From NCBI RefSeq assembly GCF_001434145.1, contig NZ_AZED01000013.1, positions 230,742 through 294,741 on the forward strand: 64,000 nucleotides of DNA. The letters are read 5' to 3'. A program made the position numbers and the translations under genes. Origin of the DNA: Lentilactobacillus otakiensis DSM 19908 = JCM 15040 (lineage in GTDB: Bacteria > Bacillota > Bacilli > Lactobacillales > Lactobacillaceae). The notes beneath the pieces were generated by a model, which saw nothing but the letters and a program-made list of their open reading frames with translations, searched no databases and was not told the DNA's origin. Shown piece after piece: positions 1 through 64,000 of the stretch (its first letter is position 1; every line of letters begins with the position of its first letter).

Positions 1-2
1 AA

Positions 3-239
3 GGTGCTGACCTGAACAAAATGTTCTTGGATTTTCATCAGGAAGCCACCGTTGACAACCCAATTTCATTTGGCTTGATTGCTAAAGACAAAATGACAGA
101 TATCAAAGCACACCTCATCAACTACTTTGTCGACATTGTCGATGAACCGACACAAAAAACTGAAGTAAGGAGAAACGTTAACTCGATTACCATTCTCGAC
201 CCTGACAAGAATCGCATCGAAGTGAACGAATTTAGATAA
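3..239 (+). CDS. VOC (glyoxalase/bleomycin-resistance) family protein, 3' part only
   Basis: The reading frame is open from the first bases of the window, so the N-terminus lies outside. The visible 78 residues end in ITILDPDKNRIEVNEF, which resembles the last beta strand of VOC-superfamily proteins (pattern F-x-D-P-D-G-N-x-I-E), where the Glu is usually a metal ligand. Substrate cannot be told from this fragment. The stop codon is followed one base later by the ATG of the CPBP protease gene, so the two are probably co-transcribed. Family assignment is moderately sure. Confidence 0.6.
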   Translation, partial: GADLNKMFLDFHQEATVDNPISFGLIAKDKMTDIKAHLINYFVDIVDEPTQKTEVRRNVNSITILDPDKNRIEVNEFR

Positions 240-240
240 T

Positions 241-915
241 ATGGACGTAACCAGATATCTCACAACTAAATCGCTGCAGGTTCTGAAGTTCGTGGGATTT
301 CTGGCTGTCTATCTGATCGCAGAATCGGTCTTCGAGATTGCCAGCACCTACATTAAGGATCCCTTGGCTGCCCGGCATGTGCTGGGATTATCGCTGGTGA
401 TTATTGCCGGCAGTCTGGCATTGTTGGGGTGGCGATACGGCAAACAACTACAGGCCAACAATCCCAGACAAATCGGCAAGAAAAAGCCAACCAGCAAACG
501 AATTGCTCAGCTGCTTTGGATCTTTATCCTCATGACGGCTATCCAGGTTATTTGGCAATGGCTGATCTCCAAGCATATTCTTACAATTCCCAGTAATCAA
601 CAAGCCGTTAATGCCGCTCAAATGAAGAATCCGGTTTGGAATATTTTCTTTGCCGGCTTCTTGGCGCCGATCTTTGAGGAGTTAATTTTCAGAGGGATCT
701 TTATGAACTATTTCTTTAATAAAGATAATCGACTGAATAACATTCTAGCGGTCTTAGTCAGTGGCTGTATCTTCGGCTTTGCCCACGAAATGAGTTTTGA
801 TTTTACCTGGATCATGTACTCGGCGCTGGGGTGCTGCCTATCGTTCACTTACATGCACTTTAGAGACATTCGCTACAGCATTGCACTGCACATGATGAAT
901 AACTTGATACCATAA
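241..915 (+). CDS. CPBP family intramembrane metalloprotease
   Basis: A 224-residue polytopic membrane protein. It carries the CPBP (CAAX protease and bacteriocin-processing) signature: the EELIFRG motif (EExxxR) near residue 142 and a second motif FAHE near residue 180, which supply the glutamates and histidine of the active site in this family. Relatives process prenylated or bacteriocin-type peptides or give self-immunity; the substrate here is unknown and no bacteriocin gene is adjacent. It starts one base after the stop of the upstream VOC gene, which suggests translational coupling. Confidence 0.85.
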   Translation: MDVTRYLTTKSLQVLKFVGFLAVYLIAESVFEIASTYIKDPLAARHVLGLSLVIIAGSLALLGWRYGKQLQANNPRQIGKKKPTSKRIAQLLWIFILMTAIQVIWQWLISKHILTIPSNQQAVNAAQMKNPVWNIFFAGFLAPIFEELIFRGIFMNYFFNKDNRLNNILAVLVSGCIFGFAHEMSFDFTWIMYSALGCCLSFTYMHFRDIRYSIALHMMNNLIP

Positions 916-918
916 ATT

Positions 919-948
919 AAGGGACGACCATTGATTTGGCCGTCCCTT
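919..948. terminator. Hairpin between convergent genes
   Basis: Arms AAGGGACGACC (919-929) and GGCCGTCCCTT (938-948) pair with one mismatch around an 8-base loop. It lies between the convergent CPBP and YxeA genes and could stop both transcripts, although the T-rich tails are short. Confidence 0.6.
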
Positions 949-960
949 CTTCATACATAT

Positions 961-1317
961 TTATTTCATTGCATCGATCTTGTCGCGTGCTTTCTTGGGA
1001 ATTTGTGAATGTGTCACTTGTTCGTAACTGTTCACTTGCTTAGCCCGAGACCAGCCGATCTTAATGAAGTGGCCTTCCACAAATTTATGGCCAGACATTG
1101 AACCAACTTCCATTTTCTTGTGTTGACCGTCTTTGTTCCAACCGTCGATCATATAAAAGTAGCGATCAGGGTAACCATCCGGCTGCTTCTCTGTTCTTTC
1201 AACCTTACCGACCTGCCCATAATAGTAGGCCCTACCGTAATTATGGTTATACCAGACGCTCCCGATTCCGATCACAATCGCGATCACGGCAATGAAAGTA
1301 ACTGTTCCCTTTTTCAT
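961..1317 (-). CDS. YxeA-family (DUF1093) secreted or membrane-anchored small protein, copy A
   Basis: 118 residues. An N-terminal hydrophobic segment follows MKKGTVTF, then a compact extracellular domain with YYYGQV, YMIDGWNKDG and KFVEGHFIKIGW, typical of the YxeA/DUF1093 family of Firmicutes. The function of the family is not established. The start is supported by GGAG seven bases upstream. It is the second gene of a two-gene minus-strand operon; the paralogue lies 22 bases upstream and shares most of these motifs, so the pair arose by tandem duplication. Confidence 0.8.
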   Translation of the reverse strand: MKKGTVTFIAVIAIVIGIGSVWYNHNYGRAYYYGQVGKVERTEKQPDGYPDRYFYMIDGWNKDGQHKKMEVGSMSGHKFVEGHFIKIGWSRAKQVNSYEQVTHSQIPKKARDKIDAMK

Positions 1318-1339
1318 TTAAACGCTCCATTCAATCAAT

Positions 1340-1699
1340 CTATTTGGCAGCATCAATTTTTTCTTGAGCAGCCTTAGGAATCTGATTATAAGAGACGCGG
1401 GCAAAGTCCACGACATCTTTAGCATTTGACCAGCCAACTTTGATATAGTGACCCTTCACAAATTTATGACCACCGGTCGATCCTACTTCCATCCGTTGAT
1501 GTTTGCCGTCTTTGTTCCAACCATCGACCTTGTAATAGTACACATTGGGATACCCGGCTGGTGCTTTTTCAGTCCGGATAATCTTGCCGTCAACTTGGCC
1601 GTAGTAATATGTTTTCCCATACATATGATGGTACCACATGCCCCCTAAGACACCAATTACCACAATTACAGACAAAATAATAATGCTTCGTTTCTTCAT
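1340..1699 (-). CDS. YxeA-family (DUF1093) secreted or membrane-anchored small protein, copy B
   Basis: 119 residues from the chosen ATG at 1699, which has GAGGAG seven bases upstream; a longer open frame to 1765 exists, but its extra N-terminus is not membrane-like and its inner ATG overlaps the SD. N-terminal membrane segment MKKRSIIILSVIVVIGVLGG, then YYYGQVDGK, YKVDGWNKDG and KFVKGHYIKVGW. It is clearly paralogous to the next gene of the operon. Function unknown; export and cell-surface location are inferred from the N-terminus. Confidence 0.8.
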   Translation of the reverse strand: MKKRSIIILSVIVVIGVLGGMWYHHMYGKTYYYGQVDGKIIRTEKAPAGYPNVYYYKVDGWNKDGKHQRMEVGSTGGHKFVKGHYIKVGWSNAKDVVDFARVSYNQIPKAAQEKIDAAK

Positions 1700-1776
1700 T
1701 TTCATTCTCCTCATAGACATTCTTATTAACAAAGGATAACTAATCAGTAAACCTCTGTCAAACAATTCGACGATGT

Positions 1777-2961
1777 TTAACCGCGGATCATCCGTTCCAA
1801 ATAGCTTTCCAGTTTAGGATCATGTGCATGCAAATACATCCCCTTAATCCCGCGCCGCAACAAAACATTCAACGAATTCCGTAATAATTCAACTTTGCTG
1901 GCTTCATAGTCTTCAGGCGACATGTCGGCACGATGCTTAAAAATTTCCACATCGGTCACTTTGCTGGGATCAACCCCCAAACAGTTGTCGGCAGTTAAGT
2001 AAAACGGCGGTCCGATGATAATCCCAATATAGTTCAGGTCAAATCCCTGGACAGTGTAAATGCTACCAACCTCATCAATCGTCTGTGGCTGTTCAGCCCA
2101 AGGCGTGCTTGTAAAATTATACTGGTCCCATGGTAAATGGAAGTTGCCCTCATTAACCAAGTGTTTGCCACCATCCAGGGTTGACGGATAGCCACTCGTC
2201 GAAGTCATCCGTGACAAACCATATTTATCGTTTTTCTTAATGATCATTTGAAACATCTTTTCAGCATCCGGAAAGATTTGAAAGTCATAGTCACCAATAT
2301 CCGTTGGTATCGGCCCAATCACATCACCATCAATAAAATGGTCCAGCCAATCCATCAATTTGGGACTGGCCTGCATGCGAAACTGTTGCTTCAAGTGAAC
2401 CAAATCATGCGGGTATGGGGCAATTAATTTTTCCAAACGAGCTTTGTTCCAAAAACTCTTCGTCCGCAATACCTGGTGAGGATCGAAAACAACAATGGTG
2501 ACCCGGCTCAATTGAATAATATCCTGGAGCTGATTGTCACCATAATAATTGTTGTAGTGATCCGGCTTGCTCAATAACAAATGGGCTTCATCGACCACGG
2601 TTAAGTTGACATGCTTATCCTGCTTGTGCATCTGATTAATGAAGCTGGTCGGCCGCTGATAATATTTTTTCAGCATGTGCGGGGTTTGTCCGGCAAGCTC
2701 CCGGTACACTTTCAAGAGTTCCGGATGGTTGACCAAAAAGTAGGCATCGTCAACTTCCTGGGCCAACTTCGTAAACAATTGATTGAGGATCAGACTCTTC
2801 CCAGTACCGGCATCACCCATCAAGACAAACACAGCGTGACCGTCTTCTTTCAAATGTTCCCGAGAAAACTGGTCAATTTGTTTGAGAACTGCTTTTTGGT
2901 GATCAGTCAATTCAATATTTTTCGAAAATGCATTTAACGTGTGCGATTCCAAAGATTCCAT
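1777..2961 (-). CDS. DUF2075-type P-loop NTPase/helicase-like protein
   Basis: 394 residues. Walker A GDAGTGKS at residues 49-56, Walker B-like LTVVDEAHLLL near residues 118-128, and downstream helicase-like elements (LKQQFRMQASPKL, SIYTVQGFDLNYIGI) match DUF2075 proteins related to superfamily 1 helicases and Schlafen group 3. These are putative nucleic-acid-dependent ATPases; the cellular role is unknown. The ATG has AAGGAG six bases upstream. No nuclease or methylase partner is next to it, so a defence role is not supported by context here. Confidence 0.75.
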   Translation of the reverse strand: MESLESHTLNAFSKNIELTDHQKAVLKQIDQFSREHLKEDGHAVFVLMGDAGTGKSLILNQLFTKLAQEVDDAYFLVNHPELLKVYRELAGQTPHMLKKYYQRPTSFINQMHKQDKHVNLTVVDEAHLLLSKPDHYNNYYGDNQLQDIIQLSRVTIVVFDPHQVLRTKSFWNKARLEKLIAPYPHDLVHLKQQFRMQASPKLMDWLDHFIDGDVIGPIPTDIGDYDFQIFPDAEKMFQMIIKKNDKYGLSRMTSTSGYPSTLDGGKHLVNEGNFHLPWDQYNFTSTPWAEQPQTIDEVGSIYTVQGFDLNYIGIIIGPPFYLTADNCLGVDPSKVTDVEIFKHRADMSPEDYEASKVELLRNSLNVLLRRGIKGMYLHAHDPKLESYLERMIRG

Positions 2962-3095
2962 GGGTTTGCTCCTTCTCTAAAAGCTCATAATATTATGATA
3001 ACTTTTCGCCGATTCAATTTCCAGAGAGATCAGGCTTGCAATCGCTACCATTAATCATGAATAATAGAGACAAAATAATGACAAGGAGAATAACC

Positions 3096-4664
3096 ATGCC
3101 AACTTTCATGAATGGAAAAATATTTACTGGAATTGACGCCACCAGCTTCGTTTCAGCGATGACGATTGAAAATGGTCAAGTCACTTGGACTGGCAATTCT
3201 AAGGAAGTAAACGATCTTGATGCTATCGACCTAAAGAGTCAAACGGTGCTGCCGGGGTTAATTGATGTTCATACCCACCCCAAATACATTGCTGATGCCT
3301 TACACGGCGTGGCCTGCACGCCACCCGACATTAATAGTATTGAAGATATGAAGACAGCCCTGAGAAAGTCACCAGCCTTTGGCAAGGGCGCCGATACTTG
3401 GATTGAGGGATGGGGCTTTGATGAAACCAAGCTTGCTGAGCACCGCACCCCGACCGTCAACGATTTGGATGAAGTGTCCACCACCCAGCCGATTTTTATC
3501 TACCGCTCTGATTGTCACTCGTCCATCGGCAACTCTAAAGCGCTGGAATTAGCCGGAATCACTGCCACCACCCCAGATCCGGTTGGTGGCTTCATCGGTC
3601 ACTTTCCAGATGGCCGTCCCAACGGCTACATGAAAGAAGTGGCTGCCACCCAGTTATTAATCAAGGCCAAATCCGCTCAGAGTTACCAGGGTGACGTCGA
3701 CAACATGGCCAATAGTTCAACCCATTATCTCCAAAACGGGATCGTCGCAATTGGAGAAATGATGGGCCGAATTCGACCATATGATTCACTCAAACTGTAT
3801 CAAGACGCTATCAAAGCTGGTTTCAAACCCAAATCCTCGATTTATTATGTCTATGACGAAGTGTCGGGTAATGCCAGCCTCAAGCCAACGAATGATGACC
3901 AATTAAGAATTGCCGGCATCAAAGTCTTTATGGATGGCAGCATCTCTGGCGAAACGGCCTACAATCATCAGCCATACCCCAGCGGCAAAAACGGTGTCTG
4001 CCTCACCGACGCTACCAAGCTCAAGCAAGCCGTTACCTATGCCAAACAGCACAGCTTGCAAGTTGCGATCCACGCCATGGGTGACGCAGCGACCCAGTTG
4101 ATTTTAGATGTGACGGATAAAATGCAGCCGTGGTTATCTGATCGGCCATCGATTCGAATTGAGCATGCTTCGATTTTGAGTGACCAGATGCTCAACCAAA
4201 TCAACACTGCCACCATGAATTATGCGCTTGTGACCCAGCCGATTTTCTTCTTCGCGGAGGATGAATCGTACCGGAACTATTTGTCGCCACAGCAATTCAA
4301 AGAGGCCTACCGGGTGAAATCAATGCTAAATACCAAAGCCGAATTTGCACTGAGCTCCGATGCCCCGTGCACGCCGTGGGCTGAACCAGACAGCCCGTTT
4401 GTTAACATCTATGCAGCCATTACCCGCACGGCGGTGAATGGCGATGTCGTCAATGCGGACGAAGCCATCGACATCCCAGATGCAGTCTTGGCCTACACCA
4501 ACTGGCCCGCCAAAATCGGCGGCTTTCACAAAAATGGTCAGCTAACGCCAGGTTATGCCGGGGACTTCGTGATCCTCGACCGAGATATTTTCTCAGTTCC
4601 CCACGAAGAGCTCAAAGATGTCCGGGTTGCTGAGACTTGGATGGCCGGGAAACAAGTTTATTAG
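3096..4664 (+). CDS. Amidohydrolase family protein (YtcJ-like)
   Basis: 522 residues from the ATG at 3096, preceded by AAGGAG; the open frame extends 60 bases further up without SD or homology. The metal-binding motif is visible as VIDVHTHP near residue 57. Further metal-centre candidates are IEGWGFDET, a His-rich stretch VAIHAMGDAAT and a late SSDAPC with an Asp. This order fits the YtcJ branch of metal-dependent amidohydrolases (TIM barrel plus flanking beta sandwich). The substrate is unknown; homologues are often annotated as imidazolonepropionase-like or N-substituted formamide deformylase-like. Probably cytosolic, single-gene unit ending in a strong hairpin. Confidence 0.8.
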   Translation: MPTFMNGKIFTGIDATSFVSAMTIENGQVTWTGNSKEVNDLDAIDLKSQTVLPGLIDVHTHPKYIADALHGVACTPPDINSIEDMKTALRKSPAFGKGADTWIEGWGFDETKLAEHRTPTVNDLDEVSTTQPIFIYRSDCHSSIGNSKALELAGITATTPDPVGGFIGHFPDGRPNGYMKEVAATQLLIKAKSAQSYQGDVDNMANSSTHYLQNGIVAIGEMMGRIRPYDSLKLYQDAIKAGFKPKSSIYYVYDEVSGNASLKPTNDDQLRIAGIKVFMDGSISGETAYNHQPYPSGKNGVCLTDATKLKQAVTYAKQHSLQVAIHAMGDAATQLILDVTDKMQPWLSDRPSIRIEHASILSDQMLNQINTATMNYALVTQPIFFFAEDESYRNYLSPQQFKEAYRVKSMLNTKAEFALSSDAPCTPWAEPDSPFVNIYAAITRTAVNGDVVNADEAIDIPDAVLAYTNWPAKIGGFHKNGQLTPGYAGDFVILDRDIFSVPHEELKDVRVAETWMAGKQVY

Positions 4665-4684
4665 TGCTTTTCTAAATCCAACAT

Positions 4685-4735
4685 AAAAAGACCGATATCA
4701 AGAATTTAACAATTCTCTTGATATCGGTCTTTAAT
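4685..4735. terminator. Bidirectional intrinsic terminator
   Basis: Perfect 15-bp arms AGACCGATATCAAGA (4689-4703) and its complement (4716-4730) around a 12-base loop, with A-run and T-run flanks. It separates the convergent amidohydrolase and GH51 genes. Confidence 0.85.
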
Positions 4736-4737
4736 AC

Positions 4738-6231
4738 TTAATCTTTCACTTTAACCCGAATCACATTCCAAGATAGAGGTTGTAACTCCGCACTTACCTT
4801 GTCATCTGAAACAGTCACCTGATTCATTGATTCTAACTTCATCGATTGATCTTCATTGGTTTTCATCAAGTCATATCCGCAGAATTGGGTTGCTTTGTCT
4901 AATCCCTGGACGTCAAAGTTCTGCAACGTTGACTCAAAATCAACCTTTTCTTTTGACTTGTTAACAATGAACATCGTCAATATGCCATTCTCATCATAAG
5001 TGGCCACAGAATCCGTATAAGGGACCTCATAGTCTTTAGCTTGATAAGTCGGCACATCCGATTTGGCAGCCAGTGCAATTCCTCTACCAAAGTTTGATGC
5101 CTGCATGAATGGATAGAAGATGGATTGATACCAAACCGATGGATCACCGTTTGTATTCGTCATGATCGGCGCAATCACATTGATCAATTGAGCAAGACAG
5201 CCAATTTTAACACGGTCTGCATGCTTCATAAGTGTAATTGCCAGGCTTCCGACCAACAATGCATCCATAAAATTATAATGGTCTTCAAGCAAGTGTGGTG
5301 CAACCTGCCAAGGTGCCTGTTTGTCATCAGCAGCCTTGGAATGATACCAGACATTCCACTCATCAATCGACAAGTTGATCTGTTTCTTACTGTGACGACG
5401 CGCTTTGACTGCATCACAAATATTGGCGACGTCTGTAATGAAGTGATCAAAATCAACGGATTTCCCCAAGAATTCGCCTAAATCGTGATCGGAGTCATCG
5501 TAATATTGATGAAGTGACAAGTAATCCACATCATCATAAGCCTGATCGAGCAAGGTTTCCTCCCAAGTACCAAAAGTATTGATCTGATGTGACGAACTTC
5601 CACATGCAATCAATTCAATATCGGGGTCAATTAAACGCATTGCTTTTGCAGTTTCGTGAGCCAGTCGGCCGTATTCATAAGCGGTCTTATGACCAATCTG
5701 CCACGGGCCGTCCATTTCGTTGCCAAGTGACCACACTTTAATGTTAAATGGTTTCTCGGCACCGTTTTTCCGACGGAGGTCACTCCAATAAGTACCCTTT
5801 GGAAAGTTACAGTATTCAATCAAGTTGCGGGCAGCATCAATGCCACGAGTGCCCAGATTGACTGCCATATCGGGCTCTGAGCCGACCTTTTTCGCCCACT
5901 TCATAAATTCATGGATTCCAAACTGATTGGTCTCTTTACTACGCCAAGCCAAATCAAGTTTAGTTGGCCGTTTATCTTTTGGCCCAATGCCATCTTCCCA
6001 GTTGTAAGCTGACACAAAGTTCCCACCGGGATATCGAATGAGTGGCACATTCAGCTTTTTCACCGCATCAATAACATCCGTGCGAAACCCATCTTTGTCT
6101 GCAGTTGGGTGATCTGGTTGATAAATGCCTTCATAAATCGACCGACCTAAGTGTTCTGTAAATGATCCCCACATTCGCGGATCAATTTTTGAAATCACCT
6201 GATCACGATCGACAGTTAATTTTGATTTGAT
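4738..6231 (-). CDS. Alpha-L-arabinofuranosidase, GH51, probably with a non-AUG start
   Basis: About 497 residues, the normal GH51 length. It removes terminal L-arabinofuranosyl units from arabinan or arabinoxylan oligosaccharides in the cytosol. The acid/base Glu lies in SLGNEMDGPW and the nucleophile Glu in SIDEWNVWY. Start: a strong SD AAGGAGG is followed by ATT-ATC-AAA-TCA-AAA and the in-frame peptide KSKLTVDRDQVISKIDPR, which is the usual GH51 N-terminus, but no ATG/GTG/TTG is placed there. I set the start at the ATC (6231); ATT (6234) is possible, and the first standard codon is GTG at 6198, which would lose 11 residues and has no SD. It has its own promoter. Part of an arabinan island with GH43 and an oligosaccharide symporter. 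Confidence 0.9.
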   Translation of the reverse strand: MKSKLTVDRDQVISKIDPRMWGSFTEHLGRSIYEGIYQPDHPTADKDGFRTDVIDAVKKLNVPLIRYPGGNFVSAYNWEDGIGPKDKRPTKLDLAWRSKETNQFGIHEFMKWAKKVGSEPDMAVNLGTRGIDAARNLIEYCNFPKGTYWSDLRRKNGAEKPFNIKVWSLGNEMDGPWQIGHKTAYEYGRLAHETAKAMRLIDPDIELIACGSSSHQINTFGTWEETLLDQAYDDVDYLSLHQYYDDSDHDLGEFLGKSVDFDHFITDVANICDAVKARRHSKKQINLSIDEWNVWYHSKAADDKQAPWQVAPHLLEDHYNFMDALLVGSLAITLMKHADRVKIGCLAQLINVIAPIMTNTNGDPSVWYQSIFYPFMQASNFGRGIALAAKSDVPTYQAKDYEVPYTDSVATYDENGILTMFIVNKSKEKVDFESTLQNFDVQGLDKATQFCGYDLMKTNEDQSMKLESMNQVTVSDDKVSAELQPLSWNVIRVKVKD

Positions 6232-6285
6232 AATTTATTCCTCCTTCGTTTGATAGAGAAAATATTGGAAAGACCCAATACATAA

Positions 6286-6313
6286 ATTATAAAAGTCCCC
6301 TGTTCAAAATCAA
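6286..6313 (-). promoter_or_regulatory. Promoter of the GH51 gene
   Basis: On the minus strand: -35 TTGATT (6308-6313), 16-base spacer, -10 TATAAT (6286-6291). It lies between the terminator of the transporter gene and the GH51 SD, so GH51 can be transcribed on its own. Confidence 0.6.
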
Positions 6314-6344
6314 GTTCGGGAAGGCTCCAGATTATTTAGAATAC

Positions 6345-6376
6345 AAAAAATGGCACTCACAGGAGTGTCATTTTAG
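6345..6376 (-). terminator. Intrinsic terminator after the oligosaccharide symporter
   Basis: Arms AAAATGGCACTC (6347-6358) and GAGTGTCATTTT (6363-6374), 4-base loop. On the minus strand the hairpin is followed by a T run. It partly uncouples GH51 from the upstream genes. Confidence 0.7.
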
Positions 6377-6414
6377 ATGGTATATAAAGAAATTGTGACT
6401 AATTAAAATCCTAA

Positions 6415-7689
6415 TTAAGCTTTAGTTTCACCTTGTTTATCAACTTCACCAGCTTGTACAGGATCTTCCTTCTTCAAGGTAAATGCGGCAAAGACAGTTA
6501 CAACAGCAACGATTGCACCAAGGATCAAATAGGTGTGTTGGAAACCGATGGAGTCGTACATGTTACCAGCAAGGGCTGAGAAGACGAAGACTGAAATCTG
6601 TTTGGCAAAGTTTGAAGCCAGAGCATAAACAGTGGCATAAACTCGGATATCGAAGGCTCCGGCAATGTATTTCATAATTGAAACAAGTACCAAAGGCATT
6701 TCGAATCCGGCTAACAAACGAAGAACGATAACCCAGATTAAACTTGGTGACAAAGCACTACCAATAATCCGGATAGCTAAGATACAGCCATAAGCAATCA
6801 AACCATTTCGTGATCCAATCTTGTTGATGATCCATGGCATTGGAATCATGAGTAAGAATTCCAAACCAATTTGAGCAGTGGTCATGTAACTGTATGCTTG
6901 AGTACCTTGGGCAGCAGTGTTAAAGAATGTCTTGAAGAAAATGATGAATTGTTGATCAAAAACATCATAAATGGCTGAAGCACCAATGTAGAAGATTGAT
7001 AAGTACCAGAAATTCTTGATTTTAAAGATCTTACCAATTTGTTTCATGTCGAGTTTGTTGGAAGTATCACCAGCAGCTGCGGCATTGTCCATATCAATTT
7101 TATCGCTGAACAACAGCAAACCAGTCAGAATAGTTGCTGAAATTGAACATGCCCAGAAAATGGCGTTTGGTTGCCAGATGAACAATTGACCACCTAAGAA
7201 GGAAGCAACCATCCCGGCTAAAGAGCCACCCATTCGTGAGTGACCATATTCAAAACGGTTAGCCAAGCTGGCACGTTGAACGTATTGCTCAATAACTGAA
7301 ACACCACCATTAAAGATGAAACAAAGAAATACTCCAGTGATTAATGCGACTAACAATGAGTTGATATGCATCAATGGTAGAAAGACCCACTGGAAATACG
7401 GTCCAATTAACATCGCTGCAATGGAAATCATGAATAGCAAATTCTTTTTGAAAACTAATTTATCAGACCAAACACCAAAGGCTGGTTGGAATAATAGAGA
7501 CAAACCAGACATCGCTGAGAACACGATTCCGGCTTCAGCACCGTTCATGTGCCCAACTTGTTCCATCCAAAGGGTTAAATAACCGAAGATAATCTGCCAC
7601 ATAAAGAAGTAGGTAAAGTGGGTAAATGGGAATCCCCAGAAGTGCTTACTCTCCTGTTTTTTAGGTGCTTCTGCACTATTTTGCATCAT
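6415..7689 (-). CDS. Oligosaccharide:H+ symporter, MFS (LacY-like OHS family)
   Basis: 424 residues, 12 predicted membrane segments. The N-terminal stretch HFWGFPFTHFTYFFMWQIIF and the loop FGVWSDKLVFKKN are typical of the oligosaccharide:H+ symporter family (LacY, RafB, CscB). AGGAGG sits six bases before the ATG. It lies 20 bases after the GH43 gene in the same direction and just before GH51, so import of arabino-oligosaccharides is the likely role; this is inferred from context, not from residues. Confidence 0.85.
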   Translation of the reverse strand: MMQNSAEAPKKQESKHFWGFPFTHFTYFFMWQIIFGYLTLWMEQVGHMNGAEAGIVFSAMSGLSLLFQPAFGVWSDKLVFKKNLLFMISIAAMLIGPYFQWVFLPLMHINSLLVALITGVFLCFIFNGGVSVIEQYVQRASLANRFEYGHSRMGGSLAGMVASFLGGQLFIWQPNAIFWACSISATILTGLLLFSDKIDMDNAAAAGDTSNKLDMKQIGKIFKIKNFWYLSIFYIGASAIYDVFDQQFIIFFKTFFNTAAQGTQAYSYMTTAQIGLEFLLMIPMPWIINKIGSRNGLIAYGCILAIRIIGSALSPSLIWVIVLRLLAGFEMPLVLVSIMKYIAGAFDIRVYATVYALASNFAKQISVFVFSALAGNMYDSIGFQHTYLILGAIVAVVTVFAAFTLKKEDPVQAGEVDKQGETKA

Positions 7690-7709
7690 TAAATGCCTCC
7701 TGAAATTTA

Positions 7710-8675
7710 TTAATCATAATTATAAGGAACTGGTTTACCAAAATTAGGTGTCCCGTCATCATTCCAAGTGAAGGCTTGGACCTTTGTATGACGGTTGGGA
7801 TCGTACAATGGATCACCCTTGATTTCGGTATAATCACGGCAATGGTAGACAAGAATATCTGTTTTACCATCTTCACCGACCGTAAATGAGTTGTGGCCTG
7901 GTCCATATTGGTGAGTTGCCATATCACTTTGGAAAACAGGTTTCTTGGACTTGGTCCAGTTGCTTGCATCCAACAAATCTTTGTCATCTGGAATGCTCAG
8001 CATCCCCATGGCATAATGCTCATCAGTGGCACTAGCTGAATAGGTTAAGAAGAAGCGACCGTTACGATGAATAACTGCAGGTCCTTCGTTAACCCAGAAT
8101 CCGATAGTTTCCCAGTCAAACTCAGGTTTTGATAACATCACAGGTTTGGATTTAAGGGTCCAAGGGTTTCCCATTTCAGCAATATACAAATTAGAATTTC
8201 CTTTAATGTCAGGATCCTTTTGTGCCCAAACATAGTACAACTTGTTGTTGGCTTCAAAGCAGGTTGCATCCAGTGAAAAACTGTCCATGCCGGTTTCGAC
8301 TTGGCCATGCTCAATCCAATCATCTTCGCTGCGCATTGGATCTGGATTATCACATTCAATACAGAACATTCTGTGTTGGAACATGCCATTCTTATCCAAA
8401 GCGGTTGTCTCAGCTGCAGCAAAGTAAATGAACCATTTGCCGTCAATGTAATGAATTTCCGGTGCCCAAATCAATTGGCTCATGGGACCGCTTTCATGTT
8501 TGCGCCAAATTGTCCGTGGTGCAGCATGAGCTAAGCCCTCCAATGTTTTGGCACGACGAATTTCGATCAGGTTATAAGCCGGTACTGAGGCAGTAAAGTA
8601 ATAGTAACCATCAGTATGCTTATAAATATATGGGTCTGCCCGCTGAACAATGAGCGGATTTGTATAGACTGTCAA
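7710..8675 (-). CDS. GH43 family glycosidase, probable intracellular exo-arabinanase/arabinofuranosidase
   Basis: 321 residues from a TTG codon at 8675 with AAGGAG eight bases upstream; a longer frame to 8720 lacks an SD. GH43 five-bladed propeller motifs: base Asp in VQRADPYIY near residue 13, WAPEIHYIDGKWFIY, the pKa-modulating Asp in LDATCFE, and the acid Glu in WVNEGPAV. The GPGHNSF motif and lack of a signal peptide fit small cytosolic GH43 enzymes acting on alpha-1,5-linked arabino-oligosaccharides (subfamily 26 type). First gene of the GH43-symporter unit, divergent from the regulator at 8947. Confidence 0.85.
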   Translation of the reverse strand: MTVYTNPLIVQRADPYIYKHTDGYYYFTASVPAYNLIEIRRAKTLEGLAHAAPRTIWRKHESGPMSQLIWAPEIHYIDGKWFIYFAAAETTALDKNGMFQHRMFCIECDNPDPMRSEDDWIEHGQVETGMDSFSLDATCFEANNKLYYVWAQKDPDIKGNSNLYIAEMGNPWTLKSKPVMLSKPEFDWETIGFWVNEGPAVIHRNGRFFLTYSASATDEHYAMGMLSIPDDKDLLDASNWTKSKKPVFQSDMATHQYGPGHNSFTVGEDGKTDILVYHCRDYTEIKGDPLYDPNRHTKVQAFTWNDDGTPNFGKPVPYNYD

Positions 8676-8734
8676 TGTAAAATCTCCTTTTCTCCAATTG
8701 CTACGTAGTACTTCGATCACCTGTGCACATACTT

Positions 8735-8763
8735 ATAATATTGTTCGTCAACGATTTCTACAA
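8735..8763 (-). promoter_or_regulatory. Promoter of the GH43-symporter operon
   Basis: Minus strand -35 TTGTAG (8758-8763), 17-base spacer, -10 TATTAT (8735-8740). Spacing and position upstream of the TTG start are good; the -35 box is imperfect. Confidence 0.45.
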
Positions 8764-8790
8764 GCTAAAATGTAAATGTTTCGATACTTT

Positions 8791-8819
8791 TTGACTTAGA
8801 AACATACTTTTGCTACTAT
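8791..8819 (+). promoter_or_regulatory. Promoter of the ArsR-like regulator
   Basis: -35 TTGACT (8791-8796), 17-base spacer, -10 TACTAT (8814-8819). The cre-like site begins 9 bases downstream, over or just after the expected transcription start. Confidence 0.65.
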
Positions 8820-8828
8820 AAGGGTGTT

Positions 8829-8843
8829 TGGGAAACGGTTTCA
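8829..8843 (+). promoter_or_regulatory. cre-like site (CcpA)
   Basis: TGGGAAACGGTTTCA fits the 15-base WTGNAANCGNWNNCW consensus with one mismatch. Its place just after the -10 box of the regulator promoter would allow carbon catabolite repression of the arabinan island. Confidence 0.5.
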
Positions 8844-8946
8844 AATTTAAGATTAACATTTATGTTGATTAAAAGAATTAGACCCAATCAGAATCAATAA
8901 ATACCCGAGTAATTAAGCCCCCGGGATTGAGTAGGAGGTCACATAT

Positions 8947-9837
8947 TTGGATTTAGATATTTCCAAGGATTCATTAGGAGTCTACAAAGCTCTAGCTAGT
9001 CCAGTACGGATTCAAATCATTCAAACGCTCTCATCAAAGCGAATGAGTGTTCAGGAATTATCACGCCAACTAAAATTAAGCAGTACGATTGTTTTAATGC
9101 ATTTAAACAAGCTCGCTGAGGCCGGGATCATCGGTTTCGAACGTCAAGGCCATAGTAAGATATCCTATCTCAAGGTCGACAATATCAACGTGCATTTTCC
9201 AACTACCATTTACCCAGCCTTTGCAGAATATCAAACACAAGTGCCAGTTGGACAGTTTACCGACTATTCAGTCACCCCATCTTGTGGGCTCGCCGGCAAG
9301 AACGACTACATCGGAAAAGTTGACAACCCTAAGTACTTCATGAGCCCCGATCGAATTAAAGCAGGCATGATATGGTGGACCGACGGTTTTGTCGAATACC
9401 AATTTCCCAATTATTTGGAAGAAAAAGACAAGCTGGAAATGCTTGACCTGTCCATGGAGTTAGGATCTGAGTTCCCATTTTCCAACAATGTCTGGCCGTC
9501 AGATATTACCTTCTATATCAATGATGTTGAAATTGGCACTTGGACCAGTCCCGGAGACTTTTCGGATATCCGTGGCAAATACACTCCGGATTGGGTACCT
9601 GACAATGTCAACCAATACGGTCAGCTAAAGGTCGTTCGAGTTACCGATCACGGGAGCTACTTGGACGGTCAACCGTTTACCGATGTGTCAATCGACGATA
9701 TCAACTGGAAGAAGCCCACATTCACTGTCCGATTCGCTATCAAAGATAATGCCAAGCATAAAGGTGGCTGCACAATTTTCGGACATGGATTTGGTAATTA
9801 TGATCAAGATATTCAGATGAAACTTTTTCATAGCTAA
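8947..9837 (+). CDS. ArsR-type winged-helix regulator with a large C-terminal sensor-like domain
   Basis: 296 residues from a TTG with AGGAGG seven bases upstream. Residues 5-75 form an ArsR-like winged helix (LGVYKALASPVRIQIIQTLS, then VQELSRQLKLSSTIVLMHLN). Residues about 80-296 are a beta-rich domain rich in Trp and Gly (GMIWWTDGFVEYQFPNYL, DINWKKPTFTVRFAI, TIFGHGFGNYDQDIQM) that is far longer than a normal ArsR protein and has no Cys metal site of classical ArsR. The tail looks like a jelly-roll sugar-binding fold, but that is inference. Divergence from GH43 and the symporter points to a local regulator of arabino-oligosaccharide use. Confidence 0.75.
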   Translation: MDLDISKDSLGVYKALASPVRIQIIQTLSSKRMSVQELSRQLKLSSTIVLMHLNKLAEAGIIGFERQGHSKISYLKVDNINVHFPTTIYPAFAEYQTQVPVGQFTDYSVTPSCGLAGKNDYIGKVDNPKYFMSPDRIKAGMIWWTDGFVEYQFPNYLEEKDKLEMLDLSMELGSEFPFSNNVWPSDITFYINDVEIGTWTSPGDFSDIRGKYTPDWVPDNVNQYGQLKVVRVTDHGSYLDGQPFTDVSIDDINWKKPTFTVRFAIKDNAKHKGGCTIFGHGFGNYDQDIQMKLFHS

Positions 9838-9866
9838 CGGACATAGGAATAGGATGGCGATTATTG

Positions 9867-10466
9867 ATGGAGTTTGAAGATCGAATGCGTGAATTTATTT
9901 TAAGCTTTTTGGAAACGCAGTCGGATCAAGTAAATTTGAAAACTGTGCAAACGTTGATTGACTATGGCAAGAATAACAATTACCGGGCACCAAAGATCTT
10001 AAATGAATTGGCAAAGATGGATCAAAAACATGAAGAAGTGTTGACGGCAACCTTCGACGTGGATTTCGTAGATGGCGTCAAATTGTTCGATAACCATGCA
10101 AGTAAATGGCTGACCAAGAAAGGCAGCAACTACCTTCAGGAGCTTAAACATGAGCAAAGCAAAAACGATACGATTGACTTTCCTCAAGAAGATGCCCTTT
10201 CTGATGCAACTCAATTTGACGGATATCTCGCCCAACTGACTTCAATCCGGTCGTCCCTGAAAAGTCAATCCGACAAAGTCACTCTGCAGGAATTCGCACT
10301 CGAATTGCGCCACCTCCTAGCTGACACCAAGAAGCTCGACAAAGGAGCGCTCAACAAATTCAAACCATTCGTTGACCGCAACTGGAATGAACTTTCAACG
10401 CCAATGACGCCCATTTTAGTTGAACTATCCAGACGATTTTTGATTGAAAATAGTTATGATGATTAA
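9867..10466 (+). CDS. Hypothetical protein following the ArsR-like regulator
   Basis: 199 residues from ATG 9867 (a TTG three bases earlier is equally possible; AGGA lies 9-12 bases upstream). Mostly alpha-helical and charged by eye, no signal peptide or membrane segment, no motif that I recognise. It starts 29 bases after the regulator stop in the same direction and ends at a strong terminator, so it is probably co-transcribed with the regulator. Confidence 0.6.
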   Translation: MEFEDRMREFILSFLETQSDQVNLKTVQTLIDYGKNNNYRAPKILNELAKMDQKHEEVLTATFDVDFVDGVKLFDNHASKWLTKKGSNYLQELKHEQSKNDTIDFPQEDALSDATQFDGYLAQLTSIRSSLKSQSDKVTLQEFALELRHLLADTKKLDKGALNKFKPFVDRNWNELSTPMTPILVELSRRFLIENSYDD

Positions 10467-10480
10467 TCTTATATAAGCAC

Positions 10481-10525
10481 AAATGAGCACCAAACCCACA
10501 TCCGCTGAGTTTGGTGCTCATTTAA
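10481..10525. terminator. Bidirectional intrinsic terminator
   Basis: Perfect 15-bp arms AAATGAGCACCAAAC (10481-10495) and GTTTGGTGCTCATTT (10509-10523). It sits between the convergent hypothetical gene and the alpha/beta hydrolase gene. Confidence 0.85.
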
Positions 10526-10549
10526 TATCCAGTTAAGGTTGAACACATA

Positions 10550-11260
10550 TTATAATGTCTGAAGCCATTCAACACACAGTGGGAACCATTTGGCAAAATG
10601 CTTATCGGTTCGATCACGGTTCACAACGCCGACAAATTCATTGGCCAAACTAAAGCCATGGCCGCCAGTGCTGAACAAGTGAACTTCGAAGTTAACGCCA
10701 TTCTTGTACAACGCATCGGTGTATGGGTAAATATGATCGACATATGGTGCCAGTTCATCACCACGAGCACCAAAGATGAAGGTTGGCGGTGTGTTCTTAG
10801 TAACTTGTTTGGTTACATCTTCACTGTGGATGCCGATTTTTTCATCCAAAGCTTGGGTGAGCACTGGATACCCAAGAACGGTGAACTTAGCCTTAGTATC
10901 CTTCTCGTTGGAATATGCTGCAGCAAGCTGACCACCGGCAGAGAAGCCGATAATTCCCAACCTATTGGTATCAACGTTCAGATCCTTAGCGTTCTTAGTA
11001 ATGTAGTCGAAGGCCATTTCAATGCTTTGTTTAGCCTCTTGATAATTTTTCTTTTCATTGACCGGATACTCCACCACGAAGGCTTGGTAACTTTTTGTCA
11101 GAAATGTCAGTGCTACTCGGGCGGCATCCCGTTCTTTAAATGTCTTGTAACTTCCGCCGGGGATCACAACAATTCCGGGTAAGGCAACGTCGCTGTCGGC
11201 GTCATAAATATCTAATTTGATGCCTTTTTCTTTATCAAATACAACTTGTTTAAAATTCAT
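10550..11260 (-). CDS. Alpha/beta hydrolase (carboxylesterase/acetylesterase-like)
   Basis: 236 residues, cytosolic. An oxyanion-type motif VIPGGSY near residue 34, nucleophile elbow GFSAGG near residue 109, an Asp candidate in ARGDELAPYVDH and the catalytic His in TGGHGFSLA near residue 205 give a complete Ser-Asp-His triad. The size and IPGG motif suggest the acetyl-xylan-esterase/BD-FAE type of small esterase. GAGGTG precedes the ATG. Near the arabinan island, deacetylation of plant oligosaccharides is conceivable but not shown. Confidence 0.8.
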   Translation of the reverse strand: MNFKQVVFDKEKGIKLDIYDADSDVALPGIVVIPGGSYKTFKERDAARVALTFLTKSYQAFVVEYPVNEKKNYQEAKQSIEMAFDYITKNAKDLNVDTNRLGIIGFSAGGQLAAAYSNEKDTKAKFTVLGYPVLTQALDEKIGIHSEDVTKQVTKNTPPTFIFGARGDELAPYVDHIYPYTDALYKNGVNFEVHLFSTGGHGFSLANEFVGVVNRDRTDKHFAKWFPLCVEWLQTL

Positions 11261-11413
11261 ACAATCACCTCATCTTCCATGATAAGAGGTGCGGAGAAAA
11301 ATTGCCATTGTTAAAATCAAAATCGGCTAACTATTCCTACTCTGGCAGTGTTTTCATGCCATTATTGTATTTTTTTATCAGCTTATTTCAAAATTTTATG
11401 AAAATGAAAACTA

Positions 11414-11454
11414 ATTTGTCGTATAATTGGAAAGTTAACGACAAATATTATACT
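11414..11454 (+). promoter_or_regulatory. Promoter with inverted-repeat operator upstream of the SGNH hydrolase
   Basis: Perfect 8-bp inverted repeat ATTTGTCG (11414-11421) and CGACAAAT (11439-11446), 17 bases apart. A possible promoter overlaps it: TTGGAA (11427-11432), 16-base spacer, TATACT (11449-11454). The repeat brackets the -35 and spacer, as an operator would. The regulator is unknown. Confidence 0.4.
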
Positions 11455-11523
11455 ATAAGGGTTGAAATAGTGTCACCGCGACTTCAATCAAAGTTCAATA
11501 TTGTTTTCTGGGGAGAAAATTCA

Positions 11524-12570
11524 ATGATTAATTTTTTTAATAGACACATCAAACTGTTTTTCGCAGCTTTGGTTGTGGCGTCAATCTCATTTGGCGTATA
11601 CAGTCATCCAACTGCAGATAAAGCGGGGGTTCAAGTTGAATATACAACGCAGGCACTGCCACATGCATTTGCGCTGAAGAAGAACGCCAAACTTTATACG
11701 GACGTTCATCTTGCTAAATCTGTGAGCAGTAAGAAGTATGCCAAATCAGCATGGTACCGGAGTCAAACTGCCAAGCTGATCTATGGTGGTAAGACCAAAG
11801 TCGTTTATCGGATTACCAGTACCGATCATAAGCACACTTTTTGGGTTCTGAATTCTCAGGTGAAAAACATCACTTCGAAATCGTATAACGTCAAGCTTGC
11901 ATCTGCTGACAATAAGTTTACCGGCGATAAGATCGGTGTCTTCGGTGATTCAATTCCTGCCGGCTGGGATGGCTATCATTTCTATATGAACAGTTCATAT
12001 CCCGATTGGATGGCTAAATACCTGGGCACCAATACGAAGGTTGAAAACTTTGCCTGCCCAAGCGGTCGGATTGTTGGCCACCGTTACGCTTATCTGGGAA
12101 CAACTTTAGTTCCGCAAGATTTGTCGGCAGCCATCAAGGCGCACCGCACGGCCATCAAACACATGAACATGATTTTTGTCCACATCGGTACCAATGATTA
12201 CACCAATTACTCGGGTTCCGGTAGTTTGAAGAATGTGATGCACAATCTGCGTTATAACATTCGCATGATTCAAAAGCTCAATCCAAACGCTAAGATTTAT
12301 GGGGTGCTGCCAATTTCGCGTTACGATGCTAATGGCCTGAGCCGCGAGAACATGAGCGACATGTATGGCTACACCTTTAAAGACTTACGGGTTGCGGAAG
12401 CCAAGCTGTACAAGTCACTGGGTGCCACTGTGATTAACTTCAATCAATTTGCGCCTGGGATTATTACCAGTCAAAACAAGAATTATACTTTACGAGATCA
12501 CGAGATTCATCCAACTGCTCAAACTGCTCAGAAAATGGGATTGGCGTTGGCCAAGGAATTAGCTAAATAG
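11524..12570 (+). CDS. Secreted SGNH/GDSL-family hydrolase
   Basis: 348 residues from ATG 11524 (GGGGAG eight bases upstream); the frame runs further up to 11302 but that part looks non-coding and holds the promoter. N-terminal signal-like segment HIKLFFAALVVASISFGVYS. A basic, surface-layer-like region covers about residues 35-125. Then comes the SGNH domain: block I GVFGDSIPAGWDG, block III VHIGTNDYTNY and block V DHEIHP carrying the catalytic Asp and His. Expected to act outside the cell as an esterase on cell-wall or plant polysaccharide acyl groups; substrate unknown. Confidence 0.85.
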   Translation: MINFFNRHIKLFFAALVVASISFGVYSHPTADKAGVQVEYTTQALPHAFALKKNAKLYTDVHLAKSVSSKKYAKSAWYRSQTAKLIYGGKTKVVYRITSTDHKHTFWVLNSQVKNITSKSYNVKLASADNKFTGDKIGVFGDSIPAGWDGYHFYMNSSYPDWMAKYLGTNTKVENFACPSGRIVGHRYAYLGTTLVPQDLSAAIKAHRTAIKHMNMIFVHIGTNDYTNYSGSGSLKNVMHNLRYNIRMIQKLNPNAKIYGVLPISRYDANGLSRENMSDMYGYTFKDLRVAEAKLYKSLGATVINFNQFAPGIITSQNKNYTLRDHEIHPTAQTAQKMGLALAKELAK

Positions 12571-12572
12571 AT

Positions 12573-12629
12573 ACAAATAAATGAGCTTTCAGGTTAGTGA
12601 TTTGCTGACCTGGAAGCTCATTTATTTGT
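12573..12629. terminator. Long hairpin between the SGNH gene and the CRISPR array
   Basis: Arms ACAAATAAATGAGCTT and AAGCTCATTTATTTGT, continued by AGGT/ACCT, form a stem of about 22 bp with few mismatches. It ends the SGNH transcript and may also stop the pre-crRNA arriving from the other side. Confidence 0.8.
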
Positions 12630-12665
12630 GTTACAGCCGAGACGATTTAGCGAGGTTACTTTAGA

Positions 12666-15604
12666 AAAAATGACCTTATCGATTTAAGATTCTTCTAAAA
12701 CCCAATCTTTTTGTGCCATTTTTCGTGCTCAGGATTTAACCTTATTGATTTAACATCCTTCTAAAACAAGGCTCTGTTTGGAGCCACGGTGGTTACAGGG
12801 TTTAACCTTATTGATTTAACATCCTTCTAAAACGTTGGGTGGTTTCTTAGCCTGAACCTTTGCGGGTTTAACCTTATTGATTTAACATCCTTCTAAAACC
12901 AGGAATGAAAGTTATTAGATCACTTATGGGGGTTTAACCTTATTGATTTAACATCCTTCTAAAACCGAAACGCCTGCTCTATTTTTTGAATCGGCGGGTT
13001 TAACCTTATTGATTTAACATCCTTCTAAAACCTGCTTACGTATCATATCTTTCCAGCTTGCGGGTTTAACCTTATTGATTTAACATCCTTCTAAAACCTG
13101 CGATTGCTTGTTCATCTGCTTTAAGCTGGGTTTAACCTTATTGATTTAACATCCTTCTAAAACCTGGTGTGGTTGACATGATCATTTCGCCAAGGGTTTA
13201 ACCTTATTGATTTAACATCCTTCTAAAACCTATCGACGACTTACGCAAGTGGAACCAATGGGTTTAACCTTATTGATTTAACATCCTTCTAAAACGAAAG
13301 GCAACGATCCTTATTGGTTGCGGTAGGGTTTAACCTTATTAATTTAACATCCTTCTAAAACGTTAATAAAATCTTGGTTGTCAATACCCATGGGTTTAAC
13401 CTTATTGATTTAACATCCTTCTAAAACCTGCGGGCTCAGAACTCATACACTATCAGAGAGTTTAACCTTATTGATTTAACATCCTTCTAAAACCTGCGTA
13501 AGCGGCTTGATAACCATGATACAGGGTTTAACCTTATTGATTTAACATCCTTCTAAAACTGAAGCATTGTTCCACAGCCTTTTGTACTCGGGTTTAACCT
13601 TATTGATTTAACATCCTTCTAAAACCGAAGGCAACGTGACACAAGTCCTTTAAGGGGGTTTAACCTTATTGATTTAACATCCTTCTAAAACCAAAGTTGG
13701 CCATCATATTGTCGAATGCTTGGGTTTAACCTTATTGATTTAACATCCTTCTAAAACAACCGTCCTAACCTTACCACCACATTTATAGGGTTTAACCTTA
13801 TTGATTTAACATCCTTCTAAAACCCAATACGTTGGCATTGATTCCGGCGAGATGGGTTTAACCTTATTGATTTAACATCCTTCTAAAACTCCAAAGTATT
13901 ACGCAAACAAAATTATTTAGGGTTTAACCTTATTGATTTAACATCCTTCTAAAACCGATCATTCTGCGGTAAAACTGCGACGATTGGGTTTAACCTTATT
14001 GATTTAACATCCTTCTAAAACCATTGCACGATTGTTATAACCAAGCGTTAGGGTTTAACCTTATTGATTTAACATCCTTCTAAAACAAGAACCGCTTGTT
14101 GTTGGGTCAAGGTGTCGGGTTTAACCTTATTGATTTAACATCCTTCTAAAACATGAAGTAGTGAAAATATCGCAGTTGTTCTGGGTTTAACCTTATTGAT
14201 TTAACATCCTTCTAAAACATGGTAATAAGTCAAACGGCGTAACGGTTTGGGTTTAACCTTATTGATTTAACATCCTTCTAAAACGAAGTGATTCATCCCA
14301 CGGCACAAGGCTCTGGGTTTAACCTTATTGATTTAACATCCTTCTAAAACCTTTGACGAAGTGGCTTTGATGCCAGAATCGGGTTTAACCTTATTGATTT
14401 AACATCCTTCTAAAACTGCTCCGGATGATACCAAGTCTAAAAATTGGGGTTTAACCTTATTGATTTAACATCCTTCTAAAACGACTGAACCGTGCAATAT
14501 CGACAGGAATTAGGGTTTAACCTTATTGATTTAACATCCTTCTAAAACAGGATTTATGGAACTCCCCTTCAAACAGTTGGGTTTAACCTTATTGATTTAA
14601 CATCCTTCTAAAACAACTCAATCACGGAATTCAAATTACTTTAAGGGTTTAACCTTATTGATTTAACATCCTTCTAAAACTTCGCATATCCATGGATTTC
14701 TGCGTCCAGTGGGTTTAACCTTATTGATTTAACATCCTTCTAAAACTAACTAGTTGGGAATGCAAAGATCTTTGCAGGGTTTAACCTTATTGATTTAACA
14801 TCCTTCTAAAACGTGGATTTCCGTATTCTATGAGCCACGCGGGGGTTTAACCTTATTGATTTAACATCCTTCTAAAACTCTTCTTCTGTTCCAAAAAGTT
14901 ATCGATATGGGTTTAACCTTATTGATTTAACATCCTTCTAAAACAAAGAGTATGAACATTTCCATCGGATCGAAGGGTTTAACCTTATTGATTTAACATC
15001 CTTCTAAAACATGCAATTGGTAAGATTGGTAAAGCAATTAGGGTTTAACCTTATTGATTTAACATCCTTCTAAAACTTGCCAAATAATCTGGCAGTTCAA
15101 ATCCACGGGTTTAACCTTATTGATTTAACATCCTTCTAAAACACAAACGTTGACACGTCGGTGTTTAGGCGTGGGTTTAACCTTATTGATTTAACATCCT
15201 TCTAAAACTATCAAAAGAGCTATTGATTAATACTCACCGGGTTTAACCTTATTGATTTAACATCCTTCTAAAACGCGAATTAAAACGCGGGTTAACCACC
15301 CAGAGGGTTTAACCTTATTGATTTAACATCCTTCTAAAACCTGGATTGAACAACGTCCAGAAAACGCGTGGGGTTTAACCTTATTGATTTAACATCCTTC
15401 TAAAACAACTCCTTGACCCATTTGAGCAATTTGATCGGGTTTAACCTTATTGATTTAACATCCTTCTAAAACGTTCTGTAGTCACCTCAAACCCTTGCCT
15501 ATGGGTTTAACCTTATTGATTTAACATCCTTCTAAAACCTCTCCGTCTTAAAGTCTACATCACCAAAAGGGTTTAACCTTATTGATTTAACATCCTTCTA
15601 AAAC
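12666..15604 (-). CRISPR. Type II-A CRISPR array, 45 repeats and 44 spacers
   Basis: The 36-base repeat in transcript orientation starts GTTTTAGAAGGATG and ends AATAAGGTTAAACCC. Repeat ends fall every 66 bases from 12701 to 15604, so spacers are 30 bases; one is 29 (14022-14050). Orientation comes from the cas genes and from degeneracy: the leftmost repeat (12666-12701) has about nine mismatches and the next (12732-12767) one, marking the old trailer end. Internal variants: one G-to-A in 13326-13361 and GAG for GGG at 13458-13460. New spacers are expected at the right end, next to csn2. I recall this repeat from L. buchneri type II-A loci. Confidence 0.98.
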
Positions 15605-15621
15605 CGATTTTTTATAACCGG

Positions 15622-15649
15622 ATTTTAATGTATTATGCATGCCAATCAA
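15622..15649 (-). promoter_or_regulatory. Probable pre-crRNA promoter in the short leader, overlapping csn2
   Basis: Minus strand -35 TTGATT (15644-15649, inside the last csn2 codons), 16-base spacer, -10 TAAAAT (15622-15627). Transcription would start about 10 bases before the first repeat. Only 28 bases lie between the csn2 stop and the first repeat. Confidence 0.5.
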
Positions 15650-16304
15650 CAAAGTCCTCGTCAATGTAGTAGAAATTGCAATTGGTATAAAGCTCCTGTG
15701 ACTTCATATCTGTGAATTCTACTAATAATATCGAGATCCCCGTGGAACTTGTGAGTTTGGACAAGTCAGTTAATTGCTGCTGGTTAAGATAATGAGCGAC
15801 ATTAGTTAATCCAACTGCAGACTTCAATCCACACTCTAAGTGAATTTTAATAATTGATTCAATTATAGCATACGGGTTTTGCATGGTATCGACATTAAAG
15901 TGAATTTTGCAGTATTTGAACAGCTTCTTTAAATCCCAATCATAGGTAACTTCCAAAGGGAGATCAATCATGAATAAGCATTGCTGCACAAGAGTATACA
16001 GTTGGCTATTGATGTCAGTAATTGACTTACGTTGATCGTCAGTCAATACAGCTTCTAACTGCTTATAAATACCAGGGCTATACTTTTCACTCACACCATC
16101 ACTGAGCCCGACGTCCCCTTGCCAATCAATTGCATCTTTTACTTCCAGCGATTCAAAAGTATCATCAAACAATTTAACTTTGTCATTAAAGGAACTCAGC
16201 CCCACGATCAAGTCATGATAGACCGTCGGATTATTCGTTGCGATCACCGTCGGGTTTTTCGAACTTAATTCAATTTCCTTGTGAGCAGCATATGAAATTT
16301 TCAT
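15633..16304 (-). CDS. csn2: CRISPR-associated protein Csn2 (type II-A)
   Basis: 223 residues, the normal length of short Csn2 proteins. Csn2 forms a tetrameric ring that slides on DNA ends and works with Cas1-Cas2 and Cas9 in spacer acquisition. I recognise it by position (last cas gene, next to the array leader), by size and by the family-like start MKISYAAHKEIEL and the acidic C-terminus YYIDEDFVDWHA. Its ATG overlaps the cas2 stop in an ATGA, so translation is coupled. The 3' end probably holds the array promoter. Confidence 0.93.
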   Translation of the reverse strand: MKISYAAHKEIELSSKNPTVIATNNPTVYHDLIVGLSSFNDKVKLFDDTFESLEVKDAIDWQGDVGLSDGVSEKYSPGIYKQLEAVLTDDQRKSITDINSQLYTLVQQCLFMIDLPLEVTYDWDLKKLFKYCKIHFNVDTMQNPYAIIESIIKIHLECGLKSAVGLTNVAHYLNQQQLTDLSKLTSSTGISILLVEFTDMKSQELYTNCNFYYIDEDFVDWHA

Positions 16305-16606
16305 AGGATAATGGTCCTCTCCGAAGAATTCCGGACATCTTCTTTTGGCTTGCCGGCAATGAAATGCATGTCGTTATATTGCTTCTCGGTCATGATCAAG
16401 GATTGAATTAATCCATCGGGTGGTGCAATTGCCGCAATCCGCTTCTCCATGAAGTCTGCTGATTTCTTATTCACGCACACTCTGACATACACCGAAAACT
16501 GGATCATCAAAAAGCCTTCGTTAATCAAAGCTTTTCGAAATTTTCGGTAATTGCGTCTATTCTCACTGGTTTCAACCGGTAGATCAAACATGACCATTAA
16601 TCGCAT
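16301..16606 (-). CDS. cas2: CRISPR-associated endoribonuclease-fold protein Cas2
   Basis: 101 residues from ATG 16606, giving the classical N-terminus MRLMVMFDLPVET followed by RRNYRKFRKALINEGF; the first-strand Asp is in MFDLP. GAGGT lies eight bases before this ATG. An ATG five codons earlier (16621) is possible but not family-like. Cas2 dimers bridge two Cas1 dimers in the integration complex. The gene overlaps the end of cas1 by 23 bases and the start of csn2 by four. Confidence 0.95.
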   Translation of the reverse strand: MRLMVMFDLPVETSENRRNYRKFRKALINEGFLMIQFSVYVRVCVNKKSADFMEKRIAAIAPPDGLIQSLIMTEKQYNDMHFIAGKPKEDVRNSSERTIIL

Positions 16607-17489
16607 TATTCGGTACCTCATTTTTTAATTCCACCTCGATTTTGATTTCATCCGTTTCACCACTCAAATACTTTAGGCAATTGCGCACGTGTTCGGAAAT
16701 AATGTTCCGGAATAACATTTCTTTGCCGTTGAACGTCATTTCAAGGTTCAACAAATCCACCAAGCCAAATTTCACGTCTGGCGTCAACTCCTTGAAGTTC
16801 TGATTTGCCAGCCAGTAATCAATCACTGGGCGGAAAGGCTCCATTAAATCTGATCCCAAATTAAATTGGTTATCGTTGCTGTGATGATGAATCCCTAAAT
16901 ATGTGAGATACCCATTGGAGACGATCTCACGATTAACATTTGCCAGCAGAATTGAATAACCATAATTGAGGGCCGCATTGACCGGAGAAAAATCTCGGCG
17001 ACTGAACTTGTTATCAAATAACAAGGGAAAGTATTTTCGCGCAACGACCGCTTCCCGATTGGTAACGTCATCGACTTCTAACTTATCAAGTTCGGCAATC
17101 AAGTCGGCGTTTTCAACCCCATAGATTGACAAAACATTAATTTGGTTCACAATCTTGCTGGCAACAATTTTTGTCCAAAGCAACTGTTGCCGTTTTTCAT
17201 CCCATTGAAATTGTTTCTTAATCAGATCAACATCCCGATTATTGGGGTAATACCCAACCGTTTCACAGACTGGCTCATTCGCGTTATCCGTAAAGATAAT
17301 TTTGACTTGGCTTTTTACCAACTCACTAATCAAAGAAGTCGTGATTACCGCTTGTGTGGTTGACACTAAAAGTAAATCAATATCCTCAATTGGCACTTGG
17401 TTAATCCCGTCCATTGTCTGAACAATCATATTTCTTGATGAATATGACATTTTTGCATGTTGCGATACAACGACTGATCGCCATCCCAT
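16584..17489 (-). CDS. cas1: CRISPR-associated endonuclease/integrase Cas1 (type II-A)
   Basis: 301 residues, usual for type II Cas1. Metal ligands are visible: Glu in NREAVVARKYF, His in GIHHHSNDN and Glu in DLMEPFRPVIDYW. The N-terminus MGWRSVVVSQHAKMSYSSRNM is typical of Cas1. GGGAG lies eight bases before the ATG. The enzyme integrates prespacers at the leader-repeat junction. The gene follows cas9 across a 208-base gap that contains the tracrRNA on the opposite strand, so read-through from cas9 or a separate promoter must serve it. Confidence 0.96.
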   Translation of the reverse strand: MGWRSVVVSQHAKMSYSSRNMIVQTMDGINQVPIEDIDLLLVSTTQAVITTSLISELVKSQVKIIFTDNANEPVCETVGYYPNNRDVDLIKKQFQWDEKRQQLLWTKIVASKIVNQINVLSIYGVENADLIAELDKLEVDDVTNREAVVARKYFPLLFDNKFSRRDFSPVNAALNYGYSILLANVNREIVSNGYLTYLGIHHHSNDNQFNLGSDLMEPFRPVIDYWLANQNFKELTPDVKFGLVDLLNLEMTFNGKEMLFRNIISEHVRNCLKYLSGETDEIKIEVELKNEVPNNAINGHV

Positions 17490-17502
17490 AATAAAATCTC
17501 CC

Positions 17503-17531
17503 TTGCCTCAATTAGTGAATTGGGGTATTAT
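17503..17531 (+). promoter_or_regulatory. tracrRNA promoter
   Basis: -35 TTGCCT (17503-17508), 17-base spacer, -10 TATTAT (17526-17531). It points away from cas1 into the anti-repeat, with a start expected near 17538. Confidence 0.65.
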
Positions 17532-17537
17532 TATTTG

Positions 17538-17695
17538 TGTTGGGTAGCTCCCAACATGTTTGACCTTATTGATTTAACATCCTGTGTTAAAATCAAGCAA
17601 TGCGCTTTGCGCGGAGTTTCCACTTTTGACCCATTATATGGGCATTACATAAGCTAAAGGAACCATTCTTCGATTTGGAGAATGGTTCCTTTTTT
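17538..17695 (+). ncRNA. tracrRNA
   Basis: Plus-strand RNA between cas9 and cas1, antisense to the cas operon. In order: a 5' hairpin GTTGGG-TAGCT-CCCAAC (17539-17555); the anti-repeat from GTTTGACC to AACATCC (17558-17582), complementary to the CRISPR repeat with one visible mismatch; a bulge TGTG and the lower-stem segment TTAAAATC that pairs with repeat start GTTTTA; a GC-rich nexus hairpin AATGCGCTTTGCGC; a small CCCA-TTATA-TGGG hairpin; and a terminator (arms 17656-17669 and 17679-17692, then T run). The order anti-repeat, nexus, terminal hairpins is that of type II-A tracrRNAs. The 5' end and processing sites are inferred. Confidence 0.9.
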
Positions 17696-17697
17696 GG

Positions 17698-20600
17698 TTA
17701 TAGATCTTTTAAAAATATTGTTCGCTTAAACAGTCCAGTAAATGACTCGTATTCAATGCTTGTATTTGAAGACAGACCAATTCCCCTAGGCTGTTGCATC
17801 TTGCCAAATGGTGTTGAAAAGCCAATATCGCTCAAAGTACCCAGTGTGGCATTTGCGTGTAACCCGTTCAAAATTTCGTTTAGAATCTCTCGCTTGCCTG
17901 AGGATATCTTCTTACTTCCATCAAACACGTTATGATTGGGAAGTCCCACAAACTTGTCCTTACCCAGGCTTAGTTTCTGACGGAACTTGTTGGTATCATA
18001 CAACGCAAAGTATTTATTAACCTTATCCAAGATCTCATCATAAACCTTATCATACGCAGCGCTCTCTTGCGCCTCATTCAGTTTTCCTTCGCTTGCAAGG
18101 GTCTTAATGGATTCATCAGAAAGAACCAGCTGCTTCGCGTTATATTGATAAGTTGAACTTCCAAGCATGAACTTCTTATCGCCATCAATCACAAGCTGGC
18201 GGTACATCACTTTACCTAAGACAACTTCAAAGTCTTCAACTGTTTGAGTGATCTCTCCAGTTTTCCGGTTTTTCTTGGACTTGGTAAATTGTGGCGTCAA
18301 GACTTCTTTCAACTCTTGGTCATATTTGGCATCACTCACATTTTTGGCAGTGTTCAGCCGATTTAGCGCCCGCATTGGCACGCCGACAACCTTATACTTA
18401 TCACCCTTCTTATCATGAATCCGGACAATCGCCATATATGCATCCGTACTGCCACTATATCCGCCATATACGTCAACTGGCTTATCGGCTTTCATTGGAA
18501 TTAACTTTTTCCGTCCTGCCTGGGATGCTGGATAAATTGTTTGGTTAAACATTGCCCCGCGAAGTGTATAAACCTCTTGCGAAATCAACATAAACTTATA
18601 ATGATAAACATCTCTCAACTGCTTAATCGAAGTCTCCCGATCCCAAATCACTTCACCGGTCTCGGTATCTGCAATTCTTGCTTGAGTATCATCCGTCAAA
18701 TCATGCAGGAAGTTGAAGTTACGCATGGTAACCTTATCTTCTCTGAACTTCTTGAAGTCGCCATAAACGAAGTATGGACGCAACTTGATATAACGGTGGT
18801 ACAAATATCTCCCTAAGAATGCGGTCAGATAAGCATCAAAGGCATGATGGTAATCATTGATTTCACGGTTTTTGATAAAGCCGAACTCATCTCGCATCTG
18901 ATGGTTCATCCGAGCTGTAATTTCGATAATCTTGGTATCATCATTTCGATATTTGTCACCGAGAATATTCGCAACCAGCTTGATTACCTGGCTGGTTTCC
19001 ACCAATTGTCTTCTGATGAAACCGTGCATCGCGAACTTACTAATAGTGTCAGGATTTGTTTGAAGATTCTTTAGTTTATGTTTATTAATCAAGCCCGCTT
19101 CAGCAAGCTGTTTCCAGAAGTGGCCCATCTTGGCACCGAACAGTTTCAATGGAACATTAGCAGACTTGCCATTGTTGACTGCCTTTGATACAAGAACGCG
19201 GTTGCTCAACGAGTCATCCTTAATGAACGCCTGCGGCAAGATATGATCAATATCATAATTACTAATTTCATCGATATTAATTGGCTCACCTGTATACATA
19301 TCCTTCCCAAGTTGAGTAAAGTACAGGTACAGACGATCAGTCAGACCCTTCTTAGACCTCGACGCATTATCCAACTCGGACAAAATGTTTGGATTCATGG
19401 ACTTTACCAGCGATTTCGCCGTGTCCTTTAAGGTGTTCTCCAGTTGTCGCTGGCGAGAAATTGTCCGCCGCGGGTTCCGGTCTTCTGAACGGGTAAATTC
19501 AATTGAGATGAACTTAGGTGCAACACCACCCATTGCTTTTTGAATATCATCGACCACTTTAACGACTTGACGAATGGCCTTCTTGTTTTGCGGAGACGTG
19601 TAGGCATCTGCCAAAACATCTTCCATGTTGGTAGACTTCATCTGATCAGCATTGGCTTCATGAATTCGTTTGGCAAAATCGTCATCGGATTGAATCTGCA
19701 TGAAGTTCTTGTTGGTATTCCAAAGCTCGTCAATAATTCGTTCACCCTGATCGTTCACAATTCCGGTCAGGAGCTTCTTGGAAAGTCGTCCCCAGCCTTG
19801 ATAACGACTGGACTCAAGATCATCCTTTTGCTTATCGGTCAACCAGGTAATTTCATTGAGTTTGGCTCGTAAAATCTTCTTGTCTTCGAAGACAGTTGAC
19901 CATTCAACGATCTTTTCAAAATCATTTTGAAGATCCGGATCGTCAACTTTATCGCCGAACAACTTTTTGAAGTCGTTGTATGTTCCGAGCGAATTATTGA
20001 ACTGATCGGGATCGGATAATCCCGAAATTTCGGGATTGTTTGGCAATCCGGTTTTACCCTTGATATAGTTTTGCAGTTTCTTGACGGAAATGTGCTTATA
20101 GTTTTCAAACAGGTCTTGATAAATCGCCTGTTTGTCGGCAACCTTCAGCGAATCGCCATTCACCCGGACCATGTTCAACTCATTAAGCACTTTGAACTTT
20201 TCATACAGCAGACTTTCATCTGGAAGAACATCTTCACCAATCAAATAAGTGTCCTTTGTGGTCATCCGCTTGATGAATTTGTTAGCAGATTCCATTCGAT
20301 CAACTTTCTCATCAAAGTTCCAAGGCGTAATTTGACCTGGTTCCTTGCGTTTCATCCAAGAAAAGACTGCGGCCCCAGACTTTTTCTGATCCTCAGGAGT
20401 AATCATTGGACCGACATAGTATGGGATTCTAAAGGCGACCAGTTCTTCGATTTTGTATTTTGCCAGGTGCAGATCATGCTTGTTAGGGTTAGATTCTGCC
20501 AGCCAAGGATAATATTTACTTTGGTGTTCGATGATTTCATCCAATTCTCTTTGGTGGAGTTGATGAGGAATGACACCATTTTGAGATGTCCGTTGCTTTG

Positions 20601-21807
20601 GCATGAATTTGTCAGCGTCAATCAGATCCATGATTTGTTTTGATAACTCTGAATCATCCAAATTCTTTTTCACACTCGAATAGAAGTCATCTTGTTCGAT
20701 GACTTTACCATCGTTGCCAACATATTGATCGTATGCCTTCTTCAATGCTGTTTTCTTCTTGGAATCTGAAATCTGACCAATCAACTTTTTGTATAACTTC
20801 AAGTGATCATGGTGGTCGTTGTACTTTTTAATCATTGATTCTGATAATGACATTCCATTTGGGACAATTTGGTTTAAGGTTACTTGAGAATACAAGTCTT
20901 GAATGATCCCAATGATCGATTGCTGATTTTCATCCATTTCAGGTAAAATTTTCTGCAGTTTGGCATCAATATCTTCATCATCAAATTTCACTGCCCAGGG
21001 ATTTGAATCTTCTGGGTCACACTGCACAGCCACATCCAGCTTGGATTTATATCCTAAAATAGCATTGATGATTTCTGAAGCAATCTTGCCGTTAAGTTTG
21101 TCCACGGCTTTATCGTCCATTGTAACCGGGACAATTTTTGGAATTTGCTTTTTCTTATCAAACTTACGAATGGATGGGTCAAGGAATTGTTGGCCGATCT
21201 TTTCACTATTTGCGAGATTAATTTGGAAAGATTCTTCAGGATTGATTGCTGTATATAATTCATTTAACTTTTTAAATTGATCATCAAAATTCACTTTCGA
21301 TGCCTTGAAGGAATCCACCGGTGTTGAATTTAAGAAATTTCCACGATACTTGACAATGTGATGAATTGCCAAATACACCATCCGAATATCGAACTGTTTA
21401 TCCTGAGTCATGAGCGCATGACGTAAGTGATAAATGGTTGGGTAATCTAGGTGGTACTGTTTGTCAGTTAAATCCGGGAACAGCATTGAGCCCTTGAATT
21501 CCTTACGTGAATCTTTGGGCGACAGATTGGATTGTTTTAAACGGGCAAAGAAGGTGCTGTCCACAGGTGTAATATATGGATCAAATATTTCATCCAATAA
21601 TTTCAACCGCCACTTTCGTCTGTTCAAACGGCGACGAGTTGTTCTGAACATCCGCCGATCAGCAGCCGGGTTGCCTTCTTGGAATAATCGAGCACCAATT
21701 GCCGTCTTCCCCTTAACGCGTAAAGGCTTGCCGTCTTCCCCCATTGCGACCCAACCAATTGATGATGTCCCGATATCGAGACCTATGTGATAATTATTAA
21801 CTTTCAT
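17698..21807 (-). CDS. cas9: CRISPR-associated endonuclease Cas9 (type II-A)
   Basis: 1369 residues from ATG 21807, which has GAGGAG nine bases upstream; the frame runs 26 codons further up without family likeness. RuvC-I Asp11 in IGLDIGTSSIGW, arginine-rich bridge helix RRMFRTTRRRLNRRKW, RuvC-II Glu770 in FISIEFTRS, HNH His855 in YDIDHILPQAF, and RuvC-III His988/Asp991 in YHHAFDAYL all match the catalytic set of S. pyogenes Cas9 (D10, E762, H840, H983, D986). The C-terminal third is the PAM-interacting part. All catalytic residues are present, so the enzyme should be active. The size agrees with the Cas9 I recall from L. buchneri (about 1371 residues). Confidence 0.98.
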   Translation of the reverse strand: MKVNNYHIGLDIGTSSIGWVAMGEDGKPLRVKGKTAIGARLFQEGNPAADRRMFRTTRRRLNRRKWRLKLLDEIFDPYITPVDSTFFARLKQSNLSPKDSRKEFKGSMLFPDLTDKQYHLDYPTIYHLRHALMTQDKQFDIRMVYLAIHHIVKYRGNFLNSTPVDSFKASKVNFDDQFKKLNELYTAINPEESFQINLANSEKIGQQFLDPSIRKFDKKKQIPKIVPVTMDDKAVDKLNGKIASEIINAILGYKSKLDVAVQCDPEDSNPWAVKFDDEDIDAKLQKILPEMDENQQSIIGIIQDLYSQVTLNQIVPNGMSLSESMIKKYNDHHDHLKLYKKLIGQISDSKKKTALKKAYDQYVGNDGKVIEQDDFYSSVKKNLDDSELSKQIMDLIDADKFMPKQRTSQNGVIPHQLHQRELDEIIEHQSKYYPWLAESNPNKHDLHLAKYKIEELVAFRIPYYVGPMITPEDQKKSGAAVFSWMKRKEPGQITPWNFDEKVDRMESANKFIKRMTTKDTYLIGEDVLPDESLLYEKFKVLNELNMVRVNGDSLKVADKQAIYQDLFENYKHISVKKLQNYIKGKTGLPNNPEISGLSDPDQFNNSLGTYNDFKKLFGDKVDDPDLQNDFEKIVEWSTVFEDKKILRAKLNEITWLTDKQKDDLESSRYQGWGRLSKKLLTGIVNDQGERIIDELWNTNKNFMQIQSDDDFAKRIHEANADQMKSTNMEDVLADAYTSPQNKKAIRQVVKVVDDIQKAMGGVAPKFISIEFTRSEDRNPRRTISRQRQLENTLKDTAKSLVKSMNPNILSELDNASRSKKGLTDRLYLYFTQLGKDMYTGEPINIDEISNYDIDHILPQAFIKDDSLSNRVLVSKAVNNGKSANVPLKLFGAKMGHFWKQLAEAGLINKHKLKNLQTNPDTISKFAMHGFIRRQLVETSQVIKLVANILGDKYRNDDTKIIEITARMNHQMRDEFGFIKNREINDYHHAFDAYLTAFLGRYLYHRYIKLRPYFVYGDFKKFREDKVTMRNFNFLHDLTDDTQARIADTETGEVIWDRETSIKQLRDVYHYKFMLISQEVYTLRGAMFNQTIYPASQAGRKKLIPMKADKPVDVYGGYSGSTDAYMAIVRIHDKKGDKYKVVGVPMRALNRLNTAKNVSDAKYDQELKEVLTPQFTKSKKNRKTGEITQTVEDFEVVLGKVMYRQLVIDGDKKFMLGSSTYQYNAKQLVLSDESIKTLASEGKLNEAQESAAYDKVYDEILDKVNKYFALYDTNKFRQKLSLGKDKFVGLPNHNVFDGSKKISSGKREILNEILNGLHANATLGTLSDIGFSTPFGKMQQPRGIGLSSNTSIEYESFTGLFKRTIFLKDL

Positions 21808-21862
21808 ACGATAAAACTCCTCAAAATAATGTTGCCCAGTAACCCCTTTAGGCACATCACCT

Positions 21863-21891
21863 ATTATGCATGAACTAATAACCATTTGAAA
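21863..21891 (-). promoter_or_regulatory. Possible cas9 operon promoter
   Basis: Minus strand -35 TTTCAA (21886-21891), 17-base spacer, -10 CATAAT (21863-21868), about 50 bases before the cas9 ATG. The -35 is weak; this is the best match I see in the 180 bases upstream. Confidence 0.35.
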
Positions 21892-21986
21892 CCCTTTTCA
21901 CATATATTTGTTAAGGCTTTCTGAAGGCATAAGAACCAACGAATGAATTGATTATTCGTCGACTGTCGTTATGCTCATTGAACGAC

Positions 21987-22025
21987 AAAAAAACCAACGT
22001 AGGTCGGAGAACCGATTTACGTTGG
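21987..22025 (-). terminator. Intrinsic terminator of the secreted-protein gene
   Basis: Arms CCAACGTAGGTCGG (21994-22007) and CCGATTTACGTTGG (22012-22025) with G-T pairs; the minus-strand transcript ends in a run of seven T. It insulates cas9 from the gene upstream. Confidence 0.8.
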
Positions 22026-22039
22026 CGCCTATTGAGTAT

Positions 22040-23215
22040 CTAATTATCAACTTTCCCCAAAATAAATGTATAACTAACCTGCTTACCGACCAGCTCATGT
22101 GCCGGGTAGTTAAAAGTAATGTTATTAATGATTTGAATCCCCAGCCTATACCCAGAAAGAGAATCTCGCTTGGCGGTCGTATATCCTTCTTTATCTAGCA
22201 AACTCTTAATGCCAGCAATCTTAGTTGCATTGGAAGCACTTCGATGAGCATATAGCCACTTTTGAACGGTTGGAAATGACTTGATATCAGTGTAGCCTTT
22301 TGTGCTCATCGGATCCCACTCTGCATTAGGACTATCCGCAAAATGGTCGTAGTTATAAACAGCGATCTTCGATAATCCTAAATCGGGTTGAGAATTTGGA
22401 AATAGTTTGATAATTTCCCTAGCCAATTTTTGAGTTGTACCAGTTTGGAGGTACTGATTAAAATCGGTGTTATTTATAAATTGATCAATCGGAACATAAT
22501 TCATGCCGGTATGATCCGGGTTTAAACCTTCAGTAATTGCGGATGCCGGAACATATCCGTGAATGCTTTTTGACGTCCCATTTGGAGAGCCATCCAGATA
22601 AAAGTAGTTGGTATTCTTACCATTGTGACGCATCACAATATTGGCAGTCTTGATATAATTTGCTCCAGGATAATGCTTCAGATTGGCCACTTTCTTGGTA
22701 TGGGTGTAGTTCCACATGTACACATTTTTATGCTTATATGCATCCTTAACATGAAACGGCGTATCTTTGCCATACCACTTGATACTGGTAATCTGATACC
22801 CATAAGGACTGAAGCCGCGCTTAAGTGCGTTGGTTCTGACGTATCCCTGGATATTGCCGTAACGATTATGGACATAATAATAAGTTGCGCTCTTTAACTG
22901 ATGATAGATGCGCACTTTTTTCTGGACAAACCAAGTTGTCGTCTTGTATTTGGCAATCTTAATCCCCTTTTTATGAAAGACTGATGGTTTAATTTGTTTA
23001 GCATTCACACTATCCATGTTAATCCACAAAGTTGCCTTGGTCCTGGGGATTGCCCGAAAGGCGACATCCGAACCGGAACTTGTGTGTTGGTTATAAGTTT
23101 TCAGCGTCTTCACCCGATAATTGCCGTGGGCGGCCTGTGCGGGTTGTGGGCTAGCAATGAAAGCTAATGCGATAAATGCAATCATGACACCAACAAGTTT
23201 AACGAATTTTTTCAT
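22040..23215 (-). CDS. Secreted protein of unknown function
   Basis: 391 residues from ATG 23215 (GAGGGGG eight bases upstream; a TTG seven codons earlier is less likely). Clear signal peptide MKKFVKLVGVMIAFIALAF with an AQA-A cleavage site near residue 29. The mature part is basic and Tyr-rich, with repeated segments of the type YYVHNRYGNIQGYVRTNAL and YFYLDGSPNGTSKSIHGYVPASAI that resemble SH3-like or surface-layer repeat units. The last 150 residues are a separate domain without a motif that I know. Single-gene unit upstream of cas9; no reason to tie it to CRISPR. Confidence 0.7.
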   Translation of the reverse strand: MKKFVKLVGVMIAFIALAFIASPQPAQAAHGNYRVKTLKTYNQHTSSGSDVAFRAIPRTKATLWINMDSVNAKQIKPSVFHKKGIKIAKYKTTTWFVQKKVRIYHQLKSATYYYVHNRYGNIQGYVRTNALKRGFSPYGYQITSIKWYGKDTPFHVKDAYKHKNVYMWNYTHTKKVANLKHYPGANYIKTANIVMRHNGKNTNYFYLDGSPNGTSKSIHGYVPASAITEGLNPDHTGMNYVPIDQFINNTDFNQYLQTGTTQKLAREIIKLFPNSQPDLGLSKIAVYNYDHFADSPNAEWDPMSTKGYTDIKSFPTVQKWLYAHRSASNATKIAGIKSLLDKEGYTTAKRDSLSGYRLGIQIINNITFNYPAHELVGKQVSYTFILGKVDN

Positions 23216-23311
23216 GAAATGAGCCCCCTCTTTCAATAATAGGTTATCATGAATGCATTACGTGTGTGTTAAATAACGCATTCATTTAAGTTAAGGATTC
23301 AAATTCACGTG

Positions 23312-23340
23312 TTGACGAACGATAAACAATCATTTAAAAT
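23312..23340 (+). promoter_or_regulatory. Promoter of the trp-type transport operon
   Basis: -35 TTGACG (23312-23317), 17-base spacer, -10 TAAAAT (23335-23340). The start is expected near 23347, giving a leader of about 275 bases before the first transporter gene. Confidence 0.75.
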
Positions 23341-23373
23341 TATAGGTATTCTATCACGAAAGGAAAGATTGCT

Positions 23374-23412
23374 ATGAGTTCACTTGTTAATCGCAGTTGG
23401 CAAAGCCGGTAA
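23374..23412 (+). CDS. Putative Trp-containing leader peptide (attenuator)
   Basis: A 12-codon reading frame, MSSLVNRSWQSR, starting with ATG six bases after AAAGGAAAG, a good SD. It lies about 27 bases after the expected transcription start and right before an RNA with competing helices and an intrinsic terminator. The single Trp codon (23398-23400) is four codons before the stop codon. The operon downstream is of the TrpXYZ type, so the codon matches the presumed cargo. Translation is inferred. Confidence 0.55.
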   Translation: MSSLVNRSWQSR

Positions 23413-23568
23413 CAAGTCACATCGACGCAGATGCGACTTGATCTTAAGCATGCGATCATGAACGCATCTGTGCCGGCAATCTTTCGGAAAACGAACGGTC
23501 TGTACAGATGATTCCGGCAGGCCGACTAATCACGAGTATTTCGGTCTGACCGGAATACTCGTTTTTTG
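23413..23568 (+). promoter_or_regulatory. Candidate tryptophan attenuator RNA of the trpXYZ-type operon
   Basis: Helices visible: P1 CAAGTCACATC/GATGCGACTTG (23413-23423 with 23430-23440); P2 CAGATGCG/CGCATCTG (23428-23435 with 23463-23470), exclusive with P1; P3 TGCCGGCAATC/GATTCCGGCA (23471-23481 with 23510-23519); A1 CATCTG/CAGATG (23465-23470 with 23505-23510), exclusive with P2; antiterminator ATTCCGG/CCGGAAT (23511-23517 with 23550-23556); terminator CGAGTATTTCGG/CCGGAATACTCG (23533-23544 with 23550-23561) followed by six T. Ribosome at the leader stop would block P1, giving P2, P3 and termination. Ribosome stalled at Trp would leave P1 free, giving A1, the antiterminator and read-through. 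No T-box sequence is present. Confidence 0.6.
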
Positions 23569-23622
23569 TTCGCGTTACTGGTGGAGCTACATAAATTATT
23601 TATATTGAGGGAGACAGCTATT

Positions 23623-24624
23623 ATGAAGAAAAAGTATTTAATTTCAGGTGTTATATTAATTTTCGTTGTTATTTTAGGCTTTGCATTTGTCCAAGGTCAA
23701 CAGAAACAAAAACCACAGGCCAAGCCAACCGTCGGCATCCTGCAATTGATGTCCCATCCCGCTTTGGATGCCATCCACAAAGGAATTATCCACGGTCTTG
23801 AAGAAGAGGGCTACAAGCCTGGCAAGAACATTAAGATTGATTTCCAAAACGCTCAAAATGATCAAAGTAACTTGAAGACCATGAGCACCAAGTTTGCTAA
23901 TGAGGACGCCGATCTTTCAATCGGAATTGCCACCCCATCTGCCCAAGCGTTGGCTAACACAATTACCAAGAAGCCAGTGATTCTGGGTGCCATCACTGAT
24001 CCAAAGGGTGCTGGTTTGGTTAAGAACAACCAGAAGCCTGGTGGCAACATTACCGGAGTTTCTGACCAAGCACCACTGAAGGAACAGTTGAACTTGATCA
24101 AACAATTCATGCCAAAGATGAAGACACTGGGAATCATTTACACTTCCAGCGATGATTCCGCCGTTGCCCAGTACAAGATGTTCGTTAAGTTGTGCAAGCA
24201 GGAAAATGTTCGCTTGAAAGCATACTCAATCGCCAACACGAATGATTTAACTCAAGTTGCTGAACAGGCTGTTCGTTCGGTTGATGCAATTTACGTCCCG
24301 ACAGATAACACCATCGCAGGTGCCATGCAGACGTTGGTTGGAGCTGCCAACAACGCTAAAGTTCCCGTTTTCCCAGCCGTTGACACAATGGTCAAACAAG
24401 GTGGGGTTGCCACTTACGGAATCGACCAATATGAACTTGGTGTTGCAACTGGTAAGATGAGTGCCCAAATTTTGAAGGGCAAAAAGAAGCCATCATCAAC
24501 GCCAATCAAGTTCTTCCGTCATGGAAAACTAATCATTAATGAAAAGCAAGCAAACAAGTTGGGCATCAAAGTACCTGCTAACCTCTTGAAGGAAGCCCAA
24601 CAAAAAGGAGAATTGATCAAATGA
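23623..24624 (+). CDS. trpX: ABC transporter substrate-binding protein, TrpX-type
   Basis: 333 residues from ATG 23623 after GAGGGAG; the upstream extension overlaps the attenuator. It belongs to the ABC_sub_bind family (PF04392 type), with PTVGILQLMSHPALDAIHKGI at the start of the mature domain and GVATYGIDQYELG near the end. An N-terminal hydrophobic anchor is present but there is no lipobox Cys, unusual for a Gram-positive binding protein. In streptococci TrpXYZ is linked to tryptophan or aromatic amino acid uptake. Four-base overlap with the permease gene. Confidence 0.8.
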   Translation: MKKKYLISGVILIFVVILGFAFVQGQQKQKPQAKPTVGILQLMSHPALDAIHKGIIHGLEEEGYKPGKNIKIDFQNAQNDQSNLKTMSTKFANEDADLSIGIATPSAQALANTITKKPVILGAITDPKGAGLVKNNQKPGGNITGVSDQAPLKEQLNLIKQFMPKMKTLGIIYTSSDDSAVAQYKMFVKLCKQENVRLKAYSIANTNDLTQVAEQAVRSVDAIYVPTDNTIAGAMQTLVGAANNAKVPVFPAVDTMVKQGGVATYGIDQYELGVATGKMSAQILKGKKKPSSTPIKFFRHGKLIINEKQANKLGIKVPANLLKEAQQKGELIK

Positions 24625-25520
24625 GCATTATCGTCTCAGCCATCGGCCAAGGATTAACCTGGGGAATCGTCGGTATCGGCCTGTTTCTCACCTTTAGAAT
24701 CCTTGATTTCCCCGATATGACCGTTGAAGGTACCTTTCCAATGGGTGCCGCTGCCTGTGTGGCTGCCATTTATTCTGGGGCATCCCCACTCGTCGCAACT
24801 CTTATTGCCTTTATCGCTGGTATGCTGGCTGGTTTGGTCACCGGCCTGCTGTACACCAAGGGCAAGATTCCAGTATTACTTGCCGGCATCCTGGTTATGA
24901 CGGCTGCCTACTCAGTCAACCTGAGAATTATGGGTCGGGCAAACCTCTCATTATTCGACAAACCAACCATGTTGAAAAATCACTTCCTGGAGTCACTGCC
25001 ACCATACTTCGACAGTGTCGTTCTTGGAATCGTGGTCGTCGCAATCGTGACCGCACTGATTGTCTATTTTTTACAAACCAACCTCGGCCAAGCCTTTATT
25101 GCCACTGGTGACAATCCCAACATGGCCCGTTCGCTTGGAATCAGCACCGATGCCATGCAAATCATGGGTCTGGGCGTTTCCAACGGACTGATCGGTTTGG
25201 GTGGCGCCTTGGTTGCCCAGAACAACGGTTTTGCCGACGTCAATATGGGAATCGGTGTCATCGTGGTTGCCTTGGCTTCCATCATCATTGGTGAAGTCGT
25301 CTTTGGTGATTTAACAATGAACCAACGACTAATTGCTGTCACGATTGGAAGTATCCTATATCGCTTTGTCATTTTGCTGGTCCTCAAACTCGGTTTCAAC
25401 GCCAACGATTTGAACCTGATTTCAGCAATCGTTTTGGCATTGTTCATGATGTTCCCGGTTTTGGAGAAACGCTTCCGAATCCGTCATACTTTAGCAAAGG
25501 GGATGACTAAGCATGACTGA
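24621..25520 (+). CDS. trpY: ABC transporter permease, TrpY-type
   Basis: 299 residues, 8-9 membrane segments (GIVGIGLFLTFRILDFPDMTVEGTF, FIAGMLAGLVTGLLY). It resembles branched-chain/BMP-type permeases of the TrpXYZ family. Begins in an ATGA overlap with trpX and overlaps trpZ by eight bases, so all three are translationally coupled. Membrane channel of the presumed tryptophan importer. Confidence 0.8.
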   Translation: MSIIVSAIGQGLTWGIVGIGLFLTFRILDFPDMTVEGTFPMGAAACVAAIYSGASPLVATLIAFIAGMLAGLVTGLLYTKGKIPVLLAGILVMTAAYSVNLRIMGRANLSLFDKPTMLKNHFLESLPPYFDSVVLGIVVVAIVTALIVYFLQTNLGQAFIATGDNPNMARSLGISTDAMQIMGLGVSNGLIGLGGALVAQNNGFADVNMGIGVIVVALASIIIGEVVFGDLTMNQRLIAVTIGSILYRFVILLVLKLGFNANDLNLISAIVLALFMMFPVLEKRFRIRHTLAKGMTKHD

Positions 25521-26286
25521 GCCAATTTTTGAACTCAAAGATATTGTTGTGACAGTCAATCATGGTACACCTGAGCAGATCAACATTATGGATCACGTTA
25601 ATTTAGCAGTTTTTCCAGGCGACTTCATCACCATCCTGGGATCTAACGGTGCTGGTAAATCAACCCTGTTCAATGTCATCGGCGGTAACATTCCAGTTTC
25701 CAGTGGTCAAATTCTGCTAAACGGTAAAGATATCACCAGCATGTCGGTCGAACGTCGAACCCGCTTCTTGAGCCGGGTCTTCCAGGACCCTAAGATGGGA
25801 ACTGCTCCGCGGATGACGGTTGCGGAAAACCTGTTGCTATCAGAAAAACGTGGCCAACATCGCGGCTTCGGCCCCAGACATCTCAAGACCCACATGGATA
25901 AGTTCAAGCAGATTACCTCCGTTATGAATAATGGTTTGGAGCATCGGTTGAACACAGCTACTGGTAAGCTTTCCGGTGGCCAACGTCAAGCTTTGAGTTT
26001 CCTGATGGCAACCATCAAGCGACCGGACATTCTCCTCTTGGATGAACATACCGCCGCTTTAGATCCACAGACCTCTCAAGAGCTAATGACTGCGACCAAT
26101 GACCAGATCACCCGGAACCATTTAACCTGCTTGATGATCACCCACCATTTGGATGATGCATTGAAGTACGGTAATCGGCTGATTGTCTTGGACAATGGTA
26201 AGATCACTTATGATATTTCCGGTGATGAAAAAGATAATCTGACCAAGGAAGAATTGCTCGGATTCTTTAGCGACATTGAAGAGTAG
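25513..26286 (+). CDS. trpZ: ABC transporter ATP-binding protein, TrpZ-type
   Basis: 257 residues. Walker A GSNGAGKST near residue 43, Q-loop in RVFQDPKMG, signature LSGGQRQAL near residue 153, Walker B ILLLDEHTAALDP and switch His in MITHHLDDAL. Energises the TrpXY importer at the inner face of the membrane. Last gene of the operon; a strong terminator follows 30 bases later. Confidence 0.85.
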   Translation: MTEPIFELKDIVVTVNHGTPEQINIMDHVNLAVFPGDFITILGSNGAGKSTLFNVIGGNIPVSSGQILLNGKDITSMSVERRTRFLSRVFQDPKMGTAPRMTVAENLLLSEKRGQHRGFGPRHLKTHMDKFKQITSVMNNGLEHRLNTATGKLSGGQRQALSFLMATIKRPDILLLDEHTAALDPQTSQELMTATNDQITRNHLTCLMITHHLDDALKYGNRLIVLDNGKITYDISGDEKDNLTKEELLGFFSDIEE

Positions 26287-26315
26287 TGCACGAACATAAT
26301 TATAATTAACCTGTC

Positions 26316-26358
26316 AAAAAGGCCAGAACAAGCGGATATCGTTTGTCCTGGCCTTTTT
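26316..26358 (+). terminator. Intrinsic terminator of the trpXYZ-type operon
   Basis: Arms AAAAAGGCCAGAACAAGC and GTTTGTCCTGGCCTTTTT pair with a few mismatches and the stem ends in five T. Confidence 0.85.
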
Positions 26359-26631
26359 ATGTGGCAACTTGTCCTTGCCAAAACGTGATTCAAAAGGCTG
26401 ATTCCTGCCATTTAAACACCTTTTTCATCACTCTGAATAAATTATGAGAGAAATGAAGCGCTTTCTTTGTATATTTTATATCTTCTTATTTATAATGAGG
26501 TCGTACAAAGTGTCTATAATCTTTCTTGATTGTGAATTTTTATATAATGCTAACTTATGTAAAATATTCGATTTTTCTTCACAGAATCTTTATAGATTTT
26601 TTGTAAAATCTAGTCAGTAAAGGAAAAGGAA
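26359..26631. other. Intergenic region upstream of the YfcC-type gene
   Basis: Bases 26359-26418 resemble 29585-29650 (shared blocks TGTGGCA, AAACGTG, GGC-GAT-CC-GCCAT), both directly after a terminator. The rest is AT-rich. Two loose ARG-box-like sites (about 26431-26448 and 26526-26543) and a perfect 8-bp hairpin TAGATTTT-TTGT-AAAATCTA (26593-26612) lie in front of the gene. No reading frame looks real. Confidence 0.35.
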
Positions 26632-26640
26632 GTGAACATT

Positions 26641-28161
26641 ATGCAAAATCAACAATCAACTCCAAAGAAACGTAGATTTAAGATGCCCTCGGCGTACACG
26701 ATCTTATTTCTGATTATTATATTTGTAGCTATTTTAACTTGGATCATACCTGCTGGACAGTACAACACCGACAAGGCCGGTAATATTATTGCCCACACCT
26801 ACAAGGCAGTTGCCTCTAATCCACAAGGTATTTGGGACGTCTTCTCAGCCCCAATTTATGGAATGGTCGGAAATGACACGACGGAAGGTGCAATCTCCGT
26901 TTCACTATTCATCTTGGTAATTGGTGGATTTTTGGGTGTCGTTAACCAAACCAAGGCACTCGATGATGGAATTGCCACTGTTGTTTCGAGATACAAAGGC
27001 AAGGAAAAAGTTTTGATTCCCCTGCTGATGATCTTATTTGCACTTGGTGGGTCAACTTACGGCATGGCCGAAGAAACCATTGCCTTTTACCCACTGTTAA
27101 TTCCAGTTATGATCGGGGTCGGCTTCGATTCACTGGTCGCCGTCGCAATTGTGCTGGTCGGTTCGCAAGTTGGGTGCTTGGCTTCAACGGTTAACCCATT
27201 TGCGACCGGTGTTGCTTCACAAACGCTTCATATTTCACCAGGTGACGGGATTATTTCCCGGGCCGTGCTGTTTGTCATTGTGGTAACGATTAGTATTTTG
27301 TTTGTTTACCGATATGCAGCCAAAATTGAAAAAGACCCTTCTAAGTCTTATGTGTTTGACCAACGTGAGGCAGACTTGAAGCGGTTTGCTTTGAACCATG
27401 AAGACCAACCCGGCACTAAGATGACCGGCCGTCAAAAGGCCGTTCTTTGGCTGTTTGGTTTGACCTTCCTGATTATGATCATGGGACTCATTCCATGGGA
27501 TCAAATTAACAAGAACTGGACCTTCTTCACCAGCTTTACTAAATGGGTTCAAAATGTCCCATTCTTAGGCAGTTTGGTTGGCTCAAACTTGGTACCATTT
27601 GGTTCATGGTACTTCACTGAAATTACGACTCTCTTCTTCTTGATGTCAATCGTTGTCATGTTTGTCTTCCGGATGAAAGAGGCAACATTCATTGAATCAT
27701 TCTTAGCTGGAATGAGCGACTTCATGGGCGTTGCCATCGTGGTTGCCGTTGCTCGTGGGATTCAAGTTGTCATGAACGACGGAAACATTACCGCAACCGT
27801 CCTCCACTGGGGCGAAATGGGCTTGTCCAACCTCGGTTCAGTCGTCTTCATCATTTTGGCCTACGTCTTCTACATCCCAATGTCCTTCTTGATTCCATCG
27901 ACTTCAGGCCTTGCAGCCGCTACGATGGGAATCATCGGACCAATGGGTAAATTTGCCGGCGTTGACCCAAGCCTGGTTGTCACCGCATACCAGAGTGCAT
28001 CCGGCTGGGTTAACCTGATTACCCCAACCTCTGGTGTTGTCATGGGAGCCTTAACCATTGCCCACGTCAACATCACGACTTGGTGGAAGTTTATGTTCAA
28101 ATTGATGATTTACCTGTTCTTGGCTACCGCTATTTTTCTCGGAGTAATGGCCATACTTTAA
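26641..28161 (+). CDS. YfcC-family membrane carrier (putative basic amino acid or C4-dicarboxylate type)
   Basis: 506 residues from ATG 26641 (AGGAAG eight bases upstream). Around 12 membrane segments; motifs FALGGSTYGMAEETIAFYPLLIP and GSQVGCLASTVNPFATGVAS are typical of YfcC/DcuC-like carriers of the ion-transporter superfamily, often near arginine or peptide metabolism genes. Substrate unknown; the PepV-type dipeptidase gene follows 25 bases downstream, so a peptide or amino acid link is likely. Confidence 0.75.
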   Translation: MQNQQSTPKKRRFKMPSAYTILFLIIIFVAILTWIIPAGQYNTDKAGNIIAHTYKAVASNPQGIWDVFSAPIYGMVGNDTTEGAISVSLFILVIGGFLGVVNQTKALDDGIATVVSRYKGKEKVLIPLLMILFALGGSTYGMAEETIAFYPLLIPVMIGVGFDSLVAVAIVLVGSQVGCLASTVNPFATGVASQTLHISPGDGIISRAVLFVIVVTISILFVYRYAAKIEKDPSKSYVFDQREADLKRFALNHEDQPGTKMTGRQKAVLWLFGLTFLIMIMGLIPWDQINKNWTFFTSFTKWVQNVPFLGSLVGSNLVPFGSWYFTEITTLFFLMSIVVMFVFRMKEATFIESFLAGMSDFMGVAIVVAVARGIQVVMNDGNITATVLHWGEMGLSNLGSVVFIILAYVFYIPMSFLIPSTSGLAAATMGIIGPMGKFAGVDPSLVVTAYQSASGWVNLITPTSGVVMGALTIAHVNITTWWKFMFKLMIYLFLATAIFLGVMAIL

Positions 28162-28186
28162 TATTTGATAGGAGGCACCAACACAC

Positions 28187-29533
28187 ATGTCAGAAAAATT
28201 AGTTACAGAAACAGAACAAAATGCAGCCGTTGAAGGTTTAAAGCGCCTTGTCAGCAAGCCTTCCGCTTACGATCAAGCCACCGTTTCCAAGACCACACCA
28301 TTTGGTCAAGGGATTGATGATGCTTTAACTGAAGTGTTGAAGATCGCTGAAGAAAATGGCTTCAAGACCTTTAAAGATCCTGAAGGCCACTACGGTTATG
28401 CTGAAATTGGTTCCGGTGATAAGATCTTCGGAATCATTGGCCATATGGACGTTGTTCCAGCCGGCGATCCAAATGACTGGGATTCAGATCCATTTACTGC
28501 CACAATCAAAGATGGTTACATCTATGGTCGGGGTACTCAAGATGACAAGGGCCCATCGATGGCCGCGATGTTTGCCGTTAAGGCCTTGGTTGACCGTGGC
28601 TATAAATTCAATTGCCGAATTCGATTTATCTTCGGCACTGACGAAGAAACCTTATGGCGCGGCATTGCCGTTTACAATCAAAAGGAATCACCAATTGATT
28701 TTGGGATTGCCCCTGATGCGGAGTTTCCACTGATTTATGCCGAAAAAGGGCTCGAGCAATCTTACCTGGTCGGTCCTGGAATGGACGATTTGTCGATTGA
28801 TTTGAAGAATGCTTTTAACGCCGTTCCGGCCAAGGCACCATATAATGGGCCAAAGTTGGCCGAAGTGAAGGCATCCCTCGATAAACACGGCTTCAAATAT
28901 GAAGACCATGGCAGCGACGGGATTACCGTTGTTGGCAAAGCTGTTCATGCCATGAACGCCCCTCAAGGCACCAACGCCGTATTGCGCTTGGCAATTGCCT
29001 TGGACGACGTCTTCCCTAACCAAGTGCTCGACTTCTTCGGCAAGAAATTCCAAGAAGATGCCACTGGCACAAACCTATTAGGCGACGTGGAAGACGAAGC
29101 ATCCGGTCATCTGACCATGAACATTTCCAGCCTCAAGATTGACAAAAAAGAGACCCGCATGCAAGTCGACATGCGAATCCCAGTGACGGTTGATCATGAT
29201 GAACTGATTGAAAAACTCAAGCGGGCCGCTGAACCTTACGACTTGCACTATGAAGCATTCGATTACGTTGCCCCGCTGTATGTGCCAACCGATAGTGACT
29301 TGGTTAAGACTTTGATGTCGACTTATAAAGACTTGACAGGTGACGATACTCAACCACAGATTTCAGGTGGTGCGACGTTTGCCCGTACCATGAACAACTG
29401 CGTGGCCTATGGTGCCATGTTGCCAGGAACCCCTGATTTCATGCATCAAGTCAATGAAAATTGGGAACTTAAGAGTATGTTCAAAGCGATGGATATTTAC
29501 GCTGAAGCGATTAAGCGACTTTGCACGGATTAA
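28187..29533 (+). CDS. pepV: M20-family dipeptidase, PepV-like
   Basis: 448 residues. Metal-binding motifs of the M20 family: GHMDVVPAGDP near residue 87 (His, Asp), GRGTQDDKGP near residue 117 (bridging Asp), FIFGTDEET near residue 147 (Glu pair) and a later HQVNENW His. The length and DPNDWDSDPF sequence fit PepV of lactobacilli, a cytosolic zinc dipeptidase releasing N-terminal residues from hydrophobic dipeptides. AGGAGG is 11 bases before the ATG. Likely co-transcribed with the carrier upstream. Confidence 0.88.
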   Translation: MSEKLVTETEQNAAVEGLKRLVSKPSAYDQATVSKTTPFGQGIDDALTEVLKIAEENGFKTFKDPEGHYGYAEIGSGDKIFGIIGHMDVVPAGDPNDWDSDPFTATIKDGYIYGRGTQDDKGPSMAAMFAVKALVDRGYKFNCRIRFIFGTDEETLWRGIAVYNQKESPIDFGIAPDAEFPLIYAEKGLEQSYLVGPGMDDLSIDLKNAFNAVPAKAPYNGPKLAEVKASLDKHGFKYEDHGSDGITVVGKAVHAMNAPQGTNAVLRLAIALDDVFPNQVLDFFGKKFQEDATGTNLLGDVEDEASGHLTMNISSLKIDKKETRMQVDMRIPVTVDHDELIEKLKRAAEPYDLHYEAFDYVAPLYVPTDSDLVKTLMSTYKDLTGDDTQPQISGGATFARTMNNCVAYGAMLPGTPDFMHQVNENWELKSMFKAMDIYAEAIKRLCTD

Positions 29534-29545
29534 TGTTTGGAACGC

Positions 29546-29585
29546 GAAAAGGCCTCGAGGAATTTTTCCCTCGAGGTCTTTTTGT
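29546..29585 (+). terminator. Intrinsic terminator after the dipeptidase gene
   Basis: Arms AAAAGGCCTCGAGG and CCTCGAGGTCTTTT around an AT loop, followed by T residues. Confidence 0.85.
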
Positions 29586-29641
29586 GTGTGGCACCAATTT
29601 TACCTAGTTGAAACGTGCTGCAATCGGCCGATCCCGGCCAT

Positions 29642-29722
29642 ATAAGCACATCAATCAATCATTCCAAGACCAGGAATAATCGATTGATGCACTTATATTC
29701 TGGGATCAAAGCGCCTCTTGCA
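29642..29722. repeat. Dispersed palindromic element, copy 1
   Basis: Imperfect palindrome ATAAGCACATCAATC...ATTCC / GGAAT...GATTGATGCACTTAT (29642-29697), then GGGATCAAA and GCCTCTTGC. The apex ATCATTCCAA, AGGAATAATCGAT and the trailing GGATCAAA and GCCTCTTGC blocks recur in the same order and spacing at 51106-51192. Both copies sit just after the stop of a minus-strand permease gene, so it may also act as a terminator. Confidence 0.6.
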
Positions 29723-29728
29723 CCACTC

Positions 29729-31129
29729 TTATTTGTTTTGCGCAGCGGCCTTAGCAGCTGACTTCAAAGCAGCGTTCTTACGCATATCCATTTCAATTTG
29801 TTCAAGCGTCTTGCCACGGGTTTCTGGAACCATGTAGATGACGAAGAAGATTGAAACAACGGCGAAGAATGTGAAGACGGCGAATGGACCACCAACGTTG
29901 TTATTAAACATGTGGAGCAATTCCAAGAAGAATTGTGAAACAATGAAGTTTCCGATCCAGTTGGCAGCTGATCCAATTGAGGTACCAACTCCACGGACAT
30001 TCAATGGGAAGATTTCACCGATCATCAACCAGCAAATTGGACCCCATGAAACCGCAAATCCGAAGATGTAAATACCGATCAAGATCATAGTTGGAACAGC
30101 AGCGTCTTGAACTTTCAAAGTGAAGTTCAGGATTGAGAGAATTCCAATTGATAATGCCATAACGATTGAACCAAATAACAGGATGGTCTTACGGTTGAAT
30201 TTATCCATGATATTGTAGGCCAAGATTGTGCAGACAAAGTTGACAACGCCAATCCCAACGGAAATCCAAATCGCATTGCTTTCAGGGAAGCCAAATCCTT
30301 TGATAAATACTTGTGGTAAGAAGTAAATAACTGAGTTAATTCCAACTAATTGCTGCAAGAGCATTAGCAGGATGGCAACAATCACAGCTGGACGAGCAAA
30401 CGTGAACAGCTCTTTCAAACCACCTTTTGGCTGATTAGCGACCATTTGAATGTCGGCCAATTCTTTGTCAGGATCTTCAGTTGTCTTGGCACGGAGTTCG
30501 TGGAGGACATCTCTGGCTTCATCAATATTACCCTTTTCAACCAAGTAACGTGGTGATTCTGGTAAAATGATTGAACCAATGAACAGCAACAATGCAGGAA
30601 TCAAAGCTGATCCGAGCATCCAACGCCAGTCACGTAACCCGAGAATTGTGTGATGCAAAAATCCTAAGTTGGAAACGTAGGCCAACAGAATTCCTAACGT
30701 GATCATCAACTGGAACATGGTTCCCAATGACCCACGGTGAGGTGCATCAGCTAATTCTGCCAAATATGCAGGGGTTAAAGCTGAAGCAGATCCAACGGCA
30801 AAGCCTAAGATAATTCGGGCAATGATCATTGAAACAAATCCTTGTGCAAACATTGATAATCCTGAACCAATCAAGAAGAGAATTGAGGCCAAGATTAACA
30901 AACGCTTCCGGCCAAACTTATCGGATAATGAACCGATAGACAAGGCACCAACAGATGAACCAATCAAAACAGACGAAACAATGAAACCAGTCTGTTCAGT
31001 TCCTAAATTAAAATTGCTTTCAATCAATGGTGAGGCACCTGAAATAATACCAGTATCGAATCCAAATAATAGGCCACCTAATGCACCAAAGAAGAAAATA
31101 AAGAATGTACTTAAATGTCGTGCTCTCAA
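29729..31129 (-). CDS. Sugar porter family MFS symporter (pentose/hexose type)
   Basis: 466 residues from a TTG with GGGAGGGA six bases upstream. Sugar porter signatures: GGLLFGFDTGIISGA, DKFGRKRLLI (loop 2-3), PESPRYLVEKG (loop 6-7) and PETRGKTLEQIE at the end. Twelve membrane segments. Family members bring in arabinose, xylose, galactose or glucose with protons; the specificity is not readable here. A cre-like site upstream suggests CcpA control, and an arabinose or xylose role would suit the arabinan island, but that is inference. Confidence 0.85.
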   Translation of the reverse strand: MRARHLSTFFIFFFGALGGLLFGFDTGIISGASPLIESNFNLGTEQTGFIVSSVLIGSSVGALSIGSLSDKFGRKRLLILASILFLIGSGLSMFAQGFVSMIIARIILGFAVGSASALTPAYLAELADAPHRGSLGTMFQLMITLGILLAYVSNLGFLHHTILGLRDWRWMLGSALIPALLLFIGSIILPESPRYLVEKGNIDEARDVLHELRAKTTEDPDKELADIQMVANQPKGGLKELFTFARPAVIVAILLMLLQQLVGINSVIYFLPQVFIKGFGFPESNAIWISVGIGVVNFVCTILAYNIMDKFNRKTILLFGSIVMALSIGILSILNFTLKVQDAAVPTMILIGIYIFGFAVSWGPICWLMIGEIFPLNVRGVGTSIGSAANWIGNFIVSQFFLELLHMFNNNVGGPFAVFTFFAVVSIFFVIYMVPETRGKTLEQIEMDMRKNAALKSAAKAAAQNK

Positions 31130-31194
31130 GATACGTCCCTCCCCAGGGAATAATTTATTGAACGATTACATATTGTAAGCCCTTTCATTGTAAA

Positions 31195-31208
31195 TGTAAA
31201 CGTTTTAC
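31195..31208 (-). promoter_or_regulatory. cre-like site upstream of the sugar porter
   Basis: TGTAAACGTTTTAC matches the 14-base cre consensus TGWNANCGNTNWCA at 12 of 14 positions on either strand and lies about 65 bases before the TTG start. Confidence 0.45.
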
Positions 31209-31370
31209 TCAAACTTTTTTTATCCCTTTCTGCACCTCCTAAATGTTGATTTGATACTATTTTTAGTGTAAAAACATTCAGCCTAAAATTCAAGAATTTA
31301 CATTTTCGAGTGCCATAGCAATCCATATAACACATGATGCTTGAAAACAATTTCCCATTTGGCATGGTAG

Positions 31371-31439
31371 TTAGGTACCTAAGCACTTTGCTTGCCTTCA
31401 AAATAATTCAGTGTATACTTCTCATTGTTAGGTACCTAA
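31371..31439 (+). promoter_or_regulatory. MarR promoter with two identical palindromic operators
   Basis: TTAGGTACCTAA occurs at 31371-31382 and 31428-31439; each is a perfect palindrome. Between them is a promoter, TTGCCT (31392-31397), 16-base spacer, TATACT (31414-31419). The layout fits autorepression by the MarR protein encoded 25 bases downstream. Confidence 0.7.
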
Positions 31440-31464
31440 GTATAAAAATCAAAGGAGAATGAAT

Positions 31465-32049
31465 ATGGCAGACACTAATAAAAGAGAACTACTCGGCAAA
31501 TTTTTCGGCTTCCTGCATGGAACGCAGAGGTTTGCCCGCCACCAAGAGCGACCTTACCATTTGCGAGGCCAAAACAGGGTCTTAGTTATCCTGTCGAAGG
31601 AAGGCACCCTGATTCAAAGCCAACTAGCTGAAATCATGGATATCCGCCCTTCATCAATGACTGAATTATTATCTAAGTTGGAAGAGCGCGGCTTGATCAC
31701 CCGCACCCCAGATGAAAGTGACAAACGAGTAACCAATGTTTCAATCACCGATGATGGCAAAAAAGCCATTGAAGATGATGATTCCACTGATGACATGCTC
31801 GACCAGATTTTTGCGGGCTTGTCTGACGACGAACTGGCCCAGTTAAGCGAACTGATGGATAAGCTGAACACTTCATTGAAGGAGAAACTTCCGGACCACG
31901 AAGATGACCCACACTGGGGACATCGATTCCCACATCGGGGCTTTGGCGGAGGGCCTCATGGTCATCACGGCCATGGCATGCCACCGTTTGGAGGCCCTCA
32001 CGGCGATCCTCACGGACATGGACCAATGGGATTTTCTCCAAAGGACTAA
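31465..32049 (+). CDS. MarR-family regulator with a histidine-rich C-terminal tail
   Basis: 194 residues from the ATG at 31465 (AAAGGAG seven bases upstream; the ATG at 31459 is too close to the SD). Winged helix at residues about 28-95: LRGQNRVLVILSKEGTLIQSQLAEIMDIRPSSMTELLSKLEERGLITR and DKRVTNVSITDDG are classical MarR. After residue 145 comes a tail made of His, Gly, Pro and Asp (GGPHGHHGHGMPPFGGPHG) that a normal MarR protein of 140-150 residues lacks. It could bind Ni, Zn, Cu or Co. No neighbouring operon partner, so the target may be itself and distant genes. Confidence 0.85.
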   Translation: MADTNKRELLGKFFGFLHGTQRFARHQERPYHLRGQNRVLVILSKEGTLIQSQLAEIMDIRPSSMTELLSKLEERGLITRTPDESDKRVTNVSITDDGKKAIEDDDSTDDMLDQIFAGLSDDELAQLSELMDKLNTSLKEKLPDHEDDPHWGHRFPHRGFGGGPHGHHGHGMPPFGGPHGDPHGHGPMGFSPKD

Positions 32050-32060
32050 AATTTAGATGA

Positions 32061-32091
32061 TAAAAGGCTGCCACAATTGGCAGCCTTTTGC
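32061..32091. terminator. Bidirectional intrinsic terminator
   Basis: Arms AAAAGGCTGCCA and TGGCAGCCTTTT with a 4-5 base loop between the convergent marR and ppdK genes. Confidence 0.85.
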
Positions 32092-32101
32092 GTACATATA
32101 T

Positions 32102-34757
32102 TTAGCTTTTAACGTAATTAGCCAAAACATCTTTCTTCTTACTCATCTTGATCTTCGCCTGGGCGGCCGCTAATCTGGCTACCGGCACCCGATATGGTGA
32201 GCAGGATACATATGACACATTGATTGCCTCAAAGAACTCGATGGATTTCGGATCGCCGCCAATTTCACCACAGACACCAATCGGAAGATCGCCTTTGGTA
32301 AAGCGTCCCTTCTCCACGGCCATCTTCATCAATTCACCGACCCCATCAACGTCAACGGTCTGGAATGGATCGGCCTTCAAAATGCCTTTTTCAATATACT
32401 TGGGCATAAAAGAGCCGACATCATCCCGGGAAAATCCGTAGGTGAGCTGCGTCAAATCGTTGGTCCCGAAGCTGAAAAAGTCTGATACTTCAGCTACCTT
32501 ATCCGCGGTCAAACAAGCCCGGGGGATTTCCATCATCGTCCCAACCGTGTATTTCAGTCTGATTCCTTGCTGACTGAAGAGACTTTCAACTTGGTTGACC
32601 ACAATGCCCCGGACCCAGCTCATTTCTGCCTTTGAACCGGTCAGTGGAATCATGATGTGTGGTTGAATTTCTAATCCCTGATCATGCAGCTCCAACGCTG
32701 CGCCAATAATTGCCCGTACCTGCATCTCGTAAATGTCGGGGAAGGTCACGGCCAAGCGATCGCCTCGGTGTCCGAGCATTGGGTTAATTTCTTTAAGGGC
32801 GTCCACCCGACGAGCCAGATAGTCAGGATCGATACCTAATTGATCGGAAACTTTGGCAATTTCCCTGGCATCATGCGGTAAAAATTCGTGCAATGGTGGA
32901 TCCAGCAATCGGATTGTGACCGAGCGGCCCTCTGACAAGCGGAACAGTTCGTAAAAATCTCCCTGTTGCATCTGCAGAAGTTCTTCCAATGGTGCTTTCC
33001 GTTCTTCAGCATCTTCGGCGATAATCAGACGTCTCATTTCAAGCAATCGTTCCGGTTTGAAAAACATATGCTCAGTCCGGGTGAGTCCGATGCCGTCGGC
33101 GCCAAATTTCAATGCTTGAGCAAAATCAGCCGGGGTGTCCGCATTCGCATAAACGCCGAGATTTCCTTCTTGCTTGGACCAGTCCAGGATAGTTGAAAGA
33201 TCATCGTTGACCTTTGAATCGTTGGTTTGAATCTTCCCTAGATATAGGTTGCCATTGGTACCATCTACTGAAAGCCAGTCGCCCTCTTGAAGTTCAGTTC
33301 CGGCAATCGTTGCGATCCCGTTTTTGTAATCGACTTGCAGACCATTGACCCCAACCGTCGCAGGCGTGCCCATCCCCCGGGCAACTACCGCGGCATGTGA
33401 CGTCATTCCTCCACGTGAAGTGACGATGGCTTCACTGATGACCATCCCCTCAATATCTTCGGGTGAAGTGTCTTGGCGAACCAGGATCACTTGTTGATGC
33501 TGATCGTCATGAGCTGCCTTGGCGGATTCAGCCGTAAAAATAAATTTGGCCGGAAGCTGCGCCTGGTGAAGCCGGCAGACCACTCGCTGCGGGTTGGTTC
33601 TGCTTTAATTCTGCCTCATCAAATTCTGGATAGAGAATTGCGCCCACCGAATCCGGGTTGATCCGCAGAAGAGCTTCAGTCCGAGAAATTAAGCCTTCCT
33701 CAACTAAATCAACCGCAATCTTCACAGCCGCGGTCGGAGTCCGTTTTCCGTTTCGTGCTTGGAGCATATACAAGGTACCGTGTTCAATCGTGAATTCCAA
33801 ATCCTGCATATCGCGGTAATGAATTTCCAGTTTCTTGGCAGTGGCCACGAATTCGTTATACAAATCCGGCATCGTATCGGCCAAAGTGCTGATTGGCTGT
33901 GGGGTTCGGATCCCGGCCACGACATCTTCTCCCTGTGCATTTAAGAGATATTCGCCAAACAACTGATTCTTGCCAGTTGCCGGGTTACGGGTGAATGCCA
34001 CTCCGGTGCCAGAATCTTCACCGGCGTTGCCAAAGACCATCATTTGAACATTCACTGCCGTTCCAAGATCGCCGGCAATGTGGTTCTCACGGCGATACAC
34101 TTGGGCGCGATGATTATTCCAGGATTCAAATACCGCATTGACTGCCGCCAATAGTTGAACCTTGGGGTCTTGTGGAAATTCCTTGCCAGCTTCAGCTATG
34201 TAAAGGGCTTTGAATTTACCAACAATAGTGTGAAGATCGTCAACAGTTAGGTCGAGATCAGACTCGTAATGATTGGTTATTTTGGTATCTTCGAGAATTT
34301 GATCAAAGATATCTTCAGGAATCTCATACACCACATTTCCAAACATGGCTAACAGACGGCGGTAACTATCATAGGCAAATCGCTCATTATCCGTAATTTG
34401 TGCTAAAGCTTGAACGGTCTGGTCATTCAAGCCAATGTTTAAAATTGTATCCATCATCCCCGGCATTGAAATTGCGGCGCCGGAACGAACCGAAACCAAC
34501 AGTGGGTTAGTCAAACTATTGAATTGCTTGCCAACTTTGGTACTCAATTGATCAAGTGCCTCATCAATTTGTGCAAGGGTCTCATCATTCAACTGATTAT
34601 CATTATCGTAAAATGCCTTGCAAGCCTCCGTACTGATGGTAAATCCACTCGGTACCGGGAACCCCATTGTGGTCATCTGAGCCAAATTGGCTCCTTTGCC
34701 ACCTAACAAGCGACGCATATCTTTGTTACCTTCTTCAAAACGATAAATGTATTTCAT
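32102..34757 (-). pseudogene. ppdK: Pyruvate, phosphate dikinase, frameshifted
   Basis: Two overlapping frames together give a full enzyme of about 885 residues. The N-terminal part (34757 to about 33545) has the ATP-grasp domain, KYIYRFEEGNKDMRRLLGGK and GGKGANLAQMTTMG. The C-terminal part (from about 33540 to 32102) has the phospho-His motif SRGGMTSHAAVVA and the PEP/pyruvate barrel ending GVCGEIGGDP. The break lies at 33535-33547, where the coding strand reads AAATTTATTTTTACGG; removing one T restores GQIIFTAE. The first frame stops nine codons or fewer after the run. A +1 shift would be needed for full-length protein. The enzyme would interconvert pyruvate and PEP. Divergent from a CcpN-like regulator. 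Confidence 0.85.
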
Positions 34758-34817
34758 ATCATGACGTCCTTTCTGAACTAAATAGGATATTATATTGGAT
34801 GGGCTTATCATATATGA

Positions 34818-34952
34818 TACGTTTTAATAATGCAAACAGAATTTTAAAGAACGTTTTATTGAGAAGTGACAATTGAATTGATCCTAAAAGGATCTAACTG
34901 CTCCAAAAAGAATTTTATATGAGCATTTTTTGATGAATAATACGTTTTATTG
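34818..34952. promoter_or_regulatory. Repeated TACGTTTTAWT motifs in the ppdK/regulator intergenic region
   Basis: Three same-orientation copies: TACGTTTTAATA (34818-34829), AACGTTTTATTG (34850-34861) and TACGTTTTATTG (34941-34952). A small dyad GATCC-TAAAA-GGATC lies between copies 2 and 3 (34880-34894). They are candidate binding sites for the HTH-CBS regulator encoded next door. Confidence 0.45.
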
Positions 34953-35030
34953 GATACATATCAATCTTAATATGGTAAAATCAAAATAACTGGTACGGAC
35001 CAGCGACTATCAATGTCTGGAGCGAATTAT

Positions 35031-35645
35031 TTGAAATTAACAGACCGTCAAAATCAAATCGTCGAAATTGTGAAGCAGCAAGACCCCATTACGAGCAAGC
35101 AAATCGCCGCTAAATTGGGATTGAGCATGCCGACTATTCGATCGGATCTCAGACTCCTGACTGCATTTGGTATTCTGGAAGCTAAGCCAAAAGTGGGATA
35201 TGCTTTCAATTATTCCCAAACAAAAGCTTTGAGCTACACCAAACTATATGCGGAACCAATTGAAAACATTTTGCAAAAGCCCACTGAAATCAGAGAAGAC
35301 GCCACATTGACTGAAGCTGTGAACACACTGTTCATTGAAGATGTCGGTTCCCTATATGTCATTGGGAATAACAAAGAATTGGTCGGCTTGATTTCACGAA
35401 AAGACTTGCTGCGGGCAACTTTAAACAACACCAATGCCTCGTTAACGTTAGCCAGCACGGTCATGACCCGGATGCCGAATATCTTTACGGTGACGCCGGA
35501 CATGTCTGTCATTGAAACCGGCCGCCTGCTATTAGATAGAAAGGTTGATTCACTGCCAGTCGTCGACAAGCAAAATCCCACGAAAGTTGTCGGGAAGATT
35601 ACTAAAAACCGAATTTTTCAACATTTTATTTCCAGCGTTGATTGA
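35031..35645 (+). CDS. CcpN-like HTH regulator with two CBS domains
   Basis: 204 residues from a TTG (35031) with GGAG eight bases upstream; an ATG six codons earlier (35013) has no SD. Residues 1-60 are a DeoR/winged-helix DNA-binding region (LTDRQNQIVEIVKQQDPITSKQIAAKLGLSMPTIRSDL). Two CBS domains follow (about 80-140 and 145-204; NTLFIEDVGSLYVIG, GRLLLDRKVDSLPVVDK). CBS pairs bind adenine nucleotides. B. subtilis CcpN has this architecture and represses gluconeogenic genes; its own neighbour is a PPDK regulatory gene. Divergence from ppdK here supports control of the PEP-pyruvate node. Confidence 0.8.
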   Translation: MKLTDRQNQIVEIVKQQDPITSKQIAAKLGLSMPTIRSDLRLLTAFGILEAKPKVGYAFNYSQTKALSYTKLYAEPIENILQKPTEIREDATLTEAVNTLFIEDVGSLYVIGNNKELVGLISRKDLLRATLNNTNASLTLASTVMTRMPNIFTVTPDMSVIETGRLLLDRKVDSLPVVDKQNPTKVVGKITKNRIFQHFISSVD

Positions 35646-35801
35646 TATTTCAAACACTGAAGAGCTCAGGCAATCGCCTTTGCTCTTATTTATGTTGTCT
35701 TGAATTTTCAGACTTCAGTTTTGCTTTAAGGCTAATTTAAGGTCAATAATGTAAAAATATACTAGAACAATTTTACTAAGGACGGTGATTGAACAACAAT
35801 T

Positions 35802-36809
35802 ATGTTGAAAAAGAGAATTGAATGGATTGATATTGCCAAGGCTTACGGCATCATTGCAGTGGTGTTTGGTCACGCGATGGTCAGCAGCAATACAACCAAT
35901 ATTATCTACTGGTGGCACATGCCACTATTCTTCATTATTGGCGGCTTCTTCTTAAAGCCAATTGATGCAGCTAAACTTGAACATTGGAAAAAGTTCTTTA
36001 ATAAACGAATTTACCGGGATCTGTTGATTTATTTCAGCGCTGGAATCGGCTTGATTCTTCTATATAGTATCCTATATAACAAAGATTGGAATTACTTGAT
36101 TAACCACTTATCGAGACTGCTCGTTGGTGGGCGGACGTTGAACCTCTATACATCAACGTTTTGGTTCGTAAACGTCTACTTACTTTCAATCACAGCAGTG
36201 ACCTTGTTAATTTCCACAGTGAAGTCTCGTACCATCCAGCTGATCATTGTTGGTGCCGGATTATTCCTATCGACTTGTTACGATAAAATCGACTGGATGA
36301 ATTTGTACAACTATCAGACCATGCCGTGGAATTTAGACATCGTATTGATTGCCGGATTCTTCACCTATATCGGCTATCTGTTCTTCCATACCAATTGGAA
36401 ATGGATTGAAAAACCGCTTCCGATCGCCTTACTGGTCGCGACATCATTAGGAATCATCGGGTTGTACCTGAATCATCAATTCAATTTTGAGTTTTCGATG
36501 AAGTCTCATTTGATTCAGTCATCGGAACCCAAAGTCTTGATGATTGCGACAATTCCACTGATTTTCTCGTTTGGCGTCATGGGCATTTCGTCTCTGACCA
36601 GCAAGCTGCCAATTGGCCTGTTTCTTTCAACAATTGGTAAACACACGATGATCATTATGTATCTTCACGGCGCTCTGCTGGACATAGCAGAACAAGCCGG
36701 AATTGAGGATGTGGGTGTCAAGGTGATGATTGCATTGGTCATTCCGATGCTGCTAACACTACTGAAGCAGCCAATTGTCCGGCGCAACAGTATTTATCTA
36801 CAAAGCTAA
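35802..36809 (+). CDS. Acyltransferase 3 family membrane protein
   Basis: 335 residues, about ten membrane segments. The N-terminus RIEWIDIAKAYGIIAVVFGHAM with the catalytic-type His, and WWHMPLFFIIGGFF, match the acyltransferase 3 (OafA/NodX/Fucose-4-O-acetylase) family that acylates cell-surface sugars. SD is weak (GGACGGTG about 15 bases upstream). Target polymer unknown; no glycan gene cluster is adjacent. Confidence 0.8.
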   Translation: MLKKRIEWIDIAKAYGIIAVVFGHAMVSSNTTNIIYWWHMPLFFIIGGFFLKPIDAAKLEHWKKFFNKRIYRDLLIYFSAGIGLILLYSILYNKDWNYLINHLSRLLVGGRTLNLYTSTFWFVNVYLLSITAVTLLISTVKSRTIQLIIVGAGLFLSTCYDKIDWMNLYNYQTMPWNLDIVLIAGFFTYIGYLFFHTNWKWIEKPLPIALLVATSLGIIGLYLNHQFNFEFSMKSHLIQSSEPKVLMIATIPLIFSFGVMGISSLTSKLPIGLFLSTIGKHTMIIMYLHGALLDIAEQAGIEDVGVKVMIALVIPMLLTLLKQPIVRRNSIYLQS

Positions 36810-36823
36810 ATTGATGACAAATT

Positions 36824-36873
36824 AAAAAGAGGATTGGCAACAAAACATGGGTTTTGTTGCCAATTCTCTTTGG
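36824..36873. terminator. Bidirectional intrinsic terminator
   Basis: 21-bp stem, AAAGAGGATTGGCAACAAAAC paired with its complement at 36851-36871 with one mismatch, between convergent genes. Confidence 0.85.
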
Positions 36874-36882
36874 TTTAACCGA

Positions 36883-37371
36883 TTATTTGAAATCTAATTC
36901 TAAATACTCCGCCCCATCCAACGGATTGAAGCGATACGGATCAATACTTTTAAATCCTGCTGCGTGGTAAATCTTTAAGGCACCCTTCATTGTTTTTAAG
37001 GTGTCCAAGCGAATTGCTCGATAGCCAAGACTTTTTGCGCTCGCCAAAATTCTGGCAACCAGTTCCTGGCCAATCCCTAATTTGCGGAAATCATCCCTGA
37101 CATACAACCGTTTCATTTCAGCGATGCCTGGTTCAAATTGATGAACTGCAACCGCCCCAGCCAACCGACCGTCAGCATAAGCCAAGATGAGATCACCCTT
37201 AGGCTTGTTGTAACGGGTAGCCAGATCATTCAGTTCATCTGAGAAATCTTGAAAGCTGAGATCAAAGCCTAATGACTTGGAGTATTCAAGAAAGATTTTT
37301 TTAGCGGCTGCAAAATCTGCAGGAGAATTTGCGTGTTTGTATTCAAGTTGTGCCTGCTTTGCTTGTTCCAT
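36883..37371 (-). CDS. GNAT family N-acetyltransferase
   Basis: 162 residues, cytosolic. The acetyl-CoA binding motif A reads VRDDFRKLGIGQELVARILASA near residue 95, preceded by the strand EMKRLYV and followed by YRAIRLDTLKTMKGALKIYHAAGF. AGGAGGG lies eight bases before the ATG. Acceptor substrate unknown. Confidence 0.85.
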   Translation of the reverse strand: MEQAKQAQLEYKHANSPADFAAAKKIFLEYSKSLGFDLSFQDFSDELNDLATRYNKPKGDLILAYADGRLAGAVAVHQFEPGIAEMKRLYVRDDFRKLGIGQELVARILASAKSLGYRAIRLDTLKTMKGALKIYHAAGFKSIDPYRFNPLDGAEYLELDFK

Positions 37372-37416
37372 CTAACCATCCCTCCTGACAATTAGGAGTA
37401 GTCTACAAAATTTTAC

Positions 37417-38775
37417 TTATTTATGCAAACGTCGTTGATGAAGTAACCGTTGCTTCTCTTCTTCAGCAGCTTTATCAGCTAATTTCTGTTCATGCTCACG
37501 CTCGCTGGCAGCCTTTTGTGGCAAAACCAGATTCAGGACAATGCCGATGATGGTGGCAAATGCTAAACCAGTAAACTGGAACTGCCCAATTTGCAGGTAC
37601 GCATTACCAACACCAATCACCATAACGGTTGAGGCAATCATTAAGTTACGTTTTGAATTCATATCGATTTTATTTTCAACCATGACCTGAATCCCGGCAG
37701 TGGCAATCGTTCCAAATAGTAAGAAACTAATTCCACCAATAACCGGCATTGGCATCTGCATGATCAACACGTTTAATTTATTGACGAAGGCAAACAGGAT
37801 GGCAAACATTGCTGCACCCATTAACACGTAAACACTGTGAATCTTGGTAATGGCCATAACCCCGATGTTTTCACCATAACTGGTCATCGCAGGCGCACCA
37901 ACTAATCCGGCAAACAATGAAGCGGCACCATCACCAGCCAAAGTTCTGTTTAAGCCAGGATCCTTGAAGAAATCTCGACCGGTCAATTCATCCAGTACCA
38001 TGATATGACCCATGTGCTCAGTCATGGTAACGAAGGCAATTGGCGTGATCGCTAAAATTGCTGCCCAGTTGATTTGGAATTTGTAATCAATTCCTGGGAT
38101 ATCAAATGCGGGAATTTTGAACCATGGTGCACTGGCAATCGCATTGATGTCAACGATTCCGCAGAATACTGAAATGACATAACCACAGACAATGGCTAAT
38201 AAGACTGGAATCAGACCAATGAAGCCTTTAAATAACATGTTAAAAATAATAGCTAAGAATAATGTCGCCAAAGCAATGACGAAGTAGAGCAGACTGTACT
38301 TACCATTTTTCATCATGGCATCTTGAGCCGCACTACCAGCAAGTGAAAGTCCAATAACCATCACAATTGGGCCAACCACGATGGGCGGTAAAATGTGATC
38401 CACCCAATCAGAACCGATTGCCCAAATAATTGCGGCAACGATCATGTACACAATCCCGACACCGATAACCCCTTGGGCAATCCCAGGATAACCAGTCGTT
38501 TTCATCAGCGCCAGCATTGGCGTAATGAAGGCAAAACTAGATCCCATGTATGCGGGAATCTTGCGTTGGGTAATCATAATATGTAGCAATGTACCAACAC
38601 CGGAAGCAAACAACGCGATGCTTGGGCTTAAACCAACTAATAATGGAACAATAACTGTGGAACCAAACATTGAAAACATATGTTGCAGTGATAATCCGAC
38701 CCATGGAAGAAATTTGGGCATGTCGTGAATATCGAGAATCGCACGATCATCATGAAATTCATTCTTATCTGCCAT
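37417..38775 (-). CDS. pyrP: Uracil permease (NCS2 family)
   Basis: 452 residues, 12-14 membrane segments. NCS2 motifs are clear: PWVGLSLQHMFSMFGSTVIVP at the N-terminus, PIAFVTMTEHMGHIMVLDEL with the conserved Glu-His, and FAGLVGAPAMTSYGENIGVMAITK with the Gly-Glu-Asn motif. The 5' leader is a PyrR attenuator, which fits a uracil transporter of the UraA/PyrP type. A C-terminal charged tail (REHEQKLADKAAEEEKQR) of about 25 residues is extra to the core. Confidence 0.92.
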   Translation of the reverse strand: MADKNEFHDDRAILDIHDMPKFLPWVGLSLQHMFSMFGSTVIVPLLVGLSPSIALFASGVGTLLHIMITQRKIPAYMGSSFAFITPMLALMKTTGYPGIAQGVIGVGIVYMIVAAIIWAIGSDWVDHILPPIVVGPIVMVIGLSLAGSAAQDAMMKNGKYSLLYFVIALATLFLAIIFNMLFKGFIGLIPVLLAIVCGYVISVFCGIVDINAIASAPWFKIPAFDIPGIDYKFQINWAAILAITPIAFVTMTEHMGHIMVLDELTGRDFFKDPGLNRTLAGDGAASLFAGLVGAPAMTSYGENIGVMAITKIHSVYVLMGAAMFAILFAFVNKLNVLIMQMPMPVIGGISFLLFGTIATAGIQVMVENKIDMNSKRNLMIASTVMVIGVGNAYLQIGQFQFTGLAFATIIGIVLNLVLPQKAASEREHEQKLADKAAEEEKQRLLHQRRLHK

Positions 38776-38830
38776 AAATATTTGCCACCCTCAAAAGTAT
38801 TTGAACCTTTCAAGCTCTGGCGATAGACAC

Positions 38831-38933
38831 AAAAAAAGCATCCACCCGTGTTAAGTAAGGCAGACACCAATTCGAGCAGATACTCGTTCAATATCGTCCT
38901 CTTACCAGCCTCACGGGACCAGAGTTAAAGATT
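38831..38933 (-). promoter_or_regulatory. PyrR-type RNA attenuator of the uracil permease gene
   Basis: On the minus strand the leader holds GTCCCGTGAGGCTGG (38905-38919), matching the PyrR-binding loop (UCC-x-GUGAGGCU type), then a terminator in which GTGTCTGCCT pairs with GGGTGGATGC (partly G-T) before seven T (38831-38867). PyrR with UMP or UTP would favour termination. Confidence 0.8.
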
Positions 38934-38947
38934 CATTCGTTGTTATA

Positions 38948-38975
38948 ATTATAGTATACCGTTAGAGCTTGTCAA
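38948..38975 (-). promoter_or_regulatory. Promoter of the uracil permease gene
   Basis: Minus strand consensus -35 TTGACA (38970-38975), 16-base spacer, consensus -10 TATAAT (38948-38953). It lies right after the stop of the GNAT gene upstream. Confidence 0.85.
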
Positions 38976-38976
38976 T

Positions 38977-39432
38977 CTAATCTTTGACCGCCATCTCCAT
39001 ATCAATGTGGGGAATGCCATCCTCAAGATAAACGTCACTCACATTTTTGAAGCCAAATGATTGGTAGAAACTGTTCAAATATTCTTGACCAGCCAGTACA
39101 ATCTTAGTGGTATCGGGCATGAGTTGTGGAATCTGATCAAGAGCTGTCTGAACCAGCTGACGACCCTTACCGCCATGGCGATCATCCGGATTGACGACCA
39201 CCCGACCAATCCTTGCTACAGTTGAATTGTCTTCAGGAATGATCCGAGCATAGGCAGTTAAGTGGTGAGTGCTATCGGTAAACATCAGGTGATAGGCGGT
39301 TAGGTCGTCATCATCAACTTCTTGGTAATAACATTTTTGTTCCACCACAAAAACTGCGACTCGTAATTTATAAATTTCAAACAGCTCTTTAGTGGTTAAT
39401 TCAGAAAATTGTTTTACTTCAAATTTAGTCAT
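38977..39432 (-). CDS. ElaA-like GNAT N-acetyltransferase
   Basis: 151 residues from ATG 39432; an ATG three codons earlier overlaps the SD (AAAGGA). ElaA-type features: LFEIYKLRVAVFVVEQKCYYQEVDDDD near the start, ARIGRVVVNPDDRHGGKGRQLVQ (acetyl-CoA loop) and GQEYLNSFYQSFGF. Cytosolic acetyltransferase of unknown acceptor; ElaA relatives are found in most lactobacilli. Confidence 0.85.
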   Translation of the reverse strand: MTKFEVKQFSELTTKELFEIYKLRVAVFVVEQKCYYQEVDDDDLTAYHLMFTDSTHHLTAYARIIPEDNSTVARIGRVVVNPDDRHGGKGRQLVQTALDQIPQLMPDTTKIVLAGQEYLNSFYQSFGFKNVSDVYLEDGIPHIDMEMAVKD

Positions 39433-39535
39433 ATTTGCCATCCTTTAGGGTTTAAAAATACAAGTTTTTCGCTATCTGTTATAATATATTCAACTAGATC
39501 AACATGCAATAAGAGAATCTAAATGAGGTATTAAT

Positions 39536-40150
39536 TTGAATAGGCATGACGATGAACCACAATATAAAAAATATGACTTCAATTCTGAAGAAAACAGGCG
39601 CCGACAACGGCGGAAACAGTACAGTGGGTGGTGGTTTGCCCTACTGATTTTAGTTGTCGGAATTGTGCTCGCTCTTTCAATCAACTGGTTTGTGACTTCA
39701 GGCAACAACAAGCAAAGCAGTTCAACCAATTCAATCAGCAAGACAATCAAGAAATCCGAAAAAGAATTCACTGGGAATTCCAAGAAAGGGTCATTGACCA
39801 ATCAAGTTGAGAAGAACCGAGTCAACGCGTTCAGCAGCAAATTGAAAGCCGCCCAGGAAAGTGGCTTGAACCCTAAAGAGCGCCAGCAATTTCAGCAAAC
39901 GATCAATGAAGAACAAAACGAGACTGTCAAATCACAGGAACAGAATTTGTTGAATGGCGTGAAGAGTGACAAACCAGCCAGGGCTCAAAAGACACCGGAT
40001 CAATTTTCAAGTACGCATACTTTCGCCTCAGTCCAAGACGCCAAGAATTGGGCTAACGCCACTAAGCAGCAATGGCTGAAAGCGGGTTACGTTAACTACA
40101 CCATCACGTCTAATGGGCAAGGTTACTACGTGCTACGATTTATTAAATAA
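39536..40150 (+). CDS. Hypothetical single-pass membrane protein
   Basis: 204 residues from TTG 39536 with GAGGT nearby. Residues 1-30 are charged (EENRRRQRRKQ), one membrane helix follows (WWFALLILVVGIVLALSINWF), then a Ser/Lys/Gln-rich extracellular stalk and a short C-terminal folded part (YVNYTITSNGQGYYVLRF). The topology suggests the C-terminus faces outward. No family recognised. Confidence 0.65.
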   Translation: MNRHDDEPQYKKYDFNSEENRRRQRRKQYSGWWFALLILVVGIVLALSINWFVTSGNNKQSSSTNSISKTIKKSEKEFTGNSKKGSLTNQVEKNRVNAFSSKLKAAQESGLNPKERQQFQQTINEEQNETVKSQEQNLLNGVKSDKPARAQKTPDQFSSTHTFASVQDAKNWANATKQQWLKAGYVNYTITSNGQGYYVLRFIK

Positions 40151-40214
40151 TCGAATTCATATTATTTTATTCTGGTAATAAAAGACATATCATTGAAAGT
40201 GAGGAGGGATGAAT

Positions 40215-40724
40215 ATGGACATTCAAGTACCATTAACAAAGGGACTTTTAGCTGATAAATATAGCAAGTACGCTGGCAAAGCCAACACGCTTGGCGGCGA
40301 ACCAATTGTTTCTTTTCCAATTAAAATTCACGATGTTCCAAAAGACGCAGCTTCATTAGCATTAACTGTATTGGATTGGGATGCGGTTCCTGTCAGTGGT
40401 TTCCCATGGATTCACTGGATTGCCGCCAACATTTCACCTGATATTACAGAAATTCCTGAAGACAATAGTCAAAAATTAAAGATCCCAATGATTCAGGGCC
40501 GTAACAGCACGGCAGGTGGCCTGGTTGGCAACACTGATCCAGTCACTGCTTGGCATTATAATGGTCCTAATCCACCTGATAAGGTTCATAATTATCACCT
40601 TTCAGTGTTTGCACTGGATACCAAGTTACCACTGAAAGATGGCTTCTGGTTAAATGAACTGCAGGATGCAATGCGTGGCCATATTCTTGCAACCGCTGAA
40701 TTTGTGATTCCTAGTAAGCCTTAA
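40215..40724 (+). CDS. YbhB/YbcL-type PEBP (Raf kinase inhibitor-like) protein
   Basis: 169 residues from the second ATG (40215), six bases after GAGGAGGG; the first ATG overlaps the SD. Phosphatidylethanolamine-binding protein motifs are present: LALTVLDWDAVPVSGFPWIHWIAANI and GPNPPDKVHNYHLSVFALD. Bacterial members are cytosolic proteins of unclear role, perhaps ligand-binding. Confidence 0.85.
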   Translation: MDIQVPLTKGLLADKYSKYAGKANTLGGEPIVSFPIKIHDVPKDAASLALTVLDWDAVPVSGFPWIHWIAANISPDITEIPEDNSQKLKIPMIQGRNSTAGGLVGNTDPVTAWHYNGPNPPDKVHNYHLSVFALDTKLPLKDGFWLNELQDAMRGHILATAEFVIPSKP

Positions 40725-40758
40725 TTTTCTGAAAACGATTTTGTTTCCAGTTTTAGCG

Positions 40759-40787
40759 TTATTAGACATAATAATTAGTGATATAAT
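40759..40787 (+). promoter_or_regulatory. Extended -10 promoter of the universal stress protein gene
   Basis: TG-A-TATAAT (TATAAT at 40782-40787, TG at 40779-40780) with a weak -35 TTATTA 17 bases upstream. Confidence 0.5.
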
Positions 40788-40818
40788 GAACTTAAATTAA
40801 TTTGTGGGAGGTTTCTTC

Positions 40819-41304
40819 ATGGAATCCAATTATAAAACCATTTTAGTGCCAGTCGATGGCTCTAACCAATCAGAAGATGCATTGGCTAAAGGTGCACAAT
40901 TTGCAAAAAATAACGGTGCTCATCTCGACGTGCTTCATGTTTTGAGCACGCAACAATACGGTTACAATTACGGTGGAATGGTCGATGGGGATGTTATCAA
41001 CAACCTCGTTGAAGATACCACTGACTACCTGAATAAATTAGTCGATAAGATTAAAAAGGAATCTGGACTTGATGATATTTCAATCCATATTCGTTTCGGC
41101 AATCCAAAGACTGTTATTTCAATGGAATTCCCAAGAGACCACAAATCTGATTTAATCATTATTGGTGCCACTGGTATGAGTCGTCTCCAACGGGTGCTTG
41201 AAGGATCTGTCTCTTCATTCGTTGATCGAAACGCCAAGTGTGATGTCATGGTTATTCGTACTAATACAGAGAACAAACCTTATGTACCATTTCCAAAAGA
41301 CTAA
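40819..41304 (+). CDS. Universal stress protein, UspA family
   Basis: 161 residues from ATG 40819 (GGGAGG eight bases upstream). The start ILVPVDGSNQSEDAL and the ATP-binding motif IGATGMSRLQRVLEGSVSSFVDRNAKCDVMVIR (G-x2-G-x9-G-S) identify an ATP-binding UspA protein. Cytosolic, usually induced by stress or growth arrest; the family role is regulatory rather than enzymatic. Single-gene unit. Confidence 0.9.
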   Translation: MESNYKTILVPVDGSNQSEDALAKGAQFAKNNGAHLDVLHVLSTQQYGYNYGGMVDGDVINNLVEDTTDYLNKLVDKIKKESGLDDISIHIRFGNPKTVISMEFPRDHKSDLIIIGATGMSRLQRVLEGSVSSFVDRNAKCDVMVIRTNTENKPYVPFPKD

Positions 41305-41312
41305 ATTGATTG

Positions 41313-41339
41313 AAGCATTCAGAAATGAATGCTTTTTTT
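41313..41339 (+). terminator. Intrinsic terminator after usp
   Basis: AAGCATTC-AGAAAT-GAATGCTT hairpin followed by seven T. Confidence 0.85.
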
Positions 41340-41433
41340 GTACTCAAAAGTGCCCTTTCATTGACGTTGGCAACCAACAAGGTATGATTAAATTAGTATA
41401 TGTAAGCGCTGTATTCCGAGAGGAGAATCAACT

Positions 41434-43047
41434 ATGAAAGTACTTGTTATTGGTGGGATTGCCGGTGGCCCTTCTTTTGCAACCAGGCTCCGTCGAATCA
41501 ATGAAGATGCTGAAATTATCATCTTTGAACGTGGTGCCGCAATTTCTGTTGCCAGCTGTGCGCTACCTTACTATCTTGGCGGCCTGATCAAGGATCGGTC
41601 AGCTGTCATTGAACGAACCCCTGAAATATTGAAGCAAAAGAATAATATAGATGTACGATTATTCAATGAAGTCACAAGAATCAATCCAAACGATAAAAAT
41701 GTTGAGGTTAAAAATCTCCAGACCGGAGAAACTTACACTGAGAGTTACGATAAGTTGATTATCGCGACAGGTGCAAGCCCAACGGTCCCTGAAATTGCGG
41801 GAATTCATGATGCCGATAATGCATTTGTATTGCGCGCAGTCACAGATGCCGATAAGATTAAATCATTTATCGAAGAAAAGCATCCTAAGAACGTGACTGT
41901 CCTTGGGGCAGGCTCAATTGGGATTGAGGTGTCGGAAGCATTTGTTGACAACAACATGGACGTAACTATTGTTGAACAGTCTGGACATGTTGCGTCCCCA
42001 TTTGATCCCGAAATCACCGACATTGTCGCAGATGAGCTTAAAAAACAAGGCGTTCATGTGATCCTGAATGAAAGTGTCCAGCAAATTAAAGATCATGGAC
42101 ACACCTTAGTATTGGATGACGGGTCAATCCATCGAACTGATATGCTTTTCTTGGGAACTGGCGTTAAACCAAATAGTGGGATTGCGGCTGCTGCCGGAAT
42201 TAAGCTTTCTGATGATAATCACGTAATTGTGGGCAATCACCTTCAAACCAATCTTCCAGATATTTATTCAATTGGTGATGTGATTGAGACGACCAGTTTG
42301 ATAACAGGAAAACCAATTCCAAGCTTGCTTTCAAGCGCTGCAAATCGACAAGGTCACTTGCTGGCAGACATGTTGAACGGCAGTCCGTTGGAATATAAGG
42401 GCTTCATTAGTGCCGGTGTTTCAAAATTCTTTGATTTAACTGCCAGTTTTGTCGGCTTCACAGAACAAACGTTGCAGCAACTTGGCATTACGAACTATCG
42501 AACAGTCTTCATCACGCCATTTGATCGCGCATACTTCTACCCAAATGCCGACCGGGTAAATTTCAAATTGATTTATGAAGATAAAACCGGGAAAATTCTG
42601 GGTGGTCAAGCTGTTGGCCGTAACGGAATCGATAAGCGAATTGCTGAATTGTCCGTTGCAATCACCGGCAATCTAACCGCCTTTGATTTGCCATCACTGG
42701 AAATTCCATACTCACCACCATACTCATCAACTCGTGATGTGCTCAATATCGCCGGATATGTTGCGATTAACCAACTTACCAACAAATCCGCTACAATCAA
42801 AGTTGACGACATTTCTGCAGACGATTTAAAGACTGCTGTATTTCTAGATATCAGAGAAGCTGGTAAGCCTGCAACCGGCTCAATCAAGCCGACTTTGAAC
42901 ATTCCGCTATCAGAGCTTCGAGATCGAATCGATGAGGTTCCGAAAGACAAGAAAGTTTACATTACTTTCCGTAAAGGCCTTGGCCCATATAATGCGAGTC
43001 GTGTTCTCGCCGGAAAAGGAATCAACGCAACTATGATTGAAGAATAA
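41434..43047 (+). CDS. CoA-disulfide-reductase-like flavoprotein with C-terminal rhodanese domain
   Basis: 537 residues. FAD-binding GGIAGGPSFATRLRR at the N-terminus, single redox Cys in VASCALPYYLGG near residue 43, NAD(P)-binding VLGAGSIGIEVSEAF near residue 155, FAD motif IYSIGDVIE near residue 280 and a dimerisation domain to about residue 445 mark the CoADR/NADH oxidase/peroxidase group. A rhodanese-like domain follows (AVFLDIREAGKPATGSI). Its active-site loop reads YITFRKGLGPYNASR, without the catalytic Cys, so sulfur transfer by this domain is unlikely. Role: thiol or polysulfide redox in the cytosol. Confidence 0.85.
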   Translation: MKVLVIGGIAGGPSFATRLRRINEDAEIIIFERGAAISVASCALPYYLGGLIKDRSAVIERTPEILKQKNNIDVRLFNEVTRINPNDKNVEVKNLQTGETYTESYDKLIIATGASPTVPEIAGIHDADNAFVLRAVTDADKIKSFIEEKHPKNVTVLGAGSIGIEVSEAFVDNNMDVTIVEQSGHVASPFDPEITDIVADELKKQGVHVILNESVQQIKDHGHTLVLDDGSIHRTDMLFLGTGVKPNSGIAAAAGIKLSDDNHVIVGNHLQTNLPDIYSIGDVIETTSLITGKPIPSLLSSAANRQGHLLADMLNGSPLEYKGFISAGVSKFFDLTASFVGFTEQTLQQLGITNYRTVFITPFDRAYFYPNADRVNFKLIYEDKTGKILGGQAVGRNGIDKRIAELSVAITGNLTAFDLPSLEIPYSPPYSSTRDVLNIAGYVAINQLTNKSATIKVDDISADDLKTAVFLDIREAGKPATGSIKPTLNIPLSELRDRIDEVPKDKKVYITFRKGLGPYNASRVLAGKGINATMIEE

Positions 43048-43147
43048 TTGATATTTTAAAGGAGATTTTTTGGACAAAATGTTCATTTGGTCCCCTTTTT
43101 CTTGAACATCAAAGTATAATATAGATTGAAGACGGGAGTGTGATGAC

Positions 43148-43714
43148 ATGCCACGTAAATTAAGACCAAATGCAGCTGTTAAAAAGGTACTGAAGATTTA
43201 TCAACATAATTTTATGAAAAATCAATTTACGGTACCACAAAATGATGCACTACAGCTGATATTTAACTTAGGATACACGGTTAGTCCAGACGTAAACGAA
43301 AGTTCATATGGCTACGTCAAAGTGGTGAATATGGATACGGGGAAATCACTTGTTTTAACAAGTTTGAGTGGCAACAAGGCTTTATTAGATGGCGGCACAA
43401 CGGTAATTTCTGAGCCGGATTTGGATCTAGATACTTTTGATTATGTCGATTATTTAAATTCCAAGGGTGATAATCCTGATTACTTGTCGCCATCCGTTGC
43501 CAACCTAAAGATGCTTCGAAATCGTTTGAATCAGTTGAACGCAGACTTTGATAAATTGAAGAAATTGCGAAATGATTACCAAGATCATTTAACCAAAATT
43601 GATTCTGAATACAATAGGAAGGTCAGTTCCTTCATTGCTATCGTTAATCAAGTTGAACGGATGTCTAACAAGATAACTGAAGAAGATGAAGAAAGCGACG
43701 ATTCTTCCAAATAA
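43148..43714 (+). CDS. Hypothetical coiled-coil protein
   Basis: 188 residues, no signal peptide. The first 115 residues are mixed (QLIFNLGYTVSPDVNESSYGYVKVV), then a heptad-like coiled coil (NLKMLRNRLNQLNADFDKLKKLRNDYQDHL) and an acidic tail EEDEESDDSSK. GGGAGTG precedes the ATG. No family recognised; cytosolic structural or adaptor role is only a guess. Confidence 0.6.
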   Translation: MPRKLRPNAAVKKVLKIYQHNFMKNQFTVPQNDALQLIFNLGYTVSPDVNESSYGYVKVVNMDTGKSLVLTSLSGNKALLDGGTTVISEPDLDLDTFDYVDYLNSKGDNPDYLSPSVANLKMLRNRLNQLNADFDKLKKLRNDYQDHLTKIDSEYNRKVSSFIAIVNQVERMSNKITEEDEESDDSSK

Positions 43715-43740
43715 AAGTGGGATTTTTCCTGCTTTTTTAT
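43714..43740 (+). terminator. Probable intrinsic terminator
   Basis: AAGTGGGA-TTTT-TCCTGCTT, eight pairs including two G-T, then T residues. Confidence 0.55.
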
Positions 43741-43918
43741 TTTATCACGATGGTATTTATTTTGGTACATATTTTTTATCAAGGATATATTATGACAATA
43801 CTTTTACCTATTCTTAACTAAATTAACATTATTTTTACCCCTAATTTTCATAATTGCTCTATAAAATTACCGTGTTGCATGAAAAATTGCAAACATATTT
43901 TTTGGAGGGACATATTTC

Positions 43919-45130
43919 ATGAAAATTTCGAGAATCGCACTCGCATCACTTATTTCATTTGGTGTACTTGGGGGAGCAAGCTTAAACGCCTCTGCCAGTC
44001 ATCATAGTCATTACCAAAGAATTCTTTGGAACAAAACAATGTCACATCACAAAGTCGCATTAAAAAACGGCAAGGGCATTATTTGGAACAAACCATATAA
44101 GACGGCCAAAAATGCGAAGATTAAGTATCGTATTTCCCATAAAAAGGGATTGGTATTAACTACTATTCGCCATATGAAGGTTAAAGGCGGTAGTATTTAT
44201 TACTTTGTTAAAGCAGGCAAGGTTACTGGATGGATCAATAAGAAGAGCGTGAAGTTAATTAACAACAACGTTGGAGTAAGTTCAACAATTGTTCCTACTT
44301 CAATTCCATCTACTCCTGCTTCAACTTCAAATGCATCATCAAAAACGACCAATACGGGGAACAACGGCAATAATGTAACCAAGAGTGTTCCAAGTTCATC
44401 CAACACTTCCTCAAATGCTCCAGTTCAACCCAATATTCCTTCAACTCATAGTGAATCAGATTTAAAGGACTCAGTCAAAGCAGTGACAAAAGTTAATTCA
44501 ATTGTCTACTCTGACATCTGGCATGGTGCCAATCCTGCAAAAGATAAGAAGCTCAAATCACTTGAAACCTTGGCAAAGGGTGCAACTGTAGAAGTTCTAG
44601 GTTCTTTCAAAGTCAAACATGGTACGGCATTGAAGATAAGAACAGCACATGGGACAATTGGTTACATCAAATCAAACGAACTCGCATTCGACAAAAATGA
44701 GGCCTCATCAAACAGCCAAAATAAAACATCAGATGACCACTCTCAAACAAATACACCAAAATCGTCAACCACTCCTACCACACCAACTGCGCCAACTAAG
44801 CCCGCTACACCAACACCAACTACACCTACTACACCGACTACACCAGCTGCAGAGGATACAGACAATAAAACATCCACAACAGACATTACAAAGCTCCCAA
44901 TACCAGCTCACTCGGATGAAGCAACTCTAAACGCCAATAATTTAACTCTTTATGCAAATAGTTGGAAAAATGGCAAACAACCAGCAAGCGACGCTTCAAA
45001 TGGAATCTTCAATAAGGGAACAAAAGTGATCGCCTTAGAAAATGACAAAACAAGTGCTGTTGTACATGTGATTACTGAAACAGGCGCAACAGGTTATATC
45101 AGCAGAGACTATCTTACATTTAACAAATAA
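43919..45130 (+). CDS. Secreted surface protein with SH3-like repeats and a Thr-Pro linker
   Basis: 403 residues. Signal peptide MKISRIALASLISFGVLGGA with cleavage after ASA near residue 27. Three SH3-like or surface-layer-type modules: residues about 30-115, 185-255 (VYSDIWHGANPAKDKKL ... GTIGYIKSNELAF) and 335-403 (LYANSWKNGKQ ... GATGYISRDYLTF). Linkers are Ser/Asn/Thr-rich and a Thr-Pro stretch occurs near residues 285-320. No sortase motif or catalytic domain is visible, so wall attachment would be non-covalent. GGAGGG precedes the ATG. Function unknown. Confidence 0.75.
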   Translation: MKISRIALASLISFGVLGGASLNASASHHSHYQRILWNKTMSHHKVALKNGKGIIWNKPYKTAKNAKIKYRISHKKGLVLTTIRHMKVKGGSIYYFVKAGKVTGWINKKSVKLINNNVGVSSTIVPTSIPSTPASTSNASSKTTNTGNNGNNVTKSVPSSSNTSSNAPVQPNIPSTHSESDLKDSVKAVTKVNSIVYSDIWHGANPAKDKKLKSLETLAKGATVEVLGSFKVKHGTALKIRTAHGTIGYIKSNELAFDKNEASSNSQNKTSDDHSQTNTPKSSTTPTTPTAPTKPATPTPTTPTTPTTPAAEDTDNKTSTTDITKLPIPAHSDEATLNANNLTLYANSWKNGKQPASDASNGIFNKGTKVIALENDKTSAVVHVITETGATGYISRDYLTFNK

Positions 45131-45150
45131 TTTTATTCATTATTAGGACT

Positions 45151-45183
45151 GCAAAAAAGAAGGTGTTTACCTTCTTTTTTTGC
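45151..45183 (+). terminator. Intrinsic terminator
   Basis: GCAAAAAAGAAGGT and ACCTTCTTTTTTTGC arms around GTTT. Confidence 0.85.
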
Positions 45184-45359
45184 ATTTAAACACTATTATG
45201 ATTTTATCCCACACCCCGGAACACACAGTCACCTCAAAATCCATCAAATTCCCCCAACCCCCTGTTATGACAACCATAGCCCGCCAATACTCGTTTTCAT
45301 TCATTTGCATTCATTTATATCTTTGGTAAACTAGTTGTCATTGCTAACAGGAGGTATAC

Positions 45360-46970
45360 ATGGATTCAAAAAACACAACAAAGATTGGACTTTTTCAACT
45401 CGTAATGCTGACGCTGGGATCATTAATCGGTTCCGGATGGCTTTTCGGTTCCTGGGAAGCCACTAAAATTGCTGGCCCAGCAGCCATTATTTCTTGGGTA
45501 ATTGGTGGAATTGTCATTGCCGCCATTGCTTATGACTACGTCGAAATTGGCGCAATGTTTCCCGAAGCTGGCGGGATGAGTCGGTACGCACAGTACTCTC
45601 ATGGCCCATTGCTTGGATTCATCGCTTCATGGGCGAACTGGATTTCATTAATCACCTTGATCCCCATCGAAGCAGTCGCTGCGGTTCAGTACATGAGCTC
45701 TTGGCCATGGGCCTGGGCCAACTGGACCCATTCTTTCTTAAAGGGTGGCACGATTACAACATCAGGTCTGATGATCGTTTTCATGTTCATCTTAGTGTTC
45801 ACACTGTTAAACTTCTGGTCTGTTAAATTACTGACTAGTTTTACCAGTTTAATTTCAATATTAAAAATCGGGGTTCCTGCCCTAACGATCATTATGCTAA
45901 CCGTCTCAGGATTTTATCCCCAAAATTATGGCCATTCGATCCACGAATTCATGCCATACGGATCAGCGCCTATTTTCGCAGCCACTTCCGCTGCCGGAAT
46001 CATTTTCTCATTCAATGCCTTCCAGACAGTCATCAACATGGGAAGTGAAATCAAGAAATCACGGAAAAATATTGGGCGAGGCATCTTCATTTCACTGCTG
46101 ATTAGCGGGGTCATCTATATCCTGCTTCAAAGCACCTATATTACCGCCATGAAACCATCAACACTTGCAGCAACCGGCTGGAGTGGATTTGATTTCAACT
46201 CACCATTTGCCGATTTGGCAATCATGTTGGGGATTCGTTGGTTGTCTGTCCTGTTATACATGGACGCATTCGTTTCGCCTGTTGGAACCGGGGTTTCATT
46301 TGCCGCTTCCACTGGACGCGCACTCTATGCGATGGAAAGTAACCAGCACATTCCAAGTTTTATCGGTAAAATCAATCAAAAATACGGCATTCCGCGAGTC
46401 GCCATGATTGTGAACTTAGTATTGAGTATGTTAATGGTATCCATATTTAGATCATGGTCCACACTCGCCACGGTCATTTCAACTTCTACGCTGATCGCCT
46501 ACTTAACCGGCCCAGTCACTGCCGTTGCTTTCCGAAAAATGGCGCCTAACTTCAAGCGTCCCGTCAGATTAAAGAATCTTGGGTGGATGGCACCACTTTC
46601 CTTTGTCTTGGCCTCTCTGGCCATTTACTGGGCAATGTGGCCTACCACCATTGAAGTTATCCTGGTTATTTTGATTGGCTTGCCTTTTTATTTCTACTAC
46701 GAGTATCGGGCTGGCTATGTTGATACCAGAAAAGCTTTCTACTCAAGTATGTGGATGATTGTCTACTTAGTATTCATCTCCATCATGTCCTACGTCGGAA
46801 GTGAACAGTTCAATGGAATTAATTGGATTCATTATCCATGGGATTTCGTTGTGATCTCTCTGGCATCTCTCGTCTTTTATTACTGGGGTATCAAGACCGC
46901 CCACGTCTTCCCAGATTTTTATCAAGCTAAAGAATTAAATGACACCGTCAAAGTTGACGATGATGATTAA
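45360..46970 (+). CDS. APC-family amino acid permease, resembling aspartate symporter YveA
   Basis: 536 residues, 12-14 membrane segments. The APC start motif reads LTLGSLIGSGWLFGSWEATKIAGPA; IEIGAMFPEAGGMSRYAQYSHGPLLGFIASWANWISL and the IPIEAVAAVQYMSSWPWAWANW stretch resemble what I recall of the B. subtilis aspartate-proton symporter YveA. AGGAGG precedes the ATG. Substrate therefore perhaps aspartate or glutamate; stated with moderate confidence. Monocistronic, with its own terminator. Confidence 0.8.
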   Translation: MDSKNTTKIGLFQLVMLTLGSLIGSGWLFGSWEATKIAGPAAIISWVIGGIVIAAIAYDYVEIGAMFPEAGGMSRYAQYSHGPLLGFIASWANWISLITLIPIEAVAAVQYMSSWPWAWANWTHSFLKGGTITTSGLMIVFMFILVFTLLNFWSVKLLTSFTSLISILKIGVPALTIIMLTVSGFYPQNYGHSIHEFMPYGSAPIFAATSAAGIIFSFNAFQTVINMGSEIKKSRKNIGRGIFISLLISGVIYILLQSTYITAMKPSTLAATGWSGFDFNSPFADLAIMLGIRWLSVLLYMDAFVSPVGTGVSFAASTGRALYAMESNQHIPSFIGKINQKYGIPRVAMIVNLVLSMLMVSIFRSWSTLATVISTSTLIAYLTGPVTAVAFRKMAPNFKRPVRLKNLGWMAPLSFVLASLAIYWAMWPTTIEVILVILIGLPFYFYYEYRAGYVDTRKAFYSSMWMIVYLVFISIMSYVGSEQFNGINWIHYPWDFVVISLASLVFYYWGIKTAHVFPDFYQAKELNDTVKVDDDD

Positions 46971-46985
46971 TTAAATATCCAAAAT

Positions 46986-47026
46986 AAAAGGCCGACAACT
47001 GCAAAAAATGCAGCTGCCGGCCTTTT
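46986..47026 (+). terminator. Intrinsic terminator
   Basis: AAAAGGCCGACAACTGC and GCAGCTGCCGGCCTTTT arms around an A-rich loop; stop signal for the permease gene. Confidence 0.8.
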
Positions 47027-47097
47027 GAGCATCAAATGGTTCTTGTGCCCCTGCCAAGGTAATTTAATCATACTCCAAACCCGATTCAAATGACAAA

Positions 47098-47859
47098 TCA
47101 TCCCATGAATTCCCACAAAGTTTTCGCAAAGAAAATCACCAAAACAATGATGATAATCGGCCGGGCAATCGCACTACCAAATTTCTTGTAATACGAAGCC
47201 CCCAGGAAGTTCCCGACAATACTGAAGATACCAGCGGTTAAACCAAGTATGATCATAACCTTGTCATTCATCAGAAACACTGCCAGCGCCGTCACATTCG
47301 TGGTTAAATTAATCACTTTGGTATTCCCCGCCGCTAAATTAATCGGCAAATGGGCAATCCCCACTAACGTCAAAATTAAAAAAGTACCGGTTCCAGGACC
47401 ATAAAAGCCGTCCCAAGCACCTAATGACACCGAGATAATCAAGGTGGCCACAAATTGCGAGACGCTTAATTTTGCAGAATCAGCCAGTTTAGTGTTTAAA
47501 GCGTGCCGATTTAACAATAAGTAGAGAGCTGTTAGCGGCAGAACGACCAGCAGAATGATTTTGAAGTAATACTCAGAAATATGTAAAGCAAGATTTGCGC
47601 CAAATGATGATCCGATAATCGCAGCGATCACGGAAAGGAAAGCTAATTTCACCCGAATGTATCCACTCCGGGCAAATTCCAAGGTCGCAATCGTGGTCCC
47701 CATCGCTGAAGATAACTTGTTGGTTCCGACGGCAAAATGAGCCGGGATGCCAGCCATCAAATATGCCGGCAATGAAATTAAGCCACCTCCACCACCGATT
47801 GCGTCAACAAATCCCGCCAGAAACACCAGTGGACAGACAATTAAAAATTCAGTTAACAT
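47098..47859 (-). CDS. TauE/SafE (TSUP) family membrane protein
   Basis: 253 residues from ATG 47859; a TTG six codons earlier is possible. About eight membrane segments with the TSUP N-terminal repeat FVDAIGGGGGLISLPAYL and its second-half copy WDGFYGPGTGTFL. The family exports sulfite, sulfoacetate or other small sulfur or organic anions. No sulfur metabolism genes are adjacent, so the substrate is open. Confidence 0.85.
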   Translation of the reverse strand: MLTEFLIVCPLVFLAGFVDAIGGGGGLISLPAYLMAGIPAHFAVGTNKLSSAMGTTIATLEFARSGYIRVKLAFLSVIAAIIGSSFGANLALHISEYYFKIILLVVLPLTALYLLLNRHALNTKLADSAKLSVSQFVATLIISVSLGAWDGFYGPGTGTFLILTLVGIAHLPINLAAGNTKVINLTTNVTALAVFLMNDKVMIILGLTAGIFSIVGNFLGASYYKKFGSAIARPIIIIVLVIFFAKTLWEFMG

Positions 47860-47960
47860 GAGGCCATCTCTCTTCAACAGTAAGTAATGCCTTTAAGTTT
47901 ACCGCTAAATCAATCAACGGCAAATATAATTTTTACTGGGCGTTGAAATTTGCCAATAAC

Positions 47961-47988
47961 AAAAGCCGCCAACAATGGCGACCTTTTA
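47961..47988 (-). terminator. Intrinsic terminator of the ECF operon
   Basis: Arms AAAAGCCGCC and GGCGACCTTTT; it overlaps the stop codon of the last ECF gene and ends in T residues on the minus strand. Confidence 0.7.
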
Positions 47989-48786
47989 CTTACCTAAATT
48001 TTGTTTGTAGTAATCTTCAGGCGACAAATAAACTCGAGAATCGCCCAACATACTTGTCAATTCCATTACTTTTGGTGGCAATAACCCCACTCTTTCGACC
48101 AGCCCACGGTCTCCAAACAAGGCTCTGGGAGTACCGGTAAATTGGATCCGACCGTGCTCCATCACACAGACGGCACCAAATTCCGCTGCCACCCAATCCA
48201 TATCATGGGTAATCGTAATCACTTGGTGACCATCAGCCACTAACTCGTGAAAAATTTGCGTCAGCATTAGCTTACTGGGCGAATCCAAAGAAATCATCGG
48301 TTCATCAAACAGATAAATCTCCGGATCAATCGCAAGGACAGTGGCGATCGTCAACAATTTTCTTTCAGACAACGACAAATCATATGGGTTCTCGGCCGCT
48401 TTTTCGGCCAATCCCACGTTTGCAAGCACCTTATCTGCCTGCTGAGAGTTTGCATCCCGATCATCATTGACCTGAGAAAGACTCCACTCAACCTCTCGTT
48501 TCACGGTGGCATTAAACAACTGGTCATCTGGATTTTGAAAGGTGATCCCAATCGTTTTGAGTCGATCGACAGGCTTAAAATCTGCCAAGTCGTGGCCATC
48601 AACCTTGATTATACCCGTATCCGGTTGCAGTAACCCCGTCAGCAATTTAAAAATAGTCGACTTACCAGCCCCATTCTGGCCGACAATCGCTGTCATAGGA
48701 TCGGCAAAGACTTGTTGTTTGACCGCTAAATTGAACGACTTCCCCGGATAAGCGAATTGTAAATCTTGGAGTTCAATTTTTGCCAT
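47986..48786 (-). CDS. ECF transporter ATPase subunit, second copy
   Basis: 266 residues from the second of two ATGs (six bases after AAGGAGG). Walker A GQNGAGKST near residue 36, Q-loop FQNPDDQLFN (the Q-loop form typical of ECF/Cbi ATPases), signature DLSLSERKLL instead of LSGGQ, and Walker B IYLFDEPMISLD. The degenerate signature suggests that only one of the two composite ATP sites is fully active. Overlaps the first ATPase gene by 14 bases. Confidence 0.88.
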   Translation of the reverse strand: MAKIELQDLQFAYPGKSFNLAVKQQVFADPMTAIVGQNGAGKSTIFKLLTGLLQPDTGIIKVDGHDLADFKPVDRLKTIGITFQNPDDQLFNATVKREVEWSLSQVNDDRDANSQQADKVLANVGLAEKAAENPYDLSLSERKLLTIATVLAIDPEIYLFDEPMISLDSPSKLMLTQIFHELVADGHQVITITHDMDWVAAEFGAVCVMEHGRIQFTGTPRALFGDRGLVERVGLLPPKVMELTSMLGDSRVYLSPEDYYKQNLGK

Positions 48787-49609
48787 CATAGGCCTCCTTC
48801 AGCTCACTCGGCGTCACTGGCAGCGCACCATTTGACAAGTGCCAATTCATTCCAGCAGCCAGCTGATAAGCAGTCGGCTTCGGAATCTGTCGGTCAGCGT
48901 CCAAATAGTTAAATACGGCTTGTGGCGTTCCCTGTTCAACTAGTTGGCCGTCATCCATCACCCAAATTCGATCCGCAATTTCACTCAAATCATCAATTTC
49001 ACTACTGACGATGAAGACGGTCGTTGATTGCACATTTGCCAGCCAATGGAAAAATTGCTGACGCCCGAGTGGATCCATTTCACTGGTTGGATCATCCATG
49101 ATCAAGATTGTGGGTTGGGTGACGATCGCAGTCGCTATTGCCAACCGCTGCATCTGCCCACCGGATAGACTTTCAGGGGTTTGAACCAACTGATCAGTTA
49201 AACCCATCTGAGCGGCAACATTGGCCACCCGTTTGTTAATGACGTCTTCAGAAATGCCTTGATTAATCAGATCAAACGCCATTTCGTCAGCAACGGTATC
49301 AGCCAACCCGCTCAACTGTCCAGCAGGATTTTGCAAAACCACCCCGGTCAACGAATTGAAGTTCGGCCACTCGTGAACCGGCGAATGCCCAAGCACCTCA
49401 CAAGAACCCGTGATTTCAGCAGAAATAATGTTTGGAATGACACCGGCTAACACGCGGCACAACGTAGACTTGCCTGTGTGACTGTTGCCAATGATCCCGA
49501 CAATTTGTCCGATACTAGCAGTCGCCGACACATTCTTCAATTGTGCATCCTCTGCGCCGCGGTACCTGACGCTGAGATTGTCTAAAGTAATCCGCTTATC
49601 TTCGTCCAT
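48773..49609 (-). CDS. ECF transporter ATPase subunit, first copy
   Basis: 278 residues from ATG 49609 (GGTGG five bases upstream). Walker A GNSHTGKST has His-Thr in place of the usual Gly-Ala, Q-loop LQNPAGQLSGL, signature ESLSGGQMQRLAIA and Walker B ILIMDDPTSEMDP with Asp in place of the usual catalytic Glu. The two ATPase genes thus complement each other: this one has a good signature but DD in Walker B, the other the reverse. Overlaps ecfT by 28 bases. Confidence 0.88.
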   Translation of the reverse strand: MDEDKRITLDNLSVRYRGAEDAQLKNVSATASIGQIVGIIGNSHTGKSTLCRVLAGVIPNIISAEITGSCEVLGHSPVHEWPNFNSLTGVVLQNPAGQLSGLADTVADEMAFDLINQGISEDVINKRVANVAAQMGLTDQLVQTPESLSGGQMQRLAIATAIVTQPTILIMDDPTSEMDPLGRQQFFHWLANVQSTTVFIVSSEIDDLSEIADRIWVMDDGQLVEQGTPQAVFNYLDADRQIPKPTAYQLAAGMNWHLSNGALPVTPSELKEAYDGKN

Positions 49610-50376
49610 AATTTCCACCCAATCAAAATAATTGCTGCAAACGTCAACCCAATGTGTAATCCAGAAACTAAACGATACCGGTTTGTGGATTTCAACGCCT
49701 TACGATTAGGATTATCAAATCCCCGCAACTGCAATGAAATTGATCGGGTCATCGATTGATCCAACGTCTTAATCACTAACGGTATCAAAACGGGCAGGAC
49801 CGATTTTAATTTTTGAATCACTGTCTTTTGCGGGTTAACACCCCGAACTCGCTGTGCTTGCTGGATTTTACGCATGTTTCCCATAATCTCTGGGAGAATG
49901 TAGCAAACCGACATCAGCACATAGACCGTTTTATACGAAAGACCCGACTGCTCCAAATATTTGGCGTTTTCAGAAATACTGGTCGTCACCATGAAAAAAC
50001 CACTTGCCAGGATAATCACTAATACCCGGGAGCCTAAGGTTGTCGCGTAAATCAAACCCTCTTTATAAAAGTTGATGCCAATGATTGAAAACCAAACTGT
50101 TTGATTTTTGCTGTAGAACAGCCCTTGAATGACCAGCATGGTAAAAATCAAAAATAGGCTGAACCCCAATGCTTTGACAGTCGTGGAACTGACCTTCGAA
50201 AATAATAGCAGTAACAAGCCACCCGTAATCAACCCCGCCTCAAGCAATAAATTGGTGCTGGCAAAACTCAACAGGGCCATATCCAAAATTAATAACAATT
50301 TGCTAATCGGATCAATCGCGTTGAACCACCTGGATTTGCCCGCAGGATTGCCCGATAACATGCTCTGATCAGTCAT
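49582..50376 (-). CDS. ECF transporter transmembrane subunit (EcfT/CbiQ)
   Basis: 264 residues, five to six membrane segments. The coupling helices of EcfT are visible as QQAQRVRGVNPQ (Ala-Arg-Gly type motif) and a second QLRGFDNPNRK. Its ATG forms a TAATG overlap with the S-component stop. Together with two ATPases and its own S component it makes a dedicated (group I) ECF importer. Confidence 0.88.
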   Translation of the reverse strand: MTDQSMLSGNPAGKSRWFNAIDPISKLLLILDMALLSFASTNLLLEAGLITGGLLLLLFSKVSSTTVKALGFSLFLIFTMLVIQGLFYSKNQTVWFSIIGINFYKEGLIYATTLGSRVLVIILASGFFMVTTSISENAKYLEQSGLSYKTVYVLMSVCYILPEIMGNMRKIQQAQRVRGVNPQKTVIQKLKSVLPVLIPLVIKTLDQSMTRSISLQLRGFDNPNRKALKSTNRYRLVSGLHIGLTFAAIILIGWKLWTKISGLL

Positions 50377-50978
50377 TATTTATCATCCCTAAAGAATCGA
50401 ATCATCCGTTGTGGCAGCTGACGATAAATGAAGAAGGCCAGGTATGCCACGCAGACTTTATCCAAAATATCTAATACAAACTCATCAGTAAATGATGCTA
50501 GCCAAACTGGTGCGTGGTTGGCCACCATGACGGCAAATAGTGAATCTCCCCAGGCAATCCCAGTTTGACCGCCCCAAAAGATCACGTTAAGTGGTGTTGA
50601 AATCACAGCTGAAACGATGGCGATAATAATTGCTGACACAAAGACGCGTTTAGCCGATGAGAACCACCCTTTGGCGTGTAAAATTCCGACGGCAATGCCG
50701 ATTCCGATGCTGGTGATGGCGTAAACCGTGGAAATTGGTGACAAGGTTAACCCATAAATCACATTGTTGATAAAACCACTGATGGCACCAGCGACTGGCC
50801 CAGCCAACATACTGGCAAGAAATGTTCCCAGTGACCCCAACCAAACTGGTAATTTCAACCCTTCAGCCAATGCCTTGGCCACATAGTTAATCCCAACGGC
50901 GGCTGGAATTAAGGTCATCGTGGCGGCACTTAACTTAAACTTCCACATACTCGTTCGATGAATGCTTTCTGTTTTCAT
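50376..50978 (-). CDS. ECF transporter substrate-binding (S) component
   Basis: 200 residues, about six membrane helices, first gene of the ECF operon. Helix 1 region LSAATMTLIPAAVGINYVAKALAEGLKLPVWLGSLGT and the conserved small-residue packing (GPVAGAISGFINNVIYGL) are typical of S components that dock on EcfT. A distinctive AVISTPLNVIFWGGQTGIAWGD loop could identify the ligand (vitamin or precursor), but I cannot assign it. An operator-like palindrome controls the promoter. Confidence 0.8.
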   Translation of the reverse strand: MKTESIHRTSMWKFKLSAATMTLIPAAVGINYVAKALAEGLKLPVWLGSLGTFLASMLAGPVAGAISGFINNVIYGLTLSPISTVYAITSIGIGIAVGILHAKGWFSSAKRVFVSAIIIAIVSAVISTPLNVIFWGGQTGIAWGDSLFAVMVANHAPVWLASFTDEFVLDILDKVCVAYLAFFIYRQLPQRMIRFFRDDK

Positions 50979-51018
50979 ATTCTTCTCCTTTAATCTGTTT
51001 GTCGATAAAAGTGTTTTC

Positions 51019-51066
51019 TACTTTTAAGTAAAAGTAAATAATACTTTTAATTTGACTTGTCATTAA
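51019..51066 (-). promoter_or_regulatory. Promoter and palindromic operator of the ECF operon
   Basis: Minus strand -10 TATTAT (51038-51043) and weak -35 TTAATG (51061-51066), spacer 17. Just downstream is a palindrome, TACTTTTA-(2)-TAAAAGTA, at 51019-51036. Further ACTTTT half sites lie at 51008-51014 and 51043-51048. This looks like a repressor operator covering the start site. Confidence 0.6.
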
Positions 51067-51105
51067 TTGTACAAGCACCAGAGAAAAAGTCAAGGAAGAC
51101 AAATT

Positions 51106-51192
51106 TTAAGGGGGGCCACATCCATCATTCCAAATGTAGGAATAATCGATGTGGCCCCCCCCTTAATTTTTGGATCAAAATGCCTCTTGCGG
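51106..51192. repeat. Dispersed palindromic element, copy 2
   Basis: Palindrome AAGGGGGGCCACATC ... ATTCC / GGAAT ... GATGTGGCCCCCCCCTT (51108-51166), then TTGGATCAAA and GCCTCTTGC right before the stop of the permease gene. Apex and trailing blocks match 29642-29722. The stem bases differ between the copies while pairing is kept, which points to selection for structure. Confidence 0.6.
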
Positions 51193-51195
51193 CAT

Positions 51196-52533
51196 CTAGA
51201 ACGGTTTATCAATCTCGGCAATATCCCGTCGCAGCCCGTTTGCCTGGCGATCACGGTCATCGTAAAAGTACCAAATGCCACTCAACGCAAACACAATGAC
51301 TCCGGCAATGATGAGTTCCAAGGAAAAGCTCAAAATCAAGTACAAAGTCACTAGTAAAGCAATCACTGGAATTAAATTGCCGCCAGGCAGCCGGAACCCC
51401 CGTGGCAACTTGCTATGGTTTCGCAATTTGATGGCTGCCAAAATGGTGGGCACATACTGCACGAATGATGTAAAAACAATTGCTGAAGCTAGAAATAAAT
51501 AATTACCGGAAAATAACATCAGCGCACAGATGCCGCAAGACAGCAGCAACGAAACCATTGGAACGCCCCGTTTATTTTGCTTGCCCAAAATTCGCGGTAA
51601 CAATTGATGCTCCGAGGCCAACGAACTTGCAATGGTCGGGGTTGAAAATGAGACTGATAAAGCAACACCGAGAATCGAAATCAACATCCCCACTAATGCC
51701 ACATCATAGCCAACCGTCCCGGCAAAATGATAGAAGGAAGCTGCAATCGGGACATTATCGTTTGCCAAACTGCTGCCTGAAACGCCAATCGCAGTCAATT
51801 GAACAATCATGTACAAGATTGCCGATGTCAATAATACACTAATGAGCGCTTTAGGCAGCGTCTTCTCAGGATTCTTCATCTTGGATGCGGCAATCGGTAA
51901 AAACGAAAAGCCGGTAAACATGTAGAAGACCATGCCGAATCCAGCATTAAATCTGCCAAATAGCGATGATCCATCAGACACGCCGGCACTAATATTATTG
52001 AAATTAGCTGGATGAATGAAAAACAGGCCTATTGCGACAAACGCCACCAGAACGCCAATCTTAGCCACGGTCGAAATATTATCAACCCAATCCATAAAAT
52101 CAGAACCAAACAAATTTAAAATCGTCAATACTGCTAGGATGCTCAAAGCAACAATCAGATAATTACGATGCTGATTCAAGCTGGGAACCACACTTCGCAA
52201 AGCGGTCACAAATGCCGAGATCTCGGTGGCCATGGTAATAATCCCCAGCAGCCAAGTAAAGATGCCAATTTCAAACCCGGCAAATTTACCAAAAGCAGTG
52301 TACGTGTACAGCCACGCCCCACCATCACCAGGAATCTTACTGGCCAAATTAGCGAAACACAGGGCGATCATCAGTACCGAGATGCCGGCCAAAGGCATCA
52401 CTAAGGCACTCAGGTCGCCAATTTTAGCGTACACCCGGCTGGGCATCAGAAAAATCCCGGAACCGACGATGCCGTCGACGCCGAGCAAAAAGACACTGAG
52501 AAAATTAAGTGGTTTAATTTTTGCATGTGCCAT
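51196..52533 (-). CDS. APC-family amino acid permease
   Basis: 445 residues, 12 membrane segments. Motifs: FLLGVDGIVGSGIFLMPSRVY (unwound helix 1, Gly-Ser-Gly), SKIPGDGGAWLYTYTAFGKFAGFEIGIFTWLLG and GAGFGMVFYMFTGFSFLPIAASKMKNPEKTLPKA. Generic amino acid/polyamine carrier; the substrate is not clear. It lies 22 bases after the DHA2 transporter gene in the same direction, so the two are probably an operon, and it ends in a dispersed palindromic element. Confidence 0.82.
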   Translation of the reverse strand: MAHAKIKPLNFLSVFLLGVDGIVGSGIFLMPSRVYAKIGDLSALVMPLAGISVLMIALCFANLASKIPGDGGAWLYTYTAFGKFAGFEIGIFTWLLGIITMATEISAFVTALRSVVPSLNQHRNYLIVALSILAVLTILNLFGSDFMDWVDNISTVAKIGVLVAFVAIGLFFIHPANFNNISAGVSDGSSLFGRFNAGFGMVFYMFTGFSFLPIAASKMKNPEKTLPKALISVLLTSAILYMIVQLTAIGVSGSSLANDNVPIAASFYHFAGTVGYDVALVGMLISILGVALSVSFSTPTIASSLASEHQLLPRILGKQNKRGVPMVSLLLSCGICALMLFSGNYLFLASAIVFTSFVQYVPTILAAIKLRNHSKLPRGFRLPGGNLIPVIALLVTLYLILSFSLELIIAGVIVFALSGIWYFYDDRDRQANGLRRDIAEIDKPF

Positions 52534-52555
52534 TTTAAAGACTTCCTATCTTCAA

Positions 52556-54007
52556 CTATGCAGACTGTTTCAGAGCTGCTTTGGCCGACTTCCTTCTGGA
52601 ATCCAGGTAACGAACCAGCACCAAAATTAACGCCAGTGCGGAAATGACAGTGGCGGTCCAGAAAACATTGGCAAACGCGGTCACAAAGCGAATACCAACT
52701 GCTTTGGAAACCCGGTTAACCCCTGGAAGCTGGAAGAATAGCAGCGATGACCCGAAACTAATCCCGATGGTCATGCCAAGGGTTCGGGCAAACGAGTTCA
52801 AAGATCCTGCAATTCCAGATAGACGTTTATCAACCAAGCCCATCGTCAACGCATTATTTGGTGATAAGAAGATTGCCATTCCAATACCATTCAACACAAT
52901 CGGTGGAATAATTTTCCACATATCAAGATTATTCGGGAAGAATGCGTAGCCGACTTGCGAAATCATCAAAATTAACAGTCCAACTACGGTCATCAACTCA
53001 CGGTTGATTCGATCGGCCAGGATCCCGGCAAATGGCGTGGTGCAAAGCATTGTGACAGATTGCAGCATGATAATCAGCCCACTGTAAAAGGCGCTCATAC
53101 CGTTGTAACTTTGAAAGTAAAATGGCAGTAAAATATTTGAGACGGCATTTACCAACATGACCAATGCCAACGCGGTAATCGACGTCATGAAACCCCGATT
53201 TCGAATGACTTCCGGGGCAATCCACGGTAAGTTGGCCTTGTCATCTTGGACAAATGAATAGACAGTAATCGCGCCACCAACCAAGAAGAATGCCAGTCCC
53301 ATTAGCAGCTGAGAACGGCCGCTTTGGAAAAACGAGCCACTTAAGAAGAAGATAATAATCCCAAGCGTGAACAGATTTTGCCCTGTCCAATTGGCGCCCT
53401 TGGTAACCTTACGAACGTTGGCCCACGTTTCTTTTGGAATCGGTAGGAATTTAAATCCTAACCAGAGAATCACAATCCCCAGTGGCACATTGATCCAGTA
53501 AATCCATCGCCAACTGGAAACTGAAATAATCAGTCCACCAATTCCAGGTCCAGAGATTGAACCGACGGAGATAAACATCGAAATCACCGCCAGCGCCTCA
53601 GCCCGGCGTTTGTCAGGAAAATACTGAGTCACAATTCCCATCGAGTTTGCCATAATCATCGCCGACCCAATCGCTTCAATCACTCGGCCAAATAAAATAA
53701 TGGCATAATCCGGTGCAAACCCAGTGATTGCTGACCCGACAAGAAATGTGATCCCGCCGGCTAAGAAGACAACATTTTTCGAAAGAATGTCGCCAATGTG
53801 ACCAAACATGACCAACAGAATGGCCGTGGAAATCAGACCAATTTGAACAATCCAGGTCGCCATACTACTGGAAATATCCATGTCAATCGCAATTTTTGGA
53901 ATTGCCAGGTTCGTACTCGATCCTGACAGCGCGGTGAGAAACGAGAACATTCCCAATACCGCAATTATTGAATAGCTTTTGCCTTTGTTTTGAGCATTGT
54001 CAGCCAT
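52556..54007 (-). CDS. MFS transporter, DHA2 (EmrB/QacA) family
   Basis: 483 residues from ATG 54007 after GGGGAGGGAG. Fourteen membrane segments. DHA2 signatures: LTALSGSSTNLAIPKIAIDMDISSSMATWI, GRVIEAIGSAMIMANSMGIV (motif B/C region) and GPGIGGLIISVSSWRWIYWINVPLGI (motif C with Gly-Pro). Proton-driven efflux of drugs, lipids or other amphiphiles. First gene of a two-gene unit with the APC permease. Confidence 0.87.
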   Translation of the reverse strand: MADNAQNKGKSYSIIAVLGMFSFLTALSGSSTNLAIPKIAIDMDISSSMATWIVQIGLISTAILLVMFGHIGDILSKNVVFLAGGITFLVGSAITGFAPDYAIILFGRVIEAIGSAMIMANSMGIVTQYFPDKRRAEALAVISMFISVGSISGPGIGGLIISVSSWRWIYWINVPLGIVILWLGFKFLPIPKETWANVRKVTKGANWTGQNLFTLGIIIFFLSGSFFQSGRSQLLMGLAFFLVGGAITVYSFVQDDKANLPWIAPEVIRNRGFMTSITALALVMLVNAVSNILLPFYFQSYNGMSAFYSGLIIMLQSVTMLCTTPFAGILADRINRELMTVVGLLILMISQVGYAFFPNNLDMWKIIPPIVLNGIGMAIFLSPNNALTMGLVDKRLSGIAGSLNSFARTLGMTIGISFGSSLLFFQLPGVNRVSKAVGIRFVTAFANVFWTATVISALALILVLVRYLDSRRKSAKAALKQSA

Positions 54008-54091
54008 GATACTCCCTCCCCTGGTTTTCAACTTCATTTATAACACCAAATGAGAGAAACGTTGGGAATGGCGACTTTTTTGTTATAGGAC

Positions 54092-54141
54092 AAAAAGTAC
54101 GATACCTGCATATGGAAACGTTGAATGCAAAATATCGTACT
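54092..54141 (-). terminator. Terminator after mazEF
   Basis: Outer arms AGTACGATA (54096-54104) and TATCGTACT (54133-54141), inner TGCAT (54107-54111) and ATGCA (54125-54129); five T follow on the minus strand. Confidence 0.7.
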
Positions 54142-54172
54142 CAGTCATTTATTAAATAAAGTGTCTTGTAAA

Positions 54173-54499
54173 CTACACAAACATTTGAATTGTCGTCATG
54201 ACATTCGCCCAAGTGACCACATCACATTTTTCCACAAATTGAATGTGCCGTACCTTGTAATCGATTGATCTTAATTGATGCGTCACAACATCTCCTTGGA
54301 TTTTTCGTGGCTCAGCGATTTCGATATACGTACCAAATCGACGGTGGGTACTGGTAATCGGGCAAACAATACAGAAGCCGGTCAGACTATTAAATTTTTC
54401 ATTACTAATAACAAGAGCTGGCCTTCTTTTTTGAATCTCATGCCCTTTTGCAGGATCAAAACTCACAGAAACAATATCTCGTTCTTTTGGAATGTACAT
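54173..54499 (-). CDS. mazF: Type II toxin, MazF/PemK family endoribonuclease
   Basis: 108 residues. MazF landmarks: GDIVSV-like start (RDIVSVSFDPAKGHEIQKRRPALVIS with the catalytic Arg in RRPALV), IVCPITST with the conserved Thr/Ser, and GDVVTHQLRSIDY with the QLRSID motif. MazF toxins are sequence-specific mRNA interferases. The ATG directly follows the antitoxin stop codon (TAG-ATG). Confidence 0.92.
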   Translation of the reverse strand: MYIPKERDIVSVSFDPAKGHEIQKRRPALVISNEKFNSLTGFCIVCPITSTHRRFGTYIEIAEPRKIQGDVVTHQLRSIDYKVRHIQFVEKCDVVTWANVMTTIQMFV

Positions 54500-54718
54500 C
54501 TAATCCTCCATCTCATCCCAATCTCGATCTTCTTTAGTGATAGACTTTCGAAAATCTTTCCACTCCTCAGGATTATCAAATAATTTCGATTTACTAGGAA
54601 CCATAATGATCGTATCCTCCACTTTGTAAACATCGTATTCGGTACCAACCTTTGGATTTAGTTCTTTCGGTAAAATCGTACCAATTGAATTACCAATTTT
54701 TCGCGCAGTAGTTTTCAT
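54500..54718 (-). CDS. mazE: Type II antitoxin, MazE/AbrB-fold
   Basis: 72 residues from ATG 54718 with GGAGGG six bases upstream; the frame extends upstream over the operator and is not real there. Residues 1-45 are a swapped-hairpin AbrB/MazE DNA-binding fold (KTTARKIGNSIGTILPKELN, GTEYDVYKVEDTIIMVPS). The acidic, Trp-bearing C-terminus (EEWKDFRKSITKEDRDWDEMED) should wrap the toxin. Autoregulation is supported by the dyad in its promoter. Confidence 0.9.
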   Translation of the reverse strand: MKTTARKIGNSIGTILPKELNPKVGTEYDVYKVEDTIIMVPSKSKLFDNPEEWKDFRKSITKEDRDWDEMED

Positions 54719-54731
54719 TTGAATCCCTCCA

Positions 54732-54770
54732 GTTAAATTAAGTATAACTTGATTTAACATTTTCAGCCAA
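54732..54770 (-). promoter_or_regulatory. mazEF promoter with operator dyad
   Basis: Inverted repeat GTTAAATTAAGT (54732-54743) and ACTTGATTTAAC (54747-54758), 11 of 12 pairs, centred on ATA. It covers the -10 TATACT (54741-54746, minus); the -35 TTGGCT is at 54765-54770, spacer 18. Confidence 0.7.
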
Positions 54771-54935
54771 CTATTCCGCTTTCCTCCTTTCATAAACATA
54801 TATACGAATCAAAATCATATTATCTACAAGGAACATCAATGAAAATTTGCCTAACTCCCCAATTTGATGTATATATAATTACATAGGTATGTTTTCTATG
54901 CCTATCATAATTTTAGGGGAATCAAGGAGGATTCT

Positions 54936-55370
54936 ATGAAAAAAACAACAGTTATGACTGCAGTTTTAACACTGCTCGCCAGCGTGGCGATTGCGCCACT
55001 ATCCGTCAGTGCATCATCACATTCAACGATACCCAAGACATTACGGGGAACTTGGTATCGTTATAATGGGAAGTCGTTCAACACTTTGAAGTTGACCACC
55101 CACAAATTTGCCTACAGCGGCATCGGCGGTTCATCCTCTCTGACCCCAAGTCAGAAGGGGTACAAACGACTCTACGTCCAGAAAAAAGCCGGCAAATACA
55201 CGTTTAACCGCTACACCAAAGATTATCAAAATCCTGGCAGCTTCAAGATCAGTAAACGCAAGATTGGCGGCCATTATCGTAAGGCACTCTTCCAGTACAC
55301 GCCGACCGGTTATGTGATCGTCTTGACCAAAGTTAAGTATCATCATGATTATTCATTTCAAACACACTAA
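54936..55370 (+). CDS. Small secreted protein of unknown function
   Basis: 144 residues; mature part about 118. Signal peptide MKKTTVMTAVLTLLASVAIA with cleavage after VSA near residue 26. The mature protein starts SSHSTIPKTLRGTWYRYNGKSF, a form common among small exported lactobacillus proteins in which a W-Y motif opens a lipocalin-like or beta-barrel fold; it is basic and Tyr-rich. AAGGAGG precedes the ATG. Function unknown. Confidence 0.7.
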   Translation: MKKTTVMTAVLTLLASVAIAPLSVSASSHSTIPKTLRGTWYRYNGKSFNTLKLTTHKFAYSGIGGSSSLTPSQKGYKRLYVQKKAGKYTFNRYTKDYQNPGSFKISKRKIGGHYRKALFQYTPTGYVIVLTKVKYHHDYSFQTH

Positions 55371-55374
55371 CAAA

Positions 55375-55420
55375 ATAGGTTCCACAATGTCTGCAATCTG
55401 CGACATTGTGGAACCTTTGT
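55375..55420. terminator. Bidirectional intrinsic terminator
   Basis: AGGTTCCACAATGT (55377-55390) and ACATTGTGGAACCT arms between the convergent secreted-protein and recQ genes. Confidence 0.85.
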
Positions 55421-55434
55421 TATTACATTGAAAT

Positions 55435-57210
55435 TTAAGCCTTCACGCCAGCTTCAGTACTTTCCTGATAATTTGAAATCACATCCAAAAACTGCTCGCC
55501 ATATTTATCCAGCTTGCTTTCGCCAACACCTTTTACATCAAGCATCTGCGAATCGTTGGTTGGCATAACTGCACTCATTTCATGCAAAGTTTTATCTGAG
55601 AAAATTACAAACGGCGGCACACCCTGTTTCTCCGCCAGCTCTCGGCGCAATGCCCGGAGTTGTTCAAACAAGTCGTCATTTTCGGACAACGCTTTAGTGG
55701 CTTTGATGGAAATCTTGCGGGAAACAGTTTCTTTTCCTTGCAACACTTCAGCACCCAAATTTGTAACCTTCAATACTGGAAATTGACCGCCACTCGCCGT
55801 TAGGTAACCGGTCGCTGTCAAATAATCGATCAATCCGGAAACGTCTTTTTGATGCATCCCCTTCATAATGCCATATGTTGAAAGTTCATCAAAATGGAAC
55901 TGTCTGACTTTCTGCACTTTGGAGCCGGTCAACACTTGGGCAACCAGGCTTTTGCCAAAACGTTCCTTCATCCGCAGCACACAGGATAAGACTTTCTGGG
56001 TATCAACGGTAATGTCTTGTGATTCGCGGGTATCAAGACAATTGCTGCAACGGCCGCAAGTTGGCCCCTCGTCGCCAAAATATTCAAGAATGAACTGCTG
56101 GAGACATTGCTGCGTATTGGCGTATTGCGTCATAATCTGCAGCTTTTTGTAAGCGCGCCGTTTGCTTTCGTCATCCCGGTCGGATTGGTCGATGAAGAAA
56201 TGCTGCGTCTGGACGTCGCGCAATTTGAATAACAAAATCGCTTCACTGGGCAAGCCATCACGCCCTGCCCGACCAGCTTCCTGATAGTATTCTTCCAGAC
56301 TGCCGGGGACGGAATCATGGATCACAAACCGGACGTTACTTTTATCGATGCCCATTCCAAACGCGTTGGTGGCAACCATTACGAGGGCGCGGTCATACAA
56401 GAAATCATCCTGATTGTGACGCCGTTGATCTTTGGTCATGCCACCATGGTACATAGTCACTGAAAAGTGATGCTTTTTAAGTAATTTTGTCAGTCGCTCC
56501 ACTTCTTTGCGGGTACTGGCATAAATGATGCCTGATTCGCTGGCATTCAACTTTAAATAGTCCAGCAGGTACTTGTCGCTGTCCTGACCCTTAATCACCT
56601 TAAACGCCAAATTATCGCGTTCAAAGCCGGTCTTCACCTCATCTTCAATGTGCAGTCGCTGCTTAATGTCGTCAGCAACCTGTGGGGTGGCCGTGGCGGT
56701 CAATGCCACAATCGTTGGATTGGTTGGCAGTTCGTGCAGTCGTTCGGTCAATGCCAAATAACTTGGCCGAAAATCGTGGCCCCATTGAGAAATACAGTGG
56801 GCCTCGTCAACGGCGACCAAATCAATCGGTAAGCTGGCCAGCCGAGAAAATGCCCCTGAATCCAAACGTTCTGGCGAGACGTAGAGTAATTTAACATCAC
56901 CATGGCGGGCCTGGTCAAAACGATCATCAATCTCATCAAAATCAAGACTACTGTTGATAAACGTCGCCGGAATGCCAGTTTCATTTAACGCATCGACTTG
57001 ATCCTTCATCAAAGCAATCAATGGCGAAACCACCAGCGTCAGGCCATTCTCCAGCATTGCCGGAATCTGGTAACACAGGGATTTGCCACCGCCCGTCGGC
57101 ATAATTGTGAGGACATTTTTGTGCGCCATGATGTCGTCAATCACCGCCTGTTGGCCCGGACGAAAACTGTCATAACCGAATTTAGTTTTTAGAAGTTCTT
57201 GGGGCGTCAT
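55435..57210 (-). CDS. recQ: ATP-dependent DNA helicase RecQ
   Basis: 591 residues from ATG 57210 (AAAGAGGA eight bases upstream), the normal RecQ length. Walker [20 protein letters not shown] box [20 protein letters not shown], helicase C motif [19 protein letters not shown] and [12 protein letters not shown], zinc-binding Cys residues in CGRCSNC, an RQC domain and a C-terminal HRDC domain ([25 protein letters not shown]). A 3'-5' helicase in recombination repair and fork restart. Confidence 0.95.
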
Positions 57211-57346
57211 GTCGTCAATCCTCTTTTTCGAAATAGTCACATAATATAGTATACGAAAAATATTGCGGAATGTCTGCCTCCGCACTTCAAAGAATCAAAT
57301 CAATGCCGGTTGTGATATTCTGAAATAGGAATACTAAAGGAAATCG

Positions 57347-58591
57347 GTGATTAGAATGCAGCAAATTTCAACTAACACTTTAAATACCAACATACAAAAA
57401 GATTTAAACTTCACCTGGTCCACCCAGGCAATCCTGTTCTGCGCGATCATCATCGCCTGTATCGGGTTAAATGTGGATTCAGCACCAGTCGTCATTGGTG
57501 CCATGCTGATCTCACCATTGATGGCACCAATTGTCGGGATTGGCTATGGATTAGGAAATAGTAATCCAAAACTGTTATCAAAAGCCACCAAACTATTTCT
57601 AATTCAGGTTGTTATCGGTGTTGTCGGCGCGACGATCTATTTCTTTGTTTCACCGTTGAACACTGCCAGTGCTCAACTGCTCGCTCGGACTCAGCCAACA
57701 CTTTGGGATGTCTTGATCGCCTTCTTTGGTGGCTTTGCTGGGGTTATCAGCTCTGCCAAAAAGGATGGTGGCAACGTGGTTCCAGGTGTCGCAATTGCCA
57801 CCGCCTTGATGCCGCCACTATGTACAGTCGGATATGGGATCAGTCATCTCAATAGCACTTTCATTCTGGGAGCTGGCTATTTATTTTTGATTAATGCCTT
57901 CTTCATTGCCCTAGCCACAGCCAGCGGCACGATTTTCTTCCGAATTCGCAGTGGCGAAAAACTGAATGTTTCATTTAAACAACAGGCATTAATTTTACTC
58001 ATCGCAATTATCATCGTCATCCCTAGTTCAATTTCTGCCTACTCGATCGTTCACAACTCGTATATTGACACCCAGTTGTCGCAATTCATCGACGCTAAAT
58101 TAAGCAATCAATACATCGCCAAACAAGCAGTTTCCGGCAAAACGATTCAGTTGTCGGTGATCGGCCAGCGCTTGAATGATAACCAAGTCAAGCAGCTCAA
58201 GGCGTCCATGAAGCATTATCATCTGGATGGCTATCAGCTGTCGTTGACCCAGCTCACCAAGGGCAATTACATCACGCCCAAGGAATTTCAGGACTATATG
58301 AAACAGACTGATAATACAGACACTGTTCAAACAAATGCGAACGCAAAGGCTGATGATTCACTCACAACGATTCAGAACGATTTGAATGAAAAATATGCAA
58401 AAGACATTTCGAATATTTATGTTGGTCAGGTTAAGGATAAGGCAAACACATCCAAACAACTGATTGCAATCCAATTATCGGATAAAGGAGCAGGCAATCA
58501 AAACGAAATCGAAAAGTCCGCCAATCAACTTGTGAAGGACAATAACGTTGATGCGGTGGTTCAGTTTGTGAGTGACAACGGAAAGTCTTAG
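57347..58591 (+). CDS. DUF389 (TIGR00341-type) membrane protein
   Basis: 414 residues from GTG 57347, five bases after AAGGA; ATG 57356 is an alternative. The N-terminal half has about six membrane helices with DUF389 motifs DSAPVVIGAMLISPLMAPIVGIGYGLG and GVAIATALMPPLCTVGYG. The C-terminal half (residues 240-414) is a soluble, Gln/Asn-rich part with two similar sub-regions, probably outside the membrane. Function of the family is unknown. Confidence 0.85.
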   Translation: MIRMQQISTNTLNTNIQKDLNFTWSTQAILFCAIIIACIGLNVDSAPVVIGAMLISPLMAPIVGIGYGLGNSNPKLLSKATKLFLIQVVIGVVGATIYFFVSPLNTASAQLLARTQPTLWDVLIAFFGGFAGVISSAKKDGGNVVPGVAIATALMPPLCTVGYGISHLNSTFILGAGYLFLINAFFIALATASGTIFFRIRSGEKLNVSFKQQALILLIAIIIVIPSSISAYSIVHNSYIDTQLSQFIDAKLSNQYIAKQAVSGKTIQLSVIGQRLNDNQVKQLKASMKHYHLDGYQLSLTQLTKGNYITPKEFQDYMKQTDNTDTVQTNANAKADDSLTTIQNDLNEKYAKDISNIYVGQVKDKANTSKQLIAIQLSDKGAGNQNEIEKSANQLVKDNNVDAVVQFVSDNGKS

Positions 58592-58729
58592 ATTGTGGAG
58601 GCTGCCTCATTCAATTATGCCAATTTTGGTTAAAGCGATTTTTTGAGATCTTGACTCGTTTCAAATCTTACCGGCTTTGTAAATCATAACCCGCTCGACA
58701 ATTTATTTTAATAAGATTATATTGCCATT

Positions 58730-58786
58730 TCGTGCATGAATTAACAAGATACATTGCTTGATCGTGCATAATTTCCGTTGTATTCT
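58730..58786 (+). promoter_or_regulatory. Alcohol dehydrogenase promoter with a direct repeat
   Basis: -35 TTGATC (58758-58763), 17-base spacer, -10 TATTCT (58781-58786). TCGTGCAT(G)AATT occurs at 58730-58742 and 58762-58773, 32 bases apart; the second copy overlaps the -35 and spacer. Possible binding sites of a regulator on one face of the helix. Confidence 0.5.
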
Positions 58787-58848
58787 ACCATCGTGGAAGG
58801 GCTTACATGGCTGTTGGAGGTAGAAGAACATCGGAAGGAGTTCTTATT

Positions 58849-59982
58849 ATGTCAAGACAAATTACTGGTGCAGTTATCGAAGAGTTGAATGCTCCGTTTA
58901 AGTTGGAAACATTGGAAGTTGACGATCAACCAAAGGCTCATGAAGTTTTAGTGCATATTGTTGCGAGTGGAATTTGTCACTCAGATGAAGCTGTTCGAAA
59001 TGGCTCAGCTGGTGAATACCCATACCCTGGTGTAGTTGGTCATGAAGGTGCTGGGATCGTTGAGAAAGTCGGCGATTCTGTTACGACTGTTAAGGAAGGC
59101 GACCACGTAATTCTTTCATACGATTACGATGGTACATGCCGTCATTGTTTGACTGGTCATCCATCATCATGTATTAACTGGGCTAAATTGAATATGGAAG
59201 GCGTCCGTCCTGACGGTTCAGTTGCGTTTACCCGGGAAGATGGCTCTCCAATTCATAACTTCTTCAACCAGTCGTCATTTACCACTGAGACTCTGGTTCA
59301 GGAACGTAACGTTACCGTGATTGATAAGAATATTGATTTACGTAAAGTTGGCCCTCTCGGCTGCGGCTTCGTTACCGGATCTGGAACTGTCTTCAACGGC
59401 TTAAATCCTAAAGAAGGCACAACCATTGCGATTGTCGGAACTGGTGCCGTGGGTTCAGCGGCTTTAATGGCTGCCAAAATCAAAGGTTGTTCAAAGATTA
59501 TTTGTGTCGACATCCACGATTCACGTTTGGAAATGGCTAAAGAACTTGGCGCTACCGATACCATCAACAGTCTGAATGAAGACTGGGTCGACAAGGTTCA
59601 CGAAATTACCAATGGTGAAGGCGTTGATTTTGCCATCGACACAACCGGTATTTCAGCAATTATGCATCAAGCAATCACTGCCCTTGCCTCAGGCGGCCAC
59701 TTAGCTCCAATCGCCGTTACCGCAAAGACATTGGAATTCATGCCGTGGAATGAAATCACTGCACTTCAGAAGCACGTTGATGGTGTACTGATGGGCGATG
59801 CCATTCCACAAATCGGCATCCAAACCTTAATCGACTTCTGGCAGGAAGGCGAATTTCCATTTGACAAACTGGAGAAATTCTACACTTTCGACCAGGTTAA
59901 CGAAGCGAACAAAGCTTCAAACGACGGCTCGGTTATTAAACCTGTGATGGTTATTGATCAGGATTATGTACCGGGTGAGTAA
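58849..59982 (+). CDS. Zinc-dependent alcohol dehydrogenase (class III/aryl-alcohol type)
   Basis: 377 residues from ATG 58849 (GGAAGGAG nine bases upstream). Catalytic zinc site: GICHSDE near residue 39, GHEGAG near 62 and a Cys in GPLGCGFVTG. Rossmann motif GTGAVGSAAL near residue 192 and an acidic VDIHDSR that suggests NAD. The structural zinc lobe reads YDGTCRHCLTGHPSSC, with three Cys and an Asp where the first Cys normally sits. A cytosolic alcohol/aldehyde oxidoreductase that could recycle NADH in heterofermentation; substrate open. Confidence 0.88.
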   Translation: MSRQITGAVIEELNAPFKLETLEVDDQPKAHEVLVHIVASGICHSDEAVRNGSAGEYPYPGVVGHEGAGIVEKVGDSVTTVKEGDHVILSYDYDGTCRHCLTGHPSSCINWAKLNMEGVRPDGSVAFTREDGSPIHNFFNQSSFTTETLVQERNVTVIDKNIDLRKVGPLGCGFVTGSGTVFNGLNPKEGTTIAIVGTGAVGSAALMAAKIKGCSKIICVDIHDSRLEMAKELGATDTINSLNEDWVDKVHEITNGEGVDFAIDTTGISAIMHQAITALASGGHLAPIAVTAKTLEFMPWNEITALQKHVDGVLMGDAIPQIGIQTLIDFWQEGEFPFDKLEKFYTFDQVNEANKASNDGSVIKPVMVIDQDYVPGE

Positions 59983-60024
59983 ATTGATTCTGTAATTATT
60001 GATGACATTTTGATATCCAAAAAG

Positions 60025-60066
60025 AAAGACGATTCCCACAGCACAACGCTGTCAGAATCGTCTTTT
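60025..60066. terminator. Bidirectional intrinsic terminator
   Basis: AAAGACGATTC (60025-60035) and GAATCGTCTTT (60055-60065), with an inner ACAGC/GCTGT stem, between convergent genes. Confidence 0.85.
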
Positions 60067-60080
60067 AATATACTCATATT

Positions 60081-62378
60081 TTAGTGTCTAATCTTATCTT
60101 CAACAAACTTACCAAATCCAACCAACCCAACGAGCAAGCCACCAGCGATCATGACAATGAACGTTTGAAATTGATCGTCGCCAGTCTGAGGCAGCTTCCC
60201 TGTTGAGCTTGGTACAGGGGCGCTACTATCCGTGGAACTCTTTGGTACGGGAATCGATTGGTCTTCCTCGGATTTCTGTGGAGATTTCTTTGGCTTGTTA
60301 GGTTTTGGATTCTTTGGATGACTCGGTGTAACTGGTTTATCCGGTGTTTCTGGCGTCACCGGCGTATCCGGTGTGTCAGGCGTTACAGGTGTCACGGGTG
60401 TGACCGGCGTATCGGGCGTTACCGGAGTTACTGGGGTAACAGGCGTCGTTGGGATATACGTATTAATCAACGTCGCAGTCCCATCCTTAACAGGCTGCTG
60501 ACCACTGGTACTTGACTTGTATCCATCAGGAACCTTATCTTCAACAACGGTATACACGATTGGTTTGCCATCCGCGTCAGTAGTTGGGAGATCTCCAAAG
60601 TTGGCCGAATAATTGTTACTCTGATCCAACGTCACTGTTTTGCCAGTCGATTTCCCATTCGCATACAATGTTGCCGTAATGCTTGGCGTGGTGACATCTG
60701 TAGGAACATCTTGCCAGACTTTCTTCACGTTAACAGTCGTTGTCTTAGGAATAAAAGCATTGATTAATGTGACTAAGCCATCTTTGTTTGGCGTTTGTTG
60801 GCCGGTAGTTTTCATGGTATAGCCATCGACTTTATCTTCAACCACTGTGTAAGTGATCGGTTTGCCATCCGCATCTGTAGTTGGCAAGTTATCGATTGTA
60901 GCTTGGTAATTATTCTTGGAATCAAGGGTAAACTTTTGGTCTGTTGCCTTACCATTTGCATACAAAACTGCTGTCACACTCGGCGTCTCAGTTTTCGCAG
61001 GAACACCGGTCCACTGCTTCTTAACAGTAATCGCTGTTGTTGCCGGCGTCACTGGTGTGTATGTGTTGGTCAAAGTGGCGTGGTTATTCTTATCAAATGA
61101 TTGGGGCTTGGTCGTCCCAGACCATCCATCTGGAACAGACACCTCACTAACGGTATAAGTGTAATTGGTACCGGCAGTATCGGTCTTGTTTAATCCACTA
61201 AATGTGCCAGTCCAATGATTGTCCTCATTTAGTGGTATGGCATTTCCAAACTTTTTCCCATCGCGGTACAACTGAGCATATATCTTTTTGGGGAGAGTCG
61301 TGCCACTTGGAGCACCAACCCATTTTTTAGTAACCGTGAGATTGTACGCGATTCCGCCACCGTTACCATGACCACCCAGGATAACAAAGGCATTTGCTGA
61401 ATCGGAATTAGTATCAATCTCTCCGGATTTTCCACCACCTATCCCCTGGTCATTTCCTTTAATTTCAATACTATTATTCAGCGTAATACCTGCTCCAGTC
61501 GCAATATATCCGGGATCAGTTATCTTGGCCAAATAAAGAACATTGACGGCTTTGTCCAGGGTCACCTTCCAAGTAATTTTAAACGAGGTTGGATTAGTAG
61601 TGGGACTAAATGATAGTGTGTAGTCTCCCTGTGGAACGGTCGAGCCATCGGTGTATTGCAAAACCATATCATCAGGAATTAGTTGTTGACTATCTAAATT
61701 CTTTAAAGTATCAGTTACTACAACCTTTTTCAGTGTTCGGTTATTCGGATTAATCTGAGCATCCCATTCAATATACTGATAACGTTCATTTGCATCCAGT
61801 GGGAAAGATCCTTTACCTTCCCAGTCACCAGACCATGGATAACCATTTTTAGCAATATAATCGCCACTATTAACAGGACCACTACTTGCATTGCCACTAA
61901 CAGGAATGTCAAGTGTCCCTTGCATATCGTTATTATGACTAGCGTAGTAATTCGTAAAGGTGATGGTTCCAAAAGTGGCATCCTTATCAGCGGTGAAATG
62001 ACCAATAACAGTATTCGTGCCGTCATCGCTCATCAAATCAAAGCTTTGGAAATTATGGAAATGAGTGCCAGCTGGTAAACTCACTTTGGCCGTATCACCA
62101 GCCTTCACCAGGGTTCCTGATGCAATCTTATATGTATAATCTAACATGTAAGTGCTCGACTGGTCCCACTTGGCGATCTCATCCTGCGTCGGTTTTTGCC
62201 CATTATAGGTGGCACTGTCCGCGGAAATGCCAGAAATACTTCCAGTAATATCTGAAATGTCGGCAGCTTGGGCACTTGAAATATGGCTACCCATCCCCAA
62301 CAAAAATGTGATTAACAGCAGGAGAAATCCTAACCATTTCAGCTCTTGCTTATGTACGTTAATAAATTGGTTTTCCAT
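60081..62378 (-). CDS. LPXTG-anchored adhesin with Cna_B repeats
   Basis: 765 residues. Signal peptide ending HISSAQA-A near residue 38. Residues about 40-335 are an MSCRAMM-like ligand-binding region of Ig-type subdomains ([38 protein letters not shown]). Three Cna_B domains follow; the last two are near-duplicates (both carry [19 protein letters not shown]). Then a Pro-Val-Thr repeat stalk, a Lys/Pro-rich wall spacer, LPQTG near residue 733, a membrane helix and a short charged tail. Sortase A would link it to peptidoglycan. Ligand (collagen-like host or plant matrix) unknown. AAGGAG precedes the ATG. Confidence 0.9.
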
Positions 62379-62535
62379 AGAAACGCTCCTTCAAAATTCA
62401 TTTCAAAATATAATATGGCCACTTACTTTTATATCGTTATTGTTATGTGATTTTTAATATATGGCGTAATTTAATTATAGTGTTCATTCCCTTAGTTCGC
62501 AAACCGTTTTATACAATCTCTACTGAATGCGACAC

Positions 62536-62574
62536 AAAAAACGGGTTCAATAGTCACACAACTATCAAACCCGT
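62536..62574 (-). terminator. Intrinsic terminator of the flavodoxin-like gene
   Basis: ACGGGTTCAATAGT (62541-62554) pairs with ACTATCAAACCCGT (62561-62574) with one mismatch; six T follow on the minus strand. Confidence 0.8.
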
Positions 62575-62591
62575 CCAATATATCATTTCAA

Positions 62592-62996
62592 TTATTCCGT
62601 CACGGTCTCTTTAGCAAAACCGGCAACTTCTTCCTTCTGATGCGCATTAATATTGCCCATCTTCGGCATGATGCCATGCAGATACAGGTGATCGTCCGAA
62701 ACTTTAATATGTTTTTTATCCAAAATCTTCGTCAACTGCTTACCAACAGTGAATACACTGCCAGAAGTCCCAAACAAGAAGACTTCCTTCACCTTGGTCG
62801 GATCCAAATTGCGGGCATAATCTTTCAAGTGCTCGTCAACATTTAAGTTATAGATTCCCCCACCAAGGTAGAGACGGTCAACCGGCTCTGTCAGTGGCTG
62901 ATCAATTGGTTTTGCTTCAATCTTCAACTGATTACCTAACATGTTCGCAAGTTTTTCTGTGTTCCCCGTTCTTGAATAATATCTAATTGCATCCAT
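62592..62996 (-). CDS. Flavodoxin-like domain protein
   Basis: 134 residues from ATG 62996 (GGGAG nine bases upstream); an ATG three codons earlier overlaps the SD. The FMN phosphate-binding loop is seen as YYSRTGNTEKLA at residues 6-17, followed by VDRLYLGGGIYNLNVDEHLKDYARNL and VFLFGTSGSVFTVGKQL. It resembles short flavodoxin/flavodoxin-oxidase domain proteins. Electron-carrier or quinone-linked role is inferred. Confidence 0.75.
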   Translation of the reverse strand: MDAIRYYSRTGNTEKLANMLGNQLKIEAKPIDQPLTEPVDRLYLGGGIYNLNVDEHLKDYARNLDPTKVKEVFLFGTSGSVFTVGKQLTKILDKKHIKVSDDHLYLHGIMPKMGNINAHQKEEVAGFAKETVTE

Positions 62997-63106
62997 ATTT
63001 GACATCTCCCTAAAACATAGTTTAGTTCTGTATGCGCTTACTTTCAAGTACAAACCTTAATCAGCCAGCTTTCCTCATTTCAAATGAAATAAACGCGAAG
63101 TTTATA

Positions 63107-63143
63107 TTAAAGCGTTTACATTTCACAAAGTTGGCACTACACT
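63107..63143 (+). promoter_or_regulatory. Pyruvate oxidase promoter overlapped by a cre site
   Basis: -35 TTTACA (63115-63120), 17-base spacer, -10 TACACT (63138-63143). TTAAAGCGTTTACA (63107-63120) matches the 14-base cre consensus at 13 positions and covers the -35 box, as expected for CcpA repression. Confidence 0.7.
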
Positions 63144-63197
63144 TAAGTAAGTGAGGCAGAAAAACGCATCACAATTTTCAAAGGGGGATTATTATTT

Positions 63198-64000
63198 ATG
63201 GTTGAAACAATTAGTGGATCAGATGCAGTTCTTAAAGTTTTGGAACAATGGGGTGTGAAAAACATCTACGGCCTGCCAGGTGGCTCATTTGACTCGACCA
63301 TGAATGCCATTCACGATCAAACAGACAAAATTAATTATGTTCAAGTCCGTCATGAGGAAGCTGGCGCAATTGCCGCTGCCGCTACAGCAAAGCTGACTGG
63401 TAAAGTCGGTGTTTGCTTCGGTTCAGCTGGCCCTGGCGCTGTTCATTTGCTCAACGGATTATACGACGCTAAGAGTGATGGTGTCCCTGTCGTTGCCTTA
63501 GTTGCCCAAGTCCCTACTGGCAGCATGAACATGGACTTCTTCCAAGCAATGGATGAAGAACCAATCTTCGATGACGTTGCTGTCTGGAACCGAACCGCAA
63601 TGACTGCAGATGCTTTACCACGCATGACTGACGAAGCCATCCGTCAAGCCTACATGAAGCATGGCGTCGCAGTTTTGACAATCCCTAAGGATCTCGGTTG
63701 GGCTCAAATTAAAGATACTTACGAACCAAACGTTAAATCACACCAAACACCAGTATATCCAGCTCCTCGTCCAGAAGACGTTGAAGATGCTGTTAAATTA
63801 ATCAAAGAAGCTAAGTCACCAATGATCTACTTCGGGATTGGTGCCAAGGATGCTGCCGATGAATTAAAGGAAGCCTCAGAAAAATTCAAGATGCCACTCG
63901 TATCATCGTTCTTAGCTAAAGGCATCATTCCTGACGACTATCCAGCTTACCTTGGTTCAACCGGCCGAGTTGCCCCAAAGCCTGGTGCAGAAGTTGGTTT
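63198..64000 (+). CDS. pox: Pyruvate oxidase (TPP/FAD-dependent), 5' part only
   Basis: 267 residues are visible before the window ends; the whole enzyme is normally about 590-600. N-terminal TPP-binding domain: GGSDAV-like start ETISGSDAVLKVLEQWGVKNIYGLPGGSFDSTMNAI, with the activating Glu in VQVRHEEAGAIAAAA, and QVPTGSMNMDFFQAMDEEPIF, a form typical of lactobacillus pyruvate oxidases rather than acetolactate synthase. The FAD domain begins near residue 190. The reaction is pyruvate + phosphate + O2 to acetyl phosphate, CO2 and H2O2. AGGGGG is ten bases before the ATG. CcpA control is indicated by the cre site. Confidence 0.88.
   Translation, partial: MVETISGSDAVLKVLEQWGVKNIYGLPGGSFDSTMNAIHDQTDKINYVQVRHEEAGAIAAAATAKLTGKVGVCFGSAGPGAVHLLNGLYDAKSDGVPVVALVAQVPTGSMNMDFFQAMDEEPIFDDVAVWNRTAMTADALPRMTDEAIRQAYMKHGVAVLTIPKDLGWAQIKDTYEPNVKSHQTPVYPAPRPEDVEDAVKLIKEAKSPMIYFGIGAKDAADELKEASEKFKMPLVSSFLAKGIIPDDYPAYLGSTGRVAPKPGAEVG

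Follow-up and report, generated by a model that had tools for sequence, protein, structure and literature searches.

The window, i.e., the whole stretch of 64,000 nucleotides of the Lentilactobacillus otakiensis DSM 19908 genome that was analysed (contig NZ_AZED01000013.1), carries on its forward strand an ABC transporter operon preceded by a leader with several alternative pairings. The first gene was assigned to trpX by a family model, and the two following ones, from their position and from weaker matches, are those that we take to be trpY and trpZ. The features of the locus are as follows:

23312..23340, + strand: sigma-70 type promoter TTGACG-17-TAAAAT, with 10 of 12 consensus matches
ATG 23374 to TAA 23412, + strand: leader ORF MSSLVNRSWQSR* of 12 codons, with the SD sequence AAGGAAAG 5' of the ATG
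23398-23400, + strand: TGG, the lone Trp codon of the leader ORF, read from the sequence
23405..23409, + strand: segment 0, GCCGG, within the leader ORF; pairs with 23473-23477
23413..23423, + strand: segment 1, CAAGTCACATC, 3' of the stop codon; pairs with segment 2
23428..23440, + strand: segment 2, CAGATGCGACTTG; 23430-23440 pairs with segment 1 and 23428-23435 with segment 3
23463..23471, + strand: segment 3, CGCATCTGT; its partner is segment 2, or 23504-23510 (pairing 3:4)
23473..23477, + strand: segment 3x, CCGGC; pairs with segment 0
23496..23510, + strand: segment 4; CGGTCTG (23496-23502) is the 5' arm of the putative relay hairpin 4:5 and ACAGATG (23504-23510) the partner of segment 3
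23511..23525, + strand: segment 5, ATTCCGGCAGGCCGA; is the 3' side of hairpin 4:5 or pairs as antiterminator with 23541-23556
23532..23567, + strand: intrinsic terminator 6:7, with 14 pairs (G-T allowed) in 23532-23562 and six T at 23562-23567
23541-23556, + strand: antiterminator target (terminator loop and 3' arm), pairing with segment 5
23623..24624, + strand: trpX, tryptophan ABC transporter substrate-binding protein (NF041285, 491 bits, cut-off 390)
24621..25520, + strand: permease gene, trpY-type, from its position and permease matches below their cut-offs
25513..26286, + strand: ATP-binding protein gene, trpZ-type, from ABC ATPase matches below equivalog cut-offs

A preliminary description, made from the letters alone, had placed here a promoter, a short SD-led frame with one Trp codon, competing helices and a six-T terminator about 50 bases before the first gene. 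All of these were confirmed at the same coordinates, the frame being the ORF at 23374-23412 with its TGG at 23398-23400, and the terminator sitting 55 nt 5' of the trpX ATG (23623). CAGATG at 23428 and 23505 and CATCTG at 23465 are likewise present and pair as claimed, as do ATTCCGG at 23511 and CCGGAAT at 23550. Since a promoter scan returned 13 sites of such quality in 4.6 kb, with 7.6 expected, the promoter match alone is weak; in addition, a TTGAC box and a -10-like hexamer were found 70-75 nt 5' of the leader stop in all 17 leaders checked (the window, 15 further Lentilactobacillus and the unclassified Lactobacillaceae assembly L012). As for the surroundings, a 398-aa ORF with a signal-peptide-like start and no NCBIfam match (22040-23236, - strand) diverges from the leader, a DcuC/YfcC-type carrier and an M20 dipeptidase lie 3' of the transporter genes (26632-29533), and a 1395-aa ORF (17698-21885, - strand) resembles, by eye and from its N-terminus, a type II Cas9.

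The arrangement would allow the following sequence of events. When charged Trp-tRNA is short, a ribosome would wait at the Trp codon and leave segment 1 free, so that helix 1:2 could form; segment 3 would thereby be released to pair with segment 4 (3:4), which would block the relay hairpin 4:5, and segment 5 could then pair with the terminator loop and 3' arm (5:6), resulting in read-through. If the ribosome goes on to the stop codon, it would instead cover segment 1, and 2:3, then 4:5, and then the terminator 6:7 would form, turning the operon off. We infer the stall, the folding order and the response to tryptophan. Of the features by which attenuators are recognized, a short SD-led ORF with cognate codons is present, its translation being predicted, and so are putatively exclusive helices that end in a terminator, with 3:4 weak in Lactobacillaceae. 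On the other side, a classic attenuator would be expected to have more than the lone Trp codon seen here, which was counted against this reading.

For the comparison with other species, the best 80 of the 114 trpX relatives found were fetched as loci, 72 of them from Lactobacillaceae (L001-L071 and L074). Conservation of the leader peptide had been proposed beforehand as a check, and all 72 of these Lactobacillaceae loci among the best 80 of 114 relatives have a leader frame that carries Trp close to its end (67 recovered by pattern, L016, L040, L041 and L043 by a wider search, and L074 separately); the leader start of L016 has no ATG, GTG or TTG, which was counted against the attenuator reading. 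Within the genus, 22 of 24 genomes have a close trpX, which is preceded by the element in 22 of 22 (19 found by the covariance model R1, see below, and three by reading), a count that refers to the close trpX only, as a further, more remote gene resembling trpX (33-36% identity) occurs in four of the genus genomes. For the window's own genome, R1 gave one copy, at the trpX leader. Of 83 non-redundant TrpX/TrpB leaders, 74 have, at the right place, an ORF that starts with an SD-led ATG and includes Trp among its last 9 codons, with 0.8 expected from dinucleotide shuffles; the 83 include a few Phe/Tyr leaders that are unable to score. By this comparison the predicted leader frame and its Trp codon are well established. 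The single regulatory codon of the preliminary description holds for the window and fails as a general rule, since many relatives have two Trp codons (WQNWRR*); on the sequences compared, it is a habit of Lentilactobacillus and some other groups.

Some loci upstream of trpX depart from the compact layout. Inserted stretches or repeats were seen near the attenuator in L004, L011, L040, L041 and L043: L004 has two similar insert copies between attenuator and trpX, a repeat resembling it was found 5' of the leader in L011, and in L040, L041 and L043 the distance from leader stop to trpX, with the insert, is 686-785 nt. Upstream of the trpX relatives L073, L075 and L078, a common GGTAGNACGGTAGGGAAA...TTCCCTCCGTC stretch was noticed by eye.

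The tail of the leader peptide is relevant to another explanation, in which WQSR* would act as an arrest peptide, stalling the ribosome at the stop codon under high free tryptophan and favouring termination, TnaC being the model for such a case. Three codons separate the last Trp from the stop in 61 of 71 leaders, four in 9 and two in one, and this near-fixed distance speaks for arrest, as does the frequency of the WQSR* tail in Lactobacillaceae; the coverage of segment 1 by a terminating ribosome would be the same under both models. However, the tails vary (WQSQH*, WQFR*, WHIR*, WQSH*, DWQSHVE*) and the leaders of other classes described below carry runs of His, Leu, Tyr or Phe, so that the rate of decoding fits better than one arrest peptide. 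We thus regard nascent-peptide arrest as improbable.

Judged from its sequence relationships, the element is not an isolated circuit, being divergently related to the published trpB motif (RF04312, SRC-39-1). This motif was presented in 2024, in the accessible text of PMC11109978, as a strong riboswitch candidate with covariation and more than 900 representatives in Firmicutes and Fusobacteria, its ligand being unknown according to the authors, who left room for control by a protein factor or for classic attenuation. The window shares with it, as far as that text describes the motif, the P1 hairpin, a downstream hairpin and the place before an amino-acid ABC transporter, and the same accessible text makes no mention of a leader ORF, of codon classes or of a second terminator (PMC11109978). 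In the trpB motif the second hairpin is a terminator with a U-run, whereas hairpin 4:5 of the window has no U-run and the U-run is found on a further hairpin.

The relationship is distant. Against RF04312 the window scores 25.4 bits (E 0.53), under the gathering cut-off of 59 bits, and we therefore name it a divergent relative and not a member. None of the 24 genus genomes has an RF04312 match at E 0.001, and among nine Lactobacillaceae loci compared with Rfam, two from outside the genus matched RF04312 at 48.4 and 40.1 bits, both under the cut-off, with RF04312 absent from the remaining seven at E up to 0.5. As Rfam alone missed the whole genus, our own models and trpX-anchored loci were required. 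Model R1 was trained on 50 Trp-type sequences, hand-picked from a list of 106 without a written rule, with all Lentilactobacillus and L012 left out; its alignment also dropped regions outside 70-135 nt, the non-Trp classes and some Trp-type rows. In a search of 228,560 bases, R1 recovered every one of the 17 held-out leaders; L014 had E 0.02 and the other 16 had E 1.9e-4 or better, the window being matched at 44.3 bits (E 4.1e-6). The best match outside the held-out leaders was L077 of Peptacetobacter at E 0.39, below which none of the eight fetched loci outside Lactobacillaceae was found; on reading, L077 has the leader MKNKFYYYYYNLYI* in a layout that resembles this one. When whole genomes were searched at E 0.1, three of 22 trpX leaders escaped R1. 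Since 42 of about 44 R1 training rows from outside the Lactobacillaceae TrpX loci are themselves RF04312 matches, R1 links the window to RF04312, and homology of its leader and P1 core to the motif is supported by this model.

RF04312 itself matched in 20 of 60 relatives, in 210 of 395 genomes of the order, in 43 of 147 genomes of the order of G416 (E 0.01) and in 4 of 398 across the phylum. We collected 167 loci (L081-L247), comprising the best-scoring matches and 60 hand-picked among the matches listed, mostly second copies per genome. Calling the leaders with a loose SD rule that also accepted GTG and TTG starts, an ORF was obtained in 161 of the 167, two of which (L102 and L103) are likely false hits. 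No leader was called at L098 and L137, both located before trpX-type genes and counted against the attenuator reading, nor at L141, L193, L227 and L246, all four of which look like false hits. L102 (G304) and L103 (G136), both from the phylum scan, were rejected as they look false, without a fitting leader or gene.

The regulatory codons of these leaders go with the downstream gene, the genes having been grouped by BLAST and their families verified on representatives (ten with NCBIfam, nine with Pfam). Trp leaders (101) precede TrpX/TrpY in 90 cases, TrpB in five, OppA in three and no called ORF in another three, and all five TrpB loci have Trp leaders. The 11 His leaders all lie before HisS/HisZ, and HisS/HisZ loci have His leaders in 11 of 11. 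Eight of the nine Leu leaders are credible, all before NSS symporters, the ninth being the likely false hit L102; the remaining classes are Tyr (12), Phe (19), weak Phe/Tyr (7) and other (2). Leu, Phe and Tyr leaders precede different symporter clades, and in the genome G913 different genes (L175, L217, L218) are preceded by Phe, Tyr and His leaders. When leader class is mapped on a tree of 30 NSS proteins, two changes are counted, which is the minimum for three classes, with the Phe group alone needing two. In a FastTree phylogeny of 98 TrpX-type proteins (105 before the removal of five permease-first and two leaderless loci), which gave long-branch warnings including one for L204, the seven with Phe/Tyr leaders form one clade. 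As far as their sequences go, both trees show clustering and not many independent switches. In this collection, OppA-type oligopeptide-binding proteins were observed behind Trp-codon leaders (L188, L199 and L203, the first two family-checked), and LIVCS (BrnQ-type) carriers, annotated as branched-chain, behind Tyr/Phe leaders (L165, L169), which suggests an aromatic substrate for the latter.

These data bear on the published reading of the motif as a riboswitch, in which the RNA itself would bind tryptophan or a related ligand and the ORF would be incidental. The covariation on which the published candidate stands (PMC11109978) and the sequence conservation of the P1 hairpin count for it. However, a leader ORF was called in 161 of 167 loci (the two likely false hits included), a Trp-type ORF arises by chance in only 0.8 of 83, and the codons switch between Trp, His, Leu, Phe and Tyr with the gene while one family model still matches. 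That the leader codons follow the gene argues for ribosome stalling and against ligand binding by the RNA, and we consider a riboswitch highly improbable.

For the pairing statistics, 231 loci were reduced to 114 at 85% identity, excluding L102, L103 and the leaderless loci. RNAalifold on alignment A1 recovered helix 2:3 only, in which 8 of 10 pairs vary on both sides, and this bears out the conservation of pairing that had been proposed as a further check; the other helices were therefore tested by comparing the duplex energy of each segment with its own partner and with partners from other species (2000 permutations). Mean own and cross energies were -15.05 and -8.68 for 1:2 (reversed -7.25; own better in 105 of 114), -10.55 and -7.60 for 0:3x (reversed -6.64; 89 of 114) and -12.05 and -10.44 for 3:4 (reversed -10.30; 90 of 114), and for these three helices none of the 2000 permutations was as good as the real pairing. 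For 2:3 the values were -16.91 and -11.25 (reversed -11.84; 113 of 114), a test that is circular because segments 2 and 3 had been chosen as the best hairpin. Compared with identically searched shuffles, the 2:3 stem has a score of 24.5 (shuffles, 14.2), and in 101 of 114 loci it exceeds each of its 20 shuffles; in the window it reaches 24.5, where the highest shuffle has 18. For several Secundilactobacillus loci, another hairpin was taken as 2:3 by the automatic search.

Of seven control pairs, five were non-significant over all loci, and the negative controls 0:2 and 0:4 were significant, so the permutation test partly measures relatedness. Within 20 Lactobacillaceae, 3:4 was not significant (73 of 1000 permutations as good), and the controls 0:1 and 0:4 of this family were low (32 and 19 of 1000). 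Taken with the leader frame, the comparison gives good grounds for helices 1:2 and 2:3 and for the relatedness to the trpB motif, while the predicted pairings 0:3x, 3:4 and 5:6 are borne out in part.

The position of segment 1 past the stop codon means that it would be free during a stall and covered at termination. Assuming the ribosome edge at toeprint position +16, a ribosome at the Trp codon of the window would end 3 nt 5' of the first base of segment 1, and 10 of the 11 nt of this segment would be covered by a ribosome at the stop codon. Across the 114 loci, at least 80% of segment 1 is left free by a stall at the first regulatory codon in 114 and at least 60% by a stall at the last one in 109, and at least half is covered by a terminating ribosome in 105, part of this good geometry being built in, as the search for segment 1 started at a fixed place near the stop.

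The folding energies of the window are less clear. Minimum free energy folding alone did not separate the two states of its leader. With forced helices, 1:2 was favoured in the stalled state for transcripts ending at 23470, 23520 (by 0.2) and 23557 (-57.4 kcal/mol for the on chain, -52.7 for the 2:3 state), whereas 2:3 was better at 23485 (-23.1 vs -19.6), 23500 (-27.5 vs -25.2), 23531 (-39.5 vs -36.9) and 23568 (-59.0 vs -57.4). In the stop state, at end 23557, 2:3 without 4:5 was better than with it (-49.7 vs -43.4). Given that the chain is disfavoured at several ends, the switch would rely on folding order, i.e., it would be kinetic, and the energies are equivocal, neither proving nor excluding an attenuation switch.

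A first hairpin followed by a later, T-tailed one was found in 75 of the 114 non-redundant loci, the loci without both hairpins being removed for the coupling test. The 3' arm of the first hairpin pairs with the second at a mean of -15.20 with its own partner, -10.33 across species and -9.44 reversed, and the own partner is better in 71 of 75 by row and 70 by column, with none of 2000 permutations as good. The 5' arm, taken as a control, gave a smaller shift (-8.36 and -6.88; 48 of 75), yet it beats all permutations too. In the Lactobacillaceae subset, 3' arm coupling was better in 12 of 18 by row and 15 of 18 by column. Thus, the second terminator seems to be coupled to the first in 75 of 114 loci. 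In the window, two of the 11 tail bases of the first hairpin (4:5) are T, and the 5:6 pairing has -23.7 kcal/mol; among the 17 leaders of the genus set, the tail has 0-4 T in 15, 5 in L010 and 6 in L025. Lacking a U-run, the first hairpin of the window may act as a relay, and we infer from these tails that an ancestral terminator was probably turned into a relay in most of the genus.

Control by a T-box, which reads uncharged tRNA directly and without translation, or by TRAP would be a further explanation for trpXYZ. The trpX gene of S. suis is reportedly under a T-box (PMC9382623), and in the window's own genome one lies upstream of a gene run that includes trpB (contig C1:168000-173100, by eye a trp operon). 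However, of 40 T-box matches in this genome, 11 of them over the Rfam cut-off, none is at the leader, and a comparison of 22900-24000 with Rfam that admitted E values up to 5 gave no T-box either. A TRAP gene was not found (with B. subtilis as the positive control), nor was a run of spaced G/TAG triplets in the leader. We give this alternative, which had been named beforehand as one to be checked, almost no credence here, and tryptophan biosynthesis and uptake appear, from these matches, to be read by two different devices in the window's genome. By eye, the T-box-like sequences GGTGGTAACACGG and GGTGGTACCACGG were recognized upstream of the trpX relatives L072 and L076, and T-boxes may thus be in use at some trpX relatives outside Lactobacillales.

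Taken together, we consider it very probable that the leader is a ribosome-mediated tryptophan attenuator which would switch trpXYZ on when charged Trp-tRNA is short, so the reading of the preliminary description is supported by the comparison of sequences. Its label of a proteobacterial-style circuit does not quite fit. In the trp and his leaders of E. coli, cognate codons in the leader peptide are combined with mutually exclusive hairpins and an intrinsic terminator, whereas in the window segment 1 lies after the stop codon and would be masked by termination rather than by the stall, only one Trp codon is present, and a putative relay hairpin is added before the terminator.

Leader-peptide attenuation by histidine has already been reported in Firmicutes (PMC2965389, 2010; PMC9413887, 2022). 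As described in the accessible parts of these papers, those systems have a short ORF with cognate codons, alternative hairpins and a terminator like the element studied here, and their hisS-type and hisZ-type targets recur among our RF04312 matches; in those same parts, the papers deal with histidine leaders and make no link to the trpB motif (PMC2965389, PMC9413887). In searches of open-access PMC papers, preprints excluded, we came across no description of a leader peptide belonging to the trpB motif, nor of leader peptides for Trp, Phe, Tyr or Leu in these groups. Multi-specific control of amino-acid transporters by codon identity is shared with the T-box (RF00230), of which Leu, Trp and Phe types precede NSS paralogues according to the accessible text of PMC2494555, although no covariance match to it exists at the window leader.

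We think it likely that the whole trpB motif is a multi-specific family of leader-peptide attenuators of Bacillota, a counterpart of the T-box read by translation and not a riboswitch, in which one scaffold would have been re-coded for Trp, Phe, Tyr, Leu or His, often with two serial terminators, the freed 3' arm of the first holding the second open. If so, the mechanism of a published orphan riboswitch candidate would be settled, and leader-peptide attenuation in Gram-positives would extend to at least five amino acids, beside the T-boxes. It would then be possible to predict what unassigned transporters carry from their leader codons, which hint at Phe/Tyr for one clade of TrpX-type binding proteins, at Tyr/Phe for the two LIVCS carriers and at Tyr for the Peptacetobacter TrpX relative.
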